Origin: Chitinophaga sp. XS-30
Lineage (GTDB): Bacteria; Bacteroidota; Bacteroidia; Chitinophagales; Chitinophagaceae
DNA: 64,000 nt
Direction of reading: 5' to 3'
NCBI RefSeq assembly: GCF_008086345.1
Contig: NZ_CP043006.1
Span: forward strand, 2,106,032-2,170,031
How positions within the stretch are numbered: the first letter of the stretch is position 1; each line of letters begins with the position of its first letter. This document shows positions 1 to 64,000 of the stretch, piece by piece. Both the position numbers and the translations under genes were made by a program. The notes beneath the pieces are model-generated. The model was not told the origin of the DNA, ran no database searches, and was given only the letters and a program-made list of their open reading frames with translations.

Positions 1-239
1 TGGGCAATAGCTGCCGAAAGCCCGCGTTCATACTGGCGATGATATACTGTAAAAATGGCTTTCAGGCCGGATTCATCTGCCGACTGAAGGGAATGCAGGT
101 CCAGTATAAGGTTCTTCTCTTCCAGTCCGGGTATATTCCCTATAGCATTGACCAGTTCATCTGACATTTTAGCATCCAGTGTTGTTTCTTCCAGCCGGAA
201 TATCACTATTTTTTCTTTGGTATCAATTTTGAATTGCAT
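1..239 (-). CDS. STAS-domain protein, C-terminus beyond the window
   Basis: The reverse strand opens with ATG at 239-237 and reads MQFKIDTKEKIVIFRLEE and onward for 79 codons to the window edge without a stop. The pattern of a short beta-rich start, the segment NLILDLHSLQSADESGL and a following helix is typical of STAS domains of the anti-anti-sigma factor (SpoIIAA) type, where the conserved serine in the loop after the second strand can be phosphorylated; here the SADESG stretch occupies that place. The role is probably binding to a partner switch kinase or another regulatory partner in the cytoplasm. The gene diverges from clpC. Its C-terminus is not visible, so neither length nor partner can be judged. 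Confidence 0.7.
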   Translation of the reverse strand, partial: MQFKIDTKEKIVIFRLEETTLDAKMSDELVNAIGNIPGLEEKNLILDLHSLQSADESGLKAIFTVYHRQYERGLSAAIA

Positions 240-493
240 AATGCCGGATGTTATTTTCTTACATTTAAAAAAAGGATTCATCGCTTAAAGGAACCCTCGC
301 CATTAAGATCCTTGCCTGAAGTATCGCATACAATACAAGACATCCTTCTTCTCGTAAGTATATAAGACAGGACCTTCCAAAACAAAAGTAAATCTAATGT
401 ATAAATGTGCAAGGATAAAAAGTAAATCCAAATTTATTTGGTAATATTGTATAAGCAAGCCCCCGTAAGGGTTTAACCAAAAAATCATCTACA

Positions 494-3025
<2,532 letters not shown>

Positions 3026-3046
3026 TTCACACTATTCATATAGTCG

Positions 3047-3075
3047 AAAGGCCACCCGAGACGGTGGCCTTTTTT
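3047..3075 (+). terminator. Intrinsic terminator of clpC
   Basis: Stem AAAGGCCACC (3047-3056), loop CGAGAC, arm GGTGGCCTTT, followed by a T-run. It starts 21 bases after the clpC stop. Confidence 0.9.
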
Positions 3076-3327
3076 GTTATGTTAACATCCTTCCCCGCGC
3101 CAAATAACTGAGAATCACCCCGCTCTGTTACCGGAATATTAAATAACCAAAAAACATTATAAATATTATGTATTAATCAAATTATATATGTAATATTGTA
3201 TATGCATTATAGTCCTGCGAAATAAGACAGCTTGCAAGACAAAACATGGGGACAGGCGGGATCAATTTTGCAGACGCAAGAATGGAGCAAACCATAAACT
3301 GATAAACCTATATTTCAACCTATTCCT
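3076..3327. other. Intergenic region, AT-rich, no gene seen
   Basis: About 250 bases between the clpC terminator and the next gene. The part from about 3130 to 3210 is strongly AT-rich. A CAATTTTG at 3263-3270 resembles the -7 element TAnnTTTG but has no TTG at the usual distance, so the promoter of the downstream surface-protein genes is not clearly identified. Confidence 0.5.
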
Positions 3328-5085
3328 ATGAGAAAATCGTTACGTATTGCCAGTATGGTACTGGCATCGCTGTTGTTCTTCTCTTACAACAGCCTGAAAG
3401 CACAGGTCAAGATCGGGGGGAATCCCGCGGTTGTTGATCCAAACGCCCTCCTTGAGCTGGAGAGCAACCGGAAAGGCTTTCTTCTTCCCCGTTTGAACAA
3501 CGATGGTTTTGATGCCATAATTGCCGCCAATGCCACAGTGGGTATGGTGGTGTATTATACGGGCACCAACTACGACGGGGCGGGCCTTTATGTAAAGCAA
3601 ACCACCGGTACCACTATAACAAGCTGGGCCAAGCTGGCCGGAGCGGACCTGGCGGACGGGACCTGGAAGATCGCCGGTAACACCGGTACCAATCCCGCTA
3701 CGCAATTCATCGGTACGCTCGACAATCAGCCCGTAGTATTCCGGACCGATGCGGTGGAACGCTTCAGGATCTCTGCCACAGGGGAATTTTTGCTGGATAA
3801 TACCGGCATTCCGGTAGATAACGCCGAGAACCAGGTGCTTTTGCTGGCTGCGGATGGCACGGTAAAACGGAAAACACTGAACCTGACCATGGTGGAGTCC
3901 CTGAGCGGCAAAACCGGTCCGGTTGACCTGAAAATACTGGCAGGCACCGGCTTTGAAGCGGAAGAAGTGGACCTGACCGTACCTGGCGAGATCACATTGA
4001 ACCTGCCGGTAATGAGCGGCGGGGTGGCTACACAGCCATATGGTTTCATGCGCCTGGAAGACTGGGAAAAACTGAATCACCTGACCACCAGCGGTATCAC
4101 CGTAGGCACCCTTGTAACAGACGAATCTCAGGGCGCTTCCGGTGCAAAGATCACTGCCGATGGAGACGGCGGTTACGAGATCGCATTGGGTGAGGCTACC
4201 GAGAATGTACCGGGGGTAGTAGGAACAGGAGTGCAATCTTTTGCGGGAGACAAGACCTTCACCGGCCTTACCACCTTCAGCAATAATGTGGCTATCGACA
4301 ATGGTGTGGGTGGAGACCTGCTGGTGAGAGGCAAACTGAATATCGGTTACCCCACTTTGTATAATCCTGTACCCGCTCCTGCATCCTATAATCTGCTGGT
4401 GCAGGAAGGGCCAGCCGCAACGGAAGTAAAAAGGTTCAATCTCCCCTCCTGGAAACTGGATGGCGGCCTTGCCTCGGTGAATGGCGTTGTCGGAGCCGTA
4501 GCAGACGGCGAATTGACGCTCCTGGCGGGAACAACCGGTACCGAGCCGAATATCGTTCCGGACGCACTTGCCAATACCGTTACCATCAATATCCCTAACG
4601 CCGCTCCCGCCAATACCGCTGGTCTGGTAACGAATGCGGACCAGGAATTTGCCGGTAACAAACTCTTCGGCGGAAATGTGACCGTATCCGGTGGAAATGT
4701 AACCGTGAACAGCGCTACGGCCGGTAATTCCAACCTTAGCGTAAACGGTTCTATCGGCGTGAAGTTCCGCAGGCTGACCACCAATGGCAATATTGATGTG
4801 GATGATTACATGATCTTCGTTAAACCCACCGGCAGCACGGACGTTACGGTAACTTTACCTGATCCCGCAGGTTGCTCCGGCAGGGTGTACGTCATCAAAA
4901 GAGAAGCAAAGGCTTTCCCGATCGATGAACTGCAGGAAGATTTCAGCGTGATCGTTGCCACAATGGGCGGCACCGGCAAATTCCACGGTGAGAACACTAC
5001 GCCGATCACTGTGCCCAATACTACACTCAACCTGATGTCTGACGGTACGAACTGGCAGATCATGAGCAGAGGATCAGGCTTATAA
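3328..5085 (+). CDS. Secreted repeat protein with phage-tail-fibre-like C-terminal module
   Basis: 585 residues. An N-terminal signal peptide (about 1-25, ending SLKAQ) is followed by KIGGNPAVVDPNALLELES and KGFLLPRL, a start often seen in large secreted Bacteroidota proteins. The middle is low-complexity beta-like sequence rich in T, G, V and N. The last ~90 residues (DDYMIFVKP, VTLPDPAGCSGRVYVIKR, SDGTNWQIMS) match the pattern of tail-fibre and trimeric adhesin modules in which TLP...GR.Y.VK...SDGT.W recurs. The next gene is a paralogue with the same N- and C-terminal signatures. A role at the cell surface as an adhesin or shaft protein is inferred; the true function is unknown. No T9SS sorting tail is seen in this protein itself. 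Confidence 0.65.
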   Translation: MRKSLRIASMVLASLLFFSYNSLKAQVKIGGNPAVVDPNALLELESNRKGFLLPRLNNDGFDAIIAANATVGMVVYYTGTNYDGAGLYVKQTTGTTITSWAKLAGADLADGTWKIAGNTGTNPATQFIGTLDNQPVVFRTDAVERFRISATGEFLLDNTGIPVDNAENQVLLLAADGTVKRKTLNLTMVESLSGKTGPVDLKILAGTGFEAEEVDLTVPGEITLNLPVMSGGVATQPYGFMRLEDWEKLNHLTTSGITVGTLVTDESQGASGAKITADGDGGYEIALGEATENVPGVVGTGVQSFAGDKTFTGLTTFSNNVAIDNGVGGDLLVRGKLNIGYPTLYNPVPAPASYNLLVQEGPAATEVKRFNLPSWKLDGGLASVNGVVGAVADGELTLLAGTTGTEPNIVPDALANTVTINIPNAAPANTAGLVTNADQEFAGNKLFGGNVTVSGGNVTVNSATAGNSNLSVNGSIGVKFRRLTTNGNIDVDDYMIFVKPTGSTDVTVTLPDPAGCSGRVYVIKREAKAFPIDELQEDFSVIVATMGGTGKFHGENTTPITVPNTTLNLMSDGTNWQIMSRGSGL

Positions 5086-5092
5086 TCTGATA

Positions 5093-5129
5093 TGATGGAA
5101 TGGGTGCAGGATAAACATCCATTCCATCA
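5093..5129 (+). other. Intergenic hairpin between paralogous surface genes
   Basis: GATGGAATGG (5094-5103) pairs with CCATTCCATC (5119-5128), 11 bp with the flanking T-A, loop 15 nt. No T-run follows, so it is unlikely to be an intrinsic terminator; it may stabilise the upstream mRNA or reduce read-through. Confidence 0.55.
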
Positions 5130-5177
5130 CTATCAATTCAGCGAATCTTGTCTCTGAACCCTACGCTTAAAATTCTG

Positions 5178-6704
5178 ATGAACAGATTGAATGGACATTT
5201 CAAAAAAGCATTTTTATTACCGGCATATCTGCTCTGCGCATTTTCTTCCGCTGCGCAATTGAAGATCGGCGGAGAATCCGCCGCTATCCGCGGAGATGCC
5301 GCACTGGAACTGGGTACCACACGAAAAGGCCTCTTGTTGCCGCGTGTCGGTAATGCGGCATTGAGTGCTTCCCCGCTGGACACTGCGGCCAATGGGATGT
5401 TGCTCTTCAATACCGGCACCAACAGCCTGATGGTGAAGAACGGCAGCGGTGCAGCCGGATGGAAACAGGTGGCCGATGCCTCCGCGCTGGATTATCTCTG
5501 GACGATGGCGGGCAATGCGAATGCAGATGATACGCATTTTCTCGGCACCGCCGGTATGCAGCCGCTTATATTCAAAACAAATCTTTCAGAGGCCATGCGC
5601 ATAGATCCCGCAGGGAACATTGGCATCGGCACTTCATATCCCTCCTCCCGCCTTCATGTAAATGGATCACTGGCTACCAACCTCGTGATCGCTGCAACAG
5701 ATTTCTCCGTTGCGGACTCCAACAGCGTGATCATCATGAACAATGCTGCGGACGCAACGCTTACACTCCAGTCCGCCGCCGCAAACCGCGGCCGCGCACT
5801 GGAAATTGTTTCGTATAACCTCGGTAAAATAATTTATGCCGGCGCTGATGTGAAAACACAGACAGGGGCCGGACAAACAGTATTGCTGCCCGGATACTCC
5901 GTCAGGATCGTAAGCGACGGAACGGACTGGGTGGTAACATCCCGTCAGCGGAATGGCCTGCCTATGTACCTGGCCACTGCACCGGGCACGGAAGAAGGAG
6001 AAGCACCCCGCGACTATGATGCTTTTGTGGACAAAGGCTCCGGCCTTTTCCTGACAGACGGCATCACCAATCCCGCTAACCCCATTCCCGGTGAAACGGC
6101 GGCGTTCAGCGCCACCTGGCAGGGAACGGGCGCCGCCAGCTTCGCGCAGCTGAATGTGAACGCGGGAAAGGCCTATTTCAGAAGCGGCGTCAACAGCAGT
6201 GTGGCTGCTTCGGTATGGAACAGGTTCCTCAGCATTCCCGCTGCGTCCCTGTTTTCCGTAGCAGATGATGGCGCGGACAATATTGTATTCCGGCACAGCG
6301 GTAATAACAGCATCAGTTTCAGCACCGGCAACACGGTACGGGCAACCATTACGGAAGCCGGTGAAACAAGGTTGAACCATGCTTTTTCACTCCCCATCGC
6401 GGTAGCGGGCACGAGTCCATACACAGCTACCGTTGACGATTATACGATAATAGTGACGCCCTCCGGCGGCACGGGGAATTTCGTGGTAACGCTGCCTGCG
6501 GCATCTGCCTGCAAGGGGCGGATATACATGGTGAAGCGCTTTGACGGCGCTTTTGCAAGACCCGTGGAGGTGGGGCCGGCAAGTGGGGACCGGATTGAGA
6601 ACGGCGTTGCCGATGCTTCCTTTATGCTGGATGACGAAAACCTGCGTTGCTATACATTTCAATCTGATGGTACGGACAGATGGTACGTCATCAATATTCA
6701 ATAA
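5178..6704 (+). CDS. Secreted repeat protein, paralogue of the upstream gene
   Basis: 508 residues from the ATG at 5178. An in-frame TTG at 5148 would add ten residues ahead of the signal peptide and is less likely. The signal peptide ends near FSSAAQ and is followed by LKIGGESAAIRGDAALELG and KGLLLPRV, the same opening as the upstream protein. Two copies of the tail-fibre-like module are visible: one in the middle (DFSVADSNSVIIM, GYSVRIVSDGTDWVVTSR) and one at the C-terminus (VDDYTIIVTPSGG, VTLPAASACKGRIYMVKR, SDGTDRWYVINIQ). An IGIGTSYPSSRLHVNG segment resembles peptidase-S74-type or tail-spike head motifs. Function is unknown; surface location is inferred. Its end overlaps the next gene by 25 bases, suggesting coupled translation. 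Confidence 0.65.
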   Translation: MNRLNGHFKKAFLLPAYLLCAFSSAAQLKIGGESAAIRGDAALELGTTRKGLLLPRVGNAALSASPLDTAANGMLLFNTGTNSLMVKNGSGAAGWKQVADASALDYLWTMAGNANADDTHFLGTAGMQPLIFKTNLSEAMRIDPAGNIGIGTSYPSSRLHVNGSLATNLVIAATDFSVADSNSVIIMNNAADATLTLQSAAANRGRALEIVSYNLGKIIYAGADVKTQTGAGQTVLLPGYSVRIVSDGTDWVVTSRQRNGLPMYLATAPGTEEGEAPRDYDAFVDKGSGLFLTDGITNPANPIPGETAAFSATWQGTGAASFAQLNVNAGKAYFRSGVNSSVAASVWNRFLSIPAASLFSVADDGADNIVFRHSGNNSISFSTGNTVRATITEAGETRLNHAFSLPIAVAGTSPYTATVDDYTIIVTPSGGTGNFVVTLPAASACKGRIYMVKRFDGAFARPVEVGPASGDRIENGVADASFMLDDENLRCYTFQSDGTDRWYVINIQ

Positions 6705-8311
6705 AAAGAGATCACCTGAAAAAGCTGTTTTCCATATTGCTGATCTTTTTCCTGCCGTTGGCCATATACGCGCAGCAGGGGCTGTATATCGCTCCCGGAA
6801 CGCGTTTGCAGGTGACCGGGAATGAAGTGGTGAGCATTTTCGGCAATGTGTCCAATAACGGCGCATTCGGGTCATCCAATGTAGCGGTGATCAATTTTTT
6901 CGGAAAAACATGGAATAACGGAAATGGATCTACGTTGCCTGACGAAAGTGCGGATGGTTTCAGCGGAAAGGGCGGCTTGTTCCGTTTTTCCGGGGATAAC
7001 CCTCTGTACGGCAACCTCGGTGCGCAGCAGCTTTTCGGCGGGTACAGCGTGGTGACGCGTACCGGCGCTACCTTCCCGAACTTTGAAGTGAACAACAGGC
7101 TGGGTATTCTTTTATCGGACCTCAGCGATGTGAAAGTGCGCAACAATCTCCATTTTACCACGGGGCATATTTTCCTGAACGGCTGGAACCTGGTGGTGGG
7201 AGACCGGCATCCGGGCACCATTACCGGTTACAGTGAACAGACCTTTGTGGTGACGGGCACCAATATCGCCGGAGGCTTCCTCTACCGTGAACAGGTGAAT
7301 GCTGCGGCCGGTAAAGTTGTATTTCCGGTGGGTACCTCACCCTCCGCATATGCGCCGGCGGCCGTCGAATTTGGCGGTGCCGCGGATGACTTCAAGGTCA
7401 GGGCATTCGACAGCGTGTATCAGTTTGCCATATCCGGGCCGGCGAACAGACTGGATTTTACCAATAAGACCTGGAACATCGCCAGGGAACAGAATCTTGC
7501 AGGTGAGGCGAAAATAACCCTGCAGCATATGGATGCGGAAGAAGGGCCGGATTATGCGGATTACCGCAGTTCCAGCTACCTTTCCCGGTACATCAACAAT
7601 GCCTGGGACTACCTGGAAACACCCGAGAATTTTCCTTTGCCCGGCAATCTAACGACAACGAATACACTCCGCAATGCCACGATGCATTACCGTGTTTTTG
7701 CCGGCATCAACAGCAATGAATATTTCGCAAAATCTTCCGTGGTCTACGGTCCATATGCACCGGCTGTTTTCATTGATTTCAATGCATGGCGCGTTTCCGC
7801 TAATTTTGCGCAGCTGGAATGGTACGTCAGCCGGGAGCTGAACAACGATCGCTTTGAAATAGAACGCCGTTTCGACAGGGATACAGGTTTCACGAAGGTG
7901 GGGGAACTGCCCAGCCAGGCGCCTGACGGCAACAGCAATATCCGGCTGGATTACCGTTATACCGATGCGAACAATTACGAAGGCTGGACCTATTACCGCA
8001 TCCGTGCGGTGGCGAAGAACGGCCGGGAAAGTTATTCCAGGGTCAAAGCGGTGCCGCCATTCCTGACGGTGGACGTCTGGCCCAACCCGAACCGCGGCCA
8101 GTTCAACGTGCGGGTAAGGGGGGAACAGACGGATATGATCATGCAGGTCGTGAATATGGCAGGCCAGGTGATGAACCAGTATGCCATCCGGGGTGAGGCC
8201 AACATTCGTGTGGAAGGCCTTGCCAAAGGCTCCTATCTGCTGGTGTTCTATGACCGGCATTCAAGCCGCCTGATGTACACCCGGAAAGTGATCGTGATCG
8301 ACCGCGGATAA
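6680..8311 (+). CDS. T9SS type A sorting domain protein
   Basis: 543 residues. A signal peptide (hydrophobic FSILLIFFLPLAIYAQ near 16-32) is followed by a beta-rich region (residues ~35-370), then an FNAWRVSANFAQLEWYVSRE stretch of fibronectin-like character. The last ~75 residues (VDVWPNPNRGQFNVRV, MQVVNMAGQVM, LAKGSYLLVFYD, TRKVIVI) are a classic type A sorting domain (Por secretion tail), which directs export through the type IX system and often surface attachment. It overlaps the upstream gene by 25 bases, so the three genes look like one operon and their products may work together at the cell surface. The putative T9SS component PorW/SprE lies at 29957-32974. Confidence 0.82.
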   Translation: MVRHQYSIKRDHLKKLFSILLIFFLPLAIYAQQGLYIAPGTRLQVTGNEVVSIFGNVSNNGAFGSSNVAVINFFGKTWNNGNGSTLPDESADGFSGKGGLFRFSGDNPLYGNLGAQQLFGGYSVVTRTGATFPNFEVNNRLGILLSDLSDVKVRNNLHFTTGHIFLNGWNLVVGDRHPGTITGYSEQTFVVTGTNIAGGFLYREQVNAAAGKVVFPVGTSPSAYAPAAVEFGGAADDFKVRAFDSVYQFAISGPANRLDFTNKTWNIAREQNLAGEAKITLQHMDAEEGPDYADYRSSSYLSRYINNAWDYLETPENFPLPGNLTTTNTLRNATMHYRVFAGINSNEYFAKSSVVYGPYAPAVFIDFNAWRVSANFAQLEWYVSRELNNDRFEIERRFDRDTGFTKVGELPSQAPDGNSNIRLDYRYTDANNYEGWTYYRIRAVAKNGRESYSRVKAVPPFLTVDVWPNPNRGQFNVRVRGEQTDMIMQVVNMAGQVMNQYAIRGEANIRVEGLAKGSYLLVFYDRHSSRLMYTRKVIVIDRG

Positions 8312-8335
8312 GCCCGGCGCATTGCCGATTTCTCC

Positions 8336-8366
8336 TTGATTTTTACCGGAATTACGGCTACTTTTG
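8336..8366 (+). promoter_or_regulatory. Promoter of cmk
   Basis: TTG at 8336-8338, 20-bp spacer, TACTTTTG at 8359-8366, matching the Bacteroidota TTG/TAnnTTTG pattern. Transcription would start near 8373, about 37 bases before the TTG start of cmk. Confidence 0.7.
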
Positions 8367-8409
8367 CAGGAGCAATTGTTAAAACACCTGCATCTCTAAA
8401 TTCCGGGGC

Positions 8410-9099
8410 TTGAAAAAGATCATCATTACGATAGACGGGTATTCTTCCTGTGGTAAAAGCACGCTGGCAAGGCAACTGGCGGGCCGGCTGAACTATCTGT
8501 ACATAGATAGCGGCGCCATGTACCGTGCTATCACCCTTTATTTCATTCAGCAACAGGTAGACTGGAACAAGACGGATGCGGTGAACAATGCATTGAACAA
8601 TATTCAGCTTGAATTTATATACAACCAGATATCCGGACAGAGCGATATGTTCCTGAACGGTGAAAATGTGGAACAGATGATCCGCGAAATGCTGGTGGCG
8701 GAAAAGGTGAGCGAAGTAGCCGCTATCCGTGAAGTGCGGGAGTTTGCCGTAGCCCAGCAGCAGAAAATGGGCGCCGGAAAAGGTATTGTGATGGATGGCA
8801 GGGATATCGGGACCGTTGTATTCCCCGATGCGGAACTGAAAATATTTATGACGGCAGATCCTGCAATCCGCGTGGAGCGCAGGTTTAAGGAGCTTTATCA
8901 GAAGAACAGGAATATCACATTGCATGAAGTGAAAGAGAACCTGGAGTTGCGTGATTATATCGATGCCAACAGGGAAGTAAGCCCTCTCCGGAAGGCAGAA
9001 GATGCTATTGTGCTGGATAACAGCCAGTTAACAACAGAAGAGCAGCTGCAACTGGTGATGCAGTGGGTAGAAGACGCAATCATGGCACATTCTTCCTGA
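8410..9099 (+). CDS. cmk: Cytidylate kinase
   Basis: 229 residues, normal length for CMP/dCMP kinase, which makes CDP and dCDP from CMP and dCMP with ATP. The P-loop GYSSCGKST lies at residues 9-17, followed by YIDSGAMYRAIT, the substrate-binding segment, and MDGRDIGTVVFPDAELKIFM, the signature of the NMP-binding and core regions. The reading frame starts with TTG at 8410; no in-frame ATG lies before the P-loop, so TTG is the only reasonable start. It stands alone with its own promoter and is followed directly by the promoter of the candidate RNA at 9141. Confidence 0.95.
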   Translation: MKKIIITIDGYSSCGKSTLARQLAGRLNYLYIDSGAMYRAITLYFIQQQVDWNKTDAVNNALNNIQLEFIYNQISGQSDMFLNGENVEQMIREMLVAEKVSEVAAIREVREFAVAQQQKMGAGKGIVMDGRDIGTVVFPDAELKIFMTADPAIRVERRFKELYQKNRNITLHEVKENLELRDYIDANREVSPLRKAEDAIVLDNSQLTTEEQLQLVMQWVEDAIMAHSS

Positions 9100-9104
9100 T
9101 TTTT

Positions 9105-9134
9105 TTTGCATTATAAAAAAAGTTATTACCTTTG
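9105..9134 (+). promoter_or_regulatory. Strong promoter with no downstream ORF
   Basis: TTTG at 9105-9108, 18-bp spacer, perfect TACCTTTG at 9127-9134. It fires into a 450-base stretch without a credible gene, which supports an RNA gene. Expected start is near 9141. Confidence 0.7.
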
Positions 9135-9140
9135 GAACAT

Positions 9141-9620
9141 CAGGGCGTTTTACCCCTGAACAAGTAATAATACCTCATCCTCAGAAATTCCTGAAAATTT
9201 AATGGTCTTGGCCCTGATTTCCGTTTACGGAACGTGAGTGATACATGCCAATATATCTTGGACCGACTAGAGACACATACCTGGAAAAGAACCTGAACTT
9301 TGTTGCCATCATTTGTAAAATGATAGAAGTTACCGGATAACGCTTTGCGGATCCCGTAACTTGTTATCGCAGCAAAGCGGTTCGCGTGACTGTCCAAATA
9401 ATAAAGGCTTTTCGGCCATATCCGGAATGTATCCAGCAAAAGACCAGCTATTAACCGTCTATAAACGAACTACTATATAAATCAACAGCTTGTTCCTCAG
9501 GGAATTAGCTGCTTTTAAAACTAAATGTGGAATGCAGTCGCAAGACGGCTGGGTTTCATATTTTCAGTAGGTGTATTCGGTTAATAGGAAAGGGGCGAAT
9601 TCTTTCGCCCCTTCGCTTTT
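9141..9620 (+). ncRNA. Candidate structured non-coding RNA, family not recognised
   Basis: About 480 nt bounded by a strong promoter (9105-9134) and a terminator hairpin (9590-9613). No credible coding frame is present. Hairpins visible by eye include TCAGGG/CCCTGA at 9140-9159, TTCCGT/ACGGAA around 9219-9232, ATCATTT/AAATGAT (9308-9324), GTTAC-C-GGAT/ATCC-C-GTAAC (9329-9360), and CAGCT..TTCC/GGAA..AGCTG (9486-9511). CGCTTTGC (9341-9348) can also pair with GCAAAGCG (9372-9379), which competes with or crosses the 9329-9360 hairpin. I looked for tmRNA, RNase P, SRP and 6S signatures and found none. It could instead be a long leader that ends before the kinase gene, or a decayed region. The identity as an RNA gene is an inference from promoter, terminator and structure. 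Confidence 0.5.
9590..9620 (+). terminator. Terminator of the candidate RNA
   Basis: AAGGGGCGAA (9590-9599), loop TTCT, TTCGCCCCTT (9604-9613): a 10-bp stem followed by CGCTTTT. The T-tract is short, but the stem is strong and lies 75 bases ahead of the next gene. Confidence 0.7.
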
Positions 9621-9694
9621 CATCCTCCATGGCCCGTTTTAATGAATAATCATTTAAAATTTCTACCTTGTGGGCACTGTTTCACCCTTTTACC

Positions 9695-11653
9695 ATGTCT
9701 TTTAAAGGTCTCATTTTCATTGTGATCCTTCTCTCCGGCATGTGGATGCATGCATCCGCACAGGATTCCACATTGGTATTCAGAACGCTGGATTCCGTAT
9801 TGTCCATGCGGGACGATACCGTGAAAGTCAACCGGCTCATGGCAAAGTCCAGGAACTTTTTCAGGTATTTCGACCGGCAGGGGCTGGAAAATCCCTTCCT
9901 CGGGGAAGCCATCGCTATATCCCACAAGATCCGTTACAGCAAAGGCTTGTCGGAAGCCTACAACGAACTCGGAACGGCCAAACGCAACAAATCCCAGTAC
10001 ATTCTTGCGGCAGATTACCACGAAAGGGCGCTCCGTTATGCGGAAGAGATACAGAACGACCGGCTCATGGCCATTTCCCTCAATAATATGGGCGTCGATT
10101 ACCGCCGCCGGGATATGCTGCAGAAAGCCTTCGAGGTCCATTTCCGGGCACTGAAGACCGCCGAAAAGATCAACGACATCCGCAATATCACCATCGCCAT
10201 CAATTCCATCGGCAACATCCAGCTGTCAGCCGGCAAATACGAAGACGCCATCGAAGAGTTTACCAAAAGCCTGAAACTGGAACAGGAAAGCAATAATGAC
10301 CTGGGCGTGGCCATCAACCTCGGCAATCTCGGTTTTGCCTACGAGGGCCTCGGGCAGCTGGACAAAGCCATCGAATATTATAATAATTCCCTCGCGGTGA
10401 ACCAGAAGATCGGGGACAACAAAGGCATCGCCATCTGTTATACCTGCCTTGGCACCGCTTACCAGAAGAAAAAAAATTACCCCCTGGCCATGCAGTACCT
10501 GCAAAAAGCGCTGGAGGCCAACGATAACAACCGGGTGGCGGACAAGATCCACCTGGCGGAGAGCTACCTGGCTATCGGGAGATTGCTGAATGAGGAAGGG
10601 AAACTGGAAGAAGGGCGCAAATATGTCCGCCAGTCCATCGACCTTGGCAAAAGCTGGGGCTTCAAATCCATTCTGCAGGAGGCCTACAAGGCCATGGGAG
10701 AGAACTTTCACCGTGCAGGCATGTACGACAGTTCTATCAGCAGTACAAATATCTCCCTGCTGTACAAGGATAGCCTGCTGGATGAAAAATCCATCACAGA
10801 ATTCGCCCAGATGCAGGCCATGTACGATGTGCATCAGAAAGACAATCAGATCAAGCTTTTGCAACAGGAGCATGATATCAACCAGTTGCGTATCCGCCGC
10901 AACCTGGCGCTGGCCATTGCGCTGGCGGGTTTTCTTTTCATGCTGATCGTCGGCGGTTTCTTTTATATCCGCCACCGCAACCTGCAGGCCAACCGGCAAA
11001 CGCTGCAGCTGGAACTGCGCTCCCTGCGCTCGCAGATGAACCCGCATTTTATTTTCAATTCGCTCAGCTCCATCCACCGTTATATCTGGAGCAATAACCA
11101 GGAAGAAGCCTCCGATTACCTGACCAAGTTCTCCAAACTGATGCGCATGATCCTGGACAACAGTCAGCATACTTTCATTCCCCTGAATAAAGAACTGGAA
11201 TCATTGCGTCTGTACCTGGACCTGGAAGTGCTGCGCTGCAATAATATTTTCGATTACCGCATACAGCTGGCCGACGATATCAATGATGAAGAAGTGCTGA
11301 TACCGCCCATGATCATCCAGCCTTATGTGGAGAACGCCATCTGGCACGGGCTCGTACACCGGAAAGAGAAAAAGGGCCGGCTGGATATTGCCGTTTCGCT
11401 GAACGGGAGAGTGCTGGAAGTGACCGTGACGGATAATGGCATCGGCCGGAAAATGGCGATGGAGATCAAAGAGAAAAAAGACCGCACCCATCATTCCATG
11501 GGCATGAAAGTAACGGAGGGGCGTATTGCCCTGATCCGGAAGATCAATAATACGAAAGACGCGAATGTGGAAGTGCGCGACCTTGAAGACCAGGTGGGGC
11601 AGGCAGCCGGCACCCAGGTCAGGATCATATTACCCGCAGAATTTTTGTTCTAA
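9695..11653 (+). CDS. TPR-containing LytS-type sensor histidine kinase
   Basis: 652 residues from the ATG at 9695. A GTG at 9668 lies in a TACCTTGT sequence resembling a -7 element, so the longer form is unlikely. A signal peptide (ending HASAQ) leads a periplasmic array of TPRs (about 60-375; for example YNELGTAKRNKSQYILAADY and repeated ALKTAEKI, AIEYYNNSL helices). A coiled coil and one membrane helix (LALAIALAGFLFMLIVGGFF) follow. The cytoplasmic part has the His_kinase box RSQMNPHFIFNSLSSIHRYI, with the phospho-acceptor His in NPHF, and an HATPase with PYVENAIWHG and DNGIG. It probably phosphorylates the LytTR regulator that follows 15 bases downstream. The signal sensed is unknown. Confidence 0.9.
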   Translation: MSFKGLIFIVILLSGMWMHASAQDSTLVFRTLDSVLSMRDDTVKVNRLMAKSRNFFRYFDRQGLENPFLGEAIAISHKIRYSKGLSEAYNELGTAKRNKSQYILAADYHERALRYAEEIQNDRLMAISLNNMGVDYRRRDMLQKAFEVHFRALKTAEKINDIRNITIAINSIGNIQLSAGKYEDAIEEFTKSLKLEQESNNDLGVAINLGNLGFAYEGLGQLDKAIEYYNNSLAVNQKIGDNKGIAICYTCLGTAYQKKKNYPLAMQYLQKALEANDNNRVADKIHLAESYLAIGRLLNEEGKLEEGRKYVRQSIDLGKSWGFKSILQEAYKAMGENFHRAGMYDSSISSTNISLLYKDSLLDEKSITEFAQMQAMYDVHQKDNQIKLLQQEHDINQLRIRRNLALAIALAGFLFMLIVGGFFYIRHRNLQANRQTLQLELRSLRSQMNPHFIFNSLSSIHRYIWSNNQEEASDYLTKFSKLMRMILDNSQHTFIPLNKELESLRLYLDLEVLRCNNIFDYRIQLADDINDEEVLIPPMIIQPYVENAIWHGLVHRKEKKGRLDIAVSLNGRVLEVTVTDNGIGRKMAMEIKEKKDRTHHSMGMKVTEGRIALIRKINNTKDANVEVRDLEDQVGQAAGTQVRIILPAEFLF

Positions 11654-11668
11654 AAACCATATCACCGT

Positions 11669-12430
11669 ATGAGCGAGATCAAAGCAATTATCGTGGATGA
11701 TGAACAGCATTGCATTGATGCATTAAAGGCCATGTTGCAGAAAAAATGTCCGGAAGTAACCGTGCTGGCCGGCGTGAACAGTGTATCCGACGCCAGGCAG
11801 ATCATTGACGAACTGCAGCCGGACCTGGTGTTCCTTGACGTGGAAATGCCTCATCAGAACGGGTTTGAACTATTGAAGCAATATGATAAAGTGGTATTTG
11901 ACGTCATCTTTACCACCGCTTACGAACAATATGCGCTCAAAGCGATCAAGTTCAATGCGCTGGATTACCTGCTCAAACCCTTTAGTGTGCAGGACCTCCA
12001 GGAAGCCCTGCGCAAGTATCATGAGCGGCGTCTGAACAAACAGGATGCCGGTATCACCCCTATCGAAGCTTTTTTACAGAACATGAAAACGATGCAGCAG
12101 ACGAACAAAAAGATCGCGCTGCCTACCATCAACGGACTGGTTTTCATGCCGGTACAGAATATTGTGCGTTGTGAATCCACCGGTAATTACACGAAGATAT
12201 TTTTTACCGACCGGAAGCAATTGCTGGTGTCCAAGCCGCTGAAGGAATTTGAGGAGTTGCTGACGGATGTGGACTTTTTCAGGATCCACAACTCCCATCT
12301 GATCAATCTGCAACAGATGGAATCCTACATCCAGGGGGAAGGCGGGTTTGCGCTGATGAGCGATGGCACGCAGGTAGAAGTGTCCCGCAGACGCAAGGCG
12401 GACTTCCTCAAAAAGGCCATGCAATTTTGA
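11669..12430 (+). CDS. LytTR-family response regulator
   Basis: 253 residues. A receiver domain (about 1-120) shows the acidic pair in AIIVDDEQ, the phospho-acceptor Asp in LVFLDVEMP and the conserved Lys in DYLLKPF. A C-terminal LytTR DNA-binding domain (about 150-253) shows IVRCESTGNYTKIFF, KEFEELL, FFRIHNSHLINL and VEVSRRRKADFLKKA. It is the partner of the upstream kinase, with which it forms an operon (15-base gap). LytTR regulators bind short direct repeats in promoters; target genes cannot be told from this window. Confidence 0.93.
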   Translation: MSEIKAIIVDDEQHCIDALKAMLQKKCPEVTVLAGVNSVSDARQIIDELQPDLVFLDVEMPHQNGFELLKQYDKVVFDVIFTTAYEQYALKAIKFNALDYLLKPFSVQDLQEALRKYHERRLNKQDAGITPIEAFLQNMKTMQQTNKKIALPTINGLVFMPVQNIVRCESTGNYTKIFFTDRKQLLVSKPLKEFEELLTDVDFFRIHNSHLINLQQMESYIQGEGGFALMSDGTQVEVSRRRKADFLKKAMQF

Positions 12431-12529
12431 CCGTATCCAGATACCATCCCAATCGTGCCACTTATCGCCAATTGCATACCGGATATTAATTGGAGGTTGC
12501 AGTGCCTTTTCTTACATATTACTTTTGTA

Positions 12530-12537
12530 TCACAATA
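12530..12537 (+). promoter_or_regulatory. -7 element for a possible short RNA
   Basis: TACTTTTG fits TAnnTTTG. A clear TTG at the right distance is missing; only a T-run at 12507-12510 lies there. A transcript from about 12544 would run ~80 nt, without a credible gene, to the first of three tandem terminators. Confidence 0.35.
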
Positions 12538-12606
12538 GGAAAATATATTGTTTGTTAAAAAGATTTTCTCTGCATTACTAGCGTTTGATTAGCCCCAAAG
12601 AAAAAA

Positions 12607-12760
12607 GGCACCTTCAGGTGTCTTTTTTGTTTTTATGCTTCCGCGGAAAACGCTGGCGAGCAGCGGAACCTGGCACCTTCCGGTGTCTTTTTTGTTTTTA
12701 TGGTTCGGGGAGAGCGCTGGCGAGCACCGGAAGCCGGCACCCTCCGGTGTCTTTTTTTAC
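12607..12760 (+). repeat. Three tandem terminator-bearing repeats of about 65 bp
   Basis: The unit begins at 12607, 12672 and 12736 (third copy only the hairpin). Each starts with the 6-bp hairpin GGCACC/GGTGTC with loops TTCA, TTCC and CTCC, followed by a run of six or seven T. The first two units share further sequence, for example CGCTGGCGAGCA. All three point rightward and end 16 bases before the convergent ispH. They would stop transcription from the kinase/regulator operon or from a short RNA. Confidence 0.85.
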
Positions 12761-12775
12761 AACGATAGGAATTGA

Positions 12776-14011
12776 TCACGAAAAGTTGGCGATAGCTTCT
12801 TCGGCCTTATGTTCCAGTCCATAGAAGGAAAGGAGTTTCCGGATGACGGATTCCACGATGGCGTCAGGGCAGGAGGCGCCGCTGGTAAGCAGGACGGTCA
12901 CCGGTCCGTTTTCCGGTTTTTCCGGGAGGAATTGCCGGCTGTGCAGCTCCTGGTGGTGATGGAAGTCCCAATGCAGCAACTCGCTGGCGGACAGCAGTTT
13001 TTCTTCGGAGGAGATGAAATAGGTGGGCAGTTTTTCTTCGCAAAGCTCTACGAGGTGCGAGGTATTGGAGCTGTTATAGCCGCCCACCACGATCGCCAGG
13101 TCTGCCGGAGCATCCAGCATGCCGGTCACTGCCGTCTGATTGTCATTGGTGGCGTAGCAGAGCGTATCCCGGGTGTCCGCGAAACGTTCTGATACCTGGT
13201 CATCAGCCAGCTGGTAGCGTTGCTGGATGGCCTGACGGATATAATCTGCGATGGCCTGTGTTTCGGATGCCAGCATGGTGGTCTGGTTCACCACGCCCAC
13301 CCTTTGCAGGTGGCGGGTAACGTCAAAACCCTCGGAATACTGGCCTTTGAATTCTTCATAAAACTGCTCCGCAGGCACTGTGCCGAGAATATAGGCAGCG
13401 AGGCGATGGGTTTCCGCCATGTCTTTCACCACTACGGTAGGAGTATGCTGGCGGCTGTGCGAGAAGGTGGCGCGGGTTTCTTCGTGTTTGGGCTTGCCAT
13501 GCACGATCACGGTATAATCTTTTCCGGCGATCTGTTCCGCTTTGTTCCAGACCCTTTCCACAAACGGGCAGGTGGTATTGTACTGCAGCGGGGTGATGCC
13601 CAGCGCTTCCAGCTTTGCTTCGATCTCCAGCGTGGTGCCGAATGCCGGGATGATCACGATATCATCCGCATGCAGGGATTCCCAGGGGATCAGCTGCTTG
13701 CCGGAAGTATCCATGAGGAACTGCACGCCACGGGAAAGCAGGTCATTGTTGACCTGGGGGTTGTGGATCATTTCACTCAGCAGGAAGATCCGTTTCCCTT
13801 CATTTTCCTCCACCGTTCTGAAAGCGATCTCGATCGCGTTCTCCACACCATAGCAGAAACCGAAGTGCCGCGCCAGTTGTATGCGGATGGGCCCGAAATC
13901 CAGCAGGGTAGGCGTGAAATCCTTTTTCATGCGGTCCTGTTGCTTCCGGTATTGCTTGATAGCGGAGATCAGGGGGCTGCGGTATATGACGGGAACGTTA
14001 AATGTCTTCAT
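12776..14011 (-). CDS. ispH: 4-hydroxy-3-methylbut-2-enyl diphosphate reductase
   Basis: 411 residues, the longer form typical of cyanobacteria, plants and many Bacteroidota rather than the ~310-residue E. coli form. IspH carries out the last step of the MEP pathway, reducing HMBPP to IPP and DMAPP with a [4Fe-4S] cluster. The three cluster cysteines are seen in HFGFCYGVENA, TTCPFVERV and SGASCPDAIVES. Other conserved pieces are SEMIHNPQVNNDL, VIVHGKPKHEET, VVNQTTMLASET and VVGGYNSSNTSHL. It lies 23 bases after the rhomboid gene on the same strand and is probably co-transcribed. A TATCTTTG at 14026-14019 on the minus strand could give a second, nearly leaderless transcript. Confidence 0.96.
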   Translation of the reverse strand: MKTFNVPVIYRSPLISAIKQYRKQQDRMKKDFTPTLLDFGPIRIQLARHFGFCYGVENAIEIAFRTVEENEGKRIFLLSEMIHNPQVNNDLLSRGVQFLMDTSGKQLIPWESLHADDIVIIPAFGTTLEIEAKLEALGITPLQYNTTCPFVERVWNKAEQIAGKDYTVIVHGKPKHEETRATFSHSRQHTPTVVVKDMAETHRLAAYILGTVPAEQFYEEFKGQYSEGFDVTRHLQRVGVVNQTTMLASETQAIADYIRQAIQQRYQLADDQVSERFADTRDTLCYATNDNQTAVTGMLDAPADLAIVVGGYNSSNTSHLVELCEEKLPTYFISSEEKLLSASELLHWDFHHHQELHSRQFLPEKPENGPVTVLLTSGASCPDAIVESVIRKLLSFYGLEHKAEEAIANFS

Positions 14012-14034
14012 GGTCTGGCAAAGATAGCAAGAAT

Positions 14035-14931
14035 CTATTTTTCATCGCTGTACTTGCGCAGCCATTGCTTTTCATCCGCGGACAGGCTGTCGTACCCCTT
14101 TTCATTGATCTTGTCCAGCAACTCATCCAGCCGGGAGGCATGAAGATTTTCATTTTTGCGCACCACGCGGAGGGGTGATTTCTTCGGTTTGAATTTTTTC
14201 GGGGGGTGTTTGCTGCGGTCGAACAGGCCGGCTGTTGTCCTGAAGAGGGCGATCAGCGGAGCGCAGAGATCGGTACCGCTCCGGAGGGTGAGCACGTAGA
14301 TATACCCGAAAGCGGCGCCGCCGAGGTGGGCCAGGATACCGCCTACATTTCCCTGCGGGATGAGGATGATATCGATCACGATCACGCCTACAGCTACCCA
14401 TTTCAGTTTGATGGAGCCGAGGAACAGCAGCCCGATCTCCACATCCGGCATCAGCGTGGCGCTGGCCACCAGAAAGCACATCACGGCTGCCGATGCGCCT
14501 ACCATCGGGCCTCCGAGGTAAGATGTCGGCGGGAATACGAGATAGGCGGCGAGATAAACAAGCGCACCGATGAGGCCGCTGAGGATGTAAAGGGGCAGCA
14601 CCCGCTGGTTCCCCAGGGTAGTTCTGAACATATTGCCGAACCAGTACAGGTTGAGCATATTGAAGAAAATATGGAATATCCCCGCGTGCATGAACATATA
14701 CGTCAGCAGGGTCCAGGGTTTGCGGAGGAGCAGATCCGGCTGCACATGCAGCTCCAGCTGGTACAGCAGGAAAGCATACACGGCCCCGAACATGCCTTTG
14801 CTGAGAAATGCCAGCAGGTAAAGGATTCCCATCACCACAAAAACGGTAATATTGACGAACATCAGGTGGTTTACACTGTTCTCCTGTTTCAGCCAGTACC
14901 GGATATCAGATTTGAAAGAAGTTCCGTTCAT
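14035..14931 (-). CDS. Rhomboid-family intramembrane serine protease
   Basis: 298 residues with about six membrane helices in the first 200. The family motif HAGIFHIFFNMLNLYWFG lies in helix 2. The catalytic Ser is in GGPMVGASAAVM (helix 4) and the catalytic His in GGILAHLGGAAFGYIY (helix 6). The usual GASG is GASA here, a conservative change that keeps the nucleophile. A basic cytoplasmic tail (PKKFKPKKS) and a C-terminal segment DELLDKINEKGYDSLSADEKQWLRKYSDEK follow; this tail is common in Bacteroidota rhomboids. It cleaves membrane proteins within the bilayer; the substrate is unknown. It leads an operon with ispH. Confidence 0.9.
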   Translation of the reverse strand: MNGTSFKSDIRYWLKQENSVNHLMFVNITVFVVMGILYLLAFLSKGMFGAVYAFLLYQLELHVQPDLLLRKPWTLLTYMFMHAGIFHIFFNMLNLYWFGNMFRTTLGNQRVLPLYILSGLIGALVYLAAYLVFPPTSYLGGPMVGASAAVMCFLVASATLMPDVEIGLLFLGSIKLKWVAVGVIVIDIILIPQGNVGGILAHLGGAAFGYIYVLTLRSGTDLCAPLIALFRTTAGLFDRSKHPPKKFKPKKSPLRVVRKNENLHASRLDELLDKINEKGYDSLSADEKQWLRKYSDEK

Positions 14932-15042
14932 AGCGGCAAATTAAGTAAAATTGCTTTATCACAAAGGAAAGCAGTTGTGTGGATGATAATAAAATTTATA
15001 TGTATCCTATTCATTTACACGCCCCGTATCGCTCAAATAAAC

Positions 15043-15073
15043 TTGCCCGGAAGGGAATATCTCCGTATCTTTG
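15043..15073 (+). promoter_or_regulatory. Promoter of rpsA
   Basis: TTG at 15043-15045, 20-bp spacer, TATCTTTG at 15066-15073. Start expected near 15080, giving a leader of about 35 nt that includes the Shine-Dalgarno sequence. Confidence 0.75.
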
Positions 15074-15114
15074 CCTCCCTTAAAATACTTTACTTTAAAA
15101 GGAGGAAACAAAAA

Positions 15115-17013
15115 TTGACAGAAAACAACATTACTAACGAACAAAACGCTGAACAACAGGCACCGGTAGCGGAAACTGCTACGGTCGAGACAGCGACAAC
15201 AAATGCGCCTGTTGCCACCGCTCACGATGATTTCGACTGGAGCGTGGACAAACGTAACGTATCTTCTTATTCCAAAGAAGAGAAAGAAAAGTATGACCTG
15301 ACTTACGACAGCACCTTCAAGGCTATCGAGGAGAATGGTCTGCTGACCGGTATTGTAGTTGGTCTGACCAACACAGACGTGGTACTGAACATCGGCTTCA
15401 AATCCGATGGCCTGATCTCCCTGAATGAGTTCCGCGATCTGCAGGGCCTGAAAGTGGGTGATGAGGTGGAAGTGCTGGTAGTAGAAAAGGAGGACCGCGA
15501 CGGCAACCTTCACCTGAGCCGCAAGCAAGCACGTGCACAACGTGCCTGGGAGCGTATCGTTGAAGTGTACAAGACCGGCGAAGTGGTTACCGGTACGGTT
15601 ACCAGCAAAACCAAAGGCGGCCTGATCGTGGATGTACATGGTATGGAAACCTTCCTGCCCGGTTCACAGATCGACGTTAAACCTGTTACCGATTACGATC
15701 AGTTTGTAGGTAAAACGATGGAATTCAAGGTGGTGAAAGTAAATGAAGCCATCCGCAACGCCGTAGTATCCCACAAGGCGCTGATCGAAAGCGATATCGA
15801 ACAACAACGTGTGGATATCATCTCCAAACTGGAAAAAGGCCAGGTATTGGAAGGTACCATCAAGAACATTACAGACTTCGGTGCGTTCATCGATCTGGGT
15901 GGTCTCGACGGTCTGCTGTATATCACCGACATCAGCTGGGGCCGTATCTCTCACCCGAGCGAAGTGCTCCAGATGGATCAGAAGATCAATGTGGTGGTGC
16001 TGGACTTCGACGACGAGAAGAAACGTATCAGCCTTGGTTACAAGCAACTGACCCCGCATCCGTGGGATACCCTGCCTGCAACCATCACCGAAGGTGCAAA
16101 AGTGAAAGGCAAAGTAGTGAATATCGAAGATTACGGCGCATTCCTGGAAATCCTCCCCGGTGTGGAAGGCCTGGTGCACGTATCCGAGATCTCATGGGCT
16201 TCCACTCCGATCAACGCCAAGGAGTTCTTCAAACTGGGCGAAGAATACGAAGCAGTGGTTGTTACCCTGAGCAAAGACGAGCGTAAAATGAGCCTGTCTA
16301 TCAAACAACTCACCGAAGACCCCTGGTCTACTATCGAAACCAAATTCCCGCTGGACAGCCGGCACAAAGGTATCGTGAAGAACATCACTCCTTATGGCGT
16401 ATTCGTTGAGCTGGAAACCGGTATCGGCGGTATGATCCACATCTCCGACCTGAGCTGGATCAAACGTTTCAATCACCCGAGCGAGTACACGAAAGTGGGC
16501 AACGAGATTGAAGTAGTGATCCTGGGTATTGATAAAGACAACCGCAAACTGAGCCTCGGCCACAAACAAATCGAAGAAGATCCCTGGAACACTTTTGAAA
16601 CGATCTTCCCCATCGGTTCCATCCATGAAGGTACCGTTGTGAAGAAAGATGAAAAAGGTGCTACCGTGCAGCTGCAATACGGCCTGGAAGCTTACGCTCC
16701 CGCCCGTCACCTGCGCACCGAGGATGAAAAACCGATCGCTGTTGAAGATGTGAAAGAATTCCAGATCATTGAATTCGACCGCAACGAAAAACGCATCCTG
16801 GTTTCTCACACCAAGGTTTGGGAACAAGTGAAAGCAGAAGAAAAAGATGCTGTCATTAAAGAGAAACGCGCTGATGCTGAAAAGACCCGCAAGACTGTGA
16901 AGAACATCCAGTCCAAGGTAGAGAAAGCAACCCTGGGCGACCTGGGCGCGCTGGCCGAACTGAGAGAAAAACTGAAACAATCCGAAGGCGGTGAAGAAAA
17001 GAAAGGTGAATAA
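15115..17013 (+). CDS. rpsA: 30S ribosomal protein S1
   Basis: 632 residues. The open frame extends far upstream, but the real start is the TTG at 15115: it follows a strong AAGGAGG (ending 15105, nine bases before the start) and the promoter at 15043-15073; the upstream extension is antisense to the rhomboid gene. Six S1 repeats are visible, with cores such as GIVVGLTNTDVVLNIGF, GTVTSKTKGGLIVDVHG, GTIKNITDFGAFIDLGG, GKVVNIEDYGAFLEI, GIVKNITPYGVFVEL and GTVVKKDEKGATVQL. S1 binds mRNA on the 30S subunit during initiation. A near-consensus SD is notable because Bacteroidota rarely depend on SD sequences. The acidic/glutamine N-terminal region (about 1-35) is not part of an S1 fold. Confidence 0.95.
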   Translation: MTENNITNEQNAEQQAPVAETATVETATTNAPVATAHDDFDWSVDKRNVSSYSKEEKEKYDLTYDSTFKAIEENGLLTGIVVGLTNTDVVLNIGFKSDGLISLNEFRDLQGLKVGDEVEVLVVEKEDRDGNLHLSRKQARAQRAWERIVEVYKTGEVVTGTVTSKTKGGLIVDVHGMETFLPGSQIDVKPVTDYDQFVGKTMEFKVVKVNEAIRNAVVSHKALIESDIEQQRVDIISKLEKGQVLEGTIKNITDFGAFIDLGGLDGLLYITDISWGRISHPSEVLQMDQKINVVVLDFDDEKKRISLGYKQLTPHPWDTLPATITEGAKVKGKVVNIEDYGAFLEILPGVEGLVHVSEISWASTPINAKEFFKLGEEYEAVVVTLSKDERKMSLSIKQLTEDPWSTIETKFPLDSRHKGIVKNITPYGVFVELETGIGGMIHISDLSWIKRFNHPSEYTKVGNEIEVVILGIDKDNRKLSLGHKQIEEDPWNTFETIFPIGSIHEGTVVKKDEKGATVQLQYGLEAYAPARHLRTEDEKPIAVEDVKEFQIIEFDRNEKRILVSHTKVWEQVKAEEKDAVIKEKRADAEKTRKTVKNIQSKVEKATLGDLGALAELREKLKQSEGGEEKKGE

Positions 17014-17043
17014 GTAAGCCCGATTGTTTTAAAGGATAAAGGT

Positions 17044-17073
17044 CCCCTGGCAAGCGCCAGGGGATTTTTTTTA
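17044..17073 (+). terminator. Intrinsic terminator of rpsA
   Basis: CCCCTGGC (17044-17051), loop AAGC, GCCAGGGG (17056-17063), then A and a run of eight T. Confidence 0.92.
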
Positions 17074-17190
17074 TGCGCAAAGGGGCAGCGGCATCCGGTG
17101 CTCAGCAAAGCTGCCCACATTCCGGATGCGGTAACAAGGAGGCTGGCCGCATTAAAGGTGCAGGAAAGAAGGATGGGGTAAACATATGCA

Positions 17191-17844
17191 TTACAGCTTT
17201 TCCAGCAGCATATCGTTAAACTCCAGCAGGGAGCCTAACTGCATATCCGCCAGCCCGAAGCGCTTGTCATTCCGCTTGTGCGCTTCCGGTACCACCACCA
17301 CTTTCATGCGCGCAGCCTTGGCGGCCGTCATGCCCGTTACAGAGTCTTCGAATGCGAGGCAGGAAAGCGGGTCGCTGTCCAGCTCCCGTGCGCAGGCCAG
17401 GTACACGGCCGGATGGGGCTTCCCATAGGGTTCGAACTCCGCGGAAATAACCGCATCAAAGGATTCGCGGATACCCAGGTGGTTCAATGCCGACTGGATA
17501 AGCTGCATGGGAGAGGAGGAGGCGAGGCCCATTTTGAAGTTCCGCTGCCGGAAGAAATCCAGGATATACTGCAGGCCTTCCATTGGCTGCCCTTCCCGGA
17601 GGATCTTGCCGGTGACGTTTTCGATGATCTCGGCGGTGACCTGCTCCGGCGTTTTGCTGTTCCATTTAAAATAGTTGTGCCAGTAGCTGACCACTTCTTT
17701 GGTGCGGAGACCGGTGGTGAGGTGCGTCAGTTCGGAGCTCAGTTCCACGCCAACGGAGGAGAAAACTTCCTGCATGGCGATACCCCAGAGCGGCTCCGAA
17801 TCGATCAGCAGCCCGTCCATATCAAAAATCACCGTATTGATCAT
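17191..17844 (-). CDS. hxpB: HAD-family phosphatase, HxpB-like
   Basis: 217 residues from the ATG at 17844; the upstream in-frame extension lacks family similarity. The HAD motif I is IFDMDGLLIDSEPLW with both Asp residues, motif II is LASSSP, and motif III/IV are KPHPAVYLACA and AFEDSVTGMTAAKAARM. Together with VVVPEAHKRNDKRFGLADMQLGSL it closely follows the E. coli hexitol phosphatase HxpB (YniC), which removes phosphate from sugar phosphates such as 2-deoxyglucose-6-P and hexitol phosphates. Beta-phosphoglucomutase is a less likely alternative. It converges with rpsA and diverges from the sulfite reductase operon. A TACCTTTG on the minus strand at 17879-17872 is its likely -7 element. Confidence 0.85.
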   Translation of the reverse strand: MINTVIFDMDGLLIDSEPLWGIAMQEVFSSVGVELSSELTHLTTGLRTKEVVSYWHNYFKWNSKTPEQVTAEIIENVTGKILREGQPMEGLQYILDFFRQRNFKMGLASSSPMQLIQSALNHLGIRESFDAVISAEFEPYGKPHPAVYLACARELDSDPLSCLAFEDSVTGMTAAKAARMKVVVVPEAHKRNDKRFGLADMQLGSLLEFNDMLLEKL

Positions 17845-17871
17845 AGTTGTTCTTTTTGCTGTTTTGCGCCG

Positions 17872-17879
17872 CAAAGGTA
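17872..17879 (-). promoter_or_regulatory. -7 element of the HxpB-like gene
   Basis: Reverse strand TACCTTTG, perfect to TAnnTTTG, 28 bases before the ATG. No clear -33 TTG at the expected distance. Confidence 0.45.
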
Positions 17880-18088
17880 AGCAGAAAAGGGGAATGCCCC
17901 GGTATTCGACGGCATGTCCACCGAACCAGGGCTGTCTGCATTGCATCTTGATGACGGAGTCTGATGATATGGCCCGTGACAAGCTGACGCCCCACCGCAT
18001 ATACCCGGATATCTTGCTGTTTAGGCTTTAAATCCCCCTTTCTTTGAATATTTTCTAATTTACCCCCCTCTTTTTTAGTGAAAAAAGT

Positions 18089-18119
18089 TTTGTGGTTACG
18101 CATCGGGTATCTACCTTTG
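18089..18119 (+). promoter_or_regulatory. Promoter of the sulfite reductase/siroheme operon
   Basis: TTTG at 18089-18092, 19-bp spacer, TACCTTTG at 18112-18119. Transcription should start near 18126, giving a ~217-nt leader before the sulfite reductase start at 18343. That leader holds the Cys leader peptide and the terminator. Confidence 0.8.
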
Positions 18120-18169
18120 TATTACTCTACAAAATCTATAGGATTATGGGTTATAAGATATCGATAGGA

Positions 18170-18211
18170 ATGAACATGTGCAAATGCTGTCGGGACCGCT
18201 CGGCAGACTAG
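18170..18211 (+). CDS. Cys-containing leader peptide (13 residues)
   Basis: ATG at 18170 opens MNMCKCCRDRSAD and a TAG stop at 18209-18211. Three of the first seven residues are Cys, in a leader placed before genes of sulfite reduction, the step feeding cysteine synthesis. The short sequence TAGGA lies just upstream. The two adjacent Cys codons (18185-18190) enter the 5' arm of a hairpin (CTGTCGGG 18187-18194 with CTCGGCAG 18199-18206, loop ACCG), and a terminator follows at 18254. This is the classic layout of ribosome-mediated attenuation: scarce cysteinyl-tRNA would stall the ribosome and change folding. Poly-Cys leader peptides with this role are known in mycobacteria; use of the principle here is inference. 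Translation of this ORF is not proven. Confidence 0.6.
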   Translation: MNMCKCCRDRSAD

Positions 18212-18253
18212 GGGGATTCTATATATGAAACTGTTTTCAGCAATCATACAATG

Positions 18254-18287
18254 AAGGCCTCCGGATGCAAACGGAGGTTTTGTTTTT
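18254..18287 (+). terminator. Leader terminator (attenuator) before sulfite reductase
   Basis: CCTCCG (18258-18263), 8-nt loop, CGGAGG (18272-18277). The stem extends to ten pairs with AAGG/TTTT including two G-T pairs. A T-rich tract TTTTGTTTTT follows at once. It lies inside the transcribed leader, 43 bases after the leader peptide stop, so it should stop transcription unless relieved. Confidence 0.78.
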
Positions 18288-18342
18288 ACAGGCATCTGCC
18301 GGAAGTTATGAATACCAATTAATCACGAGCAACTTATTTATC

Positions 18343-20457
18343 ATGCAAAGCTTCAGAACCGAACTGGAAAATCCGATAGTAGAAAGGGACATCATTGAAC
18401 TGGAACAAAAGATCAGGCTGTTTCGCGAAGGCAAAATGCCGGAAGAGAAATTCCGCAGCCTCCGGCTGGCGCGTGGTGTTTACGGGCAACGCCAGCAGGG
18501 TGTTCAGATGGTGCGTATCAAACTGCCTTACGGCAAAATGACGCTGCAGCAGTGGATCCGCATCTCCGATATCTCGGATGAGTATTCTACGGGGAACCTG
18601 CACCTGACCACCCGTCAGGATATCCAGATCCACTTCGTGTCGCTGGACAGAACGCCCGAACTCTGGGCGAAGCTGGAACAGGACGATATCACCCTTCGGG
18701 AAGCCTGCGGGAATACCGTCCGTAATATCACCGGATCTGACGCTGCGGGCATCGACCCGAATGAGCCCTTCGACGTAACACCATACGCGGACGCGGCCTT
18801 CCGGTATTTCCTGCGTAACCCCATCTGCCAGGATATGGGCCGCAAATTCAAAATGTCCTTTTCCTCCAGTGAAAAAGACACGGCGTTTGCCTTCATGCAC
18901 GATATTGGCGTGATACCTAAAGTGCGGGTGGTGGAAGGAAAGGAGATCAGGGGCTTCAAGGTAATGGTGGGCGGCGGTCTCGGAGCGCAGCCCTATCTGG
19001 CGAAAACGGCATTCGAGTTCCTGGAGGAAGATCAGCTGATCCCCTACATTGAAAGTGTGCTGCGGGTGTTCGACCGCCACGGCGAACGGTCCAGCCGCCA
19101 TAAAGCGCGCATGAAGTTCCTGATCCAGAAAATAGGGATGGAAGAATTTACGCGCCTTGTGCAAGAAGAATACAAGGCTATCAAATCCAAAATAGTACCG
19201 GTGGACCATGCGTCCTGGCAGGAGGCGGCCGCACCGGCTGCGGATGCGCAGCTGCCGGCATATGAGGTGAAAGATCAGCAGCAATACGAAGCCTGGAAGA
19301 AAACGAACACTTTTGAACAGAAGCAGAAAGGCTTTTACGCGGCATATGTTCGCGTACCGCTGGGTAACATCAGCTCCGTTACTTCCCGCTCCCTGGTGGA
19401 AAAACTGCGGTTGGTGATTGCGGATGACGTGCGCATTACGGTGAACCAGGGCCTGCTGTTGAAATATATCCGCCCGGAGTATCTGCCGTACGTTTACAGC
19501 GTACTGGCGGAGGCCAAACTGCATGCACCGGGTTTTGACAGCATTGCGGACATCACGGCCTGCCCGGGTACGGATACCTGCAACCTGGGTATCTCCAGCA
19601 GCACCGGTATTGCCGCTGCCCTGGAAAATGTGATACATGATGAATTTCCGGACCTGATCTACAACAATGATATCAAGATCAAGATCAGCGGCTGTATGAA
19701 CTCCTGCGGCCAGCACGGTATGGCCAATATCGGCTTCCATGGTTCTTCCCTGAAGAGCGCGGGTAAAGTATTGCCGGCCCTGCAGGTATTGCTGGGCGGT
19801 GGTGTGCTGGGCGATGGCGCGGGCCGTGTGGCGGACAAGGTGCTGAAAGTGCCGAGCCGCCGGGGACCTGATGTGCTGCGCACCCTGCTGCATAACTATG
19901 AAAGCAATGCCCTGCCGAACGAATTGTTCAACGACTATTATGACCGCCAGGGGGAAAAATATTTCTACGATCTGCTGAAACCGCTGGCTGACCTGAGCGC
20001 GGTGAAGGATGGTGATTTTATCGACTGGGGCCAGGCGGAGACCTTCAGCACCGCGATCGGTGTGGGAGAGTGCGCCAGTGTGATCATCGATCTGATCGCC
20101 ACCCTGCTGTTCGAAGCGGAAGAAAAGCTGGAATGGGCGGCGCAATCCTTTGCCAATAACGCATGGGCCGACGGCATCTACCATACTTACGCCTGTATGA
20201 TCCAGACCGCCAAATCCATCCTGCTGGATGAAAACGTGAACTGCAACACGCAGCATGGTATCATCAATGATTTCGACAAGCACTTTGTGGCAACGGGCCG
20301 TTTCCAGATGGAGAGTTTCCGTGACCTGGTGCTGCAGATCAATCAGCACGAACCGACAGAAAGTTTTGCCAAGCAATATTTCCAGCAGGCAAAAGCATTT
20401 TACGACAGGGCACAGCAGTACCGCCTGGAGAAACAGGCTGCTGGTGTGAATGCCTGA
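18343..20457 (+). CDS. sir: Siroheme-dependent sulfite (or nitrite) reductase with C-terminal HEPN-like domain
   Basis: 704 residues from ATG 18343. An in-frame ATG at 18265 lies in the loop of the leader terminator and is rejected. Two ferrodoxin-like/siroheme repeats are present; the [4Fe-4S]-siroheme ligands are CPGTDTC (C407, C413) and CMNSC (C451, C455). It reduces sulfite to sulfide with six electrons in the cytoplasm; nitrite reduction is possible, but the Cys leader and linked siroheme genes favour sulfite. After the reductase ends (about residue 550), ~150 residues are all-helical (EKLEWAAQSFANNAWADGIY, THAC-like, QHGIINDFDKHFV, AKQYFQQAKAFYDRAQ) and match the pattern of HEPN domains. 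cobA follows after 28 bases. Confidence 0.88.
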   Translation: MQSFRTELENPIVERDIIELEQKIRLFREGKMPEEKFRSLRLARGVYGQRQQGVQMVRIKLPYGKMTLQQWIRISDISDEYSTGNLHLTTRQDIQIHFVSLDRTPELWAKLEQDDITLREACGNTVRNITGSDAAGIDPNEPFDVTPYADAAFRYFLRNPICQDMGRKFKMSFSSSEKDTAFAFMHDIGVIPKVRVVEGKEIRGFKVMVGGGLGAQPYLAKTAFEFLEEDQLIPYIESVLRVFDRHGERSSRHKARMKFLIQKIGMEEFTRLVQEEYKAIKSKIVPVDHASWQEAAAPAADAQLPAYEVKDQQQYEAWKKTNTFEQKQKGFYAAYVRVPLGNISSVTSRSLVEKLRLVIADDVRITVNQGLLLKYIRPEYLPYVYSVLAEAKLHAPGFDSIADITACPGTDTCNLGISSSTGIAAALENVIHDEFPDLIYNNDIKIKISGCMNSCGQHGMANIGFHGSSLKSAGKVLPALQVLLGGGVLGDGAGRVADKVLKVPSRRGPDVLRTLLHNYESNALPNELFNDYYDRQGEKYFYDLLKPLADLSAVKDGDFIDWGQAETFSTAIGVGECASVIIDLIATLLFEAEEKLEWAAQSFANNAWADGIYHTYACMIQTAKSILLDENVNCNTQHGIINDFDKHFVATGRFQMESFRDLVLQINQHEPTESFAKQYFQQAKAFYDRAQQYRLEKQAAGVNA

Positions 20458-20485
20458 CCAAACCAACCACTTAAACTGAACGATC

Positions 20486-21262
20486 ATGCAAGTAATCCAA
20501 CCGAAAGTGACGCTGGTAGGCGCGGGTCCAGGTGACCCGGAGCTGATCACTGTAAAAGGCCTGAAGGCGATCCAGAACGCCCGGGTGATCCTGTACGATG
20601 CTTTATCGAACAACGAATTGCTGGACCATGCGCCGCAGAACTGCCTCCGGCGTTTTGTAGGCAAGCGTGCCGGTATGCATGTGTACACCCAGGCGGAGAT
20701 CAACCGCATGATCGTGACGTATGCGCTGACCTATGGCAGCGTGGTGCGCCTCAAGGGTGGTGATTCCTTTGTGTTCGGCCGCGGACAGGAGGAAGTAGCT
20801 GCCGCAGCGCAATATGGTATTGAAACCGAAGTGATCCCGGGCATCAGCAGCGCTATTTCTGTGCCGGGGGTGAACAATATTCCGGTAACGGCGCGGAACG
20901 TGAGCGAGGGTTTTTGGGTGATCACGGGCACTACGCAGGACGGAAAGCTGTCCCGCGACCTGGAATTTGCCATACAGGCGGATACCACCGTGGTGATCCT
21001 GATGGGGATGAGCAAACTGGACGAGATCGCCGCGATCTACTCCCGTCACGGGCGCGGTCAGGTTCCGGCTGCCATTATTCAGAACGGTACGCTGCCAACG
21101 CAGAAGATCGGAGTGGGGGTAGCGGAAGACCTGGGCAATATTGCCCGGGAACAGGGGTTGCGCAACCCGGCCATCATCGTGATCGGTGAAGTGGTGCGCT
21201 TCCACGAGGCTTTCCAGGACCTGCAGAGCAGGCTGGCGGAGAACTACCGGCTTGCAGTATAA
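20486..21262 (+). CDS. cobA: Uroporphyrinogen-III C-methyltransferase
   Basis: 258 residues, normal for a single-domain SUMT, which uses SAM to make precorrin-2 from uroporphyrinogen III. Motifs are VTLVGAGPGDPELITVKG (the GxGxGD SAM loop), YDALSNNELL, VRLKGGDSFVFGRGQEE, EVIPGISSAI and GFWVITGTT. It supplies siroheme, the cofactor of the reductase encoded just upstream, and the next gene completes siroheme synthesis. A large nested hairpin separates it from that gene. Confidence 0.95.
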   Translation: MQVIQPKVTLVGAGPGDPELITVKGLKAIQNARVILYDALSNNELLDHAPQNCLRRFVGKRAGMHVYTQAEINRMIVTYALTYGSVVRLKGGDSFVFGRGQEEVAAAAQYGIETEVIPGISSAISVPGVNNIPVTARNVSEGFWVITGTTQDGKLSRDLEFAIQADTTVVILMGMSKLDEIAAIYSRHGRGQVPAAIIQNGTLPTQKIGVGVAEDLGNIAREQGLRNPAIIVIGEVVRFHEAFQDLQSRLAENYRLAV

Positions 21263-21270
21263 AAAAGTAT

Positions 21271-21363
21271 TACGAAGAGAAAGACTTTTTTCGGAAATGA
21301 GCGGGGAGCGCCACTCCCTGCGCTGAACAAAACAGATTTCCGGGAAGCGTTTTTCTCTTCGTA
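21271..21363 (+). other. Long nested hairpin between the two siroheme genes
   Basis: Three inverted repeats nest in 93 bases: TACGAAGAGAAA (21271-21282) with TTTCTCTTCGTA (21352-21363); CGGAAAT (21292-21298) with ATTTCCG (21336-21342); AGCGGGGAG (21300-21308) with CTCCC-TG-CGCT (21314-21324). A TTTTT follows the outer arm. It may act as a terminator or processing signal that lowers expression of the downstream gene. Confidence 0.65.
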
Positions 21364-21391
21364 TTTTTATAGGGCCTCAAATCGCATTTTT

Positions 21392-21976
21392 ATGGAACAG
21401 AATCATTTATTTCCTGTGTTTTTCAAGCTCGAGCAGCTGCAGATGCTGGTCGTCGGAGGGGGGAATGTAGGGCATGAGAAGGTGAACGCCATCCTGCAGA
21501 ACTGTCCCGCTGCGCGGGTAACCGTGGTGGCTACCTGGTTTGCGCCGGAACTGGAAGCGCTGGCGGCGGGGTTTCCGAATGTAACGCTGGTGCAGAAGGC
21601 CTTTTCCTGCGGGGATATCTTCGGGAAAGACCTGGTCATCGCCGCTACGGCGGACAAGGAACTGAATGCGTGCATCTGGGAAAAGGCGAAAGCGGGCAAG
21701 GTATTGATCAATGTGGCGGACACGCCGGCCTTGTGCGATTTTTACCTCGGCTCTGTCGTGCAAAAGGGCAGTCTCAAGATAGCGATCTCCACCAATGGCA
21801 AATCGCCCACTATTGCCAAGCGTTTGAGGGAGGTGCTGCAGGATGCGATCCCCGAAACCCTGGAAGCCGTTCTGAACAACCTGGGCGCCATCCGGGAAAG
21901 GTTGAAAGGCGACTTTGCGGATAAGGTGAAAAAGCTGAATGAGCTGACGAGTGTGCTGGTGGGAAAGGGGAGCTGA
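21392..21976 (+). CDS. Precorrin-2 dehydrogenase / sirohydrochlorin ferrochelatase (Met8/CysG-N type)
   Basis: 194 residues. The N-terminal NAD-binding fold (MLVVGGGNVGHEKVNAIL) is followed by DLVIAATADKELNACIWEKAK, VLINVADTPALCDFYLGSVVQKGSLKIAISTNGKSPTIAKRLRE, the well-conserved Met8/SirC core, and a short dimerisation helix. It oxidises precorrin-2 to sirohydrochlorin and in the bifunctional type inserts iron to give siroheme. It completes the cofactor pathway begun by cobA. Whether it chelates iron itself cannot be decided from sequence alone. The gene is convergent with the thioesterase, with three bases between stops. Confidence 0.9.
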   Translation: MEQNHLFPVFFKLEQLQMLVVGGGNVGHEKVNAILQNCPAARVTVVATWFAPELEALAAGFPNVTLVQKAFSCGDIFGKDLVIAATADKELNACIWEKAKAGKVLINVADTPALCDFYLGSVVQKGSLKIAISTNGKSPTIAKRLREVLQDAIPETLEAVLNNLGAIRERLKGDFADKVKKLNELTSVLVGKGS

Positions 21977-21979
21977 TGG

Positions 21980-22510
21980 TCAACCGTCGATCTCCCCGGC
22001 AAAGAGGGCTTTCAGCTCGCCGGCGTCGGCGGGTTTCATTTTGCCGCTCAGGATGAGGCGGAGCTGCCGCCTTCTGAGGGCGCCATCGAACAATTTCTTT
22101 TCTTCTTCTGATTCTGCGATGATTGCCGGAACGGGGCGGGCCTTGCCATTGGGGTCCAGGGCCACGAAGGTCATAAATGCCTCGTTGGATTTGTAACGGT
22201 ATTGCAGCACGGGATCTTCTCCCCATACCCGCATATGCACCTCGATAGAAGTGGTGAACGCCCGGGTGACCTTGGCCTCGATATGTACCACATTGCCCAG
22301 CCGGATAGGCGTCTCAAAGGAAATATTGTCGACAGACGCGGTTACGACCGGAGCGGCGCAGTGTTTCATGCAGGCGAGCGCAGCGGCAATATCCATCCAG
22401 TACATTAATCTTCCCCCCATCAGGTTGCCAAAAGTATTGGTGTCGTTCGGGAGCACCAGTTCCGTCATATTGATGAGGGATTCATGGGCCGTTTTGGGCG
22501 ATAAGGTCAT
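21980..22510 (-). CDS. Acyl-CoA thioesterase, hotdog fold (YciA/ACOT family)
   Basis: 176 residues from the ATG at 22510. A TTG at 22543 in the same frame lies within a TAATTTTG promoter element and is rejected as a start. The hotdog segment TNTFGNLMGGRLMYWMDIAAALACMKHC carries the NxxGNxxGG pattern of acyl-CoA thioesterases, and VTASVDNISFETPIRLGNVVHIEAKVTRAFTTSIEVHMRV is the second conserved block. It hydrolyses acyl-CoA to free fatty acid and CoA in the cytoplasm. The last ~30 residues are charged and variable. Chain-length preference is unknown. Confidence 0.88.
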   Translation of the reverse strand: MTLSPKTAHESLINMTELVLPNDTNTFGNLMGGRLMYWMDIAAALACMKHCAAPVVTASVDNISFETPIRLGNVVHIEAKVTRAFTTSIEVHMRVWGEDPVLQYRYKSNEAFMTFVALDPNGKARPVPAIIAESEEEKKLFDGALRRRQLRLILSGKMKPADAGELKALFAGEIDG

Positions 22511-22540
22511 ATTTCTTTGTTTCAGCTTTAATTCAGCAGG

Positions 22541-22548
22541 CAAAATTA
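22541..22548 (-). promoter_or_regulatory. -7 element of the thioesterase gene
   Basis: Reverse strand TAATTTTG, perfect to TAnnTTTG, 30 bases before the ATG at 22510. A 7-bp hairpin TTCCCGG/CCGGGAA at about 22564-22581 lies just upstream and could be a protein site. Confidence 0.5.
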
Positions 22549-22668
22549 CGGGAATGCCACGAGAATTCCCGGTGCGCCGGGAAAAACGGCCGCTGCTTTA
22601 CGGGAAAATGAAAGTCGCTGTGGTAAAGGGTTTGAGGTCACCCGGGAATGCCATCCGGAAAAATAGAC

Positions 22669-22698
22669 TTGGGAGCGAGGCAAATTTGTGTAACTTTG
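22669..22698 (+). promoter_or_regulatory. Promoter of pyrG
   Basis: TTG at 22669-22671, 19-bp spacer, TAACTTTG at 22691-22698. Start near 22705 gives a leader of about 93 nt. Confidence 0.78.
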
Positions 22699-22715
22699 CA
22701 TGACCTTACGGAAGT

Positions 22716-24453
<1,738 letters not shown>

Positions 24454-24475
24454 AAATACTTATGCATAACATGGA

Positions 24476-24560
24476 ATTTCTGCCAGGAGGGACCTTCTGT
24501 TTGGTGATTATCAATAACTTAGCCACCAGATAGAACTTTTCGGTTTCGTCTGGCAGAAAT
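24476..24560 (+). other. Long nested hairpin between pyrG and yidC
   Basis: ATTTCTGCCAG (24476-24486) is perfectly inverted as CTGGCAGAAAT (24550-24560). Inside, TTCTGTTTGGTG (about 24495-24506) pairs with CACCAGATAGAA with two G-T pairs. The whole 85 bases could form one long stem. No T-run follows. It ends 25 bases before the -7 element of yidC. Confidence 0.65.
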
Positions 24561-24584
24561 CGTACATCATTCTGCCTTATATAT

Positions 24585-24592
24585 TACCTTTG
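24585..24592 (+). promoter_or_regulatory. -7 element of yidC
   Basis: TACCTTTG, perfect to TAnnTTTG, 24 bases before the yidC start. No clear -33 TTG at 19-21 bp. Confidence 0.55.
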
Positions 24593-24615
24593 CTCCTTAA
24601 ATTTTAATTTTCGAC

Positions 24616-26448
24616 ATGGATAGAAACTCGGTCATTGGTTTTGTACTGTTAGGAGCTTTGCTGATCGGATATATTTTCTGGAATCAAAAGACGACTACGG
24701 AAGCAAGACTGGAAAAAGCCCGTCAGGATTCCATTGCCAACCTGAACAAGCCGAAGGACCAGCAGGTCAGAACAGATACGGCTTCCTCCCCTGTACCGGA
24801 TTCAGCCCGCCTGAGCACCGAATATGGTTCATTTGCCGCCGCCGCCATCGGCGCGGAGCAGACCCAGGTGCTGGAAAACGAGTTGCTCAGGATCGTATTG
24901 ACCAACAAAGGCGGTGAGCCAAAGACCATCGAGCTGAAGGAATTCAAGACCTCGGAAGGCCAGCCGCTTTTCCTCCAGTCCGGTTCCTTTAACAGAACAG
25001 GTCTGAAAATACCGTTGAACAATAACCAGGAACTGAATACCTCTGATGTTTTCTTTACACCCGGCAACATCCAGGAAGGCGGGGATGGCAGCAAAACGGT
25101 CAGCTACCGCCTGACTACCGATCAGCCCGGGCAGTACCTGGAATATGTTTATACCATCAAACCCGGCAGCTACCTGGTGGATTTTACCATCAATATGGTC
25201 GGGTTGCAGAACACCTTGCCCAAGGGCAATATCAGCCTGCAATGGAACAGCCAGGCCAACCGCCAGGAGCATGACATGAACCAGGAGCGCCTCAATAACC
25301 AGGTGCATTACCGTTTCGCGGATAAGGAGCATGATTATTTCACCCTGCAGAACCGTTCCCAGGAAAAGCTGGAAAGGCCGCTGCAATGGGTGAGCTTCAA
25401 GCAGCAGTTCTTCAATATCACCATGCTGGCCCGAAAAGAGAACTTCGCCAGCGCGGAGATCAACACCAAAGTGCCGGAAAGCGGCAACATCGTTGGGCAG
25501 AACATGACCACCCTGGCCATCCCCTACAACGGTGCCGCAGCTTATAGCTTCCCGATGGAAGTGTATTACGGTCCCAACCACTACAAAACACTGAAAGCAA
25601 TGGATATCGAGCTGGAAAAGATCATCCCGCTCGGCACCGGCATCTTTGCTTTTGTAAAATATGTCAACAAGTGGATCATCATCCCGGTGTTCAACTTCCT
25701 GGGCGGACTGACCAGCAATTATGGCCTCATCATCCTGCTGCTCACCATTTTCATCCGCCTGATCATCGCTCCTTTCACCTACCAGAGTTATGTTTCGGCT
25801 GCCAAGATGAAAGTGCTGAAGCCGGAACTGGATGAATTGCGCGCGAAACACAAAGATGATCAGCAGGCATTTGGCATGGAGCAGATGAAACTCTTCCGCA
25901 GCGCCGGTGTGAACCCGCTGGGAGGTTGTTTGCCCGCGCTTTTGCAGCTGCCGATCCTCGTGGCGATGTACTCTTTCTTCCCCTCTTCCATTGAGCTGCG
26001 GCAGGAAAGTTTCCTGTGGGCGAAAGACCTTTCCACCTACGATTCCATCTACAACTTCGGTTTTACCATACCGCTGTACGGCGATCACATCAGTTTATTC
26101 ACCATCCTGATGACACTGACCAGCCTTGTGCTCGCATTCTACAATCGCGGTATGACGGACCAGAGCAATCCCGTGATGAAATACATGCCATATGTATTCC
26201 CCGTGATGCTGCTCGGTATCTTTAACAGCATGGCCGCGGCGCTGACCTATTATTACTTCCTGAGTAATGTGATCAGTATCCTGCTGCAGTGGGTGATCCA
26301 GACGTTCATCATCAACCACGACAAGATCCATGCGAAGATCCAGGCGAACAAGCTGAAGCCTGCCAAAACATCCAAGTGGGGAGAACGGCTTGCGGAGATG
26401 CAGAAGCGGCAGCAGGAAATGCAGAAACAACAACAGAAAAAGAAATAA
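24616..26448 (+). CDS. yidC: Membrane protein insertase YidC
   Basis: 610 residues, the long Gram-negative form. An N-terminal anchor (NSVIGFVLLGALLIGYIFW) is followed by a linker, a large periplasmic beta domain (about 70-355) and the conserved insertase core from about 360. The core shows KWIIIPVFNFLGG, YGLIILLLTIFIRLIIAPFTYQSY, the cytoplasmic coiled hairpin KMKVLKPELDELRAKH, NPLGGCLPALLQLPILVAMYSFFP and later helices. The C-terminus is Lys/Gln-rich (QKRQQEMQKQQQKKK). It inserts proteins into the inner membrane alone or with Sec. It has its own terminator. Confidence 0.97.
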   Translation: MDRNSVIGFVLLGALLIGYIFWNQKTTTEARLEKARQDSIANLNKPKDQQVRTDTASSPVPDSARLSTEYGSFAAAAIGAEQTQVLENELLRIVLTNKGGEPKTIELKEFKTSEGQPLFLQSGSFNRTGLKIPLNNNQELNTSDVFFTPGNIQEGGDGSKTVSYRLTTDQPGQYLEYVYTIKPGSYLVDFTINMVGLQNTLPKGNISLQWNSQANRQEHDMNQERLNNQVHYRFADKEHDYFTLQNRSQEKLERPLQWVSFKQQFFNITMLARKENFASAEINTKVPESGNIVGQNMTTLAIPYNGAAAYSFPMEVYYGPNHYKTLKAMDIELEKIIPLGTGIFAFVKYVNKWIIIPVFNFLGGLTSNYGLIILLLTIFIRLIIAPFTYQSYVSAAKMKVLKPELDELRAKHKDDQQAFGMEQMKLFRSAGVNPLGGCLPALLQLPILVAMYSFFPSSIELRQESFLWAKDLSTYDSIYNFGFTIPLYGDHISLFTILMTLTSLVLAFYNRGMTDQSNPVMKYMPYVFPVMLLGIFNSMAAALTYYYFLSNVISILLQWVIQTFIINHDKIHAKIQANKLKPAKTSKWGERLAEMQKRQQEMQKQQQKKK

Positions 26449-26452
26449 ACAA

Positions 26453-26486
26453 AAAGGCTCCACCCAAAATGGAGCCTTTGCTTTTG
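26453..26486 (+). terminator. Terminator between yidC and the M28 peptidase gene
   Basis: AAAGGCTCCA (26453-26462), loop of seven, TGGAGCCTTT (26470-26479), then GCTTTT. It begins four bases after the yidC stop and ends seven bases before the next start. Confidence 0.8.
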
Positions 26487-26492
26487 CAGGAC

Positions 26493-27413
26493 ATGAGAAG
26501 GATATTTTTAGCGACATTATTACTGGCCGGGCTTTCCGGTTATGCACAGGATTATCTGCCTTCCGCAACACGCATTACGCAGACGGTGAACTACCTGGCG
26601 TCAGACAGGTTGAAAGGGCGCGGCACCGGAGAGAAAGGGGGAGAAAAAGCGGCCCGGTACGTAAAGCAGCAATTCGCAAAGATCGGGCTGGTGCCGGGTA
26701 ACCACGACATGTGGTTCCAGGATTTTACATTCGACCGGGGCAAACATACCGGTCTGAAAAGCAGGAATGTGATCGGGTATCTCGATAACGGGGCCGCATA
26801 TACGATCGTTATCGGTGCGCATTACGATCATCTCGGCCGCGGCGGTCTCTTCGATGGCAAATACCCGGTAGGGCAGATACACAACGGTGCGGACGATAAC
26901 GCTTCCGGTGTGGCCGGATTGCTGGAACTGGCGCGGTATTATACAGAGAACAGCGAACGGGAGAACTTCAATTTCATGTTCATCGCCTTCGGCGGGGAAG
27001 AGCTGGGATTGCAGGGATCGAAATACTATGTGAAGCACCCCGTGGATTCACTGGCCAATATTCATTTCATGCTGAACATGGATATGATCGGCCGTTACAA
27101 TCCGGAGCGCGGAGTGGGCATTGGCGGATACGGCACGGCGGAGGAATGGCCGGCAATATTCAAGGGAGTGACCGGCGATGTGAAATTCTTCACCGATGCT
27201 GCAGGTAAAGGCGGCTCGGACCATCACAGTTTTTATATGGCCGGAGTGCCGGTGCTGTTCCTGCATACGGGCGGGCACGATGATTATCACAAGCCTACTG
27301 ACGATGTGCCGAAGCTGGAAGCAGTGGCGGAAGCCGGAATACTGCGTATTGCGATCGAATTGATCAACCGGGCCATGGGGTATCAGAAACTGAATTATGC
27401 GGAGGTGAAATAA
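26493..27413 (+). CDS. M28-family zinc aminopeptidase, exported
   Basis: 306 residues from ATG 26493; the longer open frame overlaps yidC and is rejected. A signal peptide (RRIFLATLLLAGLSGYAQ) precedes the mature chain. Zinc ligands of the M28 fold are visible in order: His and Asp in VIGAHYDHLG, Asp in HNGADDNASGVAGLLELA, the catalytic Glu pair in IAFGGEELGLQGS, Asp in LNMDMIGRY, and His in HTGGHDDYHKPTDD. Such enzymes remove N-terminal residues from peptides in the periplasm. The start lies just after the yidC terminator, so its promoter is not obvious; read-through is possible. It converges with the PBP gene at a shared terminator. Confidence 0.9.
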   Translation: MRRIFLATLLLAGLSGYAQDYLPSATRITQTVNYLASDRLKGRGTGEKGGEKAARYVKQQFAKIGLVPGNHDMWFQDFTFDRGKHTGLKSRNVIGYLDNGAAYTIVIGAHYDHLGRGGLFDGKYPVGQIHNGADDNASGVAGLLELARYYTENSERENFNFMFIAFGGEELGLQGSKYYVKHPVDSLANIHFMLNMDMIGRYNPERGVGIGGYGTAEEWPAIFKGVTGDVKFFTDAAGKGGSDHHSFYMAGVPVLFLHTGGHDDYHKPTDDVPKLEAVAEAGILRIAIELINRAMGYQKLNYAEVK

Positions 27414-27425
27414 TACCGTCTGAAT

Positions 27426-27466
27426 AAAAAAACGAGGTGGATCATATGACCCACCTCGTTTTTTTA
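27426..27466. terminator. Bidirectional terminator between convergent genes
   Basis: A-run, ACGAGGTGG (27432-27440), loop of ten, CCACCTCGT (27451-27459), T-run. It serves the M28 peptidase gene on the plus strand and, by symmetry, the PBP gene on the minus strand. Confidence 0.9.
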
Positions 27467-27468
27467 TT

Positions 27469-29853
27469 TTAGTTATTTTTGATCGGCTTGGGCATCAGTG
27501 CTTTCGGGTTTCTTTCCTTTTCATCCTCTTTTTTCTTCTCTTTCCCTTTCTGCGTATCCTTTGCCGGTGGCGTTGTTTCCTGAACCGGTTCGCCGTAGTC
27601 TCTCAGATCGATCGTTTCATAGTCGCTGGCAGCGCCATTGCCCACATCCTCTGCTTCAGCGCCCGGTTGTACGTTGGATTCGTAATTAAAGTACAGATCG
27701 TTGCGCAAATTGGCGGGGATGGGGAAAGTGGATTTCGGGTCGATGCCCAGTGTTTTGTCCGCATACACTTTCTGCATGAAGAGCGCCCAGATGGGCAGGC
27801 CGGTATTGGCGCCCTGTCCCATTGCGGTGGTGTTGAAGCGGAGGTAGTTGTTCTCGCAACCTACCCATGAGCCTGCCAGTATCTGCGGAGTGTAACCAAT
27901 AAACCAGCCATCCGTATTATCGTTGGTAGTACCGGTTTTGCCGCCTATTTCACCGGGGATATTGTAACGGAAGCGCAGGCGTGCGCCGGTACCGCCGCTT
28001 TGCGTAACGCCTTCCATCATTTTCACCATGGTGTAGGAATCATTTTCACTGATCACTTCCCTTTTTTCCGGTACGAAGGTTTCCAGGATGTTGCCGTTGC
28101 GGTCTTCAATACGGGTGATGTATATCGGTTTGGTGATGACGCCGCGGGCGGGGAACATGGTGTAGGCGCGCAGCATATCGTATAACGAAAGTTCGGAAGT
28201 ACCCAGCGCAATGGAGGGGTAGGGATCGATCTTTTTGGAGAAGCCGATCTTGCTGTTGGCAAAGTCCGCGAATGCTTTGGCGGTCATCTGCTTGATAAGA
28301 TAGGCGCTGACCAGGTTGAGCGATTTGGCGAGGGCGCCGGCCATGGAAATGGAACCGCCTACGCTGCCTTCGGAGTTGCGGCTGAGCGTCCAGTTACCTA
28401 TGGTCACCGGTTCGTTGGGTAACATGGTATTGGGGCCGATGCCGTTCATCAGTGCAAAGCAGTAGAGGAAGGGTTTGAAAGTAGACCCTACCTGGCGTTG
28501 TGTTCTGATAACGTGATCATTCTTGAAATAGCGGAAATCGGGACCGCCTACCCAGGCTTTGACTTCCCCGCTTTCAGGGTCCATCGCCATAAATCCGGCC
28601 TGCAATACGGCGCGGGAATAGCGGATGGAGTCCATTGGCGTCATCACAGTATCGATCTCGTTCATTTCAGGATCGGTAAAACTGCGCCATGCGAACACCT
28701 GCATTTTGGTGGGGGTATTGAAAGCTTTTTCAATATCCTCATCGGATGCTTCATCTTCCTTCATTTGCCGGTAACGCTCTGAATCTTTCATGAACCGGTT
28801 CAGATCGGACTGGCGTTTGTCCCACACCTTGCCGGATTTGATGTTGGATTGCGCGTAGAAGGATTTTTGCAGGTCCTTCAGGTGCCTGGCTACCGCTTGT
28901 TCGGCATATATCTGCATGCGCGGGTTGATGGTGGTGTAGATCTTCAGCCCGTCCCGGTACAGATTATATTCCGTACCATCGGCTTTTTTATGGTCCTTGC
29001 ACCAGGCTTTCAGTTCACCGCGCAGCACTTCCCGGAAATAGGGTGCCAGGCCTTTGTTATGATCGAGTTTATTATATCTTAAAACGATGGGTTTGTTTTT
29101 GGCGGCATCGCCTTCGGCGCGGGTGATATATCCTTCATCCACCATATTCTCGATCACGGTATTGCGCCGGTCGCGGGACATCTGGGGATTTCTCCGCGGA
29201 TTGTATTGGGTAACGCCTTTGAGCATGCCCACCAGCACGGCGGCCTCTTCGATGCTGAGGCGGCTGGGTTCTTTGCTGAAGAAGGTCCTTGCCCCGTTCT
29301 CGATACCGTACACATTGTCGCCGAACGCCACTGTGTTCAGATACAACGTCAGTATCTCTTCCTTGGTAAAATTCCTTTCCAGTTTAATGGCGATCACCCA
29401 TTCGGAGAGCTTCTGGAATGCGCGTACGAAGGTGTTGCGGGAGCGTTGTTTGCCCTCTCCGTCCTGCTGCAGGTTCAGGGCCAGCTGCTGGGAAATGGTG
29501 CTGGAACCGCGTTTTTTCCCGACCATGAGATAGAACGGGATGGCCAGGGTGCCTTTGGCATCGATGCCTGAATGATCGTAGAAGCGGCGGTCTTCCGTAG
29601 CCAGCAGGGCATTGATCACATTTTTGGAAATATCTTTATAATCAATATTTGAACGGTCTACCTGCAAATATTTGCCCATGATGGTGCCATCTTCCGCATA
29701 CACGGTAGAAGCCAGGGCGGTACGGGGATTTTCCAACTCCTCAATACTGGGCATATGCCCGATAATGCGGAGATTGATCAGGAGGATAAGGACCAGAAAG
29801 AGGGTTACCCCTCCGCCGAACACTATCCACAATAACTTTACGGATTTTTTCAT
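27469..29853 (-). CDS. mrcA: Bifunctional penicillin-binding protein 1A
   Basis: 794 residues, class A PBP. It has an N-terminal membrane anchor (KLLWIVFGGGVTLFLVLILLINL). The glycosyltransferase domain GT51 has the catalytic Glu in ALLATEDRRFYDHSGID, then GSSTISQQLALNL, KLERNFTKEEILTLYLN. The transpeptidase has GSTFKPFLYCFALMNG (SxxK serine), SLN in AKSLNLVSAYL and GGKTGTTNDNTDGWFIGYT (KTG). It polymerises and cross-links peptidoglycan in the periplasm. The C-terminal ~60 residues are disordered and Lys/Glu-rich. It lies upstream-adjacent to nothing of the mre/fts clusters here, so it seems to be transcribed on its own. Confidence 0.95.
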   Translation of the reverse strand: MKKSVKLLWIVFGGGVTLFLVLILLINLRIIGHMPSIEELENPRTALASTVYAEDGTIMGKYLQVDRSNIDYKDISKNVINALLATEDRRFYDHSGIDAKGTLAIPFYLMVGKKRGSSTISQQLALNLQQDGEGKQRSRNTFVRAFQKLSEWVIAIKLERNFTKEEILTLYLNTVAFGDNVYGIENGARTFFSKEPSRLSIEEAAVLVGMLKGVTQYNPRRNPQMSRDRRNTVIENMVDEGYITRAEGDAAKNKPIVLRYNKLDHNKGLAPYFREVLRGELKAWCKDHKKADGTEYNLYRDGLKIYTTINPRMQIYAEQAVARHLKDLQKSFYAQSNIKSGKVWDKRQSDLNRFMKDSERYRQMKEDEASDEDIEKAFNTPTKMQVFAWRSFTDPEMNEIDTVMTPMDSIRYSRAVLQAGFMAMDPESGEVKAWVGGPDFRYFKNDHVIRTQRQVGSTFKPFLYCFALMNGIGPNTMLPNEPVTIGNWTLSRNSEGSVGGSISMAGALAKSLNLVSAYLIKQMTAKAFADFANSKIGFSKKIDPYPSIALGTSELSLYDMLRAYTMFPARGVITKPIYITRIEDRNGNILETFVPEKREVISENDSYTMVKMMEGVTQSGGTGARLRFRYNIPGEIGGKTGTTNDNTDGWFIGYTPQILAGSWVGCENNYLRFNTTAMGQGANTGLPIWALFMQKVYADKTLGIDPKSTFPIPANLRNDLYFNYESNVQPGAEAEDVGNGAASDYETIDLRDYGEPVQETTPPAKDTQKGKEKKKEDEKERNPKALMPKPIKNN

Positions 29854-29956
29854 CAGTATATTTTTCTAAACAGTCTGCTGCTAAATTATCTAAAATTGCC
29901 GGTATTTCCGGTACTGGGCGTGCTTCACCCGTCAGCAGCCATTTTTATCGCAAATA

Positions 29957-32900
29957 TTATTCCGTTATGTAGTTGTTATCAAAGAATTTGCGGTAGCCGG
30001 TGAGATCTTTGGTATTATTTAACAGAATGAAATTGTCCCGGGAAATGATAAAGAATTTATACTCAGTGGGTTTTATTCTTGGAATAATTACAGTCGATGC
30101 CGCTTTGGATATTTCATCGAAGTAATTCAGTGCGATTTCCTCTGACGGGAACAGCCGGAAAATGACCATGATGTCCGTTGGTGTCAGCGCGAAGCTGCTG
30201 GTTTCCACCTTGTCTGCTGCATGTTTCTCCGCATTGTATTTGGAGAATTGTGCCAGCGCTTCATCCAGCAGTACTTTGGACACCCGGTCGAAATACATGA
30301 CCACAAAATGCGGGATGGCGGCCTTCTCATCGCCCAGTTTGTACGGCGTTACCGGCGGTGGCGGCGGGGGAGGAGGCGTTACGGCGATGGCGGCGGAATC
30401 TCCCGGTGCTTTCAGGGCATTGCCGGCGGAGTCTGTAGCTGGTTTGTTTGCCGCTATGGCCGCGGAATCCGGCACCGGCTGCAAGGTCTGCTGTTGCCGC
30501 TGCCAGGGGTAACGGATGGACACGTTCTCATCGATCCGTGTTACGGATGTATTATCCCTGGCTACTTCCAGGTTGCCGAGGTAGTCCACGATCTGCTGTT
30601 TGTTGTTCAGCACGTTCCGGATGGCTGTAGCCTGAGCGAGTATGGCATCTTCTCCGGGATATTTTTTAATGACAGCCTCAATAGCGGCTTTGCCTTCTTC
30701 TTCGGTGCCTGTTTTGATAATGGTCATGGCCTCCAGCAGATCGAAGCGCGGCTGCATGGAGGTGAAGCCGAACACGGAGTCCGCCATGTGTTTCAGGGTA
30801 AATACGGTATCGTAGCGGCCGGTAAGGTAGGCCATGTAAGCGGAGTCGTAAACGGCGCTGACCGCATTCCTTTTTTCCACGCTTTCATCTTTGGGTGAGC
30901 CATGCAGCAGGATGCCGGCGAAGTTGCTGTTGGCAAACCTGGTCAGCAGCATCTGCTTGTAATGTGCGGCTTCGCGGGTATGGCTGAGCTTGTCATGCCA
31001 CACATACAGGGAGTACACCACTTCCGCCTGGCGCGGGTTGTCCGGAAAGCGGTCCAGCAGCGTATCGTAGGCGGCGATGGCCTCGCGTGGATTATCCAGC
31101 TTGTCGTGGTACAGTTTGCCCAGATCGAACCAGGCATCCATTTGCCTGTTGCGGGAAACTTCAAGTTTTTCCGGGGTAACGGGCAGGTTCACTGCCAGTG
31201 TGGCAACGTTGATGCTATCGGCAGGCAGGCGGTCGATGGCGGTTGCCAGATCTTCCGGTGCGGTTTCTTCGGTGGCTGCGGGTTGGCCGGGTACCTGGCC
31301 GATGGGGGCTCCCTGGCTTCTGCGCCAGTCGTCCGTCAGCTGGCGGCTGCCCCAGCGGCGCCTGAATTCGGAGTAGCCGGTGGATTTGCTGGCGGCATTA
31401 TAAAAATACCATTGGCCTCCTTCGTCTTTGCCGGCCATGGAAAAAGGGTCGCCGGAGGGATTATTGTTCAGTGTCCGGGATGACCTGTTCTCGTTCCTGC
31501 GGCCTTTTGCCGGCGGCGCTTTTGCGGTGCGCAGTGCGGTGACCTGCCGGGCCAGCAGGGAATCGCGTTCCGCCGGGGGGAGCGCGGCGATCCGCTGCAG
31601 GCTGTCTTCCTGGCGGATCAGCGCTATGGCGGCGGCTACTTCCGTGAGCACTTCCTTGCGGGTGTTGACCAGCTCCGCGTCCTCAAACTCCGGTCCCATA
31701 ATGGCCGCCGTGCTGTCGTAATACTGCTGGGCGGTCAGGTAATCTTTGCGGAAATAGTGGATATCGGCAATGCCTTTGAAGGTCAGTGTTTTCTGCAGCA
31801 TGTTGGCGCTTTCCACCTTGAGGCCTTTGTGCAGGTATTCCAGGGCCAGTTCCGGGCGTTCGTTGGCGCTGATGACCGCCATATTGTAGTAAATGGCATC
31901 GCGGAAGGGGATAAAGCGCTCTTTGCGCAGCATTTTCTGCAATGCGGCCAGGCTTTGATCCAGTCCGCCGCCGCTGGCTTTCACGTTGGCGCGGGCGATC
32001 TGCACCCGGGCGTTGAAATCCATGATGGCATCGGGTTTATAGGCGATCACATCCCGGAAGGCTTCCATGGCGGAATCCAATACGTTCCGGGAGGCATAAA
32101 TCTGGCCGAGAATGAAGCTCATGCGTGCTTTCTGGTCGCGGTTACCGCGGCTTTTGCGGATGGCTTCCCGCAGCGGGTCTATTGTTTCCGCATACATTCC
32201 CTGCTTGTAGAAGCGATAGGCTTGTATTTCCGCCAGCTGACCATCGAGGCGCCGGGGGAAATTCGGATCTTCTTCGAGGATATTGAGCAGGGATTGCGCT
32301 TCGTCGTGTTTCCGCTGTTCCAGGAAAGTGCGTGCCTGCCATAAAAAGGCATCGTTGCGGGCGGATTTATGGCGGAAACGGCTGAACCAGGTCTTATGTT
32401 TTTCTTCTGTGGCGATGGATATCCGCGAGTCTTCGCTCCGGCCTACCACGGTATTGTATTCGGATTTCTTTTTCGGGGCAAAAGTGGCGTTGATGTACTG
32501 GAAAGTGGTGTTGGCGTTTTCCATATCGCCCTTGTAATAATAAGCTTTGCCCACCAGCAGGTAGCAGTCGTCTATCCAGCTTCCGCGGGGATCGTGTATC
32601 TGTACGGCTACGGACGCTTTCTGGATCACGGAGTCCAGCTCGTTCATATCCAGGTTCAGCTTGTCGATCGTAAAGGGATAGAAGGGGAGGAATACGTTAT
32701 AGTTATCCTGGCGCTGAGTGTTGATCGCTTTCAGTACGCCTTCGAGCTTCAGTTTTGCATGATAGTAGTAATTATAGCGGGTAACGGTGTTTTGCACCAG
32801 CTTGCGCTTGATGGTAAAGGGCTTTTCGGCCATTTTTTCGGAAGGTGGACGGCGGTCCTCTACTTTAGCCGGTTTGTCCGTTGACTGGTTTTGCCCGAAT

Positions 32901-32974
32901 ACGGCCATCGTTCCCGAACAACATATCAACATCAGCACACAGGCACGTATCAATAAGGATCTATAATGATTCAT
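29957..32974 (-). CDS. Large TPR protein, PorW/SprE-like T9SS component
   Basis: 1005 residues with a signal peptide (about 1-28, LLIRACVLMLICCSGTMAVFGQ region; the lipobox is not canonical). TPR helices run through most of residues 80-450 and 590-760. The C-terminal ~90 residues (FALTPTDIMVIFRLFPSEE, EYKFFIISRDNFILLNNTKDL, YRKFFDNNY) match the conserved tail of the PorW/SprE family, needed for the type IX secretion system and gliding in Bacteroidota. A proline-rich stretch (PPPPPPPPVTPYKLGDEKA) lies before this tail. The window also holds a T9SS cargo (6680-8311), so the system is probably active in this cell. Identification rests on overall layout and C-terminal pattern. Confidence 0.72.
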   Translation of the reverse strand: MNHYRSLLIRACVLMLICCSGTMAVFGQNQSTDKPAKVEDRRPPSEKMAEKPFTIKRKLVQNTVTRYNYYYHAKLKLEGVLKAINTQRQDNYNVFLPFYPFTIDKLNLDMNELDSVIQKASVAVQIHDPRGSWIDDCYLLVGKAYYYKGDMENANTTFQYINATFAPKKKSEYNTVVGRSEDSRISIATEEKHKTWFSRFRHKSARNDAFLWQARTFLEQRKHDEAQSLLNILEEDPNFPRRLDGQLAEIQAYRFYKQGMYAETIDPLREAIRKSRGNRDQKARMSFILGQIYASRNVLDSAMEAFRDVIAYKPDAIMDFNARVQIARANVKASGGGLDQSLAALQKMLRKERFIPFRDAIYYNMAVISANERPELALEYLHKGLKVESANMLQKTLTFKGIADIHYFRKDYLTAQQYYDSTAAIMGPEFEDAELVNTRKEVLTEVAAAIALIRQEDSLQRIAALPPAERDSLLARQVTALRTAKAPPAKGRRNENRSSRTLNNNPSGDPFSMAGKDEGGQWYFYNAASKSTGYSEFRRRWGSRQLTDDWRRSQGAPIGQVPGQPAATEETAPEDLATAIDRLPADSINVATLAVNLPVTPEKLEVSRNRQMDAWFDLGKLYHDKLDNPREAIAAYDTLLDRFPDNPRQAEVVYSLYVWHDKLSHTREAAHYKQMLLTRFANSNFAGILLHGSPKDESVEKRNAVSAVYDSAYMAYLTGRYDTVFTLKHMADSVFGFTSMQPRFDLLEAMTIIKTGTEEEGKAAIEAVIKKYPGEDAILAQATAIRNVLNNKQQIVDYLGNLEVARDNTSVTRIDENVSIRYPWQRQQQTLQPVPDSAAIAANKPATDSAGNALKAPGDSAAIAVTPPPPPPPPVTPYKLGDEKAAIPHFVVMYFDRVSKVLLDEALAQFSKYNAEKHAADKVETSSFALTPTDIMVIFRLFPSEEIALNYFDEISKAASTVIIPRIKPTEYKFFIISRDNFILLNNTKDLTGYRKFFDNNYITE

Positions 32975-33100
32975 GTAAAGCCAGGGTCAATAAAAACTAC
33001 TATATAAACTGTATTATCGAAATAAATATTTTAAAGATAGGATAATTTTTTTCTCAGCCCGGCGTATAAAAAGGACGTTGAACCGAACTGCGAATTAAGG

Positions 33101-33215
33101 ATTTTTTGATGGATAATTGCATTTTTTCTTTAATCTTTACATCCCGGCGGGATTTGTAATGAATCCATTACGATTTTTGGCGGATAATTGCATAATTTCT
33201 TTAATCTTTACAATC
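33101..33215 (+). repeat. Duplicated promoter-like segment, 71-bp spacing
   Basis: GGATAATTGCAT with TTTCTTTAATCTTTACA occurs at 33111-33140 and again at 33182-33211. Each copy carries a preceding TTTTTG and TAATCTTT, resembling -33 and -7 elements (last base of TAnnTTTG differs). A short palindrome ATCCCGGCGGGAT (33141-33153 region) lies between. The copies sit just before the gene at 33237 and may form tandem promoters. Confidence 0.6.
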
Positions 33216-33236
33216 CATTCGTAATTTTAACGCATA

Positions 33237-33638
33237 ATGGCTTCAGACGACAGAAATAAAGGAGGCGGCAGGAATCTTGACAGGTTGAACCACAAGTACC
33301 GGCTGGTGATCATGAACGACGACACGTATGAGGAGGTGACTGCATTCCGGTTGTCCCGCATGAGCGTGTATGTTGCGCTCAGCACGCTGTTTGTGCTGCT
33401 GGTGGCCATTACGGTAGCTACTGTGGTGTTTACGCCTTTGCGATATTATATTCCGGGATATGGCGATTTGAAACAGCGGAAGGAATTCATGCAGTTACGG
33501 ATGAAAGCGGATTCCCTGGAGCGGGCTATTTCTACGCGGGACCGGTACCTGGAGAACCTGAAGAATGTGATCAGCGGGGATATCAAACTGGATACGACCA
33601 TGCTGAAGGTGCCGAAAGTGGATAACAGTACATATTAA
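33237..33638 (+). CDS. Single-pass membrane protein resembling the N-terminus of M23 peptidases
   Basis: 133 residues. A cytoplasmic start (DRLNHKYRLVIMNDDTYEEVTAFRLSRM) leads to one membrane helix (VYVALSTLFVLLVAITVATVVF), then TPLRYYIPGYGDLKQRKEFMQLRMKADSLERAI and ENLKNVISGDI. This is the same opening that many Bacteroidota M23-family endopeptidases show before a linker and the LytM domain. Here the chain stops with no peptidase domain, and no continuation was seen in the next 95 bases before the bactofilin gene. It may be a genuine stand-alone anchor, perhaps working with bactofilin in the periplasm or at the envelope. Function unknown. Confidence 0.65.
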   Translation: MASDDRNKGGGRNLDRLNHKYRLVIMNDDTYEEVTAFRLSRMSVYVALSTLFVLLVAITVATVVFTPLRYYIPGYGDLKQRKEFMQLRMKADSLERAISTRDRYLENLKNVISGDIKLDTTMLKVPKVDNSTY

Positions 33639-33733
33639 GTTCGCTGCCAAAGATTTAATGATTAAACAACATATATTTTATTTATTTACTATCTTACACC
33701 CGTATCTTTCAAAACTGAAAAACCTTTTCACCT

Positions 33734-34180
33734 ATGTTTAACCAGAACAAGAAAGGCGATGGCAAGAGCATCATGCCTACATCCAACATCAATCTCATTG
33801 GGAATGGCACCTCTATCCAGGGCGATATTGTGTGTGAGGGAGACATCCGCATAGACGGTCAGGTGAATGGCCTGGTATCCACAAAAGCGAAGATCGTGGT
33901 GGGCCCTGAAGGGGAGATCACGGGCGATCTGGTGTGCCAGAGCGCGGATATCCTGGGCAAGGTGACAGGCATCATCAAGGTGGATGATCTGTTGTTCCTG
34001 AAAGGCAATGCGGCGATCAAAGGCGACATATATACCACGCATTTCGAGATGGAGCCTACCGTGAAGTTCAACGGCCGCTGCTATATGGACCCTGCGGAAG
34101 CTCCGCAGATCGGTACCGCGGCGGATAATCATGCTGATACCCGTCATGACAGATCCTTCATCCAGGAAGAAACCGTATAA
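33734..34180 (+). CDS. Bactofilin-family polymerising protein
   Basis: 148 residues. The core (about 18-120) shows the repeated beta-helix rungs of bactofilins: NINLIGNGTSIQGDI, CEGDIRIDGQVNGLVSTKAKIVVGPEGEITGDLVCQSADILGKVTGIIKV and LKGNAAIKGDIYT. Bactofilins form filaments without nucleotides and place peptidoglycan or envelope enzymes; their partners are often M23 peptidases, which fits the truncated M23-like gene just upstream. The tail is polar and probably disordered. It overlaps the start of AtpZ by 35 bases. Confidence 0.9.
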   Translation: MFNQNKKGDGKSIMPTSNINLIGNGTSIQGDIVCEGDIRIDGQVNGLVSTKAKIVVGPEGEITGDLVCQSADILGKVTGIIKVDDLLFLKGNAAIKGDIYTTHFEMEPTVKFNGRCYMDPAEAPQIGTAADNHADTRHDRSFIQEETV

Positions 34181-34370
34181 TTCGCTCTGGAAGTACGCCG
34201 GGCTGGCGTTCCAGATGCTGGCGGCCATAGGTTTGTCCCTGTGGCTGGGACACCTGCTGGACCAGTGGACCGGCATGCGTTTCCCGCTTTTCATGATCAT
34301 TTTGTCCTTACTGGCTTTAGCGCTACTTTTGTGGCAAATCGTTAAAGATACCAGCAAGCATGACCGATAA
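34146..34370 (+). CDS. atpZ: AtpZ-like membrane protein
   Basis: 74 residues from ATG 34146 (a start at 34131 in the same frame is possible). Two membrane helices (LWKYAGLAFQMLAAIGLSLWLG and FPLFMIILSLLALALLLWQIV) joined by HLLDQWTGMR form the short hairpin seen in AtpZ/AtpI-family proteins that accompany F-type ATP synthase, where AtpI helps build the c-ring or AtpZ aids ion transport. It overlaps bactofilin by 35 bases and the next gene by 11, so the three are tightly coupled. The ATP synthase genes themselves do not follow. Confidence 0.75.
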   Translation: MTDPSSRKKPYNSLWKYAGLAFQMLAAIGLSLWLGHLLDQWTGMRFPLFMIILSLLALALLLWQIVKDTSKHDR

Positions 34371-34755
34371 ATTCATTCTCTGGCTGGCAGTTGTATCCGG
34401 ACTGATCACTGCCGCCCTGTTCTTTCTTAAAGGCTGGCTTCAGCAGGCACTGGGAGTGCACTTCGAGGTGCTGGTGGCCGGCAATATTGCGCTGGCGCTG
34501 ATCACTTTTATCAGTTATTCCCTTAACCGGAAAGGCATGAAAGCCGACAATCCGAATGTCTTCGTCCGTTCGGTATATGCCTCCACCCTGGCTAAACTGA
34601 TGCTCTGCGCAACAGGCATCGTTGTTTATGTTATGGTTAACCGCAGTACGGTGAGCAAAGCCACCATCTTTTTATTAATGTTCTTTTACCTCGTGTACAC
34701 GGTGTTCGAAACCATGCACCTGTACCGTACCAGCATCAAGCAAAAGAAGTATTGA
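34360..34755 (+). CDS. Four-helix membrane protein, AtpI-like
   Basis: 131 residues with four predicted membrane helices (FILWLAVVSGLITAALFFL, LVAGNIALALITFISYSL, SVYASTLAKLMLCATGIVVYVM, IFLLMFFYLVYTVFETMHLY). Proteins of this size and layout sit between AtpZ and atpB in many Bacteroidota. Overlaps AtpZ by 11 bases. No motif decides its role; assignment is from position and topology. Confidence 0.6.
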   Translation: MTDKFILWLAVVSGLITAALFFLKGWLQQALGVHFEVLVAGNIALALITFISYSLNRKGMKADNPNVFVRSVYASTLAKLMLCATGIVVYVMVNRSTVSKATIFLLMFFYLVYTVFETMHLYRTSIKQKKY

Positions 34756-35378
34756 CATTGAAGCAGGAAGCTCCTTTACAGGCATTGGCCGGCTATCTGC
34801 CAGAGGGGACCTTTGAGCAGGTGATCGCCTATATTACCCAATTCAAAGTACATCTTACCATTACCCGCGAACGGCAGAGCGTGCTGGGCGATTACCGCCA
34901 TCCCTATGAGAACAAGGGGCACCGCATCAGCATCAATGGCGGGTTGAATAAGTATGCTTTCCTGCTGACGCTCCTGCACGAGATCGCCCACCTGGTGACC
35001 TTTATCAAATACGGGCACAGGGTTTCCGCGCATGGGAAGGAGTGGAAACAGGAATATGGACTGATCCTGAAGGAATTTGTGGGCAAACAGTATATGCCGC
35101 ATGATGTGGAAGCCGCGGTGCGGGAAAGTTTGCATAACCCTGCCGCCAGTTCCTGTGCGGATGAGGCGCTGATGCGCGTTTTAAAGCAGTACGACCGGCG
35201 GAAGGAAAATCATTACCTGGTGGAGCAGCTGCCGGCGGGGCAGTTGTTCAGAACAAAGGACGGGCGGGTTTTCCGCAAAGGAGAACGGGTCCGCAAACGT
35301 TTCCGTTGCGAGGAGGTGCCGTCAGGCAAGGTGTATCTCTTCAGCCCGGTGTACGAAGTGGAGCTGGTGAGTGAGTAA
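34752..35378 (+). CDS. SprT-like zinc-binding protein
   Basis: 208 residues with a TTG start that overlaps the stop of the previous gene in the sequence TTGA. A second TTG two codons later is possible. The zincin motif LLHEIAHLVTF (HExxH) sits at about residue 78, followed by the third ligand region HGKEWKQEYGLILKEF. The C-terminal part FRTKDGRVFRKGERVRKRFRCEEVPSGKVYLFSPVYEVELV is the zinc-ribbon-like region of the SprT family but with one Cys only. Function is unknown in bacteria; a metal-dependent protease or nucleic-acid binding role is possible. It stands where atpB is often found in relatives. Confidence 0.75.
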   Translation: MTLKQEAPLQALAGYLPEGTFEQVIAYITQFKVHLTITRERQSVLGDYRHPYENKGHRISINGGLNKYAFLLTLLHEIAHLVTFIKYGHRVSAHGKEWKQEYGLILKEFVGKQYMPHDVEAAVRESLHNPAASSCADEALMRVLKQYDRRKENHYLVEQLPAGQLFRTKDGRVFRKGERVRKRFRCEEVPSGKVYLFSPVYEVELVSE

Positions 35379-35432
35379 CCGGTTTGCCTTGAAAGCGGGT
35401 TTGTACCTGGACAGGCAAGCCTCCCGCCAAAA

Positions 35433-35840
35433 TCATTGAACGATATTGATCGTATTCAGTTTCACCGGAGTGCCTACACGCAATGAGTGCGGTATCTCGG
35501 CCACCTGGTCGATAAAACGCACCATTTCCTCGATCTTTTCCCGCGGCGCGGAGGAATGCACTTTAACATCATACCGGATATTGCGCGCATGCGCCGGCTC
35601 GCCGCTCCAGTCCCCGTTGATGATGATCTCCACATCGGAGATCTCCAGTTCCAGATTGGCGGCTTCCCGGAACAGGTCGTTACAGATGCTGGCGCCGATG
35701 GACATCATGAACAGTTCTTCCCCGCTGAAACCTATACCCAGCCCGCCGGTACGCGGCGTACGGTCGATCACCAGGCTGCGGGGGCCAGCCCAGCCTGCTG
35801 CGGCACTGCTGTCGTGGATTGTTTTGATGTGTATTTGCAT
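35433..35840 (-). CDS. OsmC-family protein
   Basis: 135 residues, the length of OsmC/Ohr thiol peroxidases. TPRTGGLGIGFSGEELFMMSIGASICNDLFREA is the helical region that carries the peroxidatic Cys (in ASICNDL). Only one Cys is present at the usual catalytic place; the second Cys of Ohr/OsmC is missing, so a peroxidase acting through a two-Cys disulfide is doubtful and a related binding or one-Cys function is possible. It is convergent with the SprT-like gene. Confidence 0.8.
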   Translation of the reverse strand: MQIHIKTIHDSSAAAGWAGPRSLVIDRTPRTGGLGIGFSGEELFMMSIGASICNDLFREAANLELEISDVEIIINGDWSGEPAHARNIRYDVKVHSSAPREKIEEMVRFIDQVAEIPHSLRVGTPVKLNTINIVQ

Positions 35841-35872
35841 AATATGTTTAATGTACGCAAACTTGGGGGGAT

Positions 35873-35905
35873 AAACAAAAACCTCCCACCGGGGGGCGGG
35901 AGGTT
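35873..35905 (-). terminator. Terminator of the MuiA-family gene
   Basis: Read on the minus strand, AACCTCCC (35905-35898), loop of ten, GGGAGGTT (35887-35880), then TTTGTTT. It begins 26 bases after the stop at 35931. Confidence 0.82.
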
Positions 35906-35930
35906 GCGGGATAAACGGACCTTGACCGTA

Positions 35931-37853
35931 TCAGTCCAGGTTTATCACACGGCCTTTCGGATATTTCACCACATATTGCAGGTTCGTTTTCTTTTCTTCC
36001 CTGGCGGCAATGTTCAGGTCCCAGGTCACTTTCTGCGTAGCTTCGTCCAGCACGGCGCCGGGGTATTCCGTTTTGCTGATCTCCACTTCGCGCTGAACGG
36101 ATATGGGCAGCTGATCTTCCAGGAATACGCGTACGGGTTCGCGTTTGTTGTTGCGCACGCTGATCTCCCAGTTGCGGGCCACGATGTGGTTGCTGCCCAG
36201 GTACTGGCTTTTCGAGAAACCTTTCTGCAGGCTGCGGTTGATCACGATGCCTTTATCTTTTCCGAGGGAAACGAACAGGGTGTCCGATGCCGTTTGCAGG
36301 TTGAGCAGGGATTTGCCCAGGTAGGTGCCTTCAAAGTAGATGCTTGTTTCGCCTTCCAGCAGGTTGAGCTGTTCCCAGTCCGTGATGCCCGCCAGGAGGT
36401 AGGCGGAAAGGTCTATTTTGGGCGCGGAATGATATTCGTAGTGGGCGGGCACTTCTTTTTCCATGATATTCACGGTGTAGGGTTTGCCATCTGAAGGGAT
36501 CGTATAGGCGGTGGCGATATCGAAATGAACGCTGGTGCTGTGGAAGGTGGTATTCACTTCCAGCGGGACCTCCGATTGCTGTTTGAGCTTCGGCGGCGCC
36601 GGTGCTGACGCTGTACCTCTGATGCGTACTCCGGATACGTTGCCTTGGAGGCTGCCGGTCATGTCGGCCTTTTTCTGTACACCGTACCCCATTACCACTA
36701 CTTCTTCCAGCGCTTGCGCGGCCGGCTGCAGGCGTATGTTGATGTCATTCCCGGTCAGCCGTACTTCCTGCGGCTCGTACCCGATATAGTTCACTTTCAG
36801 CGTTTGGGCATCCGGCGGCAGTTGCAGGCTGAATTCCCCGTTCTCGCGGGATATGGTGCCGATGGTGCGCCCGGGGATGGTGATGCTTACATTGGGGAGG
36901 GGATTGTTGTTTTCATCGTATATCCGTCCCCGTACTTCGTTCCTGCCCATGCTGCTCTGTCGCATCTGCGCAGCCATCATTTCCTGCCGGCTATAGAAGG
37001 TGCGCATCAGCCAGGGTTGCAATTCCGGTTTCAGCCCGCTTTCGGAGGGGTTGCCGCTGGAGAGGCTCAGCTTCACATTTTTCCATTCCTCTCCGCATTG
37101 CTGGAATACATTGGCTTTATAGGCCAGGTCCATCGGCTGGCTGATGCTCTCCACCCGCAGGTCATAACTGGGGTACCATCCGGCGTTCTTCACCATATAA
37201 CTGAGGGTAAGCTTTCCGTTGATGTTTTCTTTGGACAGGACGGTGATGAGCAGGTCGCTGGTGGAACTGTCCTTCACGGCCATCAGCACCTTTTGCTGGG
37301 CCAGGAGGCGGCTGATGCCGTTGTTGAGCTGTGTGATATGCTTGTCGATGCTGATCTGCTGTTCCAGTATCTCTGAAAGCCGGGCACGCTGGAAGTCCAG
37401 CGCTTCCCGGAGGTCCTGCGTTTTGAGGCCGGTGTTGGTGCCCCGGAGGTCCTGGTTCTTCGTCAGCATCGCTTCTTCCTGGGCAAAGACTTTCTGGCGG
37501 GCCTTTTCCCGGGCTACTTTTTCCTCCAGTACGGTCTGTTGCTGTTTCAGTTTTTCGATCTCCTCATCCGGGGCCTGGCCGCGGAGATAATTCCTTTCCC
37601 GGGAAACCGACAGGATGGTGAAAGCCCCCTGGCCCTGCACCTGGATGCTCTTTTCCTCCAGTTCGGGAGATATCTGCGGGAATACAAGCGTGGTGGTACC
37701 GGCTGGGATAGCCGTATTGGCGGAGCGCATGACCTGCGCTCCCTGCATGAAAACGGTCACTTTATCGATCTTCGATAATACCGTTTGTTTTTTCGTTTGT
37801 GCATTTCCGTGAAAGGACAATACGGCAAGCAGCAGCGTAAGGTATGTTTTCAT
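35931..37853 (-). CDS. MuiA/DUF4139 family protein with inserted SusC-like N-terminal domain
   Basis: 640 residues with signal peptide (LTLLLAVLSFHGNAQ). The DUF4140 N-domain (KIDKVTVFMQGAQVMRSA) leads to a long coiled coil (about 95-195), then the start of the DUF4139 beta region (LSYMVKNAGWYPSYDLRVESI). At about 308-425 a carboxypeptidase-regulatory-like domain is inserted (RGRIYDENNNPLPNVSITIPG, GEFSLQLPPDAQTLKVNYIGYE), ending with LEEVVVMGYGVQKKADMTGSL, a motif that in SusC-type TonB receptors marks the TonB box and plug start, but no plug or barrel follows. DUF4139 resumes (FDIATAYTIPSDGKPYTV) to the end. Exported, function unknown; the family name comes from a mucoidy inhibitor. Confidence 0.85.
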   Translation of the reverse strand: MKTYLTLLLAVLSFHGNAQTKKQTVLSKIDKVTVFMQGAQVMRSANTAIPAGTTTLVFPQISPELEEKSIQVQGQGAFTILSVSRERNYLRGQAPDEEIEKLKQQQTVLEEKVAREKARQKVFAQEEAMLTKNQDLRGTNTGLKTQDLREALDFQRARLSEILEQQISIDKHITQLNNGISRLLAQQKVLMAVKDSSTSDLLITVLSKENINGKLTLSYMVKNAGWYPSYDLRVESISQPMDLAYKANVFQQCGEEWKNVKLSLSSGNPSESGLKPELQPWLMRTFYSRQEMMAAQMRQSSMGRNEVRGRIYDENNNPLPNVSITIPGRTIGTISRENGEFSLQLPPDAQTLKVNYIGYEPQEVRLTGNDINIRLQPAAQALEEVVVMGYGVQKKADMTGSLQGNVSGVRIRGTASAPAPPKLKQQSEVPLEVNTTFHSTSVHFDIATAYTIPSDGKPYTVNIMEKEVPAHYEYHSAPKIDLSAYLLAGITDWEQLNLLEGETSIYFEGTYLGKSLLNLQTASDTLFVSLGKDKGIVINRSLQKGFSKSQYLGSNHIVARNWEISVRNNKREPVRVFLEDQLPISVQREVEISKTEYPGAVLDEATQKVTWDLNIAAREEKKTNLQYVVKYPKGRVINLD

Positions 37854-37920
37854 ACGAGGATTTATGGCAGGATGCTGTTTTTCCCCCTATTCCATAAATC
37901 TGCAAAAAAATATTGCCGGA

Positions 37921-38946
37921 TCAGGTAAACGCGGTCTGTTTCACGCTTTGCTCACTTTCCGCCTTCCGTTTTGCGATGCGTTCTTCGGTGTCCATGCCGA
38001 GCATGGCCTTGCGCTCTTTCCTGAACATGGTAAAGCTGTATTCGTGCTGTTCCAGCAAGTCGTCATACGGCCCGCGCGGCGAGATCAGTTTCACGAAAAC
38101 GGGCGCTGTTTCAATGGCAATGAACAGCAGCATGATGAACCAGTTGGCCCAGCGGATGGGGGTGCTGTTGCGGGTGAGGGTGCCAAGAGCGTCCAGGCGG
38201 GAGGCAAACCCGTCCAGGCTGCCCCTTTCCAGCTGATTGATGCCGGATGTTACGGAAGAATCTACCTGTGCCAGTTCCCTGTTGAGCAGGGCATATCTTT
38301 GTTGCAGTGCTTCCAATGCCACGCCGGCACTGTCCGCATCGGCTTTTTTGGCCTTGTAGATCGGTCCCAGGTTCCGGATGCGCGATCCTCCGGTGCCGTC
38401 AGCCTCCTGTTGCGCCAGCAGCATCAGCGTGTCCCGCCGGGCGGCCTGCAACCTTATCTCCTCCTGTAATATCTGTAAACGGCTTTTGATCTCCTGGCTG
38501 CGCGCTGCGTAGCGTTCCCCTACTTTTTCTTCCTGCGCGCGGAATTTCTGCTGTTCCATGATCACCAGCTCGGCGCGGATCTCCTTGTCGAATACCCTCA
38601 GCTCCAGCGGTTTGGAGATGACGATGGCGATCAGCACGGCCAGGACCACACGCGGCAAAGCTATCCACAGCTCCTGCCCGAACCTGTCCCGCTTTCGCAT
38701 GCTGGAAACAATATACCGGTCGAGGTTAAAGATCATCAGTCCCCATACGATGGCGAACAGCACAGCAGCCCAAGGCTCCTGGAAAACGGTCCAGAGCGCA
38801 TAACCGCCGGATAGTGCGGCGAGCAGGCCGGTAAAGAAAATAGTGGCGCCGATCCCCGCGTATTTGTTCATTTCGGCAGGTGCACGGCGAAGCATCGGCA
38901 GGTGAGCGCCGGAGCAGATCAGGAAGAATTGGCGAATACGCAACAT
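37921..38946 (-). CDS. DUF4407 membrane protein
   Basis: 341 residues. Two hydrophobic pairs near the N-terminus (YAGIGATIFFTGLLAALSGGYAL, AAVLFAIVWGLMIFNLDRYIVSS, VVLAVLIAIVISKPLEL) are followed by a long coiled coil (about 130-260) and a further helix (WANWFIMLLFIAIETAPVFVKL). The motif FNLDRYIVSS and ISPRGPYDDLLE are typical of DUF4407. Function is unknown in the family. It lies 67 bases upstream of the MuiA-family gene in the same direction, possibly in one unit. Confidence 0.85.
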   Translation of the reverse strand: MLRIRQFFLICSGAHLPMLRRAPAEMNKYAGIGATIFFTGLLAALSGGYALWTVFQEPWAAVLFAIVWGLMIFNLDRYIVSSMRKRDRFGQELWIALPRVVLAVLIAIVISKPLELRVFDKEIRAELVIMEQQKFRAQEEKVGERYAARSQEIKSRLQILQEEIRLQAARRDTLMLLAQQEADGTGGSRIRNLGPIYKAKKADADSAGVALEALQQRYALLNRELAQVDSSVTSGINQLERGSLDGFASRLDALGTLTRNSTPIRWANWFIMLLFIAIETAPVFVKLISPRGPYDDLLEQHEYSFTMFRKERKAMLGMDTEERIAKRKAESEQSVKQTAFT

Positions 38947-39029
38947 ACTATTGGATTAAGTTACTCCCCAAGCATGTTTCAGTAATAAGGATGGAAGTAT
39001 AAAGATAGGGATTTAAGCGGGAAAGGGGA

Positions 39030-39776
39030 TCAGAACCCGATGGCGTTGCCGCCATCCACCGGAAGCACTACCCCCGTGATGTACTTTGCGGCATCCGAGG
39101 CGAGAAAAGCGGCGGCGTCCCCGATGTCCGAGGGTTGCCCGAGTGCGCCCATCGGTGTTCTGCCGAGCGCTTTCGCTTTGCGTTCCGGGTCGCTGTCCAG
39201 CGCCTTCGCGCTCATATCCGTAGCAATAAAACCGGGAGCAATGCAGTTGATGCGTATCCCTTCGGGTGAAAGCTCCGTAGCCATGGCCCTCGTCATCCCT
39301 TCAATGGCCGATTTGGCGGCGGTGTAGGCAATGACTTTAGGGATGCCATACCGGGAAGCCATGGAACTGATATTGATGATACTGCCTTTTACGCCGTTCT
39401 GCAGCATACTTTTGACCACTTCCCTGGAGAGCACGAACACGGCCGTGACATTCGTTTGCAGGATGGATTGAAAATCCCCGTCCGTCACTTCGGTGAATGC
39501 TTTTTTCATATTGATGCCCGCATTGTTGACCAGGATATCGATCTTCCCGTGCTGATCGATGATGCGGCTGACAAGCGCCGGGATTTCCGCAAAGTTATTC
39601 AGGTCGAATGTTATCGCCTGGCATAATGCGCCAAGCTTTTCCGCTGCGGCACCGAGCTTGCCGGCATCCCTTCCCACAATGATCGTATGAATATCCTCCC
39701 TGATGAATTTTTCGGCGATGGCCAGGCCAATGCCGGAGCCTCCGCCTGTTACTATCGCTATTTTTTGTTTATGCAT
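39030..39776 (-). CDS. SDR-family oxidoreductase, candidate D-mannonate/fructuronate oxidoreductase
   Basis: 248 residues from ATG 39776 (an upstream ATG at 39806 would add ten residues before the Rossmann start). NAD(P) loop TGGGSGIGLAIAE, NNAGINMKKAF, catalytic Ser in NISSMASRYG, YxxxK in AYTAAKSAIEG, and the C-terminal GVVLPVDGGNAIGF. It is a classical SDR similar to gluconate/KduD-type enzymes. It lies 93 bases after lacI-1 on the same strand, in the unit that diverges from uxuA, so it may supply the fructuronate-to-mannonate step that UxuB usually carries out. That substrate is an inference from context. Confidence 0.78.
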   Translation of the reverse strand: MHKQKIAIVTGGGSGIGLAIAEKFIREDIHTIIVGRDAGKLGAAAEKLGALCQAITFDLNNFAEIPALVSRIIDQHGKIDILVNNAGINMKKAFTEVTDGDFQSILQTNVTAVFVLSREVVKSMLQNGVKGSIINISSMASRYGIPKVIAYTAAKSAIEGMTRAMATELSPEGIRINCIAPGFIATDMSAKALDSDPERKAKALGRTPMGALGQPSDIGDAAAFLASDAAKYITGVVLPVDGGNAIGF

Positions 39777-39869
39777 GTTTTCTGCTTGTGTTTTGAGATG
39801 CTGCACATGTTTTGCGCAGGTGAAAAGATATGGCGATGCAGTGTTCCGGGCATATGAAAAACCGTTTGA

Positions 39870-40913
39870 TCAGCTGCCTGGTTTATGTTTGACGGAAGAT
39901 GCCCGTACGATAAGTTCCGACCGGAGGATGATCGTGTTTGTAGGATCAATGGGAAAGGTGCCTTTCAAATGATTGATCATATGCCTGGCGGCCACCTGGC
40001 CCATTTCATATCCTGAATACCCGATCGTTGTAAGGTTGGGTTCTATCACGGTGGATACCGGATCATTATTGAAACCGGCAAAAGCAATGTCTTCCGGAAT
40101 GCGGATGCCCTTTTCCTTGAGGGCAAGCATGCAGCCGATCGCACAGCTGTCATTGGCAACAAATACGGCATCCGGCCGCTGTTCCCATCCGGCTATTTTT
40201 TGCGCTGTCTGGTAACCGGCATCCTGGGTGAGATCGGTGATGATCACATTGCCCTCTTCAAAGGCGATGCCCGCATCGGCCAGCGCTCCTTTGTACCCCG
40301 CAAGCCTGTCCCGGTACACATTTTGCCTGGGCGGAGCGGTGATGTGAACGATCTTTTTGCATCCCTGTTCGATGAGGTGTCTGGTTACATTGTAACCTGC
40401 GCGGTAGTTATCGATCAGGATATTGGTGGAGCTGTCATGCGGCATGGTCCGGTCGAAGAAAAAGACAGGCGTGTTCCGTTTGAAAAAGCTGTCGAAATGC
40501 TCCAGCGATTCCGTGTCAAAGGCGAGGGAAACGAGGAGCCCGTCTACCCGGCTGTTGAACATGGTTTTGGCGCTGGCGGCTTCTTTTATGGCGGATTCGG
40601 ACGACTGGCTGATCAGCAGGGAATAGCCATGTTCGTTGGCGATCATTTCCATGCCGGCAATGGCGGAGGACATGAAATTACTGTTGAGCCGCGGGACGAT
40701 CACGCCCAGCACGAGTGTTTTATCGCTTCTGAGATTGCGGGCAAAATGGTTCTGGCGGTAGCCGACTTCCGCAGCCAGTTCGAATATGCGTTTCTTCGTT
40801 TTTTTGCTGATGCTCGGATGGTCTTGCAGCGCGCGGCTGACGGTGGACGGCGATAGTTTCAGCTTGGTGGCGATATCATAGATCGTGATCTCTTTTCCTT
40901 CTTTTTTTAGCAT
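39870..40913 (-). CDS. LacI-family transcription regulator 1
   Basis: 347 residues. Helix-turn-helix ITIYDIATKLKLSPSTVSRALQDHPSISKKTKKRI sits at about 9-43, with the hinge helix YRQNHFARNLRS following. The periplasmic-binding-protein-like sensor domain runs from about 65 (LVLGVIVPRLNSNFMSSAI) to the end, with GFNNDPVSTVIEPNLTTIGYS near the dimer interface. It follows LacI-2 by 26 bases. It probably binds a sugar acid or oligosaccharide and controls the xylan locus through CAATCG(G/C)TTG sites. The effector is unknown. Confidence 0.92.
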   Translation of the reverse strand: MLKKEGKEITIYDIATKLKLSPSTVSRALQDHPSISKKTKKRIFELAAEVGYRQNHFARNLRSDKTLVLGVIVPRLNSNFMSSAIAGMEMIANEHGYSLLISQSSESAIKEAASAKTMFNSRVDGLLVSLAFDTESLEHFDSFFKRNTPVFFFDRTMPHDSSTNILIDNYRAGYNVTRHLIEQGCKKIVHITAPPRQNVYRDRLAGYKGALADAGIAFEEGNVIITDLTQDAGYQTAQKIAGWEQRPDAVFVANDSCAIGCMLALKEKGIRIPEDIAFAGFNNDPVSTVIEPNLTTIGYSGYEMGQVAARHMINHLKGTFPIDPTNTIILRSELIVRASSVKHKPGS

Positions 40914-40939
40914 AATCTGACAGAATAACTAGCTCAAAT

Positions 40940-41974
40940 TTACGGATACTGCTTTTTCAGGGATGATTCCCTTACAATTAATTGTGACCGGACGACGATC
41001 GTGCTGGTATGATGAATGGGGCTTACCCCTTTAAGATGATCGATCATATTGCGGGCAGCGATCTCTCCCATATCCATGCCCGGATAATCGATGGTGGTCA
41101 GGGCCGGTTCGATCAATGTACCGATGGCGTCGTTGTTGAACCCTACTATCGCTATATCTTCCGGTATGCGGATGCCCTGTTCTTTCAGGGTACGGATGCA
41201 CACTGCCGCTACAAAATCGTTGGTCACAAAGATACCATCCGGCAGCGGTTTCATGCTTAATATTTGTGTTGTGGCATCAACCGCCGCCTGTTCGCTCAGG
41301 GCGGAAATGACAACGAGGCTTTCATCGAAAGGGATATTGTTGTCGGCCAGCGCATCCTGGTAGCCTTTGTGCCGCAGGGCATACACGTTCCGGCGGAGGC
41401 TGGAGGTGATGTGCGCAATCCGTTTGCAGCCTTGCTCAATCAGGTGGCTGGTGGCAATATAACCGCATTTGGCGTTGTCGATGACCACTACGGTGTTCTG
41501 GCCGGTTTGTTCCACACGGTCGAAGAATATTACCGGAACGCCTTTGTCGGCAAACGGCTGGAAATGGTCCAGGTCCGTTGTGTCAAAGGATAATGAGGCA
41601 ATAAGGCCGTCCACTCTTTTGTTGAAAAGGTTTCGGGCGTTGGCCGCTTCTTTTTGGGCACTTTCGGAAGAGTGTGCGATCACGATGTCGTATCCGGCAG
41701 TGGCCGTGATCTTTTCAATGCCGGCGAGTACGGAGGTAATGAAGCTGCTTTTCAATTCATGTACAAGCACGCCGATGGTCTTGGTTTGCTGCTGGCGCAG
41801 ATTCCTGGCGAACTGGTTGGTGCGGTACCCCATTTCATAGGCCATGTCGTTGATCTTTCGCTTCGTTTTTTTGGAAACTGCGGGATGATCCTGCAGTCCG
41901 CGGCTGACGGTGGCTGCCGAGATGCTGAGCCTTTTGGCGATGTCGTAAATAGTGACTTCTTTGCCGTTTTCCAT
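40940..41974 (-). CDS. LacI-family transcription regulator 2
   Basis: 344 residues from ATG 41974; the upstream in-frame ATGs lie in the promoter/operator region and are rejected. HTH VTIYDIAKRLSISAATVSRGLQDHPAVSKKTKRKI at the N-terminus, then a sensor domain. It resembles LacI-1 closely along its whole length and is clearly a tandem paralogue (for example IPEDIAIVGFNNDAIGTLIEPALTTIDYPG versus IPEDIAFAGFNNDPVSTVIEPNLTTIGYSG). An operator copy (41976-41985) lies just before its start, pointing to autoregulation. It diverges from uxuA, with which it shares the control region. Confidence 0.92.
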   Translation of the reverse strand: MENGKEVTIYDIAKRLSISAATVSRGLQDHPAVSKKTKRKINDMAYEMGYRTNQFARNLRQQQTKTIGVLVHELKSSFITSVLAGIEKITATAGYDIVIAHSSESAQKEAANARNLFNKRVDGLIASLSFDTTDLDHFQPFADKGVPVIFFDRVEQTGQNTVVVIDNAKCGYIATSHLIEQGCKRIAHITSSLRRNVYALRHKGYQDALADNNIPFDESLVVISALSEQAAVDATTQILSMKPLPDGIFVTNDFVAAVCIRTLKEQGIRIPEDIAIVGFNNDAIGTLIEPALTTIDYPGMDMGEIAARNMIDHLKGVSPIHHTSTIVVRSQLIVRESSLKKQYP

Positions 41975-41975
41975 A

Positions 41976-41985
41976 CAATCGCTTG
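41976..41985. promoter_or_regulatory. LacI-type operator, copy 1
   Basis: CAATCGCTTG, symmetric with central CG, the form CAAnCGnTTG of LacI-family sites. It sits two bases before the lacI-2 ATG and just after a -7-like TACTTTAG on the minus strand (42008-42001), a place where a bound repressor would block its own gene. Confidence 0.6.
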
Positions 41986-42032
41986 TGCTTATTACTGGCA
42001 CTAAAGTAACGAGTTTTTGGTTAAAAATAATA

Positions 42033-42069
42033 CAATCGGTTGCGTATATGAGAATTCTCCCTACATTAG
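42033..42069 (+). promoter_or_regulatory. LacI-type operator, copy 2, in the uxuA promoter
   Basis: CAATCGGTTG at 42033-42042. Its TTG (42040-42042), a 19-bp spacer and TACATTAG (42062-42069) form a promoter for uxuA, so the operator covers the -33 element. Confidence 0.65.
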
Positions 42070-42109
42070 CCGGTGAATTTGCTTTATATACCATACCTGA
42101 ACGCAAAAG

Positions 42110-43297
42110 ATGATATCAATTATGCAAATGCATCAGACAATGAGATGGTTTGGTCCCAATGATCCGGTAACGCTGGCGGATATCCGGCAGGCCGGTTGCA
42201 GCGGCGTTGTTACCGCACTGCACCAGGTGCCGGTGGGGGAAATCTGGACAGTGGAAGATATCAACCGGCGGCGGGCACTCATTGAAGCGGCCGGTATGCG
42301 CTGGACGGTGATAGAAAGCCTGCCGGTGAGCGATGACATCAAAAGACGGAGCGGCCGCTATCGGCAGCATATCGCGCATTACAGGCAAAGTCTGCGGAAT
42401 GTGGCCGCCTGCGGCCTGAAAGTGGTGACTTATAATTTCATGCCGGTGCTGGACTGGTTGCGTACGGATGTGGATTACCGCATGCCGGATGGCAGTAAAG
42501 CCTTGTATTTCGAACGGCTGGCTTTTGTTGCGTTTGATCTTTTCCTGCTCGAACGGCCGGGAGCCTCAGCAGCATATAGCCACGAAGAGGCTGCCGCTGC
42601 GCGGTTGTATTTCGATGGACTGACAACGGAGGGAAGAGAGCGGCTGTTCAGGAATGTGCTGCTGGGCCTCCCCGGTAGTGATGAGGCTTTTACGCCTGCA
42701 CAGGTGCTGGCGGCGCTGAAAAGTTATGAAGGTATCGATGCCGGCAGGTTAAGGGATAACCTGTTCCTTTTCCTGCAGGAAGTGGTCCCGGTTGCTGAAG
42801 CCTGCGGGCTGAGCATGGCCATACATCCGGATGATCCGCCGTATCCGGTGCTGGGGTTGCCGCGCATCGTCAGCACGGAAGAGGATATTGCGGCGATTAT
42901 TCACGCTGTGCCTTCACCCGCGAACGGGTTGTGTTATTGCACCGGCTCGCTTGGTGCGCGGGCGGATAATGATGTGCTGCGCATACTGCGGCGTTTCGGG
43001 GATCAGATCCATTTTTTGCATCTGCGCAACACAAAGCGGGATGAAAACGGTAATTTCTTCGAAGCCCCCCACCTCGAAGGTGATACGGATATGTATGCGG
43101 TGGTGAAGGAAATCGTGCAGCTGCAACGGCGAAGGAACACCGCCATTCCCATGCGCCCGGACCATGGCCACCAGATGCTGGACGACCTTCGGAAGAGGAC
43201 CTATCCCGGGTATTCCGCTATCGGCAGGCTGAAGGGGCTGGCGGAATTAAGGGGCCTGGAAACAGGGATCAGGCGATGGATGGATGAGGCGGGCTGA
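42110..43297 (+). CDS. uxuA: Mannonate dehydratase
   Basis: 395 residues, normal for UxuA, which removes water from D-mannonate to give 2-keto-3-deoxygluconate in glucuronate breakdown. It has MHQTMRWFGPNDPVTLADIRQAG, TALHQVPVGEIW, VIESLPVSDDIKRRSG, HPDDPPYPVLGLPRIVST, the metal-site segment CTGSLGARADND, IHFLHLRNTKRDENGNFFEAPHLEGD and MRPDHGHQM, all typical of the family. Two other ATGs lie four and six codons on; the first is kept. It is driven from a promoter overlapping operator copy 2 and diverges from the lacI pair and SDR gene. Confidence 0.95.
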   Translation: MISIMQMHQTMRWFGPNDPVTLADIRQAGCSGVVTALHQVPVGEIWTVEDINRRRALIEAAGMRWTVIESLPVSDDIKRRSGRYRQHIAHYRQSLRNVAACGLKVVTYNFMPVLDWLRTDVDYRMPDGSKALYFERLAFVAFDLFLLERPGASAAYSHEEAAAARLYFDGLTTEGRERLFRNVLLGLPGSDEAFTPAQVLAALKSYEGIDAGRLRDNLFLFLQEVVPVAEACGLSMAIHPDDPPYPVLGLPRIVSTEEDIAAIIHAVPSPANGLCYCTGSLGARADNDVLRILRRFGDQIHFLHLRNTKRDENGNFFEAPHLEGDTDMYAVVKEIVQLQRRRNTAIPMRPDHGHQMLDDLRKRTYPGYSAIGRLKGLAELRGLETGIRRWMDEAG

Positions 43298-43382
43298 TGC
43301 CCTGTTTTGCGAGCCAGAGACGGGAACGGTCATCATCGCAGCGGGCATAGTACATGGTGGCGGGGCATGAGCGTCCTGCCTG

Positions 43383-45299
43383 CTATTTATCCGTTCTGAA
43401 CGGCGATGCCGGCAATCCTTCCCTGTTGAACAGGTTCGGGTTCACCGGGTTATCCGCCCAGGCATAACGGACATACCGTGGCCTGGGGATCTCATCGTTC
43501 CATACCACTACCTTGTTGTGCTCAATCTTTGTGCTGGCCCAGACAAATTTTTTGTCCTCCCCCGCAATGGCAAATTCCGCCGGCGCTTCACCATCAGCGG
43601 TGGTCAGTCCGCTGCCCGTATGATCGAAGCTGATGATGATCCTGTTGCCCTCGATCGTATATTCCCTGAAAAGGGGGCCGGACCCTGTAACGGGTTCGTT
43701 GTACGCTAATTTAAGCGCAGCTTTTGCCAGCCTTTCGCCTACATCTTTTTTATTATCGGGATGAATGTCATTCCATTCTCCAAGATCAATGGCAACTGCC
43801 ATAGCGGTATTGGGAACGGACAATGCTTTCAGCTGCGCTTCTCTCAGCATAGCCCAACTGCTTTCCGATGGCAGGTAGTTATAGTCCATAAAACCCGGAA
43901 GTTGCACGTACAGGAAGGGGAGTTGGCCCTGGCCCCATTTGCTGCGCCAGTCATTGATCAGCGCGCGCTGAAGTTTTTCATATTCAACAGGATTACCGGT
44001 ATCCGATTCACCCTGATACCAGCAGAAACCTTTGACGGTATAAGCGGTCACCGGTGCTATCATCGCATTGTACAAAGCGGCGGGCTGGCTTTGACGGGAG
44101 ATGCCTCCGCCAAAATTTCCGGTGGATGGCGTGAATACTTTTCCCACCTTGTAATGCCAGTAGCCCAGCAGGCTGATGGTATCGTTGCCGCTGAAAAGGC
44201 AATAGGGCTTATCCGGCACAAAGCCGCCTTTGCCATAGTTATTGGTCACGCGCACAACGAAAATATTGCGACCGCTTTTCAGAACCCCTGCAGGCACCGT
44301 GTACCGGCGTTGCGGATACTGATAGCTGGTGTTGCCCACCCGTTTGCCGTTGATGTACAGTTCATCCGCATCTACGATCCTGCCCAGGAACACTTTCGCT
44401 GCTTTTCCCGCCATCTGCGCAGGTACCTCAATTTCTTTCCGGTACCAGACCACGCCATCGAGGTCCCTGATGCCCTGGTCTTCCCAGTATCCTGGGATAT
44501 TGATGCGCCGCCAGCCTTTTGGGGAGTATGTCGGGTCGAACCATTTGATGGCGCCGGTGAGCCCCGCATCTGCCGTTTCCGCAGGCATGGCAGGCCGTCT
44601 TCGGTTGAGGGAATTGAGGTAGGCCGTGTCCTTGTTTTTCTCCATCGTGGCTTGCAGTGCCGGAAAATCCCGGAGGCCTTCTTCACTTATCCATGCCTTG
44701 ATAGGCGTACCGCCTACACTGGCGTTGATGATGCCTACCGGCACCTTGTATTTTTCATGAAGCCTTTTGGCGAAGAAATAAGCGACAGCGGAAAAAGGTC
44801 TTATATCCTCCCCTTTGGCTGACATCCAGCGGCCGGCCGGAAGGTCGTTCTGCGGCGCTTCAAGGCTGGTCAGTGTGGGTATCCAGAATTGCCTGATCTG
44901 CGGATCATTGGCTTCCGCTATCTCCTGCGCATAGGCTACATCATGGATATTCATCTGATGCACCATATTGCTTTGTCCGCTGCATATCCATACATCACCA
45001 AAGAGCACGTCTTTCAATATGATCCTGTTGCTGCCGGTGATCTCGATGGTGTGGGGACCTCCGGCTATGGTAGGAGGCAGCTTTACGCGCCACTTACCCG
45101 CTGCGTCCGCTTGCGCACGATATCGCTTGTTCTTGAAATGCACGGTTACTTTTTCACCGGCAGCCGCCCATCCCCAGAGGTTCACCGTTTCATCGCGCTG
45201 CAGTATCATGCTGTCCCGCAAAATAGCCGGCAGCCTGATCTGGGAGAATGTTTTGCCGGACAGTAAAAGCCCTGTAAGAATGATCAATAATTGTTTCAT
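43383..45299 (-). CDS. Sialate O-acetylesterase-family (SGNH) esterase, likely acetyl-xylan related
   Basis: 638 residues from ATG 45299; the longer frame upstream reads through the tandem duplication and is rejected. The signal peptide is KQLLIILTGLLLSGKTFSQ. An N-terminal beta domain (IRLPAILRDSMILQRDETVNLWGWAAAGEKVTV) precedes SGNH block I GDVWICSGQSNMVHQM with the nucleophile Ser. A galactose-binding-like domain (about 290-400; VVWYRKEIEVPAQMAGK, DADELYINGKRVGNTSY) is inserted, and the SGNH fold resumes with CWYQGESDTGNPVEYEKL and WNDIHPDNKKDVGERL (catalytic Asp/His). In xylan loci such proteins usually remove acetyl groups. Last gene of the minus-strand operon. Confidence 0.82.
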   Translation of the reverse strand: MKQLLIILTGLLLSGKTFSQIRLPAILRDSMILQRDETVNLWGWAAAGEKVTVHFKNKRYRAQADAAGKWRVKLPPTIAGGPHTIEITGSNRIILKDVLFGDVWICSGQSNMVHQMNIHDVAYAQEIAEANDPQIRQFWIPTLTSLEAPQNDLPAGRWMSAKGEDIRPFSAVAYFFAKRLHEKYKVPVGIINASVGGTPIKAWISEEGLRDFPALQATMEKNKDTAYLNSLNRRRPAMPAETADAGLTGAIKWFDPTYSPKGWRRINIPGYWEDQGIRDLDGVVWYRKEIEVPAQMAGKAAKVFLGRIVDADELYINGKRVGNTSYQYPQRRYTVPAGVLKSGRNIFVVRVTNNYGKGGFVPDKPYCLFSGNDTISLLGYWHYKVGKVFTPSTGNFGGGISRQSQPAALYNAMIAPVTAYTVKGFCWYQGESDTGNPVEYEKLQRALINDWRSKWGQGQLPFLYVQLPGFMDYNYLPSESSWAMLREAQLKALSVPNTAMAVAIDLGEWNDIHPDNKKDVGERLAKAALKLAYNEPVTGSGPLFREYTIEGNRIIISFDHTGSGLTTADGEAPAEFAIAGEDKKFVWASTKIEHNKVVVWNDEIPRPRYVRYAWADNPVNPNLFNREGLPASPFRTDK

Positions 45300-45453
45300 G
45301 TTTCTCATGTTTCGCGTGTGCGGATCAACGTTTATAAGGATGGATCGTTCTGATGCGGCCATCTGCTTCATGTATCTCATGTTTCTCATGTTTCGCGTGT
45401 GCGGATCAATGTTTATAGGGATGGATCGTTCTGATGCGGTCATCTGCTTCATG
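45297..45453. repeat. 76-bp tandem duplication of the GH43 gene end
   Basis: 45297-45372 and 45378-45453 are the same apart from three single-base changes, with an 81-bp period. The right copy contains the last codons and stop of the GH43 gene; the left copy is a displaced remnant of that end in the gap before the esterase gene (in that frame, HEADGRIRTIHPYKR then stop). Confidence 0.9.
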
Positions 45454-46425
45454 GATCAGCTCCGTTACCTTGATGCACCGCAGATGGGTGACGCCGTGGC
45501 TCAGGCTGCTGTCGTGGTAGAACAGGTACCATCTCCCTTCAAAGGCACAGATGGAATGGTGGGAGGTCCAGCCCACTACCGGACTGAGTATCTGCCCTCC
45601 GTAGGTGAACGGGCCATACGGGTTATCACCTGTGGCATAACACAGTAAATGGGTATCCCCGGTTGAATATGAAAAATAATATTTTCCGTTGTGCTTATGC
45701 ATCCAGCTGGCTTCGAAGAAGCGCCGTTCATTGTCCCCGGCGGCAAGCGGCCGGCCGTTTTCATCTGTGATGATGATCTCTTTCGGGGCTTCGGCAAACT
45801 GCAGCATGTCTTCCGTTAGCCTGGCGATCCGCGGACCCAGTGCCGGCTCTCCCGGCAGCGGCTCACGATTGCTTTCGGCAAAAGTGTTGTGGCGATAGGA
45901 TTGCAGCTGGCCTCCCCAGAGACCACCAAAATACATATATGCGTCTCCGTTATCATCCACAAACACGGCGGGATCGATGCTGTAGCTGCCTTTGATCGCT
46001 TCCGGTTCCGCAGCGAACGGCCCCTCCGGCGCATCGCCCGTAGCTACCCCTATCTGGAATATGCCGTCCGGTCTTTTTGCGGGGAAGTACAGATAGTATT
46101 TGCCGTTGCGGCAAGCGGCATCCGGCGCCCACATCTGCCGGGCAGCCCATGGCACGTCTTTTACATGCAAGGCTATGCCGTGATCGGTGACTGCGCCTTC
46201 CGGTGCATCCATCGAAAAAACATGATAGTCTTCCATCGCAAAATGACTGCCCAGGTCATCAAACGGAATAGCTGTATCGATGTCGTGGGACGGGTAGATG
46301 TAGATCCTTCCGTTGAATACATGTGCGGAGGGATCTGCGGTGTACAGGTGACTGATCAGCGGTGGCGAGATAGCCTGTTTCTTCAGTTCATCGAAATTGA
46401 TATGATCGATATTTTCTTCTGGCAT
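45406..46425 (-). CDS. GH43-family glycosidase, cytoplasmic
   Basis: 339 residues, no signal peptide. The five-bladed propeller residues can be followed: the general base Asp in LYTADPSAHVFNGRIYIYPSHD, the pKa-modulating Asp in SIDPAVFVDDNGDAYMYFGG, and the general acid Glu in RRFFEASWMHKHNGKYYFSYS. GTGDTHLLCYATGDNPYGPFTYGG and HHSICAFEGRWYLFYHD follow, typical of GH43 xylosidases and arabinofuranosidases. It would act on oligosaccharides brought in by the symporter. It lies 12 bases after GH67. Exact activity (beta-xylosidase or alpha-arabinofuranosidase) cannot be told. Its 3' end is duplicated downstream. Confidence 0.9.
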   Translation of the reverse strand: MPEENIDHINFDELKKQAISPPLISHLYTADPSAHVFNGRIYIYPSHDIDTAIPFDDLGSHFAMEDYHVFSMDAPEGAVTDHGIALHVKDVPWAARQMWAPDAACRNGKYYLYFPAKRPDGIFQIGVATGDAPEGPFAAEPEAIKGSYSIDPAVFVDDNGDAYMYFGGLWGGQLQSYRHNTFAESNREPLPGEPALGPRIARLTEDMLQFAEAPKEIIITDENGRPLAAGDNERRFFEASWMHKHNGKYYFSYSTGDTHLLCYATGDNPYGPFTYGGQILSPVVGWTSHHSICAFEGRWYLFYHDSSLSHGVTHLRCIKVTELIHEADDRIRTIHPYKH

Positions 46426-46437
46426 AACAAAAACGGT

Positions 46438-48540
46438 TTAATGGTGCTGCCGGGCATTACGTTCAAATACCTGTAAGGTCAGCGGGTTCAGTTTCATGAG
46501 ATAATCGAGATCGTACACCGGCCGTTCTATGTCAAAAGGTATCGGCCGCCGGCTGAATTGCTGGAAATATAAAAGGCAGGCATCTTTCCATATCTGCGCA
46601 TCGAGGCATTGCCGGCGCAGTTTGCTTTGCACTTTTCGAAAGCGGGCCGCATCAGCATAGGGTTCCACCTTGTCCCAGGTCTGCTGGAACCCGCGTACCT
46701 GAAGCAATCCTTTCTGGTAACTGTAACACAGCTCATCCCACAGGCTGCGGCCGCTTTTTACGCGGTAGTCCCATGGCAGATGGTGGAACCACAGGAGCAA
46801 CTCTTCCGGGCAGGTGGCGGGATTGGCCAGTTGTGTGTGTAGCGGTTCCTTGTATTGACTCAGGGTATTGCTGCCGGTGGCAGTGCGGTTGAAGCCGATA
46901 CCATTGGTATCGGCCTGGTGATAGTACGGTGGCGTCCAGTCCGGCCTGACGCCTTTGGGGCCGTACCAGGGACCGGGGCCGTAATGCTCGAATACGGAGA
47001 AAATGTGATGAAGGCCCAGCGGCATCATATAGTTGACCACTGCTTCCCGGCTTTCCAGCATCATCTGTTTGACGGGGAGAAAGAATTGCTGCTGCCACTC
47101 TTCTTTGGCCGGCGCAGGCCCGGCGGCATCTTCCGGCCCGAAGGTCAGTTGCAGCCATTCCTCCGCGATCTTTTCACTACCGAGCTGGTTGTTCCAGGCT
47201 AAACGGCCGAATGCATACCAGTTGGCCTGTGCAAACGTATGCCCGCACCAGTTGGTATCCAGCCCGGTATTGGCAACACCGGCGATAGCCGTATATCGCT
47301 GCGGATAAATGCTTCCATCGGAGCAACGGGCAACGGTACTGCCGGCGCCCTGCTGATAGGTGTCGCTTTGCAGGCATTCTTCCCACATCGGGGCGAGGAA
47401 AGCCAGGTGATTGGAATGCCCGAGATATTCCTGCGTGATCTGCAGTTCAGGCATCACCGAGGTTTTTTTCATTGCACCGAAAAGCGCGCTGAAAGGCTCG
47501 CGCGGCTGAAAATCGATCGGGCCGTTTTTTACCTGGATGATCACATTATCGCGGAACTGCCCGTCCAGCGGAACAAACTCGGTGTAAGCCTGCCCGGCGC
47601 GGTCGTTGTCATTCGGGGCGTACACGAAAGCGCGCCACATCACGATGCCGCCATAGGGTTTAAGCACATCCGCCAGCATATTGGCGCCATCCGCATGTGT
47701 GCGCCCGAAATCCTGCGGCCCCGGCTGCCCTTCACTGTTCGCTTTCACGAGGAAACCGCCGAAATCCGGGATCAGTGCATAGATCTCTTTTGTTTTGTCT
47801 TTCCACCATTGCGCTACTTCCGGTACAAGCGGGTCCGAGTTCTTCAAACCGCCGAGTTGTGCCGGAGAAGAGAAGTTAACGGAGAGATAGGTACGGATGC
47901 CATACCTGCGCATGATATCGGCCACCGCTTTTACCTTTTCCAGATAGGGGCGGGTCAGTACCCGCGGCGATGCATTCACATTATTGATGACGGTGCCGTT
48001 GACCCCCAGGGAAGCATTTGCCCGCGCGTATTCCAGCCATAACGACCGGTCTTTTTCCGTGACGGCAGGGGCATCTTTTTCATCCCGCCAGAAGATGGAC
48101 AGGCCGGCGTAGCCGCGTTCAACACTGCCGTTCAGGTTATCCCAGTGGTTGAGGATGCGGCGGTCGTACGAAGGATTGGAGACGGTGGGCATTACAGGCA
48201 GCCCTGTCTGCTGGCGGCGCAGCACTTCATATACACCGTACAGTATGCCAAGTTCGGTGTTGGCCTGTACGCCTGATCCGTCGAATCGGTAACCGTCGCC
48301 GCGGATAGACCGGTCTTTTTTGATGGTCAGCACAAAGGTGGCGCCGGCGCTGCCAAGCCATCCGTCCTGCAATTCCTTACGGGCGATCTCAAGGATGGGC
48401 GATTGCTTTGCGGAAACCACGTTTACTGGATTGGCTGGGCGCTTGCGCAGCCACAAGGCATGGCCGTCATCTGCTTTAACGGCGAAGCCGAGCAAGAGGA
48501 ACAGGCAATATGTGCAGGCTATCTTGATTCCGGGCATCAT
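46438..48540 (-). CDS. aguA: GH67 alpha-glucuronidase
   Basis: 700 residues with a signal peptide (IACTYCLFLLLGFAVKA). GH67 removes 4-O-methyl-glucuronic acid from the non-reducing end of aldouronic xylo-oligosaccharides. The general acid Glu is in VKANSEGQPGPQDFGRTHADGANML, and the base pair Asp/Glu lies in PLDGQFRDNVIIQVKNGPIDFQPREP. RILNHWDNLNGSVERGYAGLSIFW, ANWYAFGRLAW, and GPGPWYGPKGVRPDWTPPYYHQAD are family blocks. It belongs to the operon GH115-GH10-transporter-GH67-GH43-esterase and acts after the xylanase. The released glucuronate feeds UxuA. Confidence 0.95.
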   Translation of the reverse strand: MMPGIKIACTYCLFLLLGFAVKADDGHALWLRKRPANPVNVVSAKQSPILEIARKELQDGWLGSAGATFVLTIKKDRSIRGDGYRFDGSGVQANTELGILYGVYEVLRRQQTGLPVMPTVSNPSYDRRILNHWDNLNGSVERGYAGLSIFWRDEKDAPAVTEKDRSLWLEYARANASLGVNGTVINNVNASPRVLTRPYLEKVKAVADIMRRYGIRTYLSVNFSSPAQLGGLKNSDPLVPEVAQWWKDKTKEIYALIPDFGGFLVKANSEGQPGPQDFGRTHADGANMLADVLKPYGGIVMWRAFVYAPNDNDRAGQAYTEFVPLDGQFRDNVIIQVKNGPIDFQPREPFSALFGAMKKTSVMPELQITQEYLGHSNHLAFLAPMWEECLQSDTYQQGAGSTVARCSDGSIYPQRYTAIAGVANTGLDTNWCGHTFAQANWYAFGRLAWNNQLGSEKIAEEWLQLTFGPEDAAGPAPAKEEWQQQFFLPVKQMMLESREAVVNYMMPLGLHHIFSVFEHYGPGPWYGPKGVRPDWTPPYYHQADTNGIGFNRTATGSNTLSQYKEPLHTQLANPATCPEELLLWFHHLPWDYRVKSGRSLWDELCYSYQKGLLQVRGFQQTWDKVEPYADAARFRKVQSKLRRQCLDAQIWKDACLLYFQQFSRRPIPFDIERPVYDLDYLMKLNPLTLQVFERNARQHH

Positions 48541-48552
48541 GATGTTTTTAAT

Positions 48553-50052
48553 TTATGAAAATGATTCCTTCCTTCTTTCTTTCAGCGCTTTCTCTATCTG
48601 CAATTCGCTCTCTTTCCCTATGCTGTAAGCCGACAGCAGCGCTGCTCCGGCAATGAACAATGTTCCCGGTATTACGCTCACGAGCAGTCTTATCCCTTTC
48701 ACGGCCGCAGCTGTCTGTCTTGTTGCTTCCGCATCGTAGCCGAACAGTCCCAGCAGCCATGCTGAAAGCGCGCCGCCGAGACTCAGGCCCACCTTTAATC
48801 CGAATATCATAGCTGAGAAGATGATGGCAGTGGCTCTCCGGTTATTCCTCCATTCGCTGTAATCGGCCACGTCGGCGATCATGGCCCATAGGAGGGGAAT
48901 GGTTACGCCATACACGAGGCCGTGCAACGTTTGGATGATAAATACCGCAGCCACGGCGGTGTCGGATAAAAAGTTGATGGCGATCAGGCAAAGGGCGGAT
49001 AATGCCAGGAAGATGCCAAAGATGTTCCGTTTGCCGAATTTGTCCGCCAGTGATTTCGAGAAGAGTATCCCGATGATCATGGCGATGGTGCTGGCGGCGC
49101 TGGTGATGCTGGCCGCGGCATAAGGCGCGCTGTCCGGATTTCTGAATTCTTCAAACGCCTCGGGACCGAATGTGCTGCTGAGGTTGTCCAGCAGATGGCT
49201 GAAACCCAGGGATTGCAAAAAACTGCTCTGGCTGGCTTCATTCAGGTAATACCGGAAATAGTAAATGTTCATGCCGCCTTTGATGGCGAGTGTGATGAAA
49301 ACCAGCACGGTCAGGGTCAGCATGATCAGCCAGGGCTTGTTTTTCAGCAGGTCGCCGATGTCCTCTTTCAGCGGTGTCCGTTGTTCCTTTGGTGGTGTTA
49401 CCCTTTCCCTTGTGGTCAGGAAAGTGATGAGGAAACAGATCACGCCGGTGACGGCGAAAACCAGCATCACCTTTTCAAATCCGGCTGCCTTGTCGCCATC
49501 GCCAACCGATATGGCCAATGGCAGCAGGAATACCTGGATGATGAATTGCGCCAGCATTACGGCAACAAACCGGTAGGATGAAAGGCTGTTCCTTTCTTTC
49601 ATATCGCCGGTCATCACACCGCTTAGCGCGGAGTAAGGGAGGTTGTTGGCGGAATAGATGATGACCAGCAAAAAATACGTAACAAAGGCATAGGCTACTT
49701 TACCGCCTTCATTGAAATCCGGGGTGGAAAAGGCCAATAGTGAAATGGCGCCGAACGGTATGGCTGTCCACAATATCCAGGGCCTGAACTTCCCCCATCT
49801 TGTCTGCGTACGGTCCGCCACTGCGCCCATCACGAGGTTGAACAATGCCCCGGCGAAGCCGCCGGTGAGCATAACGAGACTGGCCTTTGCGGGAGGTATC
49901 CTGTAAATATCGGTGTAAAAGAATGCCAGAAAGGCCATCAGCGTCTGAAAAATGAGATTGGCAGCCAGGTCTCCCAGGCTGTAGCCGACCTTTTCCAGAA
50001 CGGACAGGTGATGGGTGGGAGTTTGTTTTTCAGGGGTTTGGGGACTCGCCAT
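48553..50052 (-). CDS. GPH-family sugar symporter (XynP-like)
   Basis: 499 residues with about twelve membrane helices. KVGYSLGDLAANLIFQTLMAFLAFFYTDIYRI and LVMGAVADRTQTRWGKFRPWILW are the signatures of the glycoside-pentoside-hexuronide:cation symporter family (MelB, XynP, YicJ). YSALSGVMTGDMKERNSLSSYRF and MIADVADYSEWRNNRRATAIIFSAM are further conserved blocks. It likely carries xylo-oligosaccharides or aldouronates across the inner membrane to the cytoplasmic GH43 enzyme. Its start overlaps the end of the GH10 gene by 23 bases; GH67 follows after 12 bases. Confidence 0.92.
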   Translation of the reverse strand: MASPQTPEKQTPTHHLSVLEKVGYSLGDLAANLIFQTLMAFLAFFYTDIYRIPPAKASLVMLTGGFAGALFNLVMGAVADRTQTRWGKFRPWILWTAIPFGAISLLAFSTPDFNEGGKVAYAFVTYFLLVIIYSANNLPYSALSGVMTGDMKERNSLSSYRFVAVMLAQFIIQVFLLPLAISVGDGDKAAGFEKVMLVFAVTGVICFLITFLTTRERVTPPKEQRTPLKEDIGDLLKNKPWLIMLTLTVLVFITLAIKGGMNIYYFRYYLNEASQSSFLQSLGFSHLLDNLSSTFGPEAFEEFRNPDSAPYAAASITSAASTIAMIIGILFSKSLADKFGKRNIFGIFLALSALCLIAINFLSDTAVAAVFIIQTLHGLVYGVTIPLLWAMIADVADYSEWRNNRRATAIIFSAMIFGLKVGLSLGGALSAWLLGLFGYDAEATRQTAAAVKGIRLLVSVIPGTLFIAGAALLSAYSIGKESELQIEKALKERRKESFS

Positions 50053-51196
50053 TCGGGGATTTTTTTGCGGTTACGGGATGCTTTTTGGTGGCAATTACTT
50101 TGTAAAATGCGGGCTTGGGCTGGAATGCACGGTCGAACAGCAGGGGATAATTGGTACGCCCTCTCACCGGCCAGCCATTAAGCCAGCTTTGGCCATCATT
50201 AACGCCCCAGAAGGTTACCCGCGTAACTTTGTCCCGGTGTTTCAGGAAGAGGCGGAACAGGGCTTCGTAGTCATCTGCGAGTTGCTGCTGCACACTGTCC
50301 GGCAGGCCGTTCGGATAAGGATTCAGCGCCGGGCTGGCCTGTATCCGCTGGCTGACGTCCGCCCCCTGGAAATTACGCGGCAGCACTTCGATATCCAGTT
50401 CCGTGATCATTACTTTCAGGCCGAGTGCTGCATATTGAATGATACTTTCCTCGATATCTTTCAGCGGAACTTTGCCCAGGTGCCAATGCCCTTGTATGCC
50501 CACACCATCGATCCGAACGCCGGCCGCCTGTACTTTTTTTACCAGTGTGATGCAGCCTGCGCGTTTGGCCGGCTGTTCGTTATTGTAATCGTTGTAGTAC
50601 AATTCCGTACCGGGAGATGCGGCGGCGGTCAGCCTGAAGGCCTCGGTAATGTAATCTTCGCCCATCTTGTCAAGAAACACGGATTTGCGGAGGGAGCCGT
50701 CTTCATTCAGGGCTTCATTCACCACGTCCCAGGAAAATACTTTGCCGTGGTAGCGGCGGGCGATGGTGTTGATATGCTCCGAAAAGAACATCCGGAAGGA
50801 ATCTGCGCGCTGGATATGACGGACAAATGGCGGCAGCTGGCTATGCCATATCAGCGTGTGGCCGTTGATGCCGATGTTGTGTTTTTTTCCGTATTCAACA
50901 AGCTTGTCTGCCGGGCCAAAATTATATTTGCCCCATTCCGGATGGATGATCACCGCTTTCATGATATTTTCCGGAGTGATCATATTGAACTGTTGGGGGA
51001 CGAGGGCTGCAGCACCAGGATCTTTCTCTTCTATCTGCCGGGCGCTTAATGCAGTGCCAATAGTAAAATCGTCGCGGAAGACCTCCTTCAGGGAAGGATA
51101 GTCCTGCAAAGCGGGACTGTTGTCGCTGCCTGCGCCCGCAGTGAGCAGGAGGCCGAGTGCGCATATGGTTATTACCGTTGTGGATCTGTGCAGCAT
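50030..51196 (-). CDS. GH10 endo-1,4-beta-xylanase
   Basis: 388 residues. The signal peptide is TVITICALGLLLTAGAG. The TIM barrel shows FNMITPENIMKAVIIHPE, INGHTLIWHSQLPPFV, the acid/base Glu161 in SWDVVNEALNEDG, the substrate segment GVGIQGHWHLG, the nucleophile Glu266 in MITELDIEVLP and VTFWGVNDGQSWLNGW. It cuts the xylan backbone inside the chain. A short Ser/Pro/Lys tail follows the barrel and no carbohydrate-binding module is attached. It lies four bases after GH115 and overlaps the symporter gene by 23 bases. Confidence 0.95.
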   Translation of the reverse strand: MLHRSTTVITICALGLLLTAGAGSDNSPALQDYPSLKEVFRDDFTIGTALSARQIEEKDPGAAALVPQQFNMITPENIMKAVIIHPEWGKYNFGPADKLVEYGKKHNIGINGHTLIWHSQLPPFVRHIQRADSFRMFFSEHINTIARRYHGKVFSWDVVNEALNEDGSLRKSVFLDKMGEDYITEAFRLTAAASPGTELYYNDYNNEQPAKRAGCITLVKKVQAAGVRIDGVGIQGHWHLGKVPLKDIEESIIQYAALGLKVMITELDIEVLPRNFQGADVSQRIQASPALNPYPNGLPDSVQQQLADDYEALFRLFLKHRDKVTRVTFWGVNDGQSWLNGWPVRGRTNYPLLFDRAFQPKPAFYKVIATKKHPVTAKKSPNGESPNP

Positions 51197-51200
51197 GATG

Positions 51201-53768
51201 CTATTTTTTATTGTGATGATGGATCGTTTCGGGTGGCCCGAGATAACTTTGTTTTACATGGCCGAAGTCCAGCACGAGTTGCTGGAGCACTACGCCCGGA
51301 TCTACCATCCAGTACCTGATATGATGTTTGCCGGGCTTTGCAATATAGTGTTTACTGGTTTTGATGATGATGTTTTCTGCCACCCATTTGTTCCATATGC
51401 CGGAGCCGGTGGCTTTATCTTCTTTGTTGATGCTGATGATCTGCGGTGTTTCGTCATCTATCGAAACGGCGTACTGCAGGCCCTCTTCCGCGCCGGTAAA
51501 GTTCAGCGTGGGAGAGCAGTATGCGCTCAGGGTGCAGGGGCCTTCGCTGTAAGTATAAAATTCATACACAACATGCGGCGCTTTGCCGCCAGGATTTTGC
51601 GCGGCTGCCGTAACCGGGAAGGGAGTGATGGCGCTGCCTGTTCTGCCATGGTCAGGCAACACCTGCCAGCTGATGCCGTTCGTATTGACGGCGCTGGTGA
51701 AATGATCCGCGGCTATGGATACCCCGCGCCATTCATCTTCATAGAAAACATTACCGTTTACGTTTGCCGGCACCGGGGCTTTTTTGGCCGGATGTTTTTC
51801 CTCAGGTGGTGTGGCTATAACCGCGTCCGCCGACAGGTATTTGACAGCGGGCATTTTCTGCTGTGGCGGTTGCTGCCAGTAAGTGTACCCGATATGGGCC
51901 TGGCTCATCATATGGTTCCATTTGCCATTGTTGAGCTGATGATAGGCCAGCGTGATGAGCGAGTCGTTCCGGTACAGCTCCTGTACTTTGTCCGCATGCA
52001 TATTGGCCGCTTGCTGTTTTTGCGCATAGGCACGGTGGTTGAGGGCTGCATGATAGTACATTTCGTTCAGGTTGGCGCATGCTTTTACGGGATGGAGGAC
52101 GAGTTGAAAGAAAGCGTCCCGGTATTCCGGCGCCAGCGCTGTGTTGAGCTGTTCCGCTTTTTTGAGCAGCGTGTTGTAGTCTTCCACAACATTGTCCCAT
52201 TCATTATAGTTGAAGCTGTAGGTGCCGGCATCCAGCAGTTCGGGTTTTCTCCTGCTGTTGTATTTGCCGTATCCGGCAACCAGTTCCGCAATGGCTGCGG
52301 CATGCGGCTGACCGAATTGTTCAGCTGCCCATTGTTCCGTATAGGATTGCAGGTCATCCGCATTTATCCTTTCAGGGTCCCAGGCGTAGTCCAGGAAAAA
52401 GGAGATGGGAAATTCCATCGGTTTGATGTCTCCCACATTCACGATCCATATCTGCCGGGCATTATAGCGGTAGGCGAGGTGCAGCTGTTCCCAGATCCTG
52501 GGGAGCGGGTTGGTGTTGAGCCACTTGTAGTTCCTGGGGCCGCCAACGTAGTCGAAATGATAGTATATGCCATACCCGCCTTTGCGCGGCGCTGCATGAG
52601 GATCGGGCAATCGCCGGATATTGCCCCAGTTGTCGTCGCACAGGAGCAAGGTAACATCATCAGGAACGCTCATGCCTTTATCATAATAATCCTGCACTTC
52701 CTTGTACAAGGCCCATAGCTGCGGCGTTTCGGCGGCAGGTTTGCCTGTTGTGGCGGAGATGATGTTCCGTTGATCTTTTACAATGCGTTCCAGCAAGGCG
52801 GTTGCCGTTTCTCTTGACATCGGCTTATCGCCATCGCCTCTCATGCCGATGGTAACGATCTTCTCATTCCAGGCCCTTTGCAGGCCGGCGCGCCAGAATT
52901 CCTGCAGCCTGACGGCATTGCTGTCGTAATTCCAAAGGCCGCTGCCGTATCGCCGCCATTCGTCATGCGCTCTCATCAAAGGTTCATGGTGCGAGGTGCC
53001 GATGACTATGCCAAAGCGGTCCGCCGTGTTGATGTTCAGGGAGTCATCATCATAGAAAGCATTGCCCCACATGGCTGGCCAGATGTAATTTCCTTTCAGG
53101 CGAAGGATCAGCTCAAAGACCTTTTCATAGAATGTATGGTTGAAGCCGCCGAATTTTTCCCTGCTCCAGCCGGAAAGTGCCGGTGCTTCATCATTGATAA
53201 ATATGCCGCGGTATTTTACACGGGGCGTATCTGATACGGAAGCGTTCTTCCGGATATGTACAACATCCTTTTTCTTTACGGGTACATCAGCCCACCAGTA
53301 CCAGGGAGATACGCCCAGTTGCCTGGACAGTTCAAATATCCCGTAGGCTGTTCCCCTCCGGTCGCTTCCCGCGATCACGATGGCCTGGGCAATGCTGCTG
53401 AAAGGGTTGCTGATGGTCCGGATCGTATAGGCTTCCCATTTACCTTTTATTGTGCTGGCATCCAGTTTATTCTCTTTGATGAGGGATCGGATCAGGGGGG
53501 ATCTTTCCAGCGAGCCTATGATGATAACGGTATTTGCTTTTGCGGGAATGGCATCGCTGAGCCCCGGCGTGCGGCCGGTCACGGCGGCAAGGTCTTTTTG
53601 CAGGAAGCCTGCGGCAAGTCTAACCAGTTCGTCATCACCGGCAGCTACGCATATGTGGGCATTCCCGAGTGTGAAGGAATGGGCCGTTGCTTTCGTTTCA
53701 ATGATTGTCTGGCCATGCAGGCGGAGGAATAACGACAGACAAACCAGGGCAGTCAGTAGTTTTTTCAT
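51201..53768 (-). CDS. GH115 alpha-glucuronidase
   Basis: 855 residues with signal peptide (LLTALVCLSLFLRLHGQ). GH115 enzymes remove (methyl)glucuronic acid from inside xylan polymers, unlike GH67. Family blocks are AIVIAGSDRRGTAYGIFELSRQLGVSPWYWWADVPV, YRGIFINDEAPALSGWSREKFGG, KGNYIWPAMWGNAFYDDD, GTSHHEPLMRAHDEWRRYG, TIGMRGDGDKPM and LLCDDNWGNIRRLPDPHAAPRKGGYGIYYHFDYVGGPRNYKW. A C-terminal beta domain (VNGNVFYEDEWRGVSIAADHF onward) is present as in known GH115 proteins. First gene of the six-gene minus-strand operon, preceded by a promoter overlapping operator copy 3. Confidence 0.95.
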   Translation of the reverse strand: MKKLLTALVCLSLFLRLHGQTIIETKATAHSFTLGNAHICVAAGDDELVRLAAGFLQKDLAAVTGRTPGLSDAIPAKANTVIIIGSLERSPLIRSLIKENKLDASTIKGKWEAYTIRTISNPFSSIAQAIVIAGSDRRGTAYGIFELSRQLGVSPWYWWADVPVKKKDVVHIRKNASVSDTPRVKYRGIFINDEAPALSGWSREKFGGFNHTFYEKVFELILRLKGNYIWPAMWGNAFYDDDSLNINTADRFGIVIGTSHHEPLMRAHDEWRRYGSGLWNYDSNAVRLQEFWRAGLQRAWNEKIVTIGMRGDGDKPMSRETATALLERIVKDQRNIISATTGKPAAETPQLWALYKEVQDYYDKGMSVPDDVTLLLCDDNWGNIRRLPDPHAAPRKGGYGIYYHFDYVGGPRNYKWLNTNPLPRIWEQLHLAYRYNARQIWIVNVGDIKPMEFPISFFLDYAWDPERINADDLQSYTEQWAAEQFGQPHAAAIAELVAGYGKYNSRRKPELLDAGTYSFNYNEWDNVVEDYNTLLKKAEQLNTALAPEYRDAFFQLVLHPVKACANLNEMYYHAALNHRAYAQKQQAANMHADKVQELYRNDSLITLAYHQLNNGKWNHMMSQAHIGYTYWQQPPQQKMPAVKYLSADAVIATPPEEKHPAKKAPVPANVNGNVFYEDEWRGVSIAADHFTSAVNTNGISWQVLPDHGRTGSAITPFPVTAAAQNPGGKAPHVVYEFYTYSEGPCTLSAYCSPTLNFTGAEEGLQYAVSIDDETPQIISINKEDKATGSGIWNKWVAENIIIKTSKHYIAKPGKHHIRYWMVDPGVVLQQLVLDFGHVKQSYLGPPETIHHHNKK

Positions 53769-53889
53769 ACGGGAATTTTTTCAAAAGGCCGATCTCGTTC
53801 CCGGCTTTAATAACGTACAGCGTATGCGATGACATCGGTTGATGTCTGCTGTTTTCACAGGTGGCGTGCCTATGTCTTCAAGCGGTCTC

Positions 53890-53927
53890 CAAAGCCGGAA
53901 AACCAATCCTGTAAAGTCAATCGGTTG
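53890..53927 (-). promoter_or_regulatory. LacI-type operator, copy 3, in the GH115 promoter
   Basis: CAATCGGTTG at 53918-53927. On the minus strand its TTG (53920-53918), a 20-bp spacer and CGGCTTTG (53897-53890) form a plausible, weak promoter (TTTG kept, TA missing). The transcript would start near 53883, 115 bases before the GH115 start. Confidence 0.5.
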
Positions 53928-54264
53928 CATAAAAATCGCAAAAAATATTTTAAATACAAAGCTTTTGTTTTCCTGGTGGTTTTATTGCTATATGAAGGGG
54001 CTTTCTTCAGGGCTGCCGGGGTATCCGGAGACTGGTCTCAGATCATTCGGAGTATGTTGACTGCTGCCGGCCAGCTCATTATCACCGCAGGCTGGTGTTG
54101 CACAGCTTTTGAGAGGCCATTGCCGGGGATAAAAAAAATGCACCGAAGCAGCAGCTATTTTTGATATTCATAAGATATTGGAATATAAAATATTATACAC
54201 CCTGGCCGGTTTTTCATCCCTGCCTTTACGCAGCCATCGCCAGAATCTTTTCAAGTTAAAATTA

Positions 54265-54304
54265 ACGCAATCGGTTGCGTTTTTGTGAAAAACCCCTATA
54301 TTCG
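54265..54304 (+). promoter_or_regulatory. LacI-type operator, copy 4, in the susC promoter
   Basis: ACGCAATCGGTTGCGT at 54265-54280, the most complete copy (outer arms ACGC/GCGT). Its TTG (54275-54277), a 19-bp spacer and TATATTCG (54297-54304) form the susC promoter, so a bound repressor would cover -33. Confidence 0.65.
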
Positions 54305-54311
54305 TTTTCAC

Positions 54312-54338
54312 ATGATGTTCGGTAAGCACGAATATCAT
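54312..54338 (+). other. 5' hairpin of the susC mRNA
   Basis: ATGATGTTCG (54312-54321), loop GTAAGCA, CGAATATCAT (54329-54338), ten pairs with one G-T. It begins at the expected transcription start and may protect the mRNA 5' end. Confidence 0.5.
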
Positions 54339-54516
54339 TCCCCTGTTAACATCGGCTGCGTTATGAAAACTGTTCAATACTTACTATATGCTTCGGCTTT
54401 TTCGCATGGGAGTATCCCGTCTCCTTCATTAGTGCATGTCGTTATTAACCTGCATATCTATCTCGACCAATATCTCACCCGGGTTAATCATCCGGACAAT
54501 TCCCAAAAACTGATAT

Positions 54517-57500
54517 ATGAAACAAATTGTAAACTTCTCAAAACAATTGCTGCGGCTCGCTCTGCCTGCGCTATTTCTCCTGGTGGCGGAGCGTGGATCA
54601 GCCCAGAACATCACCGTTAAAGGACGGGTGCTCAAGATCGATGGCCTGCCTGCACAAGGCGTAACGGTGCAGATCAAAGGCACCACCCGCGGTACCGTCA
54701 CTAATGCCGAAGGCGAATATTCCCTCTCTGCCCCACCGGGCGGAACGCTTGTTTTTTCTGCCGTGGATTTTGAAAGGCAGGAGGTGCGTATTGACAGCCG
54801 GGCGCTTGTAGATGTACGCCTGGTACCTGTTGAGCGAATGCTGGAAGGTGTAGTTGTTGTCGGATACGGCACACAGAAAAAAAGAGATGTTACCGGCGCC
54901 ACGGTTTCCGTAAAAGGGGAAACCCTTCGCGAAGTCGGCGCCCCGAACGTCTTCAACCAGCTGCAGGGAAGGGCCGCGGGCGTGGATATTGTGAGCAACG
55001 GTTCTTCTATTGGCACGGGAGGCGAAATACGTATCCGCGGTAACCGCTCCCTCGCCACTTCCGCATCTAACAATAATGCGCAGAACGGGCCGCTGGTGGT
55101 AGTGGACGGCATCGCACTCTCAGGCGGCAGTATCAATGATATCAATCCTGCCGACATCGAAAGCATGGACATCCTGAAAGATGCATCCGCTACGGCTATC
55201 TACGGATCGCGCGGCTCCGGAGGCGTGATCATCATCACTACCAAACGCGGCCGCACAGGCAAACCCGTGACCAGCTACGACGGTTATGTGGGCATCTCCG
55301 AAGCCATTGGCACCTACCGCCTGTTCAACGGGCAGGAATATGCTGCCTTTAAACAGGCGGCAAGAGAAGGCCAGCCTGATCCCAACAGCCCGCATCCCAA
55401 CGCACTTACACAGGTCGAAACAGATAACCTTGCCAACGGCGTCAGTACAGATTGGCAGGACCTGTTGCTGACCCGGGGCATCAGAACGGATCACAACCTG
55501 AATATCTCCGGCGGTTCGGAAAACACACAGTACAGCTTCGGATTCGGATATTTCCGGGAAACAGGGATCATTCACGACCAAAGCTTCGATCGCGGTTCCC
55601 TGCGGTTCGCGATCGATCACAAAATGAGCAAGCGGCTGAAAGTGGGCATCACCAGCAGCAATATCATGAGCTACGGCAATCGTATCGGCACCAATGCCTA
55701 CGGCGCGGCTACCAGGCTCAGTCCATTGTACCTGCCGTATAATGCTGACGGGTCCATCAATTTCCAGCCGGCCATTCAGCAATCCAACGATGCCACCCAG
55801 ATCAGCCCGCTGACATCCATCGGCAATAACGACAAGATCAAAGCGCTCACGCGGAGGTTCCGCACGCTCAGCAGCGTCTACGGCGAACTGGGGATCATCG
55901 ACAACCTCAAATTCAGAACGAGTTTTTCATTCGACTGGATACAGACCAGGGGCAGCAACTATACCGGCGCCGGCACGGTGTTCAATGCCAATACCACAAC
56001 TGCCGGTGCAAACCTGAGCCAGAATAATGAAGAGACCTGGCAATACACGATTAACAATACATTGACCTATGACAAGACATTTGGGGACAAGCACCGCATA
56101 CAGGCTACCGCGCTGCATGAAGTGATAGAGAATTATTTCCATGGCCAGGCCTTCGACGGCCAGGGCGTTCCCGCGGATTATATCCAGGACTATAATTTCC
56201 AGCTGGTGAATACCGTTAATGCCCAGGCCAGCGGATACAGCAAAAGAGGATTATTGTCCTATATGGGCAGGGTATTTTATTCTTACGATAACCGGTATAT
56301 GATAACGGCTACCGTTAGAAGGGATGGAGCATCCGTACTGGCGCCGGGCAACCAGTGGTTCACCTATCCCGCGGTTTCCGTGGGATGGAGCCTGAGCGAT
56401 GAGCGCTTCATGGAAAATGTCAAATTTGTGGATAACCTGAAACTGCGTGCCGGCTGGGGCATCAGCTCCAACCAAACCATTGCGCCGTACACAACGATAG
56501 GAAGCCTGTCTTCCAACTTCTATAACTACGGGCAGGGCACAACGCCGAATGTCAATTATGTAGCGGGCTACATCATCAACTCCCTGCCCAATCCCGCGCT
56601 CACCTGGGAATCTACGAGAGGATATAACCTGGGGCTGGACTTTGCCTTGTTTTCCAATCGCCTGAGCGGTGCTGTGGAATACTATAATGTAAAGACAGGA
56701 GACATTCTGCTGAACAAGGAACTGCCCCGCAGCAACGGCGCCAATTTCGTTCTCGTCAACCAGGGGCAGACCGGCGGGCATGGCTTCGAGATCAGCCTGA
56801 GCAGCATCAATGTAAAGAGCAACAGCGGGTTCTCCTGGAGCACAGATGCAAACCTGTTCCTCTCCAGGGAAAAGATACTTGCGCTGCAACCCGGACTGAT
56901 GCAGGATGTTGGCAATGGATGGTATGTCGGGCAGCCTTTGACCGTGATCTATGACGTGAAAAAAACCGGGATATGGCAGACTGGCGAAGCGACCGAAGCC
57001 GCTGTTTACGGTGCAGCTCCCGGAGATATCAAAATTGAGGACGTCAACAAAAGCGGATCGATAGATGCGGCGGACCGGCAGGTGATCGGGGATTTTCAAC
57101 CGGATTTCGTAGCGGGGCTGACCAATAGTTTCCAGTACAAGAATTTTGATCTGAGCTTCACGATGTTCGGCCGTTTCGGACAAACGGTCGTGGTCACTTA
57201 CCTGACCGCGGACGGCGGCGCCAATGGTTATCCCTTCTTCATGAACAGCCGGGTAAACCAGTTCAAGGTCAACTACTGGACGCCCGATAACCCTACGAAC
57301 GAGTTCCCCCAGCCCGATGCCAGTCGGGATGCCCTGCAATACACGTCCACCCTCTCTTATCGCGACGGGTCATTTATAAAACTCAGGACGATCAATCTTG
57401 GCTATAATCTGCCTTCAACGCTGCTGAACAGGTTTGGGGTCAACTCCCTGCGGATCTATCTCTCCGCGCAGAACCCCTTCATCGTCTGGGCCCCTCTCGT

Positions 57501-57657
57501 GAGAGACGGACTGGGCATAGATCCGGAAGGGAACGGGAATGGCAATGCAGTAGGTTCCACTGCCGGCGGTACGCCGGTGGTAGGCCGTGCAGTGACCGTT
57601 AACATGGGCGTGCCGCCCAGCCGGCAATTTATTTTCGGCGCAAACCTGAAATTCTGA
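54517..57657 (+). CDS. SusC/RagA-family TonB-linked outer-membrane protein
   Basis: 1046 residues. A signal peptide (LALPALFLLVAERGSAQ) is followed by a carboxypeptidase-regulatory-like domain (about 32-108), the TonB-box/plug start MLEGVVVVGYGTQKKRDVTG, a plug with the SusC signature VVVDGIALSGGSINDINPADIESMDILKDASATAIYGSRGSGGVIIITTKRG, and a 22-strand beta-barrel ending PPSRQFIFGANLKF. No secretin/TonB short N-terminal (STN) domain is present, so an anti-sigma/FecI link is not suggested. With SusD it would take up xylan oligosaccharides over the outer membrane using TonB energy. First gene of the rightward operon, under operator copy 4. Confidence 0.95.
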   Translation: MKQIVNFSKQLLRLALPALFLLVAERGSAQNITVKGRVLKIDGLPAQGVTVQIKGTTRGTVTNAEGEYSLSAPPGGTLVFSAVDFERQEVRIDSRALVDVRLVPVERMLEGVVVVGYGTQKKRDVTGATVSVKGETLREVGAPNVFNQLQGRAAGVDIVSNGSSIGTGGEIRIRGNRSLATSASNNNAQNGPLVVVDGIALSGGSINDINPADIESMDILKDASATAIYGSRGSGGVIIITTKRGRTGKPVTSYDGYVGISEAIGTYRLFNGQEYAAFKQAAREGQPDPNSPHPNALTQVETDNLANGVSTDWQDLLLTRGIRTDHNLNISGGSENTQYSFGFGYFRETGIIHDQSFDRGSLRFAIDHKMSKRLKVGITSSNIMSYGNRIGTNAYGAATRLSPLYLPYNADGSINFQPAIQQSNDATQISPLTSIGNNDKIKALTRRFRTLSSVYGELGIIDNLKFRTSFSFDWIQTRGSNYTGAGTVFNANTTTAGANLSQNNEETWQYTINNTLTYDKTFGDKHRIQATALHEVIENYFHGQAFDGQGVPADYIQDYNFQLVNTVNAQASGYSKRGLLSYMGRVFYSYDNRYMITATVRRDGASVLAPGNQWFTYPAVSVGWSLSDERFMENVKFVDNLKLRAGWGISSNQTIAPYTTIGSLSSNFYNYGQGTTPNVNYVAGYIINSLPNPALTWESTRGYNLGLDFALFSNRLSGAVEYYNVKTGDILLNKELPRSNGANFVLVNQGQTGGHGFEISLSSINVKSNSGFSWSTDANLFLSREKILALQPGLMQDVGNGWYVGQPLTVIYDVKKTGIWQTGEATEAAVYGAAPGDIKIEDVNKSGSIDAADRQVIGDFQPDFVAGLTNSFQYKNFDLSFTMFGRFGQTVVVTYLTADGGANGYPFFMNSRVNQFKVNYWTPDNPTNEFPQPDASRDALQYTSTLSYRDGSFIKLRTINLGYNLPSTLLNRFGVNSLRIYLSAQNPFIVWAPLVRDGLGIDPEGNGNGNAVGSTAGGTPVVGRAVTVNMGVPPSRQFIFGANLKF

Positions 57658-57676
57658 ACCTAAAAATCTGTTCAAT

Positions 57677-59458
57677 ATGAAACGCAGCATATTATTAAGT
57701 TTGACGCTTGCCCTGGCCATCCTCGCGGCAGCACCGGGATGCAACAAGGTGCTGAACGAACAGCCGCGGGCATCTATCGACCCGGCCTTTTTCAGGACCC
57801 CGGAGGGGCTTGAAGGTGGGATCGCCGGCATATACTCATCACTGCGGGGCCACTGGAGCACCCAGATATTTTCCCAGCTGTTCAACGGCGGAACGGATGA
57901 AATGGTACGCGGCGGCGCTGCTGATGTACAGCATTACTTTACGTATTCCCCGCTGATGGCCAGCAATACGAATGATTATTCCGGCTTCTGGAACAGCCTG
58001 TACATTGATATCAATACAGCGAACGGTATATTGCAATACGGCGCTGATGCCCAGATGGACGCCGCCCGGAAGGCCCAGTTGCTCGCACAGGCCAAGTTCC
58101 TGCGCGCATTCTGTTACTACTTCCTGGTCACCACATTCGGGGATGTGCCTTTGCATCTTGAATTCAATACCTCTCCAACCTCCGCGGATGCAAGAGCGCC
58201 CATTGCGGATGTTTATGCGGCGATCATCAAGGATCTTACCGAAGCGGCGGCGGAGCTCCCCGATCAGCCGGGAACCGGCCTGGGAAAGCCGGCCTACAAA
58301 GCAACGGCGCTCTTCCTGCTGGCGAAAACATATCTCTGGCGGGGATGGTCCGCTGCCGCCCAGGCATCCGACTTCAACAACGCTTTTGATATCTCCAAAG
58401 AACTGATTGATAACAAAGCAGTATATGGCCTGGATCTGTGGCCTGCTTTTATAGATGGTTTCCTGGAAGGGAATGAATACGGCATGGAAACGATCATGGT
58501 GGTGGACCATACGAAGGATCTGAAATTCGGACAGAACTCCGCACCGGGATCGTTCGCTTCGAATCTCAGTGAGAACAAGTCCAACTTCATGTTCCGCCCC
58601 AATTATCCTACCGTCAATGCCAATTACCCGGCTTCCGGCGGGGCTTCTGTATGTGTGCGGGATATTCAGAACGGGCGCCCTTTCCTGCGCATCCGCCCCA
58701 ATATGCGCTACCTCCTGGATGTTGCGTTCGCCAACAGGGCAACGGACAGCCGCTACGATGGCACATTCCAGACGGTTTGGCTATCCAACAGCACACAGAT
58801 GGCGCCGGCCGGCACGCCCGGCGCGGTAACCCCGAGGGGAACGCTGATCAACAAAGTGGATACGGCTATCTGGTGCGCGGATCGTGTGGTATCACCAGCA
58901 GAACGAGCCGCCTTCAAAGGGATCATCCTGGAACCGGAACATCTCCCCGGAGCAACGGTACCTTTTACCGGCACCATGTTCCCCTCCCTCAGAAAATGGG
59001 ACGATTCCACAAGAGCGGACCTGAATGATTATTCAGACCGGCCTTACATCCTGTTCCGGTTTGCGGAGGTATATCTCATTGCGGCGGAAGCGGCATTCAA
59101 AGGAGGCGCAACCATGCAGGATGCTGCCGATATGCTGAATGTGCTGCGGATCAGAGCGGCGCGGAAACCCGATCAGACGCCTGCCGAATATGCTGCTGCC
59201 GTTGCCGCGCAAACCATTACCCCCGCACAGGTTACCCTCGATTTCATCCTGGATGAAAGAACGCGGGAGCTGTATGGTGAGGCCGTGCGCTGGTGGGACC
59301 TTGCCCGCACCAGAACGCTGGTGCCGCGTTTGCAGCAGTACAATCTCGAAGGTGGTCCCAATGTAAAGGATTTCCATATGCTGAGGCCCATCCCGCAACA
59401 ACAGATAGATCTGGTGACGGAAGGCCCCCCATTCCCGCAGAATGACGGCTATTTCTAA
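57677..59458 (+). CDS. SusD/RagB-family surface lipoprotein
   Basis: 593 residues. The lipoprotein signal peptide ends ILAAAPGC with the lipidated Cys at 22. SusD-type TPR/helix core: NEQPRASIDPAFFRTPEGLEGGIAGIYSSL, LAQAKFLRAFCYYFLVTTFGDVPLHLE, ATALFLLAKTYLWRGW, then the RagB domain with YILFRFAEVYLIAAEAAFKGG, ADMLNVLRIRAARKP, FILDERTRELYGEAVRWWDLARTRTLV and HMLRPIPQQQIDL. It forms the lid of the SusC barrel and binds the glycan. It starts 19 bases after susC. A strong hairpin separates it from xylA. Confidence 0.95.
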   Translation: MKRSILLSLTLALAILAAAPGCNKVLNEQPRASIDPAFFRTPEGLEGGIAGIYSSLRGHWSTQIFSQLFNGGTDEMVRGGAADVQHYFTYSPLMASNTNDYSGFWNSLYIDINTANGILQYGADAQMDAARKAQLLAQAKFLRAFCYYFLVTTFGDVPLHLEFNTSPTSADARAPIADVYAAIIKDLTEAAAELPDQPGTGLGKPAYKATALFLLAKTYLWRGWSAAAQASDFNNAFDISKELIDNKAVYGLDLWPAFIDGFLEGNEYGMETIMVVDHTKDLKFGQNSAPGSFASNLSENKSNFMFRPNYPTVNANYPASGGASVCVRDIQNGRPFLRIRPNMRYLLDVAFANRATDSRYDGTFQTVWLSNSTQMAPAGTPGAVTPRGTLINKVDTAIWCADRVVSPAERAAFKGIILEPEHLPGATVPFTGTMFPSLRKWDDSTRADLNDYSDRPYILFRFAEVYLIAAEAAFKGGATMQDAADMLNVLRIRAARKPDQTPAEYAAAVAAQTITPAQVTLDFILDERTRELYGEAVRWWDLARTRTLVPRLQQYNLEGGPNVKDFHMLRPIPQQQIDLVTEGPPFPQNDGYF

Positions 59459-59482
59459 TGTTTTTATATCACGTGGAATTAT

Positions 59483-59522
59483 AACTTAAAGGAGGGATGA
59501 TTCTTCATCTTTCCTTTAAGTT
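59483..59522 (+). other. 18-bp hairpin between susD and xylA
   Basis: AACTTAAAGGA-GG-GATGA (59483-59500), loop TTCT, TCATC-TT-TCCTTTAAGTT (59505-59522). Only the two GG/TT pairs are G-T, so the stem is continuous over 18 pairs. No T-run follows. It may act as an RNA-processing or stability element dividing the mRNA. Confidence 0.7.
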
Positions 59523-59574
59523 CCTCCAACGTATAGTGCATCAACATTATTTACATAAATCGAATATTCGGAAA

Positions 59575-60903
59575 ATGACAACCATCGCAGCAAAAAAGGA
59601 ATTTTTCAAAGGCATGCCCGCCATCCGGTATGAGGGCAGGGATACAGACAATCCGCTGGCATTTCGCTGGTATGATGAGAACAGGATCGTTTCGGGCAAA
59701 TCGATGAAAGACCACCTGCGTTTTGCCTGTGCCTACTGGCATAGCTTCAACGGCAGCGGAGCGGACCCCTTCGGCGAACCTACGCATCTGTTTCCCTGGA
59801 ACGAAAAGCAGGACCTGCTGCAACGGGCAAAGGACAAGGCGGATGCGGCTTTCGAGTTCATCACCAAACTGGGAATGCCTTATTACTGTTTTCATGACGT
59901 TGATGTAGTGGACCATACCGGCACGATTGCCGAAAATGAACGGCATCTGCAGGTCATGGTGGATTATCTGCAGGAGAAACAGGCGGAAAGCGGTGTAAAA
60001 CTGCTGTGGGGAACGGCCAACCTTTTCTCGCACCGGCGTTATATGAACGGCGCGGCCACGAACCCTGATTTCCTGGTGCTCGCGCATGGCGCCGCCCAGG
60101 TCAAAGCAGCGCTGGACGCCACTATTTCCCTCGGCGGAGAGAATTATGTTTTCTGGGGTGGGAGAGAAGGGTACATGAGCCTGCTGAATACTGACATGAA
60201 AAGGGAAAAGGAGCATCTGGCTACATTCCTGCACACGGCAAAGGATTATGCCAGAAAGCAGGGCTTTTCCGGGAAATTCTTTATCGAGCCAAAGCCCTGT
60301 GAGCCAACCAAGCATCAATACGATTACGATAGCGAGACGGTGATCGGTTTTTTACGGCAATACGATCTGTTGCAGGATTTCAGCCTGAACATTGAAGTGA
60401 ACCATGCCACACTGGCGGGGCATACTTTTGCGCATGAGCTGCAGGTGGCCGCCGATGCGGGCCTGTTGGGAAGCATAGATGCCAACCGCGGGGATTATCA
60501 GAACGGATGGGATACGGACCAGTTCCCGAATAATGTTGGGGAACTGACCGAGGCTATGCTGATCGTTCTGCAGGCCGGAGGCTTCAAAGGCGGCGGCATC
60601 AACTTCGATGCAAAGGTCCGCCGCAATTCCACGGACCCTGCGGACCTGTTTCATGCTCATATCGGCGGGATGGACGTTTTTGCCAGGGCTTTACTGGCTG
60701 CTGATGCCATGCTGCAGGATACGGCGTATAACGCCTTTCGCCGGGAACGGTATGCTTCTTTTGACAAAGGGGAAGGGAAGGCCTTCGAGGAGGGAAAGCT
60801 TTCCCTGGAGGAATTAAGGGCCTTTGCGGTTGAAAAGGGCGAACCGGCCATGAAAAGCGGCCGGCAGGAATGGCTGGAGAATATCGTCAACCGGTATAGC
60901 TGA
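59575..60903 (+). CDS. xylA: Xylose isomerase (class II)
   Basis: 442 residues from ATG 59575; the longer frame runs through the hairpin and is rejected. It converts D-xylose to D-xylulose with two Mg/Mn ions. Conserved residues: [10 protein letters not shown] (His107, Asp110), [28 protein letters not shown] (Glu238, Lys240), [37 protein letters not shown] and [27 protein letters not shown]. The length and insertions are those of class II enzymes. It lies after susD in the same direction and links xylan uptake to central metabolism. No xylulokinase gene is in the window. Confidence 0.97.
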
Positions 60904-60981
60904 CACCTGGGATCTTTATGAGGATCGGATATCAACGTCTCCCGTTTGGCGGAAAGAGAGGGATGGCGTTGCCCAAAAACA

Positions 60982-61009
60982 GAATGACCGGCACAGTGGC
61001 CGGTCATTC
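60982..61009. terminator. Bidirectional terminator between xylA and sucC
   Basis: GAATGACCGGC (60982-60992), loop ACAGTG, GCCGGTCATTC (60999-61009). CTTT follows on the plus strand and TGTTTTT on the minus strand. Confidence 0.82.
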
Positions 61010-61036
61010 CTTTATCATGTAACATTTTCTCAGTGA

Positions 61037-62251
61037 TTATGCGCTCACGGCTTTGTTCACCAGTGTAGCGGCCTCGCTCAGCAGGATGGCGGACTGTACT
61101 TTCAGGCCGCTTTCCTCGATGAGTTTCTTGGCTTCCTCCGCATTCGTGCCTTGCAGGCGTACGATGATGGGTACTTTGATGGTACCGATGGAGTTATAAG
61201 CATCGATCACACCCTGCGCAACCCTGTCGCAACGAACGATGCCGCCGAAGATATTGATCAGGATGGCTTTTACTTTCGGATCTTTCAGGATGATGCGGAA
61301 CCCGGCTTCCACGGTCTGCGCGTTGGCGGTGCCGCCTACGTCCAGGAAGTTGGCCGGTTCGCCGCCGCTGAGCTTGATCATGTCCATCGTGGCCATGGCC
61401 AGACCGGCGCCATTCACCATACAACCTACGTTGCCATCGAGTTTCACGAAGTTGAGGTTATGTTTGCCGGCTTCCACTTCTGTGGGGTCCTCTTCGGTCA
61501 CATCACGCAGCGCTACCAGGTCGGGATGACGGAGCAGGGCGTTATCGTCCAGGTTCATTTTGCAGTCAACAGCAATGATCTTTTCGTCGCTGGTCTTGAA
61601 CAGGGGGTTGATCTCCAGCATGGCGGCATCCAGGCCAACATACGCATTGTAGAGGTTGGTCACGAATTTCACCATGTTTTTGAATGCCTCGCCTTTCAGG
61701 CCGAAGTTGAAGGCGATCTTCCTGGCCTGGAAGGCCTGCAGGGGGCCACCGGGGTGCACCAGTTCCTTGAATATCTTGTCAGGCGTGTTGTGGGCCACTT
61801 CTTCAATGTCCATACCGCCTTCGGTGGAATACATGATCACATTCTGGCCTTTCGCCCTGTCCAGCAGGATGGAAAGGTACAGTTCCTTGACAGGGTTCGG
61901 GCCGGGATAGTACACATCCTGTGCTACCAGCACTTTATTCACCACCTTGCCGGCGGGGCCTGTCTGTATGGTTACCAGGGTGCCGCCAAGGATATTGCCG
62001 GCAATGGTTTTGACATCTTCTGAATTTTTTCCTACCTGCACACCGCGCTGCTCAGTACCGTTTACCTTGCCTTTACCACGGCCACCGGCGTGGATCTGCG
62101 CTTTAACTACAGCGAACTCATTGCCAAACTGCACTTTCAGTTGCTTGTAAGCCTCTGCAGCTGCTTCGGGAGTATCTACCGGGATACCTTCCTGTACCGG
62201 TACGTTATATTTTTTCAACAGTTCCTTAGCCTGGTACTCGTGTAAATTCAT
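61037..62251 (-). CDS. sucC: Succinyl-CoA ligase subunit beta
   Basis: 404 residues, normal length. It starts NLHEYQAKELLKKYNVPV, the ATP-grasp opening, followed by HAGGRGKGKV (nucleotide loop), ILLDRAKGQNVIMYSTEGGMDIEEVAHNTP, LEINPLFKTSDEKIIAVDCKMNLDDNAL (metal ligands), GLAMATMDMIKLSGGEPANFLDVGGTANAQTVEAGF and LINIFGGIVRCDRVAQG (CoA/phosphate site). With SucD it makes ATP or GTP from succinyl-CoA in the TCA cycle. sucD is not adjacent, as is common in Bacteroidota. Confidence 0.96.
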   Translation of the reverse strand: MNLHEYQAKELLKKYNVPVQEGIPVDTPEAAAEAYKQLKVQFGNEFAVVKAQIHAGGRGKGKVNGTEQRGVQVGKNSEDVKTIAGNILGGTLVTIQTGPAGKVVNKVLVAQDVYYPGPNPVKELYLSILLDRAKGQNVIMYSTEGGMDIEEVAHNTPDKIFKELVHPGGPLQAFQARKIAFNFGLKGEAFKNMVKFVTNLYNAYVGLDAAMLEINPLFKTSDEKIIAVDCKMNLDDNALLRHPDLVALRDVTEEDPTEVEAGKHNLNFVKLDGNVGCMVNGAGLAMATMDMIKLSGGEPANFLDVGGTANAQTVEAGFRIILKDPKVKAILINIFGGIVRCDRVAQGVIDAYNSIGTIKVPIIVRLQGTNAEEAKKLIEESGLKVQSAILLSEAATLVNKAVSA

Positions 62252-62340
62252 CGGTATTTAATTTTGGCCGCTAATTTAGGCAATTTATGTTTTAGATAGG
62301 CGATTTCTTTGACAGAAGCTGATAGTATTCATTATAGAAT

Positions 62341-62348
62341 TAACTTTG
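62341..62348 (+). promoter_or_regulatory. -7 element of the purine nucleoside phosphorylase gene
   Basis: TAACTTTG, 19 bases before the ATG at 62368. No -33 TTG at the usual distance; TTTG at 62308-62311 is 29 bp away. Confidence 0.5.
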
Positions 62349-62367
62349 CCGGGCATAAATACCGGCT

Positions 62368-63180
62368 ATGCTGACACAGATCAACGAAGCTACGGCTTAC
62401 ATACAACAATTCGTAAAGGCACAGCCGCAGGCTGGCATTATCCTGGGCAGCGGCCTTGGCAACCTGGCCGACGGGATAACGGATAAAACAGAAATATCAT
62501 ATAACGATATTCCGCACTTTCCTCCGGCAACGGTGGAAGGGCATTCCGGCAGGCTGATCCTGGGGAAGCTCGCGGGGCGTCCCGTGGTGGCAATGGCGGG
62601 CCGTTTTCATTATTACGAAGGGCTGAGCATGCAGCAGGTGACCTTTCCGGTGCGGGTCATGAAGGCGCTGGGCATCCATACCCTGCTGATCTCCAATGCC
62701 GCCGGCGGCATGAACAGCCAATTCCGGGTGGGCGACCTGATGATCATCACCGATCATATCAACCTGCAGCCGGAACATCCCCTGCGGGGCAAAAATATTG
62801 AAGCGCTGGGCCCCCGTTTCCCGGATATGAGCGAGCCTTACGCCAAAACGCTCATCGCATCGGCAAAATCCATTGCTGCCGCCAAAAACATACCTTTACA
62901 CACCGGCGTTTATGTAGGCGTACAGGGGCCTACGTTCGAAACCCGCGCCGAATACAAATTCATGCACATCATCGGGGGAGATGCCGTGGGCATGAGCACC
63001 GTGCCGGAAGTGATCGTAGCCGTGCACAGCGGCCTGAAGGTCTTTGCCATGAGCGTGATCACAGACCTGGGCATCCGCGAGGAAGAAAATGTTATCACGC
63101 ATGAAGAGGTACTGGCAGCCGCCAACGCAGCAGCACCACATTTAACATATATTTTCAGCGAACTGGTCCGACAATTGTAA
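62368..63180 (+). CDS. punA: Purine-nucleoside phosphorylase (trimeric PNP type)
   Basis: 270 residues, typical for trimeric PNP (PNP-II, XapA/PunA). It splits inosine and guanosine with phosphate. GIILGSGLGNLADGI is the phosphate loop; VEGHSGRLILGKLAGRPVVAMAGRFHYYEGLSM, LLISNAAGGMNSQFRVGDLMIITDHINL, GVYVGVQGPTFETRAEYKFM (Glu for the purine) and DAVGMSTVPEVIVAVHSGL are the family blocks. It stands between sucC and a porin gene; the porin start lies 30 bases after its stop, so they may be co-transcribed. Confidence 0.95.
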   Translation: MLTQINEATAYIQQFVKAQPQAGIILGSGLGNLADGITDKTEISYNDIPHFPPATVEGHSGRLILGKLAGRPVVAMAGRFHYYEGLSMQQVTFPVRVMKALGIHTLLISNAAGGMNSQFRVGDLMIITDHINLQPEHPLRGKNIEALGPRFPDMSEPYAKTLIASAKSIAAAKNIPLHTGVYVGVQGPTFETRAEYKFMHIIGGDAVGMSTVPEVIVAVHSGLKVFAMSVITDLGIREEENVITHEEVLAAANAAAPHLTYIFSELVRQL

Positions 63181-63210
63181 GGAATTGCGGGCCCTACACG
63201 AATCATCAGA

Positions 63211-64000
63211 ATGAGGCAGTTCATCATATTTTTCCTTTTGCTGGTATGTACCGGCACCGCCCTCCGGGCACAATTCAATACCAACCGCCTCCCGGTAGGC
63301 GGCGGTGGCAACGCCTCCATGCAGCGGGACACCACAAAGCATGAGCATGAACCGGATACCCTCACCCTCCGTTTCCGCTACCTGGATGAACCGACGGACT
63401 TCATGCTGGATTCTTCACTGTACGACTTCAATCTCAATTACCTCCGCGTTCCGGCCAGCTATACCACCCTGGGCAATAACGGCACCGCCGCACGCAACCT
63501 TATTTTTACCCCGCGCATGCAGGCCGGCTTCGATCCGGGCTTCCACGCCTTTGATATTTACGGGTACAACCACCAGAATGCCCGCTTCTATAATACCAAC
63601 CGCCCCTATTCCGAACTGGGCTACCTTATCGGCGGACAGCAGGAACAGATGATCAACCTGATGCATACCCAGAACCGCGGCCAGAAATTCAACTTTTCCT
63701 TCGATTACCGGAAAGTAAATTCTCCCGGTTTTTACCTGAACCAGAGCACCAATCACGATACCTACCGTGTAACGGCCAATTACAACAGCCAGAACAAAAG
63801 GTACCATGTGCTGGCAAGCTATTATCTGAACAAATTCAACGGCGGCGAAAATGGCGGTATCAGGGCGGATTCCTTTCTCCATAAACCGGAATACGACCAG
63901 CTGCGCCTCATCCCCACAAAACTGGGCGGCGAAGGCACTGCCGGCAATTCCTTCTTCAATACTTTCATCCCCGTAAAGAACGCCTACCAGGAAGCCAGCT
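63211..64000 (+). CDS. Putative porin (Porin_10 family), 5' part
   Basis: The frame opens at ATG 63211 and stays open for 263 codons to the window edge. The signal peptide is RQFIIFFLLLVCTGTALRAQ. The mature start contains a Gly-rich run (PVGGGGNASMQRD), then LTLRFRYLDEPTDFMLDSSLYDFN and a run of alternating beta strands with aromatic girdle residues, as in the Porin_10 family of Bacteroidota outer-membrane barrels. Members are usually 600-700 residues, so more than half lies outside. Substrate unknown. Confidence 0.8.
   Translation, partial: MRQFIIFFLLLVCTGTALRAQFNTNRLPVGGGGNASMQRDTTKHEHEPDTLTLRFRYLDEPTDFMLDSSLYDFNLNYLRVPASYTTLGNNGTAARNLIFTPRMQAGFDPGFHAFDIYGYNHQNARFYNTNRPYSELGYLIGGQQEQMINLMHTQNRGQKFNFSFDYRKVNSPGFYLNQSTNHDTYRVTANYNSQNKRYHVLASYYLNKFNGGENGGIRADSFLHKPEYDQLRLIPTKLGGEGTAGNSFFNTFIPVKNAYQEAS

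Follow-up and report, generated by a model that had tools for sequence, protein, structure and literature searches.

Anatomy of the locus

The promoter, leader and operon described here lie on the forward strand of the window, by which we mean the whole 64 kb stretch of DNA that was analysed. The first gene of the operon (18343–20457) encodes a protein of the siroheme sulfite/nitrite-reductase type (NIR_SIR), identified by Pfam PF01077 and PF03460. Compared with NCBIfam it reaches the equivalog cut-off of none of the models, the best match being the NirA family, and we infer that it is an assimilatory sulfite reductase. Downstream on the same strand are genes for a uroporphyrinogen-III C-methyltransferase of siroheme synthesis (20486–21262; TIGR01469 above cut-off) and a siroheme synthase N-terminal-type protein (21392–21976; TIGR01470 above cut-off). 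An earlier sequence-only reading of this DNA had described a promoter, a short reading frame with cysteine codons, a hairpin and a terminator ahead of the reductase gene. As a set of observations it has held up well, with each feature present at the position it gave, down to the ATG of the reductase at 18343.

The promoter (18088–18119) can be read directly in the sequence. A TTTTG box (18088–18092) is followed after 19 nt by TACCTTTG (18112–18119), and both boxes are found where a promoter had been claimed at 18089–18119. We take it to be of the Bacteroidota type, on the general consensus for such promoters. A sigma-70 promoter scan of the window reported nothing at 18088–18119, a silence that is expected if the assignment to the Bacteroidota type is right. 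The Chitinophaga alignment has 46 rows, 43 of which extend as far as the promoter, and in these 43 inspection by eye finds a TTTG box together with a –7 box ending in TTTG.

Directly after the –7 box lies a dyad, TTACTCTACAAAATCTATAGG (18122–18142), a candidate operator that is common to the cysH promoter. The pattern TTASTCTAYN6TATAGG has just two exact matches in the 6.18 Mb genome, at the reductase and cysH promoters. A dyad also precedes cysH at 11 of 12 loci in Chitinophaga, and where Chitinophaga loci have lost the Cys leader a related motif persists. All this would suit control by a protein bound to the dyad, with the leader and terminator constitutive or of secondary importance. Yet when up to two mismatches are allowed a reversed control pattern gives 44 matches against six for the motif, and such control would leave the Cys codons, their synonymous mixing and the terminators described below unexplained. 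We consider control of that kind very improbable; most likely the dyad and the attenuator are two layers that both act.

A conserved leader reading frame with Cys codons

Between the promoter and the reductase gene is an open reading frame of 21 codons, MGYKISIGMNMCKCCRDRSAD (18146–18211), ending in a TAG stop codon at 18209–18211. Within it are three Cys codons in the space of 12 nucleotides (18179–18190), TGC at 18179–18181, TGC at 18185–18187 and TGT at 18188–18190, the first two being separated by AAA. The frame had previously been read as 13 codons (18170–18211). The ATG at 18170 and the stop codon are real, but the conserved start is the in-frame ATG at 18146. Across 40 Chitinophaga leaders the first start codon in the Cys frame is always an ATG, and its distance from the start of the upstream motif is fixed at either 22–23 nt (30 loci, that of the window included) or 14 nt (the other 10). 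The alignment indicates that the true start of the leader is very probably 18146 rather than 18170, whereby 18170 and 18176 become internal methionine codons.

Of the 46 Chitinophaga loci, 40 retain the Cys frame, with two to four Cys codons in each, while the remainder of the peptide is variable. Conservation in relatives, on which the earlier reading had staked its proposal, is therefore found. The leader is absent from six loci (L033, L041, L042, L050, L054 and L063); two of these, L033 and L054, retain a terminator where the Cys codons are absent. Short ATG-initiated reading frames with at least three Cys in six codons occur in 24 of the 46 Chitinophaga upstream regions, one of which (L041) is not a homologous leader, compared with 0.2 expected from dinucleotide shuffles. 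In other families of the order the enrichment is seen at 48 of 75 loci against 1.75 expected by shuffling, and for at least four Cys at 43 of 75 against 0.05. Outside Chitinophaga the leaders contain runs of 4–10 Cys codons, and TGT and TGC are mixed in 39 of 41 of them, which points to selection on the meaning of the codon rather than on a DNA repeat. The leader thus carries codons of the pathway end product, conserved at most loci of the genus and enriched over shuffled sequence. In the genome of the window the CKCC codon motif occurs in 18 places, of which the other 17 were viewed as reading frames only.

A structured 5′ leader ahead of a sulfur operon might equally be a metabolite riboswitch or another RNA sensor, with the reading frame incidental. 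However, what is conserved is the Cys-codon frame and not an aptamer-like fold, and a search of the full 64 kb window brought no Rfam family (riboswitches, T-boxes or others) up to its gathering score. An RNA sensor of this sort is extremely improbable.

RNA structure between the leader and the gene

An intrinsic terminator (18254–18287) follows the leader, comprising a stem (18254–18281) and a U-tract. It was recovered at the claimed position both by a terminator scan and by folding, and its stem, at –15.7 kcal/mol, is matched by none of 200 shuffles. Both arms and a T-rich tail are visible by eye in the 40 aligned Chitinophaga loci, and a folding test was positive in all 23 Chitinophaga loci to which it was applied. 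More widely, 72 of 78 Cys-leader loci (L041 and L181 having been left out beforehand) have a terminator no more than 110 nt from the stop codon of the leader, where shuffling predicts 0.2. Among 69 control loci from outside Chitinophaga, with no more than one Cys per six codons, none has a terminator at –200 to –80. The intrinsic terminator between leader and first gene is therefore a regular companion of the Cys codons, in the window and across the set. The complete leader of the window folds with the terminator formed, at a stability that is not unusual (31 of 200 shuffles as good); a default-off state would give such a fold.

The Cys codons are themselves part of a hairpin (1:2; 18187–18206), with arms CTGTCGGG (18187–18194) and CTCGGCAG (18199–18206), the 5′ arm lying within the codons as had been proposed. 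Its energy is –11.2 kcal/mol, equalled by 20 of 200 shuffles, and in the window alone it is no better than composition-matched shuffles (p = 0.23). At least three pairs between Cys codons and downstream bases are predicted in 38 of 40 Chitinophaga leaders, of which only 12 have a hairpin energy that beats shuffles (p ≤ 0.05). In 14 close loci 98.2% of cells are paired, against 31–49% for slid versions; covariation across the 14 does not reach significance, 106 of 500 shuffles doing as well.

The candidate 5′ strand of an antiterminator is GGGGG (18211–18215), which can pair with CCTCC (18258–18262) in the terminator stem. Folding of 18202–18268 joins the two, at –16.8 kcal/mol with 8 of 200 shuffles as good. 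The evidence that they form a weak antiterminator, as had been suggested, is mixed. GGGGG is aligned with the AGGAGG that faces CCTCC in several relatives, but in the window alone the pairing is no better than in composition-matched shuffles (p = 0.63). Among the 40 Chitinophaga leaders the pairing is significant (p ≤ 0.05) in 19 and not in 21; of 41 other reductase leaders 28 reach this level and 13 do not, and of 24 leaders ahead of cysteine synthase 19 reach it and 5 do not. Taken by itself the window gives weak pairing statistics, and the strength of the case derives from comparison between genomes.

The spacing would allow a ribosome to free or to cover the antiterminator strand. Counted from the first base of the final Cys codon, the pairing strand begins at a median of 14 nt in the other reductase leaders (10–90% range 7–20) and of 13 nt in the cysteine synthase leaders (10–23). 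A distance of 13–14 nt corresponds approximately to the edge of a ribosome whose A site holds that codon. In Chitinophaga a ribosome sitting at the stop codon could reach the antiterminator strand, which begins between –21 and +5 nt relative to that codon.

Could the whole arrangement be a chance reading frame, next to a terminator that serves transcription from elsewhere? Open reading frames of 13–21 codons are common, and the pairing tests on the window alone are not significant. Set against this are the conservation of the leader in 40 of the 46 Chitinophaga loci, the enrichment over shuffles and the terminator controls. Moreover, the nearest gene upstream of the leader (17191–17844) is on the opposite strand. 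The probability of such a coincidence is close to negligible.

Distribution of the Cys leaders

How general are the Cys leaders? Ahead of cysteine synthase-like genes the same anatomy is found in 24 of 29 loci among the 30 closest, a fraction that is biased upward since the cysteine synthase and peroxiredoxin queries were picked for having a leader. Cys leaders are also seen ahead of a few peroxiredoxin genes or peroxiredoxin–cysteine synthase gene pairs. No Cys leader was found in 28 f25 loci (1 unusable). Equally, no reading frame with at least three Cys in six codons precedes cysH/cysD (PF01507) or PALP-family genes in 34 usable loci; the full set was 36, made up of 30 PF01507 loci (cysH/cysD and kin) and six PALP-family loci of the same genome as the window, and L225 and L228 had no usable upstream DNA. 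A scan for (TGY)6 returned mostly the apparent antisense of glutamine repeats, with clear leaders at five of the 30 loci listed (L338–L341 and L344). One of the five, L338, had already been included as a reductase locus.

The comparison points to a regulon under Cys-codon attenuators that comprises the sulfite reductase-type operon, cysteine synthase-like genes and a few peroxiredoxin–cysteine synthase pairs. It appears to span several families within a single order and to reach other classes of the phylum as well. The siroheme reductase operon and the cysteine synthase-like genes fit the pathway to cysteine.

In three genomes of other classes (L422, L423 and L425) the cysteine synthase leaders end in CCCCCCS and no intrinsic terminator was found by the scan. 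These speak for a different possibility, that a stalled ribosome refolds the mRNA and frees the start of the reductase gene, as in mycobacterial poly-Cys leaders. In the available text of PMC1262725 and PMC13236596, the leaders of Actinobacteria and mycobacteria are likewise short reading frames with a Cys run before sulfur or cysteine genes. They are described there as having no conserved terminator, with Rho-type or translational control proposed, and PMC13236596 describes the M. smegmatis cysteine genes as translation-attenuated. The leader described here differs from these in having an intrinsic terminator, the absence of a conserved one being characteristic of the mycobacterial leaders in the text of PMC1262725 available. 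Its reading frame also begins about 20 nt past the transcription start expected from the promoter, and hence is presumably not leaderless. A terminator and U-tract intervene between leader and gene in the window, as in 72 of 78 loci, and the ATG of the reductase is a further 56 nt beyond the end of the U-tract. Translational attenuation is very improbable at this locus.

Discussion

The conserved anatomy of the leader, together with the excess of Cys codons and terminators over expectation and the spacing seen in the relatives, is best explained by ribosome-mediated transcription attenuation that senses Cys-tRNA(Cys) and turns the operon on when cysteine is low, a reading to which we give a probability of about 0.88. 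Dependence on Cys-tRNA had been suggested from the window; it gains support, at the level of sequence comparison, from the conserved Cys frame, the mixing of TGT and TGC and the occurrence of terminators at 72 of 78 loci compared with none of 69 controls.

We infer translation of the leader, stalling of the ribosome, the switch itself and its response to cysteine as follows. RNA polymerase would initiate just past 18119, and a ribosome would translate the leader (18146–18211). With Cys-tRNA(Cys) plentiful, the ribosome would reach the stop codon at 18209 and cover the G-rich strand at 18211–18215, whereupon the terminator (18254–18287) would form and the operon would be off. When Cys-tRNA(Cys) is scarce, the ribosome would stall on the Cys codons (18179–18190), holding open the 1:2 hairpin (18187–18206). 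This would leave 18211–18215 free to pair with the 5′ arm of the terminator (18258–18262), and with the antiterminator so paired the polymerase would carry on into the genes for the reductase and for siroheme synthesis.

Runs of up to 10 Cys codons might have another purpose. The poly-Cys peptide could act as a nascent-chain sensor that binds or reacts with sulfur species, a metal or an oxidant, or the ribosome could read a sulfur-dependent modification of tRNA-Cys. A nascent-chain sensor would also fit the leaders ahead of a few peroxiredoxin genes. We regard these ideas as unlikely; if one were true, the attenuator would measure sulfur or thiol status, beyond tRNA charging alone.

Attenuators of the trp/his type combine codons of the end product with a 1:2 hairpin, a 2:3 antiterminator and a 3:4 terminator. 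For the attenuator sensing Cys-tRNA(Cys) we propose the same four-part plan, with a different amino acid and phylum. It differs further in that several Chitinophaga loci have as their antiterminator strand AGGAGG, similar to a Shine–Dalgarno sequence, which the ribosomes of Bacteroidia do not recognize according to the available text of PMC9976891.

The closest known relative is the uORFC-8-2 motif, predicted to be a Cys attenuator of the cysS gene that it precedes in Rhodobacterales (PMC8632094). As far as the available text of that paper describes it, this too is a short reading frame whose adjacent Cys codons form part of a hairpin and which has an intrinsic terminator behind it, and stalling for want of Cys-tRNA is proposed there as it is here. 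That motif belongs to Alphaproteobacteria, where it precedes a tRNA synthetase gene and has two Cys codons in tandem. The present leaders are found in Bacteroidota, contain from 2 to 10 Cys codons and precede genes of the sulfite reductase type and cysteine synthase-like genes. Lying before a siroheme reductase operon in Chitinophaga, the leader of the window falls outside the definition of uORFC-8-2 by its position upstream of cysS in Rhodobacterales. Attenuation by leader peptides is described upstream of the amino-acid operons of Flavobacterium psychrophilum, cysteine not being named in the available text (PMC9723704). A literature search that covered few subscription papers found neither a Cys attenuator in Bacteroidota nor the control of cysteine synthesis in that phylum described. 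On the sources available, the Cys attenuator is a kind already known from cysS of Rhodobacterales (PMC8632094), and the case in Bacteroidota is new. It adds strongly exaggerated examples, with up to 10 consecutive Cys codons, of classical attenuation outside Proteobacteria and Actinobacteria.

The leader and its surroundings

The leader at 18146-18287 is very probably (close to nine chances in ten) a cysteine-sensing, ribosome-mediated transcription attenuator. Attenuation by codons for the end product of a pathway is classical. Here termination would be the default state, and a ribosome stalled on the Cys codons (18179-18190) would let transcription through into the reductase operon.

The studied stretch (18089-18345) lies in a single-contig genome of 6.18 Mb, between the oppositely oriented gene of a HAD-type hydrolase (17191-17844) and a siroheme reductase gene of the NIR_SIR type on the forward strand (18343-20457). 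A gene for uroporphyrinogen-III C-methyltransferase (20486-21262) and one for a siroheme synthase N-terminal-type protein (21392-21976) follow on the same strand. No NCBIfam equivalog model passes its cut-off with the reductase, whose top match is the NirA family; we infer that it is a sulfite reductase, because siroheme genes adjoin it, a Cys leader precedes it and it has a promoter dyad in common with cysH. Residues 588-669 at its C-terminus give a weak HEPN-like match (21.1 bits against a Pfam cut-off of 22).

Read from the window sequence, every feature named in an earlier sequence-only reading is present where it had been placed. The promoter (TTTTG, 19 nt, TACCTTTG; forward strand) is of the Bacteroidota form, judged by the consensus of that phylum, and by eye similar boxes are aligned in 43 of 46 Chitinophaga rows, namely those extending that far. 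These 46 loci comprise 36 from a first search and 10 from a second, a repeat (L069) having been dropped. Six (L033, L041, L042, L050, L054 and L063) were set aside as leaderless before Cys codons were counted; the other 40 keep the Cys codons and frame, with two to four Cys codons each, 117 in total (74 TGT and 43 TGC). The ATG lies 22-23 nt past the start of an ACTCTAC/AGTCTAC motif in 30 loci, the window included, and 14 nt past it in 10. The Cys-codon ORF stands as proposed, but by these fixed positions its start is very probably the ATG at 18146 and not 18170, giving the peptide MGYKISIGMNMCKCCRDRSAD. The nearest relative among the loci seen, C. cymbidii (L245, 90% identity), keeps a leader with two Cys codons on our reading of the DNA. 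L033 and L054 retain a GGAGG and a terminator, and Cys codons are absent; from their sequences, they may be attenuators losing or changing their sensor.

Cys codons are enriched in relatives

Enrichment was scored as a short ATG ORF upstream of the reductase gene with at least three Cys in six codons, the expectation coming from dinucleotide shuffles. Among the 46 Chitinophaga loci, 24 have such an ORF (0.2 expected); that of L041 is not the homologous leader. In other families of the order they occur in 48 of 75 loci (1.75 expected), 43 having at least four Cys (0.05 expected). Other genera of the same family give 1 of 12 (0.15 expected), the class gives 2 of 45 (0.25), and other classes give 4 of 7 (0.2). 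By family label, Cys leaders are found in 9 of 11 loci of f12, 7 of 9 of f19 (two unusable), 2 of 10 of f23, and 28 of 37 of f18 outside its genus g93 (two unusable), with 2 of 17 in g93; none precedes the reductase in f25 (0 of 28, one unusable), f28 (0 of 4) or f30 (0 of 3). Runs of at least four Cys codons were seen at 41 loci outside Chitinophaga (median six, longest ten), and 39 of them mix TGT and TGC, which speaks for a coding meaning and against a DNA repeat. In Pontibacter (L281, L287, L289 and L290) tiny ORFs, for example MCCCCCCCCCCSC, precede the reductase gene by 400-430 nt.

Terminator, hairpin and candidate antiterminator

The terminator of the window (18254-18287) folds with -15.7 kcal/mol, an energy that none of 200 shuffles equals. 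In the predicted fold of the whole leader the terminator is present, and the stability of this fold is nothing out of the ordinary (31 of 200 shuffles do as well). Of 78 loci with three or more Cys, 72 have a terminator no weaker than -10 kcal/mol in the 110 nt that follow the leader stop codon (23 of 23 in Chitinophaga and 49 of 55 elsewhere), against 0.2 expected from shuffling; L041 and L181 had been left out beforehand. A looser cut gives 73 of 80 loci. As controls served 69 loci outside Chitinophaga where no more than one Cys in six codons precedes the same gene; none has a terminator at -200 to -80, these stretches being placed differently from those of the test.

The hairpin over the Cys codons has a predicted energy of -11.2 kcal/mol in the window (20 of 200 shuffles as good). 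At least three pairs between Cys codons and downstream bases are predicted in 38 of 40 Chitinophaga leaders, but only 12 of the 40 fold better than their shuffles (p<=0.05). In 14 close relatives 98.2% of hairpin cells are paired, against 31-49% in slid versions; the same set shows no significant covariation (106 of 500 shuffles as good). One pair is U-A in C. cymbidii and C-G in the window.

The antiterminator suggested earlier, 18211-18215 with 18258-18262, does form in the fold of a transcript ending at 18268 (-16.8 kcal/mol; 8 of 200 shuffles as good), but the window pairing itself has p 0.63. The window is not among the 19 of 40 Chitinophaga leaders with p<=0.05. In other families, 28 of the 41 reductase leaders (drawn from 46 loci having four or more Cys) reach this level, as do 19 of the 24 leaders of cysteine synthase genes (drawn from 25), loci with no detected terminator or too short a stretch having been dropped. 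Counted from the first base of the final Cys codon, the pairing strand starts at a median of 14 nt in the former (10-90% range 7-20) and 13 nt in the latter (10-23). A ribosome whose A site holds that codon would have its leading edge at about this distance. In Chitinophaga the strand starts -21 to +5 nt from the leader stop codon, and a ribosome terminating there would cover it.

Cys leaders ahead of other genes

A scan of 298 genomes of the order for six consecutive Cys codons was noisy. Among 30 fetched loci, leaders with terminators precede a peroxiredoxin gene (L339, L340 and L341) and a cysteine synthase-like gene (L344), the names being our own reading of the translations. Cysteine synthase loci of the order, among the matches listed, have a leader with at least four Cys in six codons in 25 of 29 usable cases, the query's own locus L361 included, and a terminator in 24 of these 25. 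Of 29 further loci of the phylum, 18 have at least three Cys, 11 of them with a terminator; 10 of the 11 belong to the same phylum but not the same class (L428-L432, L434, L436 and L438-L440). None of these cysteine synthase counts is a frequency, because query and ranking favour leader-bearing relatives. Among the peroxiredoxin matches listed, 5 of 30 loci score for a Cys leader and four have a terminator; in all four (genomes G055, G070, G124 and G127) a cysteine synthase gene then follows on the same strand. Poly-Cys leaders with terminators before cysteine synthase-like genes or peroxiredoxin-cysteine synthase pairs were noted at L339-L341, L344, L361-L390 and L419. Three cysteine synthase leaders (L422, L423 and L425) end in CCCCCCS before the stop; the terminator scan found no intrinsic terminator there, and they are possibly under translational or Rho-type control.

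A probable second layer of control

Between promoter and leader lies a dyad, TTACTCTACAAAATCTATAGG (18122-18142), a candidate operator. The pattern TTASTCTAYN6TATAGG has exactly two exact matches in the genome, both at promoters for sulfur assimilation: this one and that of cysH (L219), where there is no Cys leader; a dyad of this form precedes cysH in 11 of 12 Chitinophaga loci. A single transcription factor is likely to be common to the two promoters. Four further matches have two mismatches: L328 lies before a peroxiredoxin gene and L330 before an O-acetylhomoserine sulfhydrylase-like gene, and L327 and L329 have no recognisable sulfur gene nearby (names again our own reading). At up to two mismatches a reversed control pattern gives 44 matches against 6 for the dyad, so these hits are no more than suggestive.

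Relation to known attenuators

A Cys attenuator with a terminator has been predicted before cysS in Rhodobacterales (PMC8632094); it resembles the present leader in both respects, and the gene behind differs. The Actinobacteria have poly-Cys leaders lacking terminators (PMC1262725), in contrast to the present leader. Mycobacterial cysteine genes are termed translation-attenuated (PMC13236596), and a Flavobacterium transcriptome study mentions leader-peptide attenuation before amino-acid operons in general (PMC9723704). Our literature searches found no description of a Cys attenuator for Bacteroidota. With Cys attenuation already predicted elsewhere, the probable Cys attenuator of Bacteroidota adds a new case to a known type of regulation, and is widely distributed.
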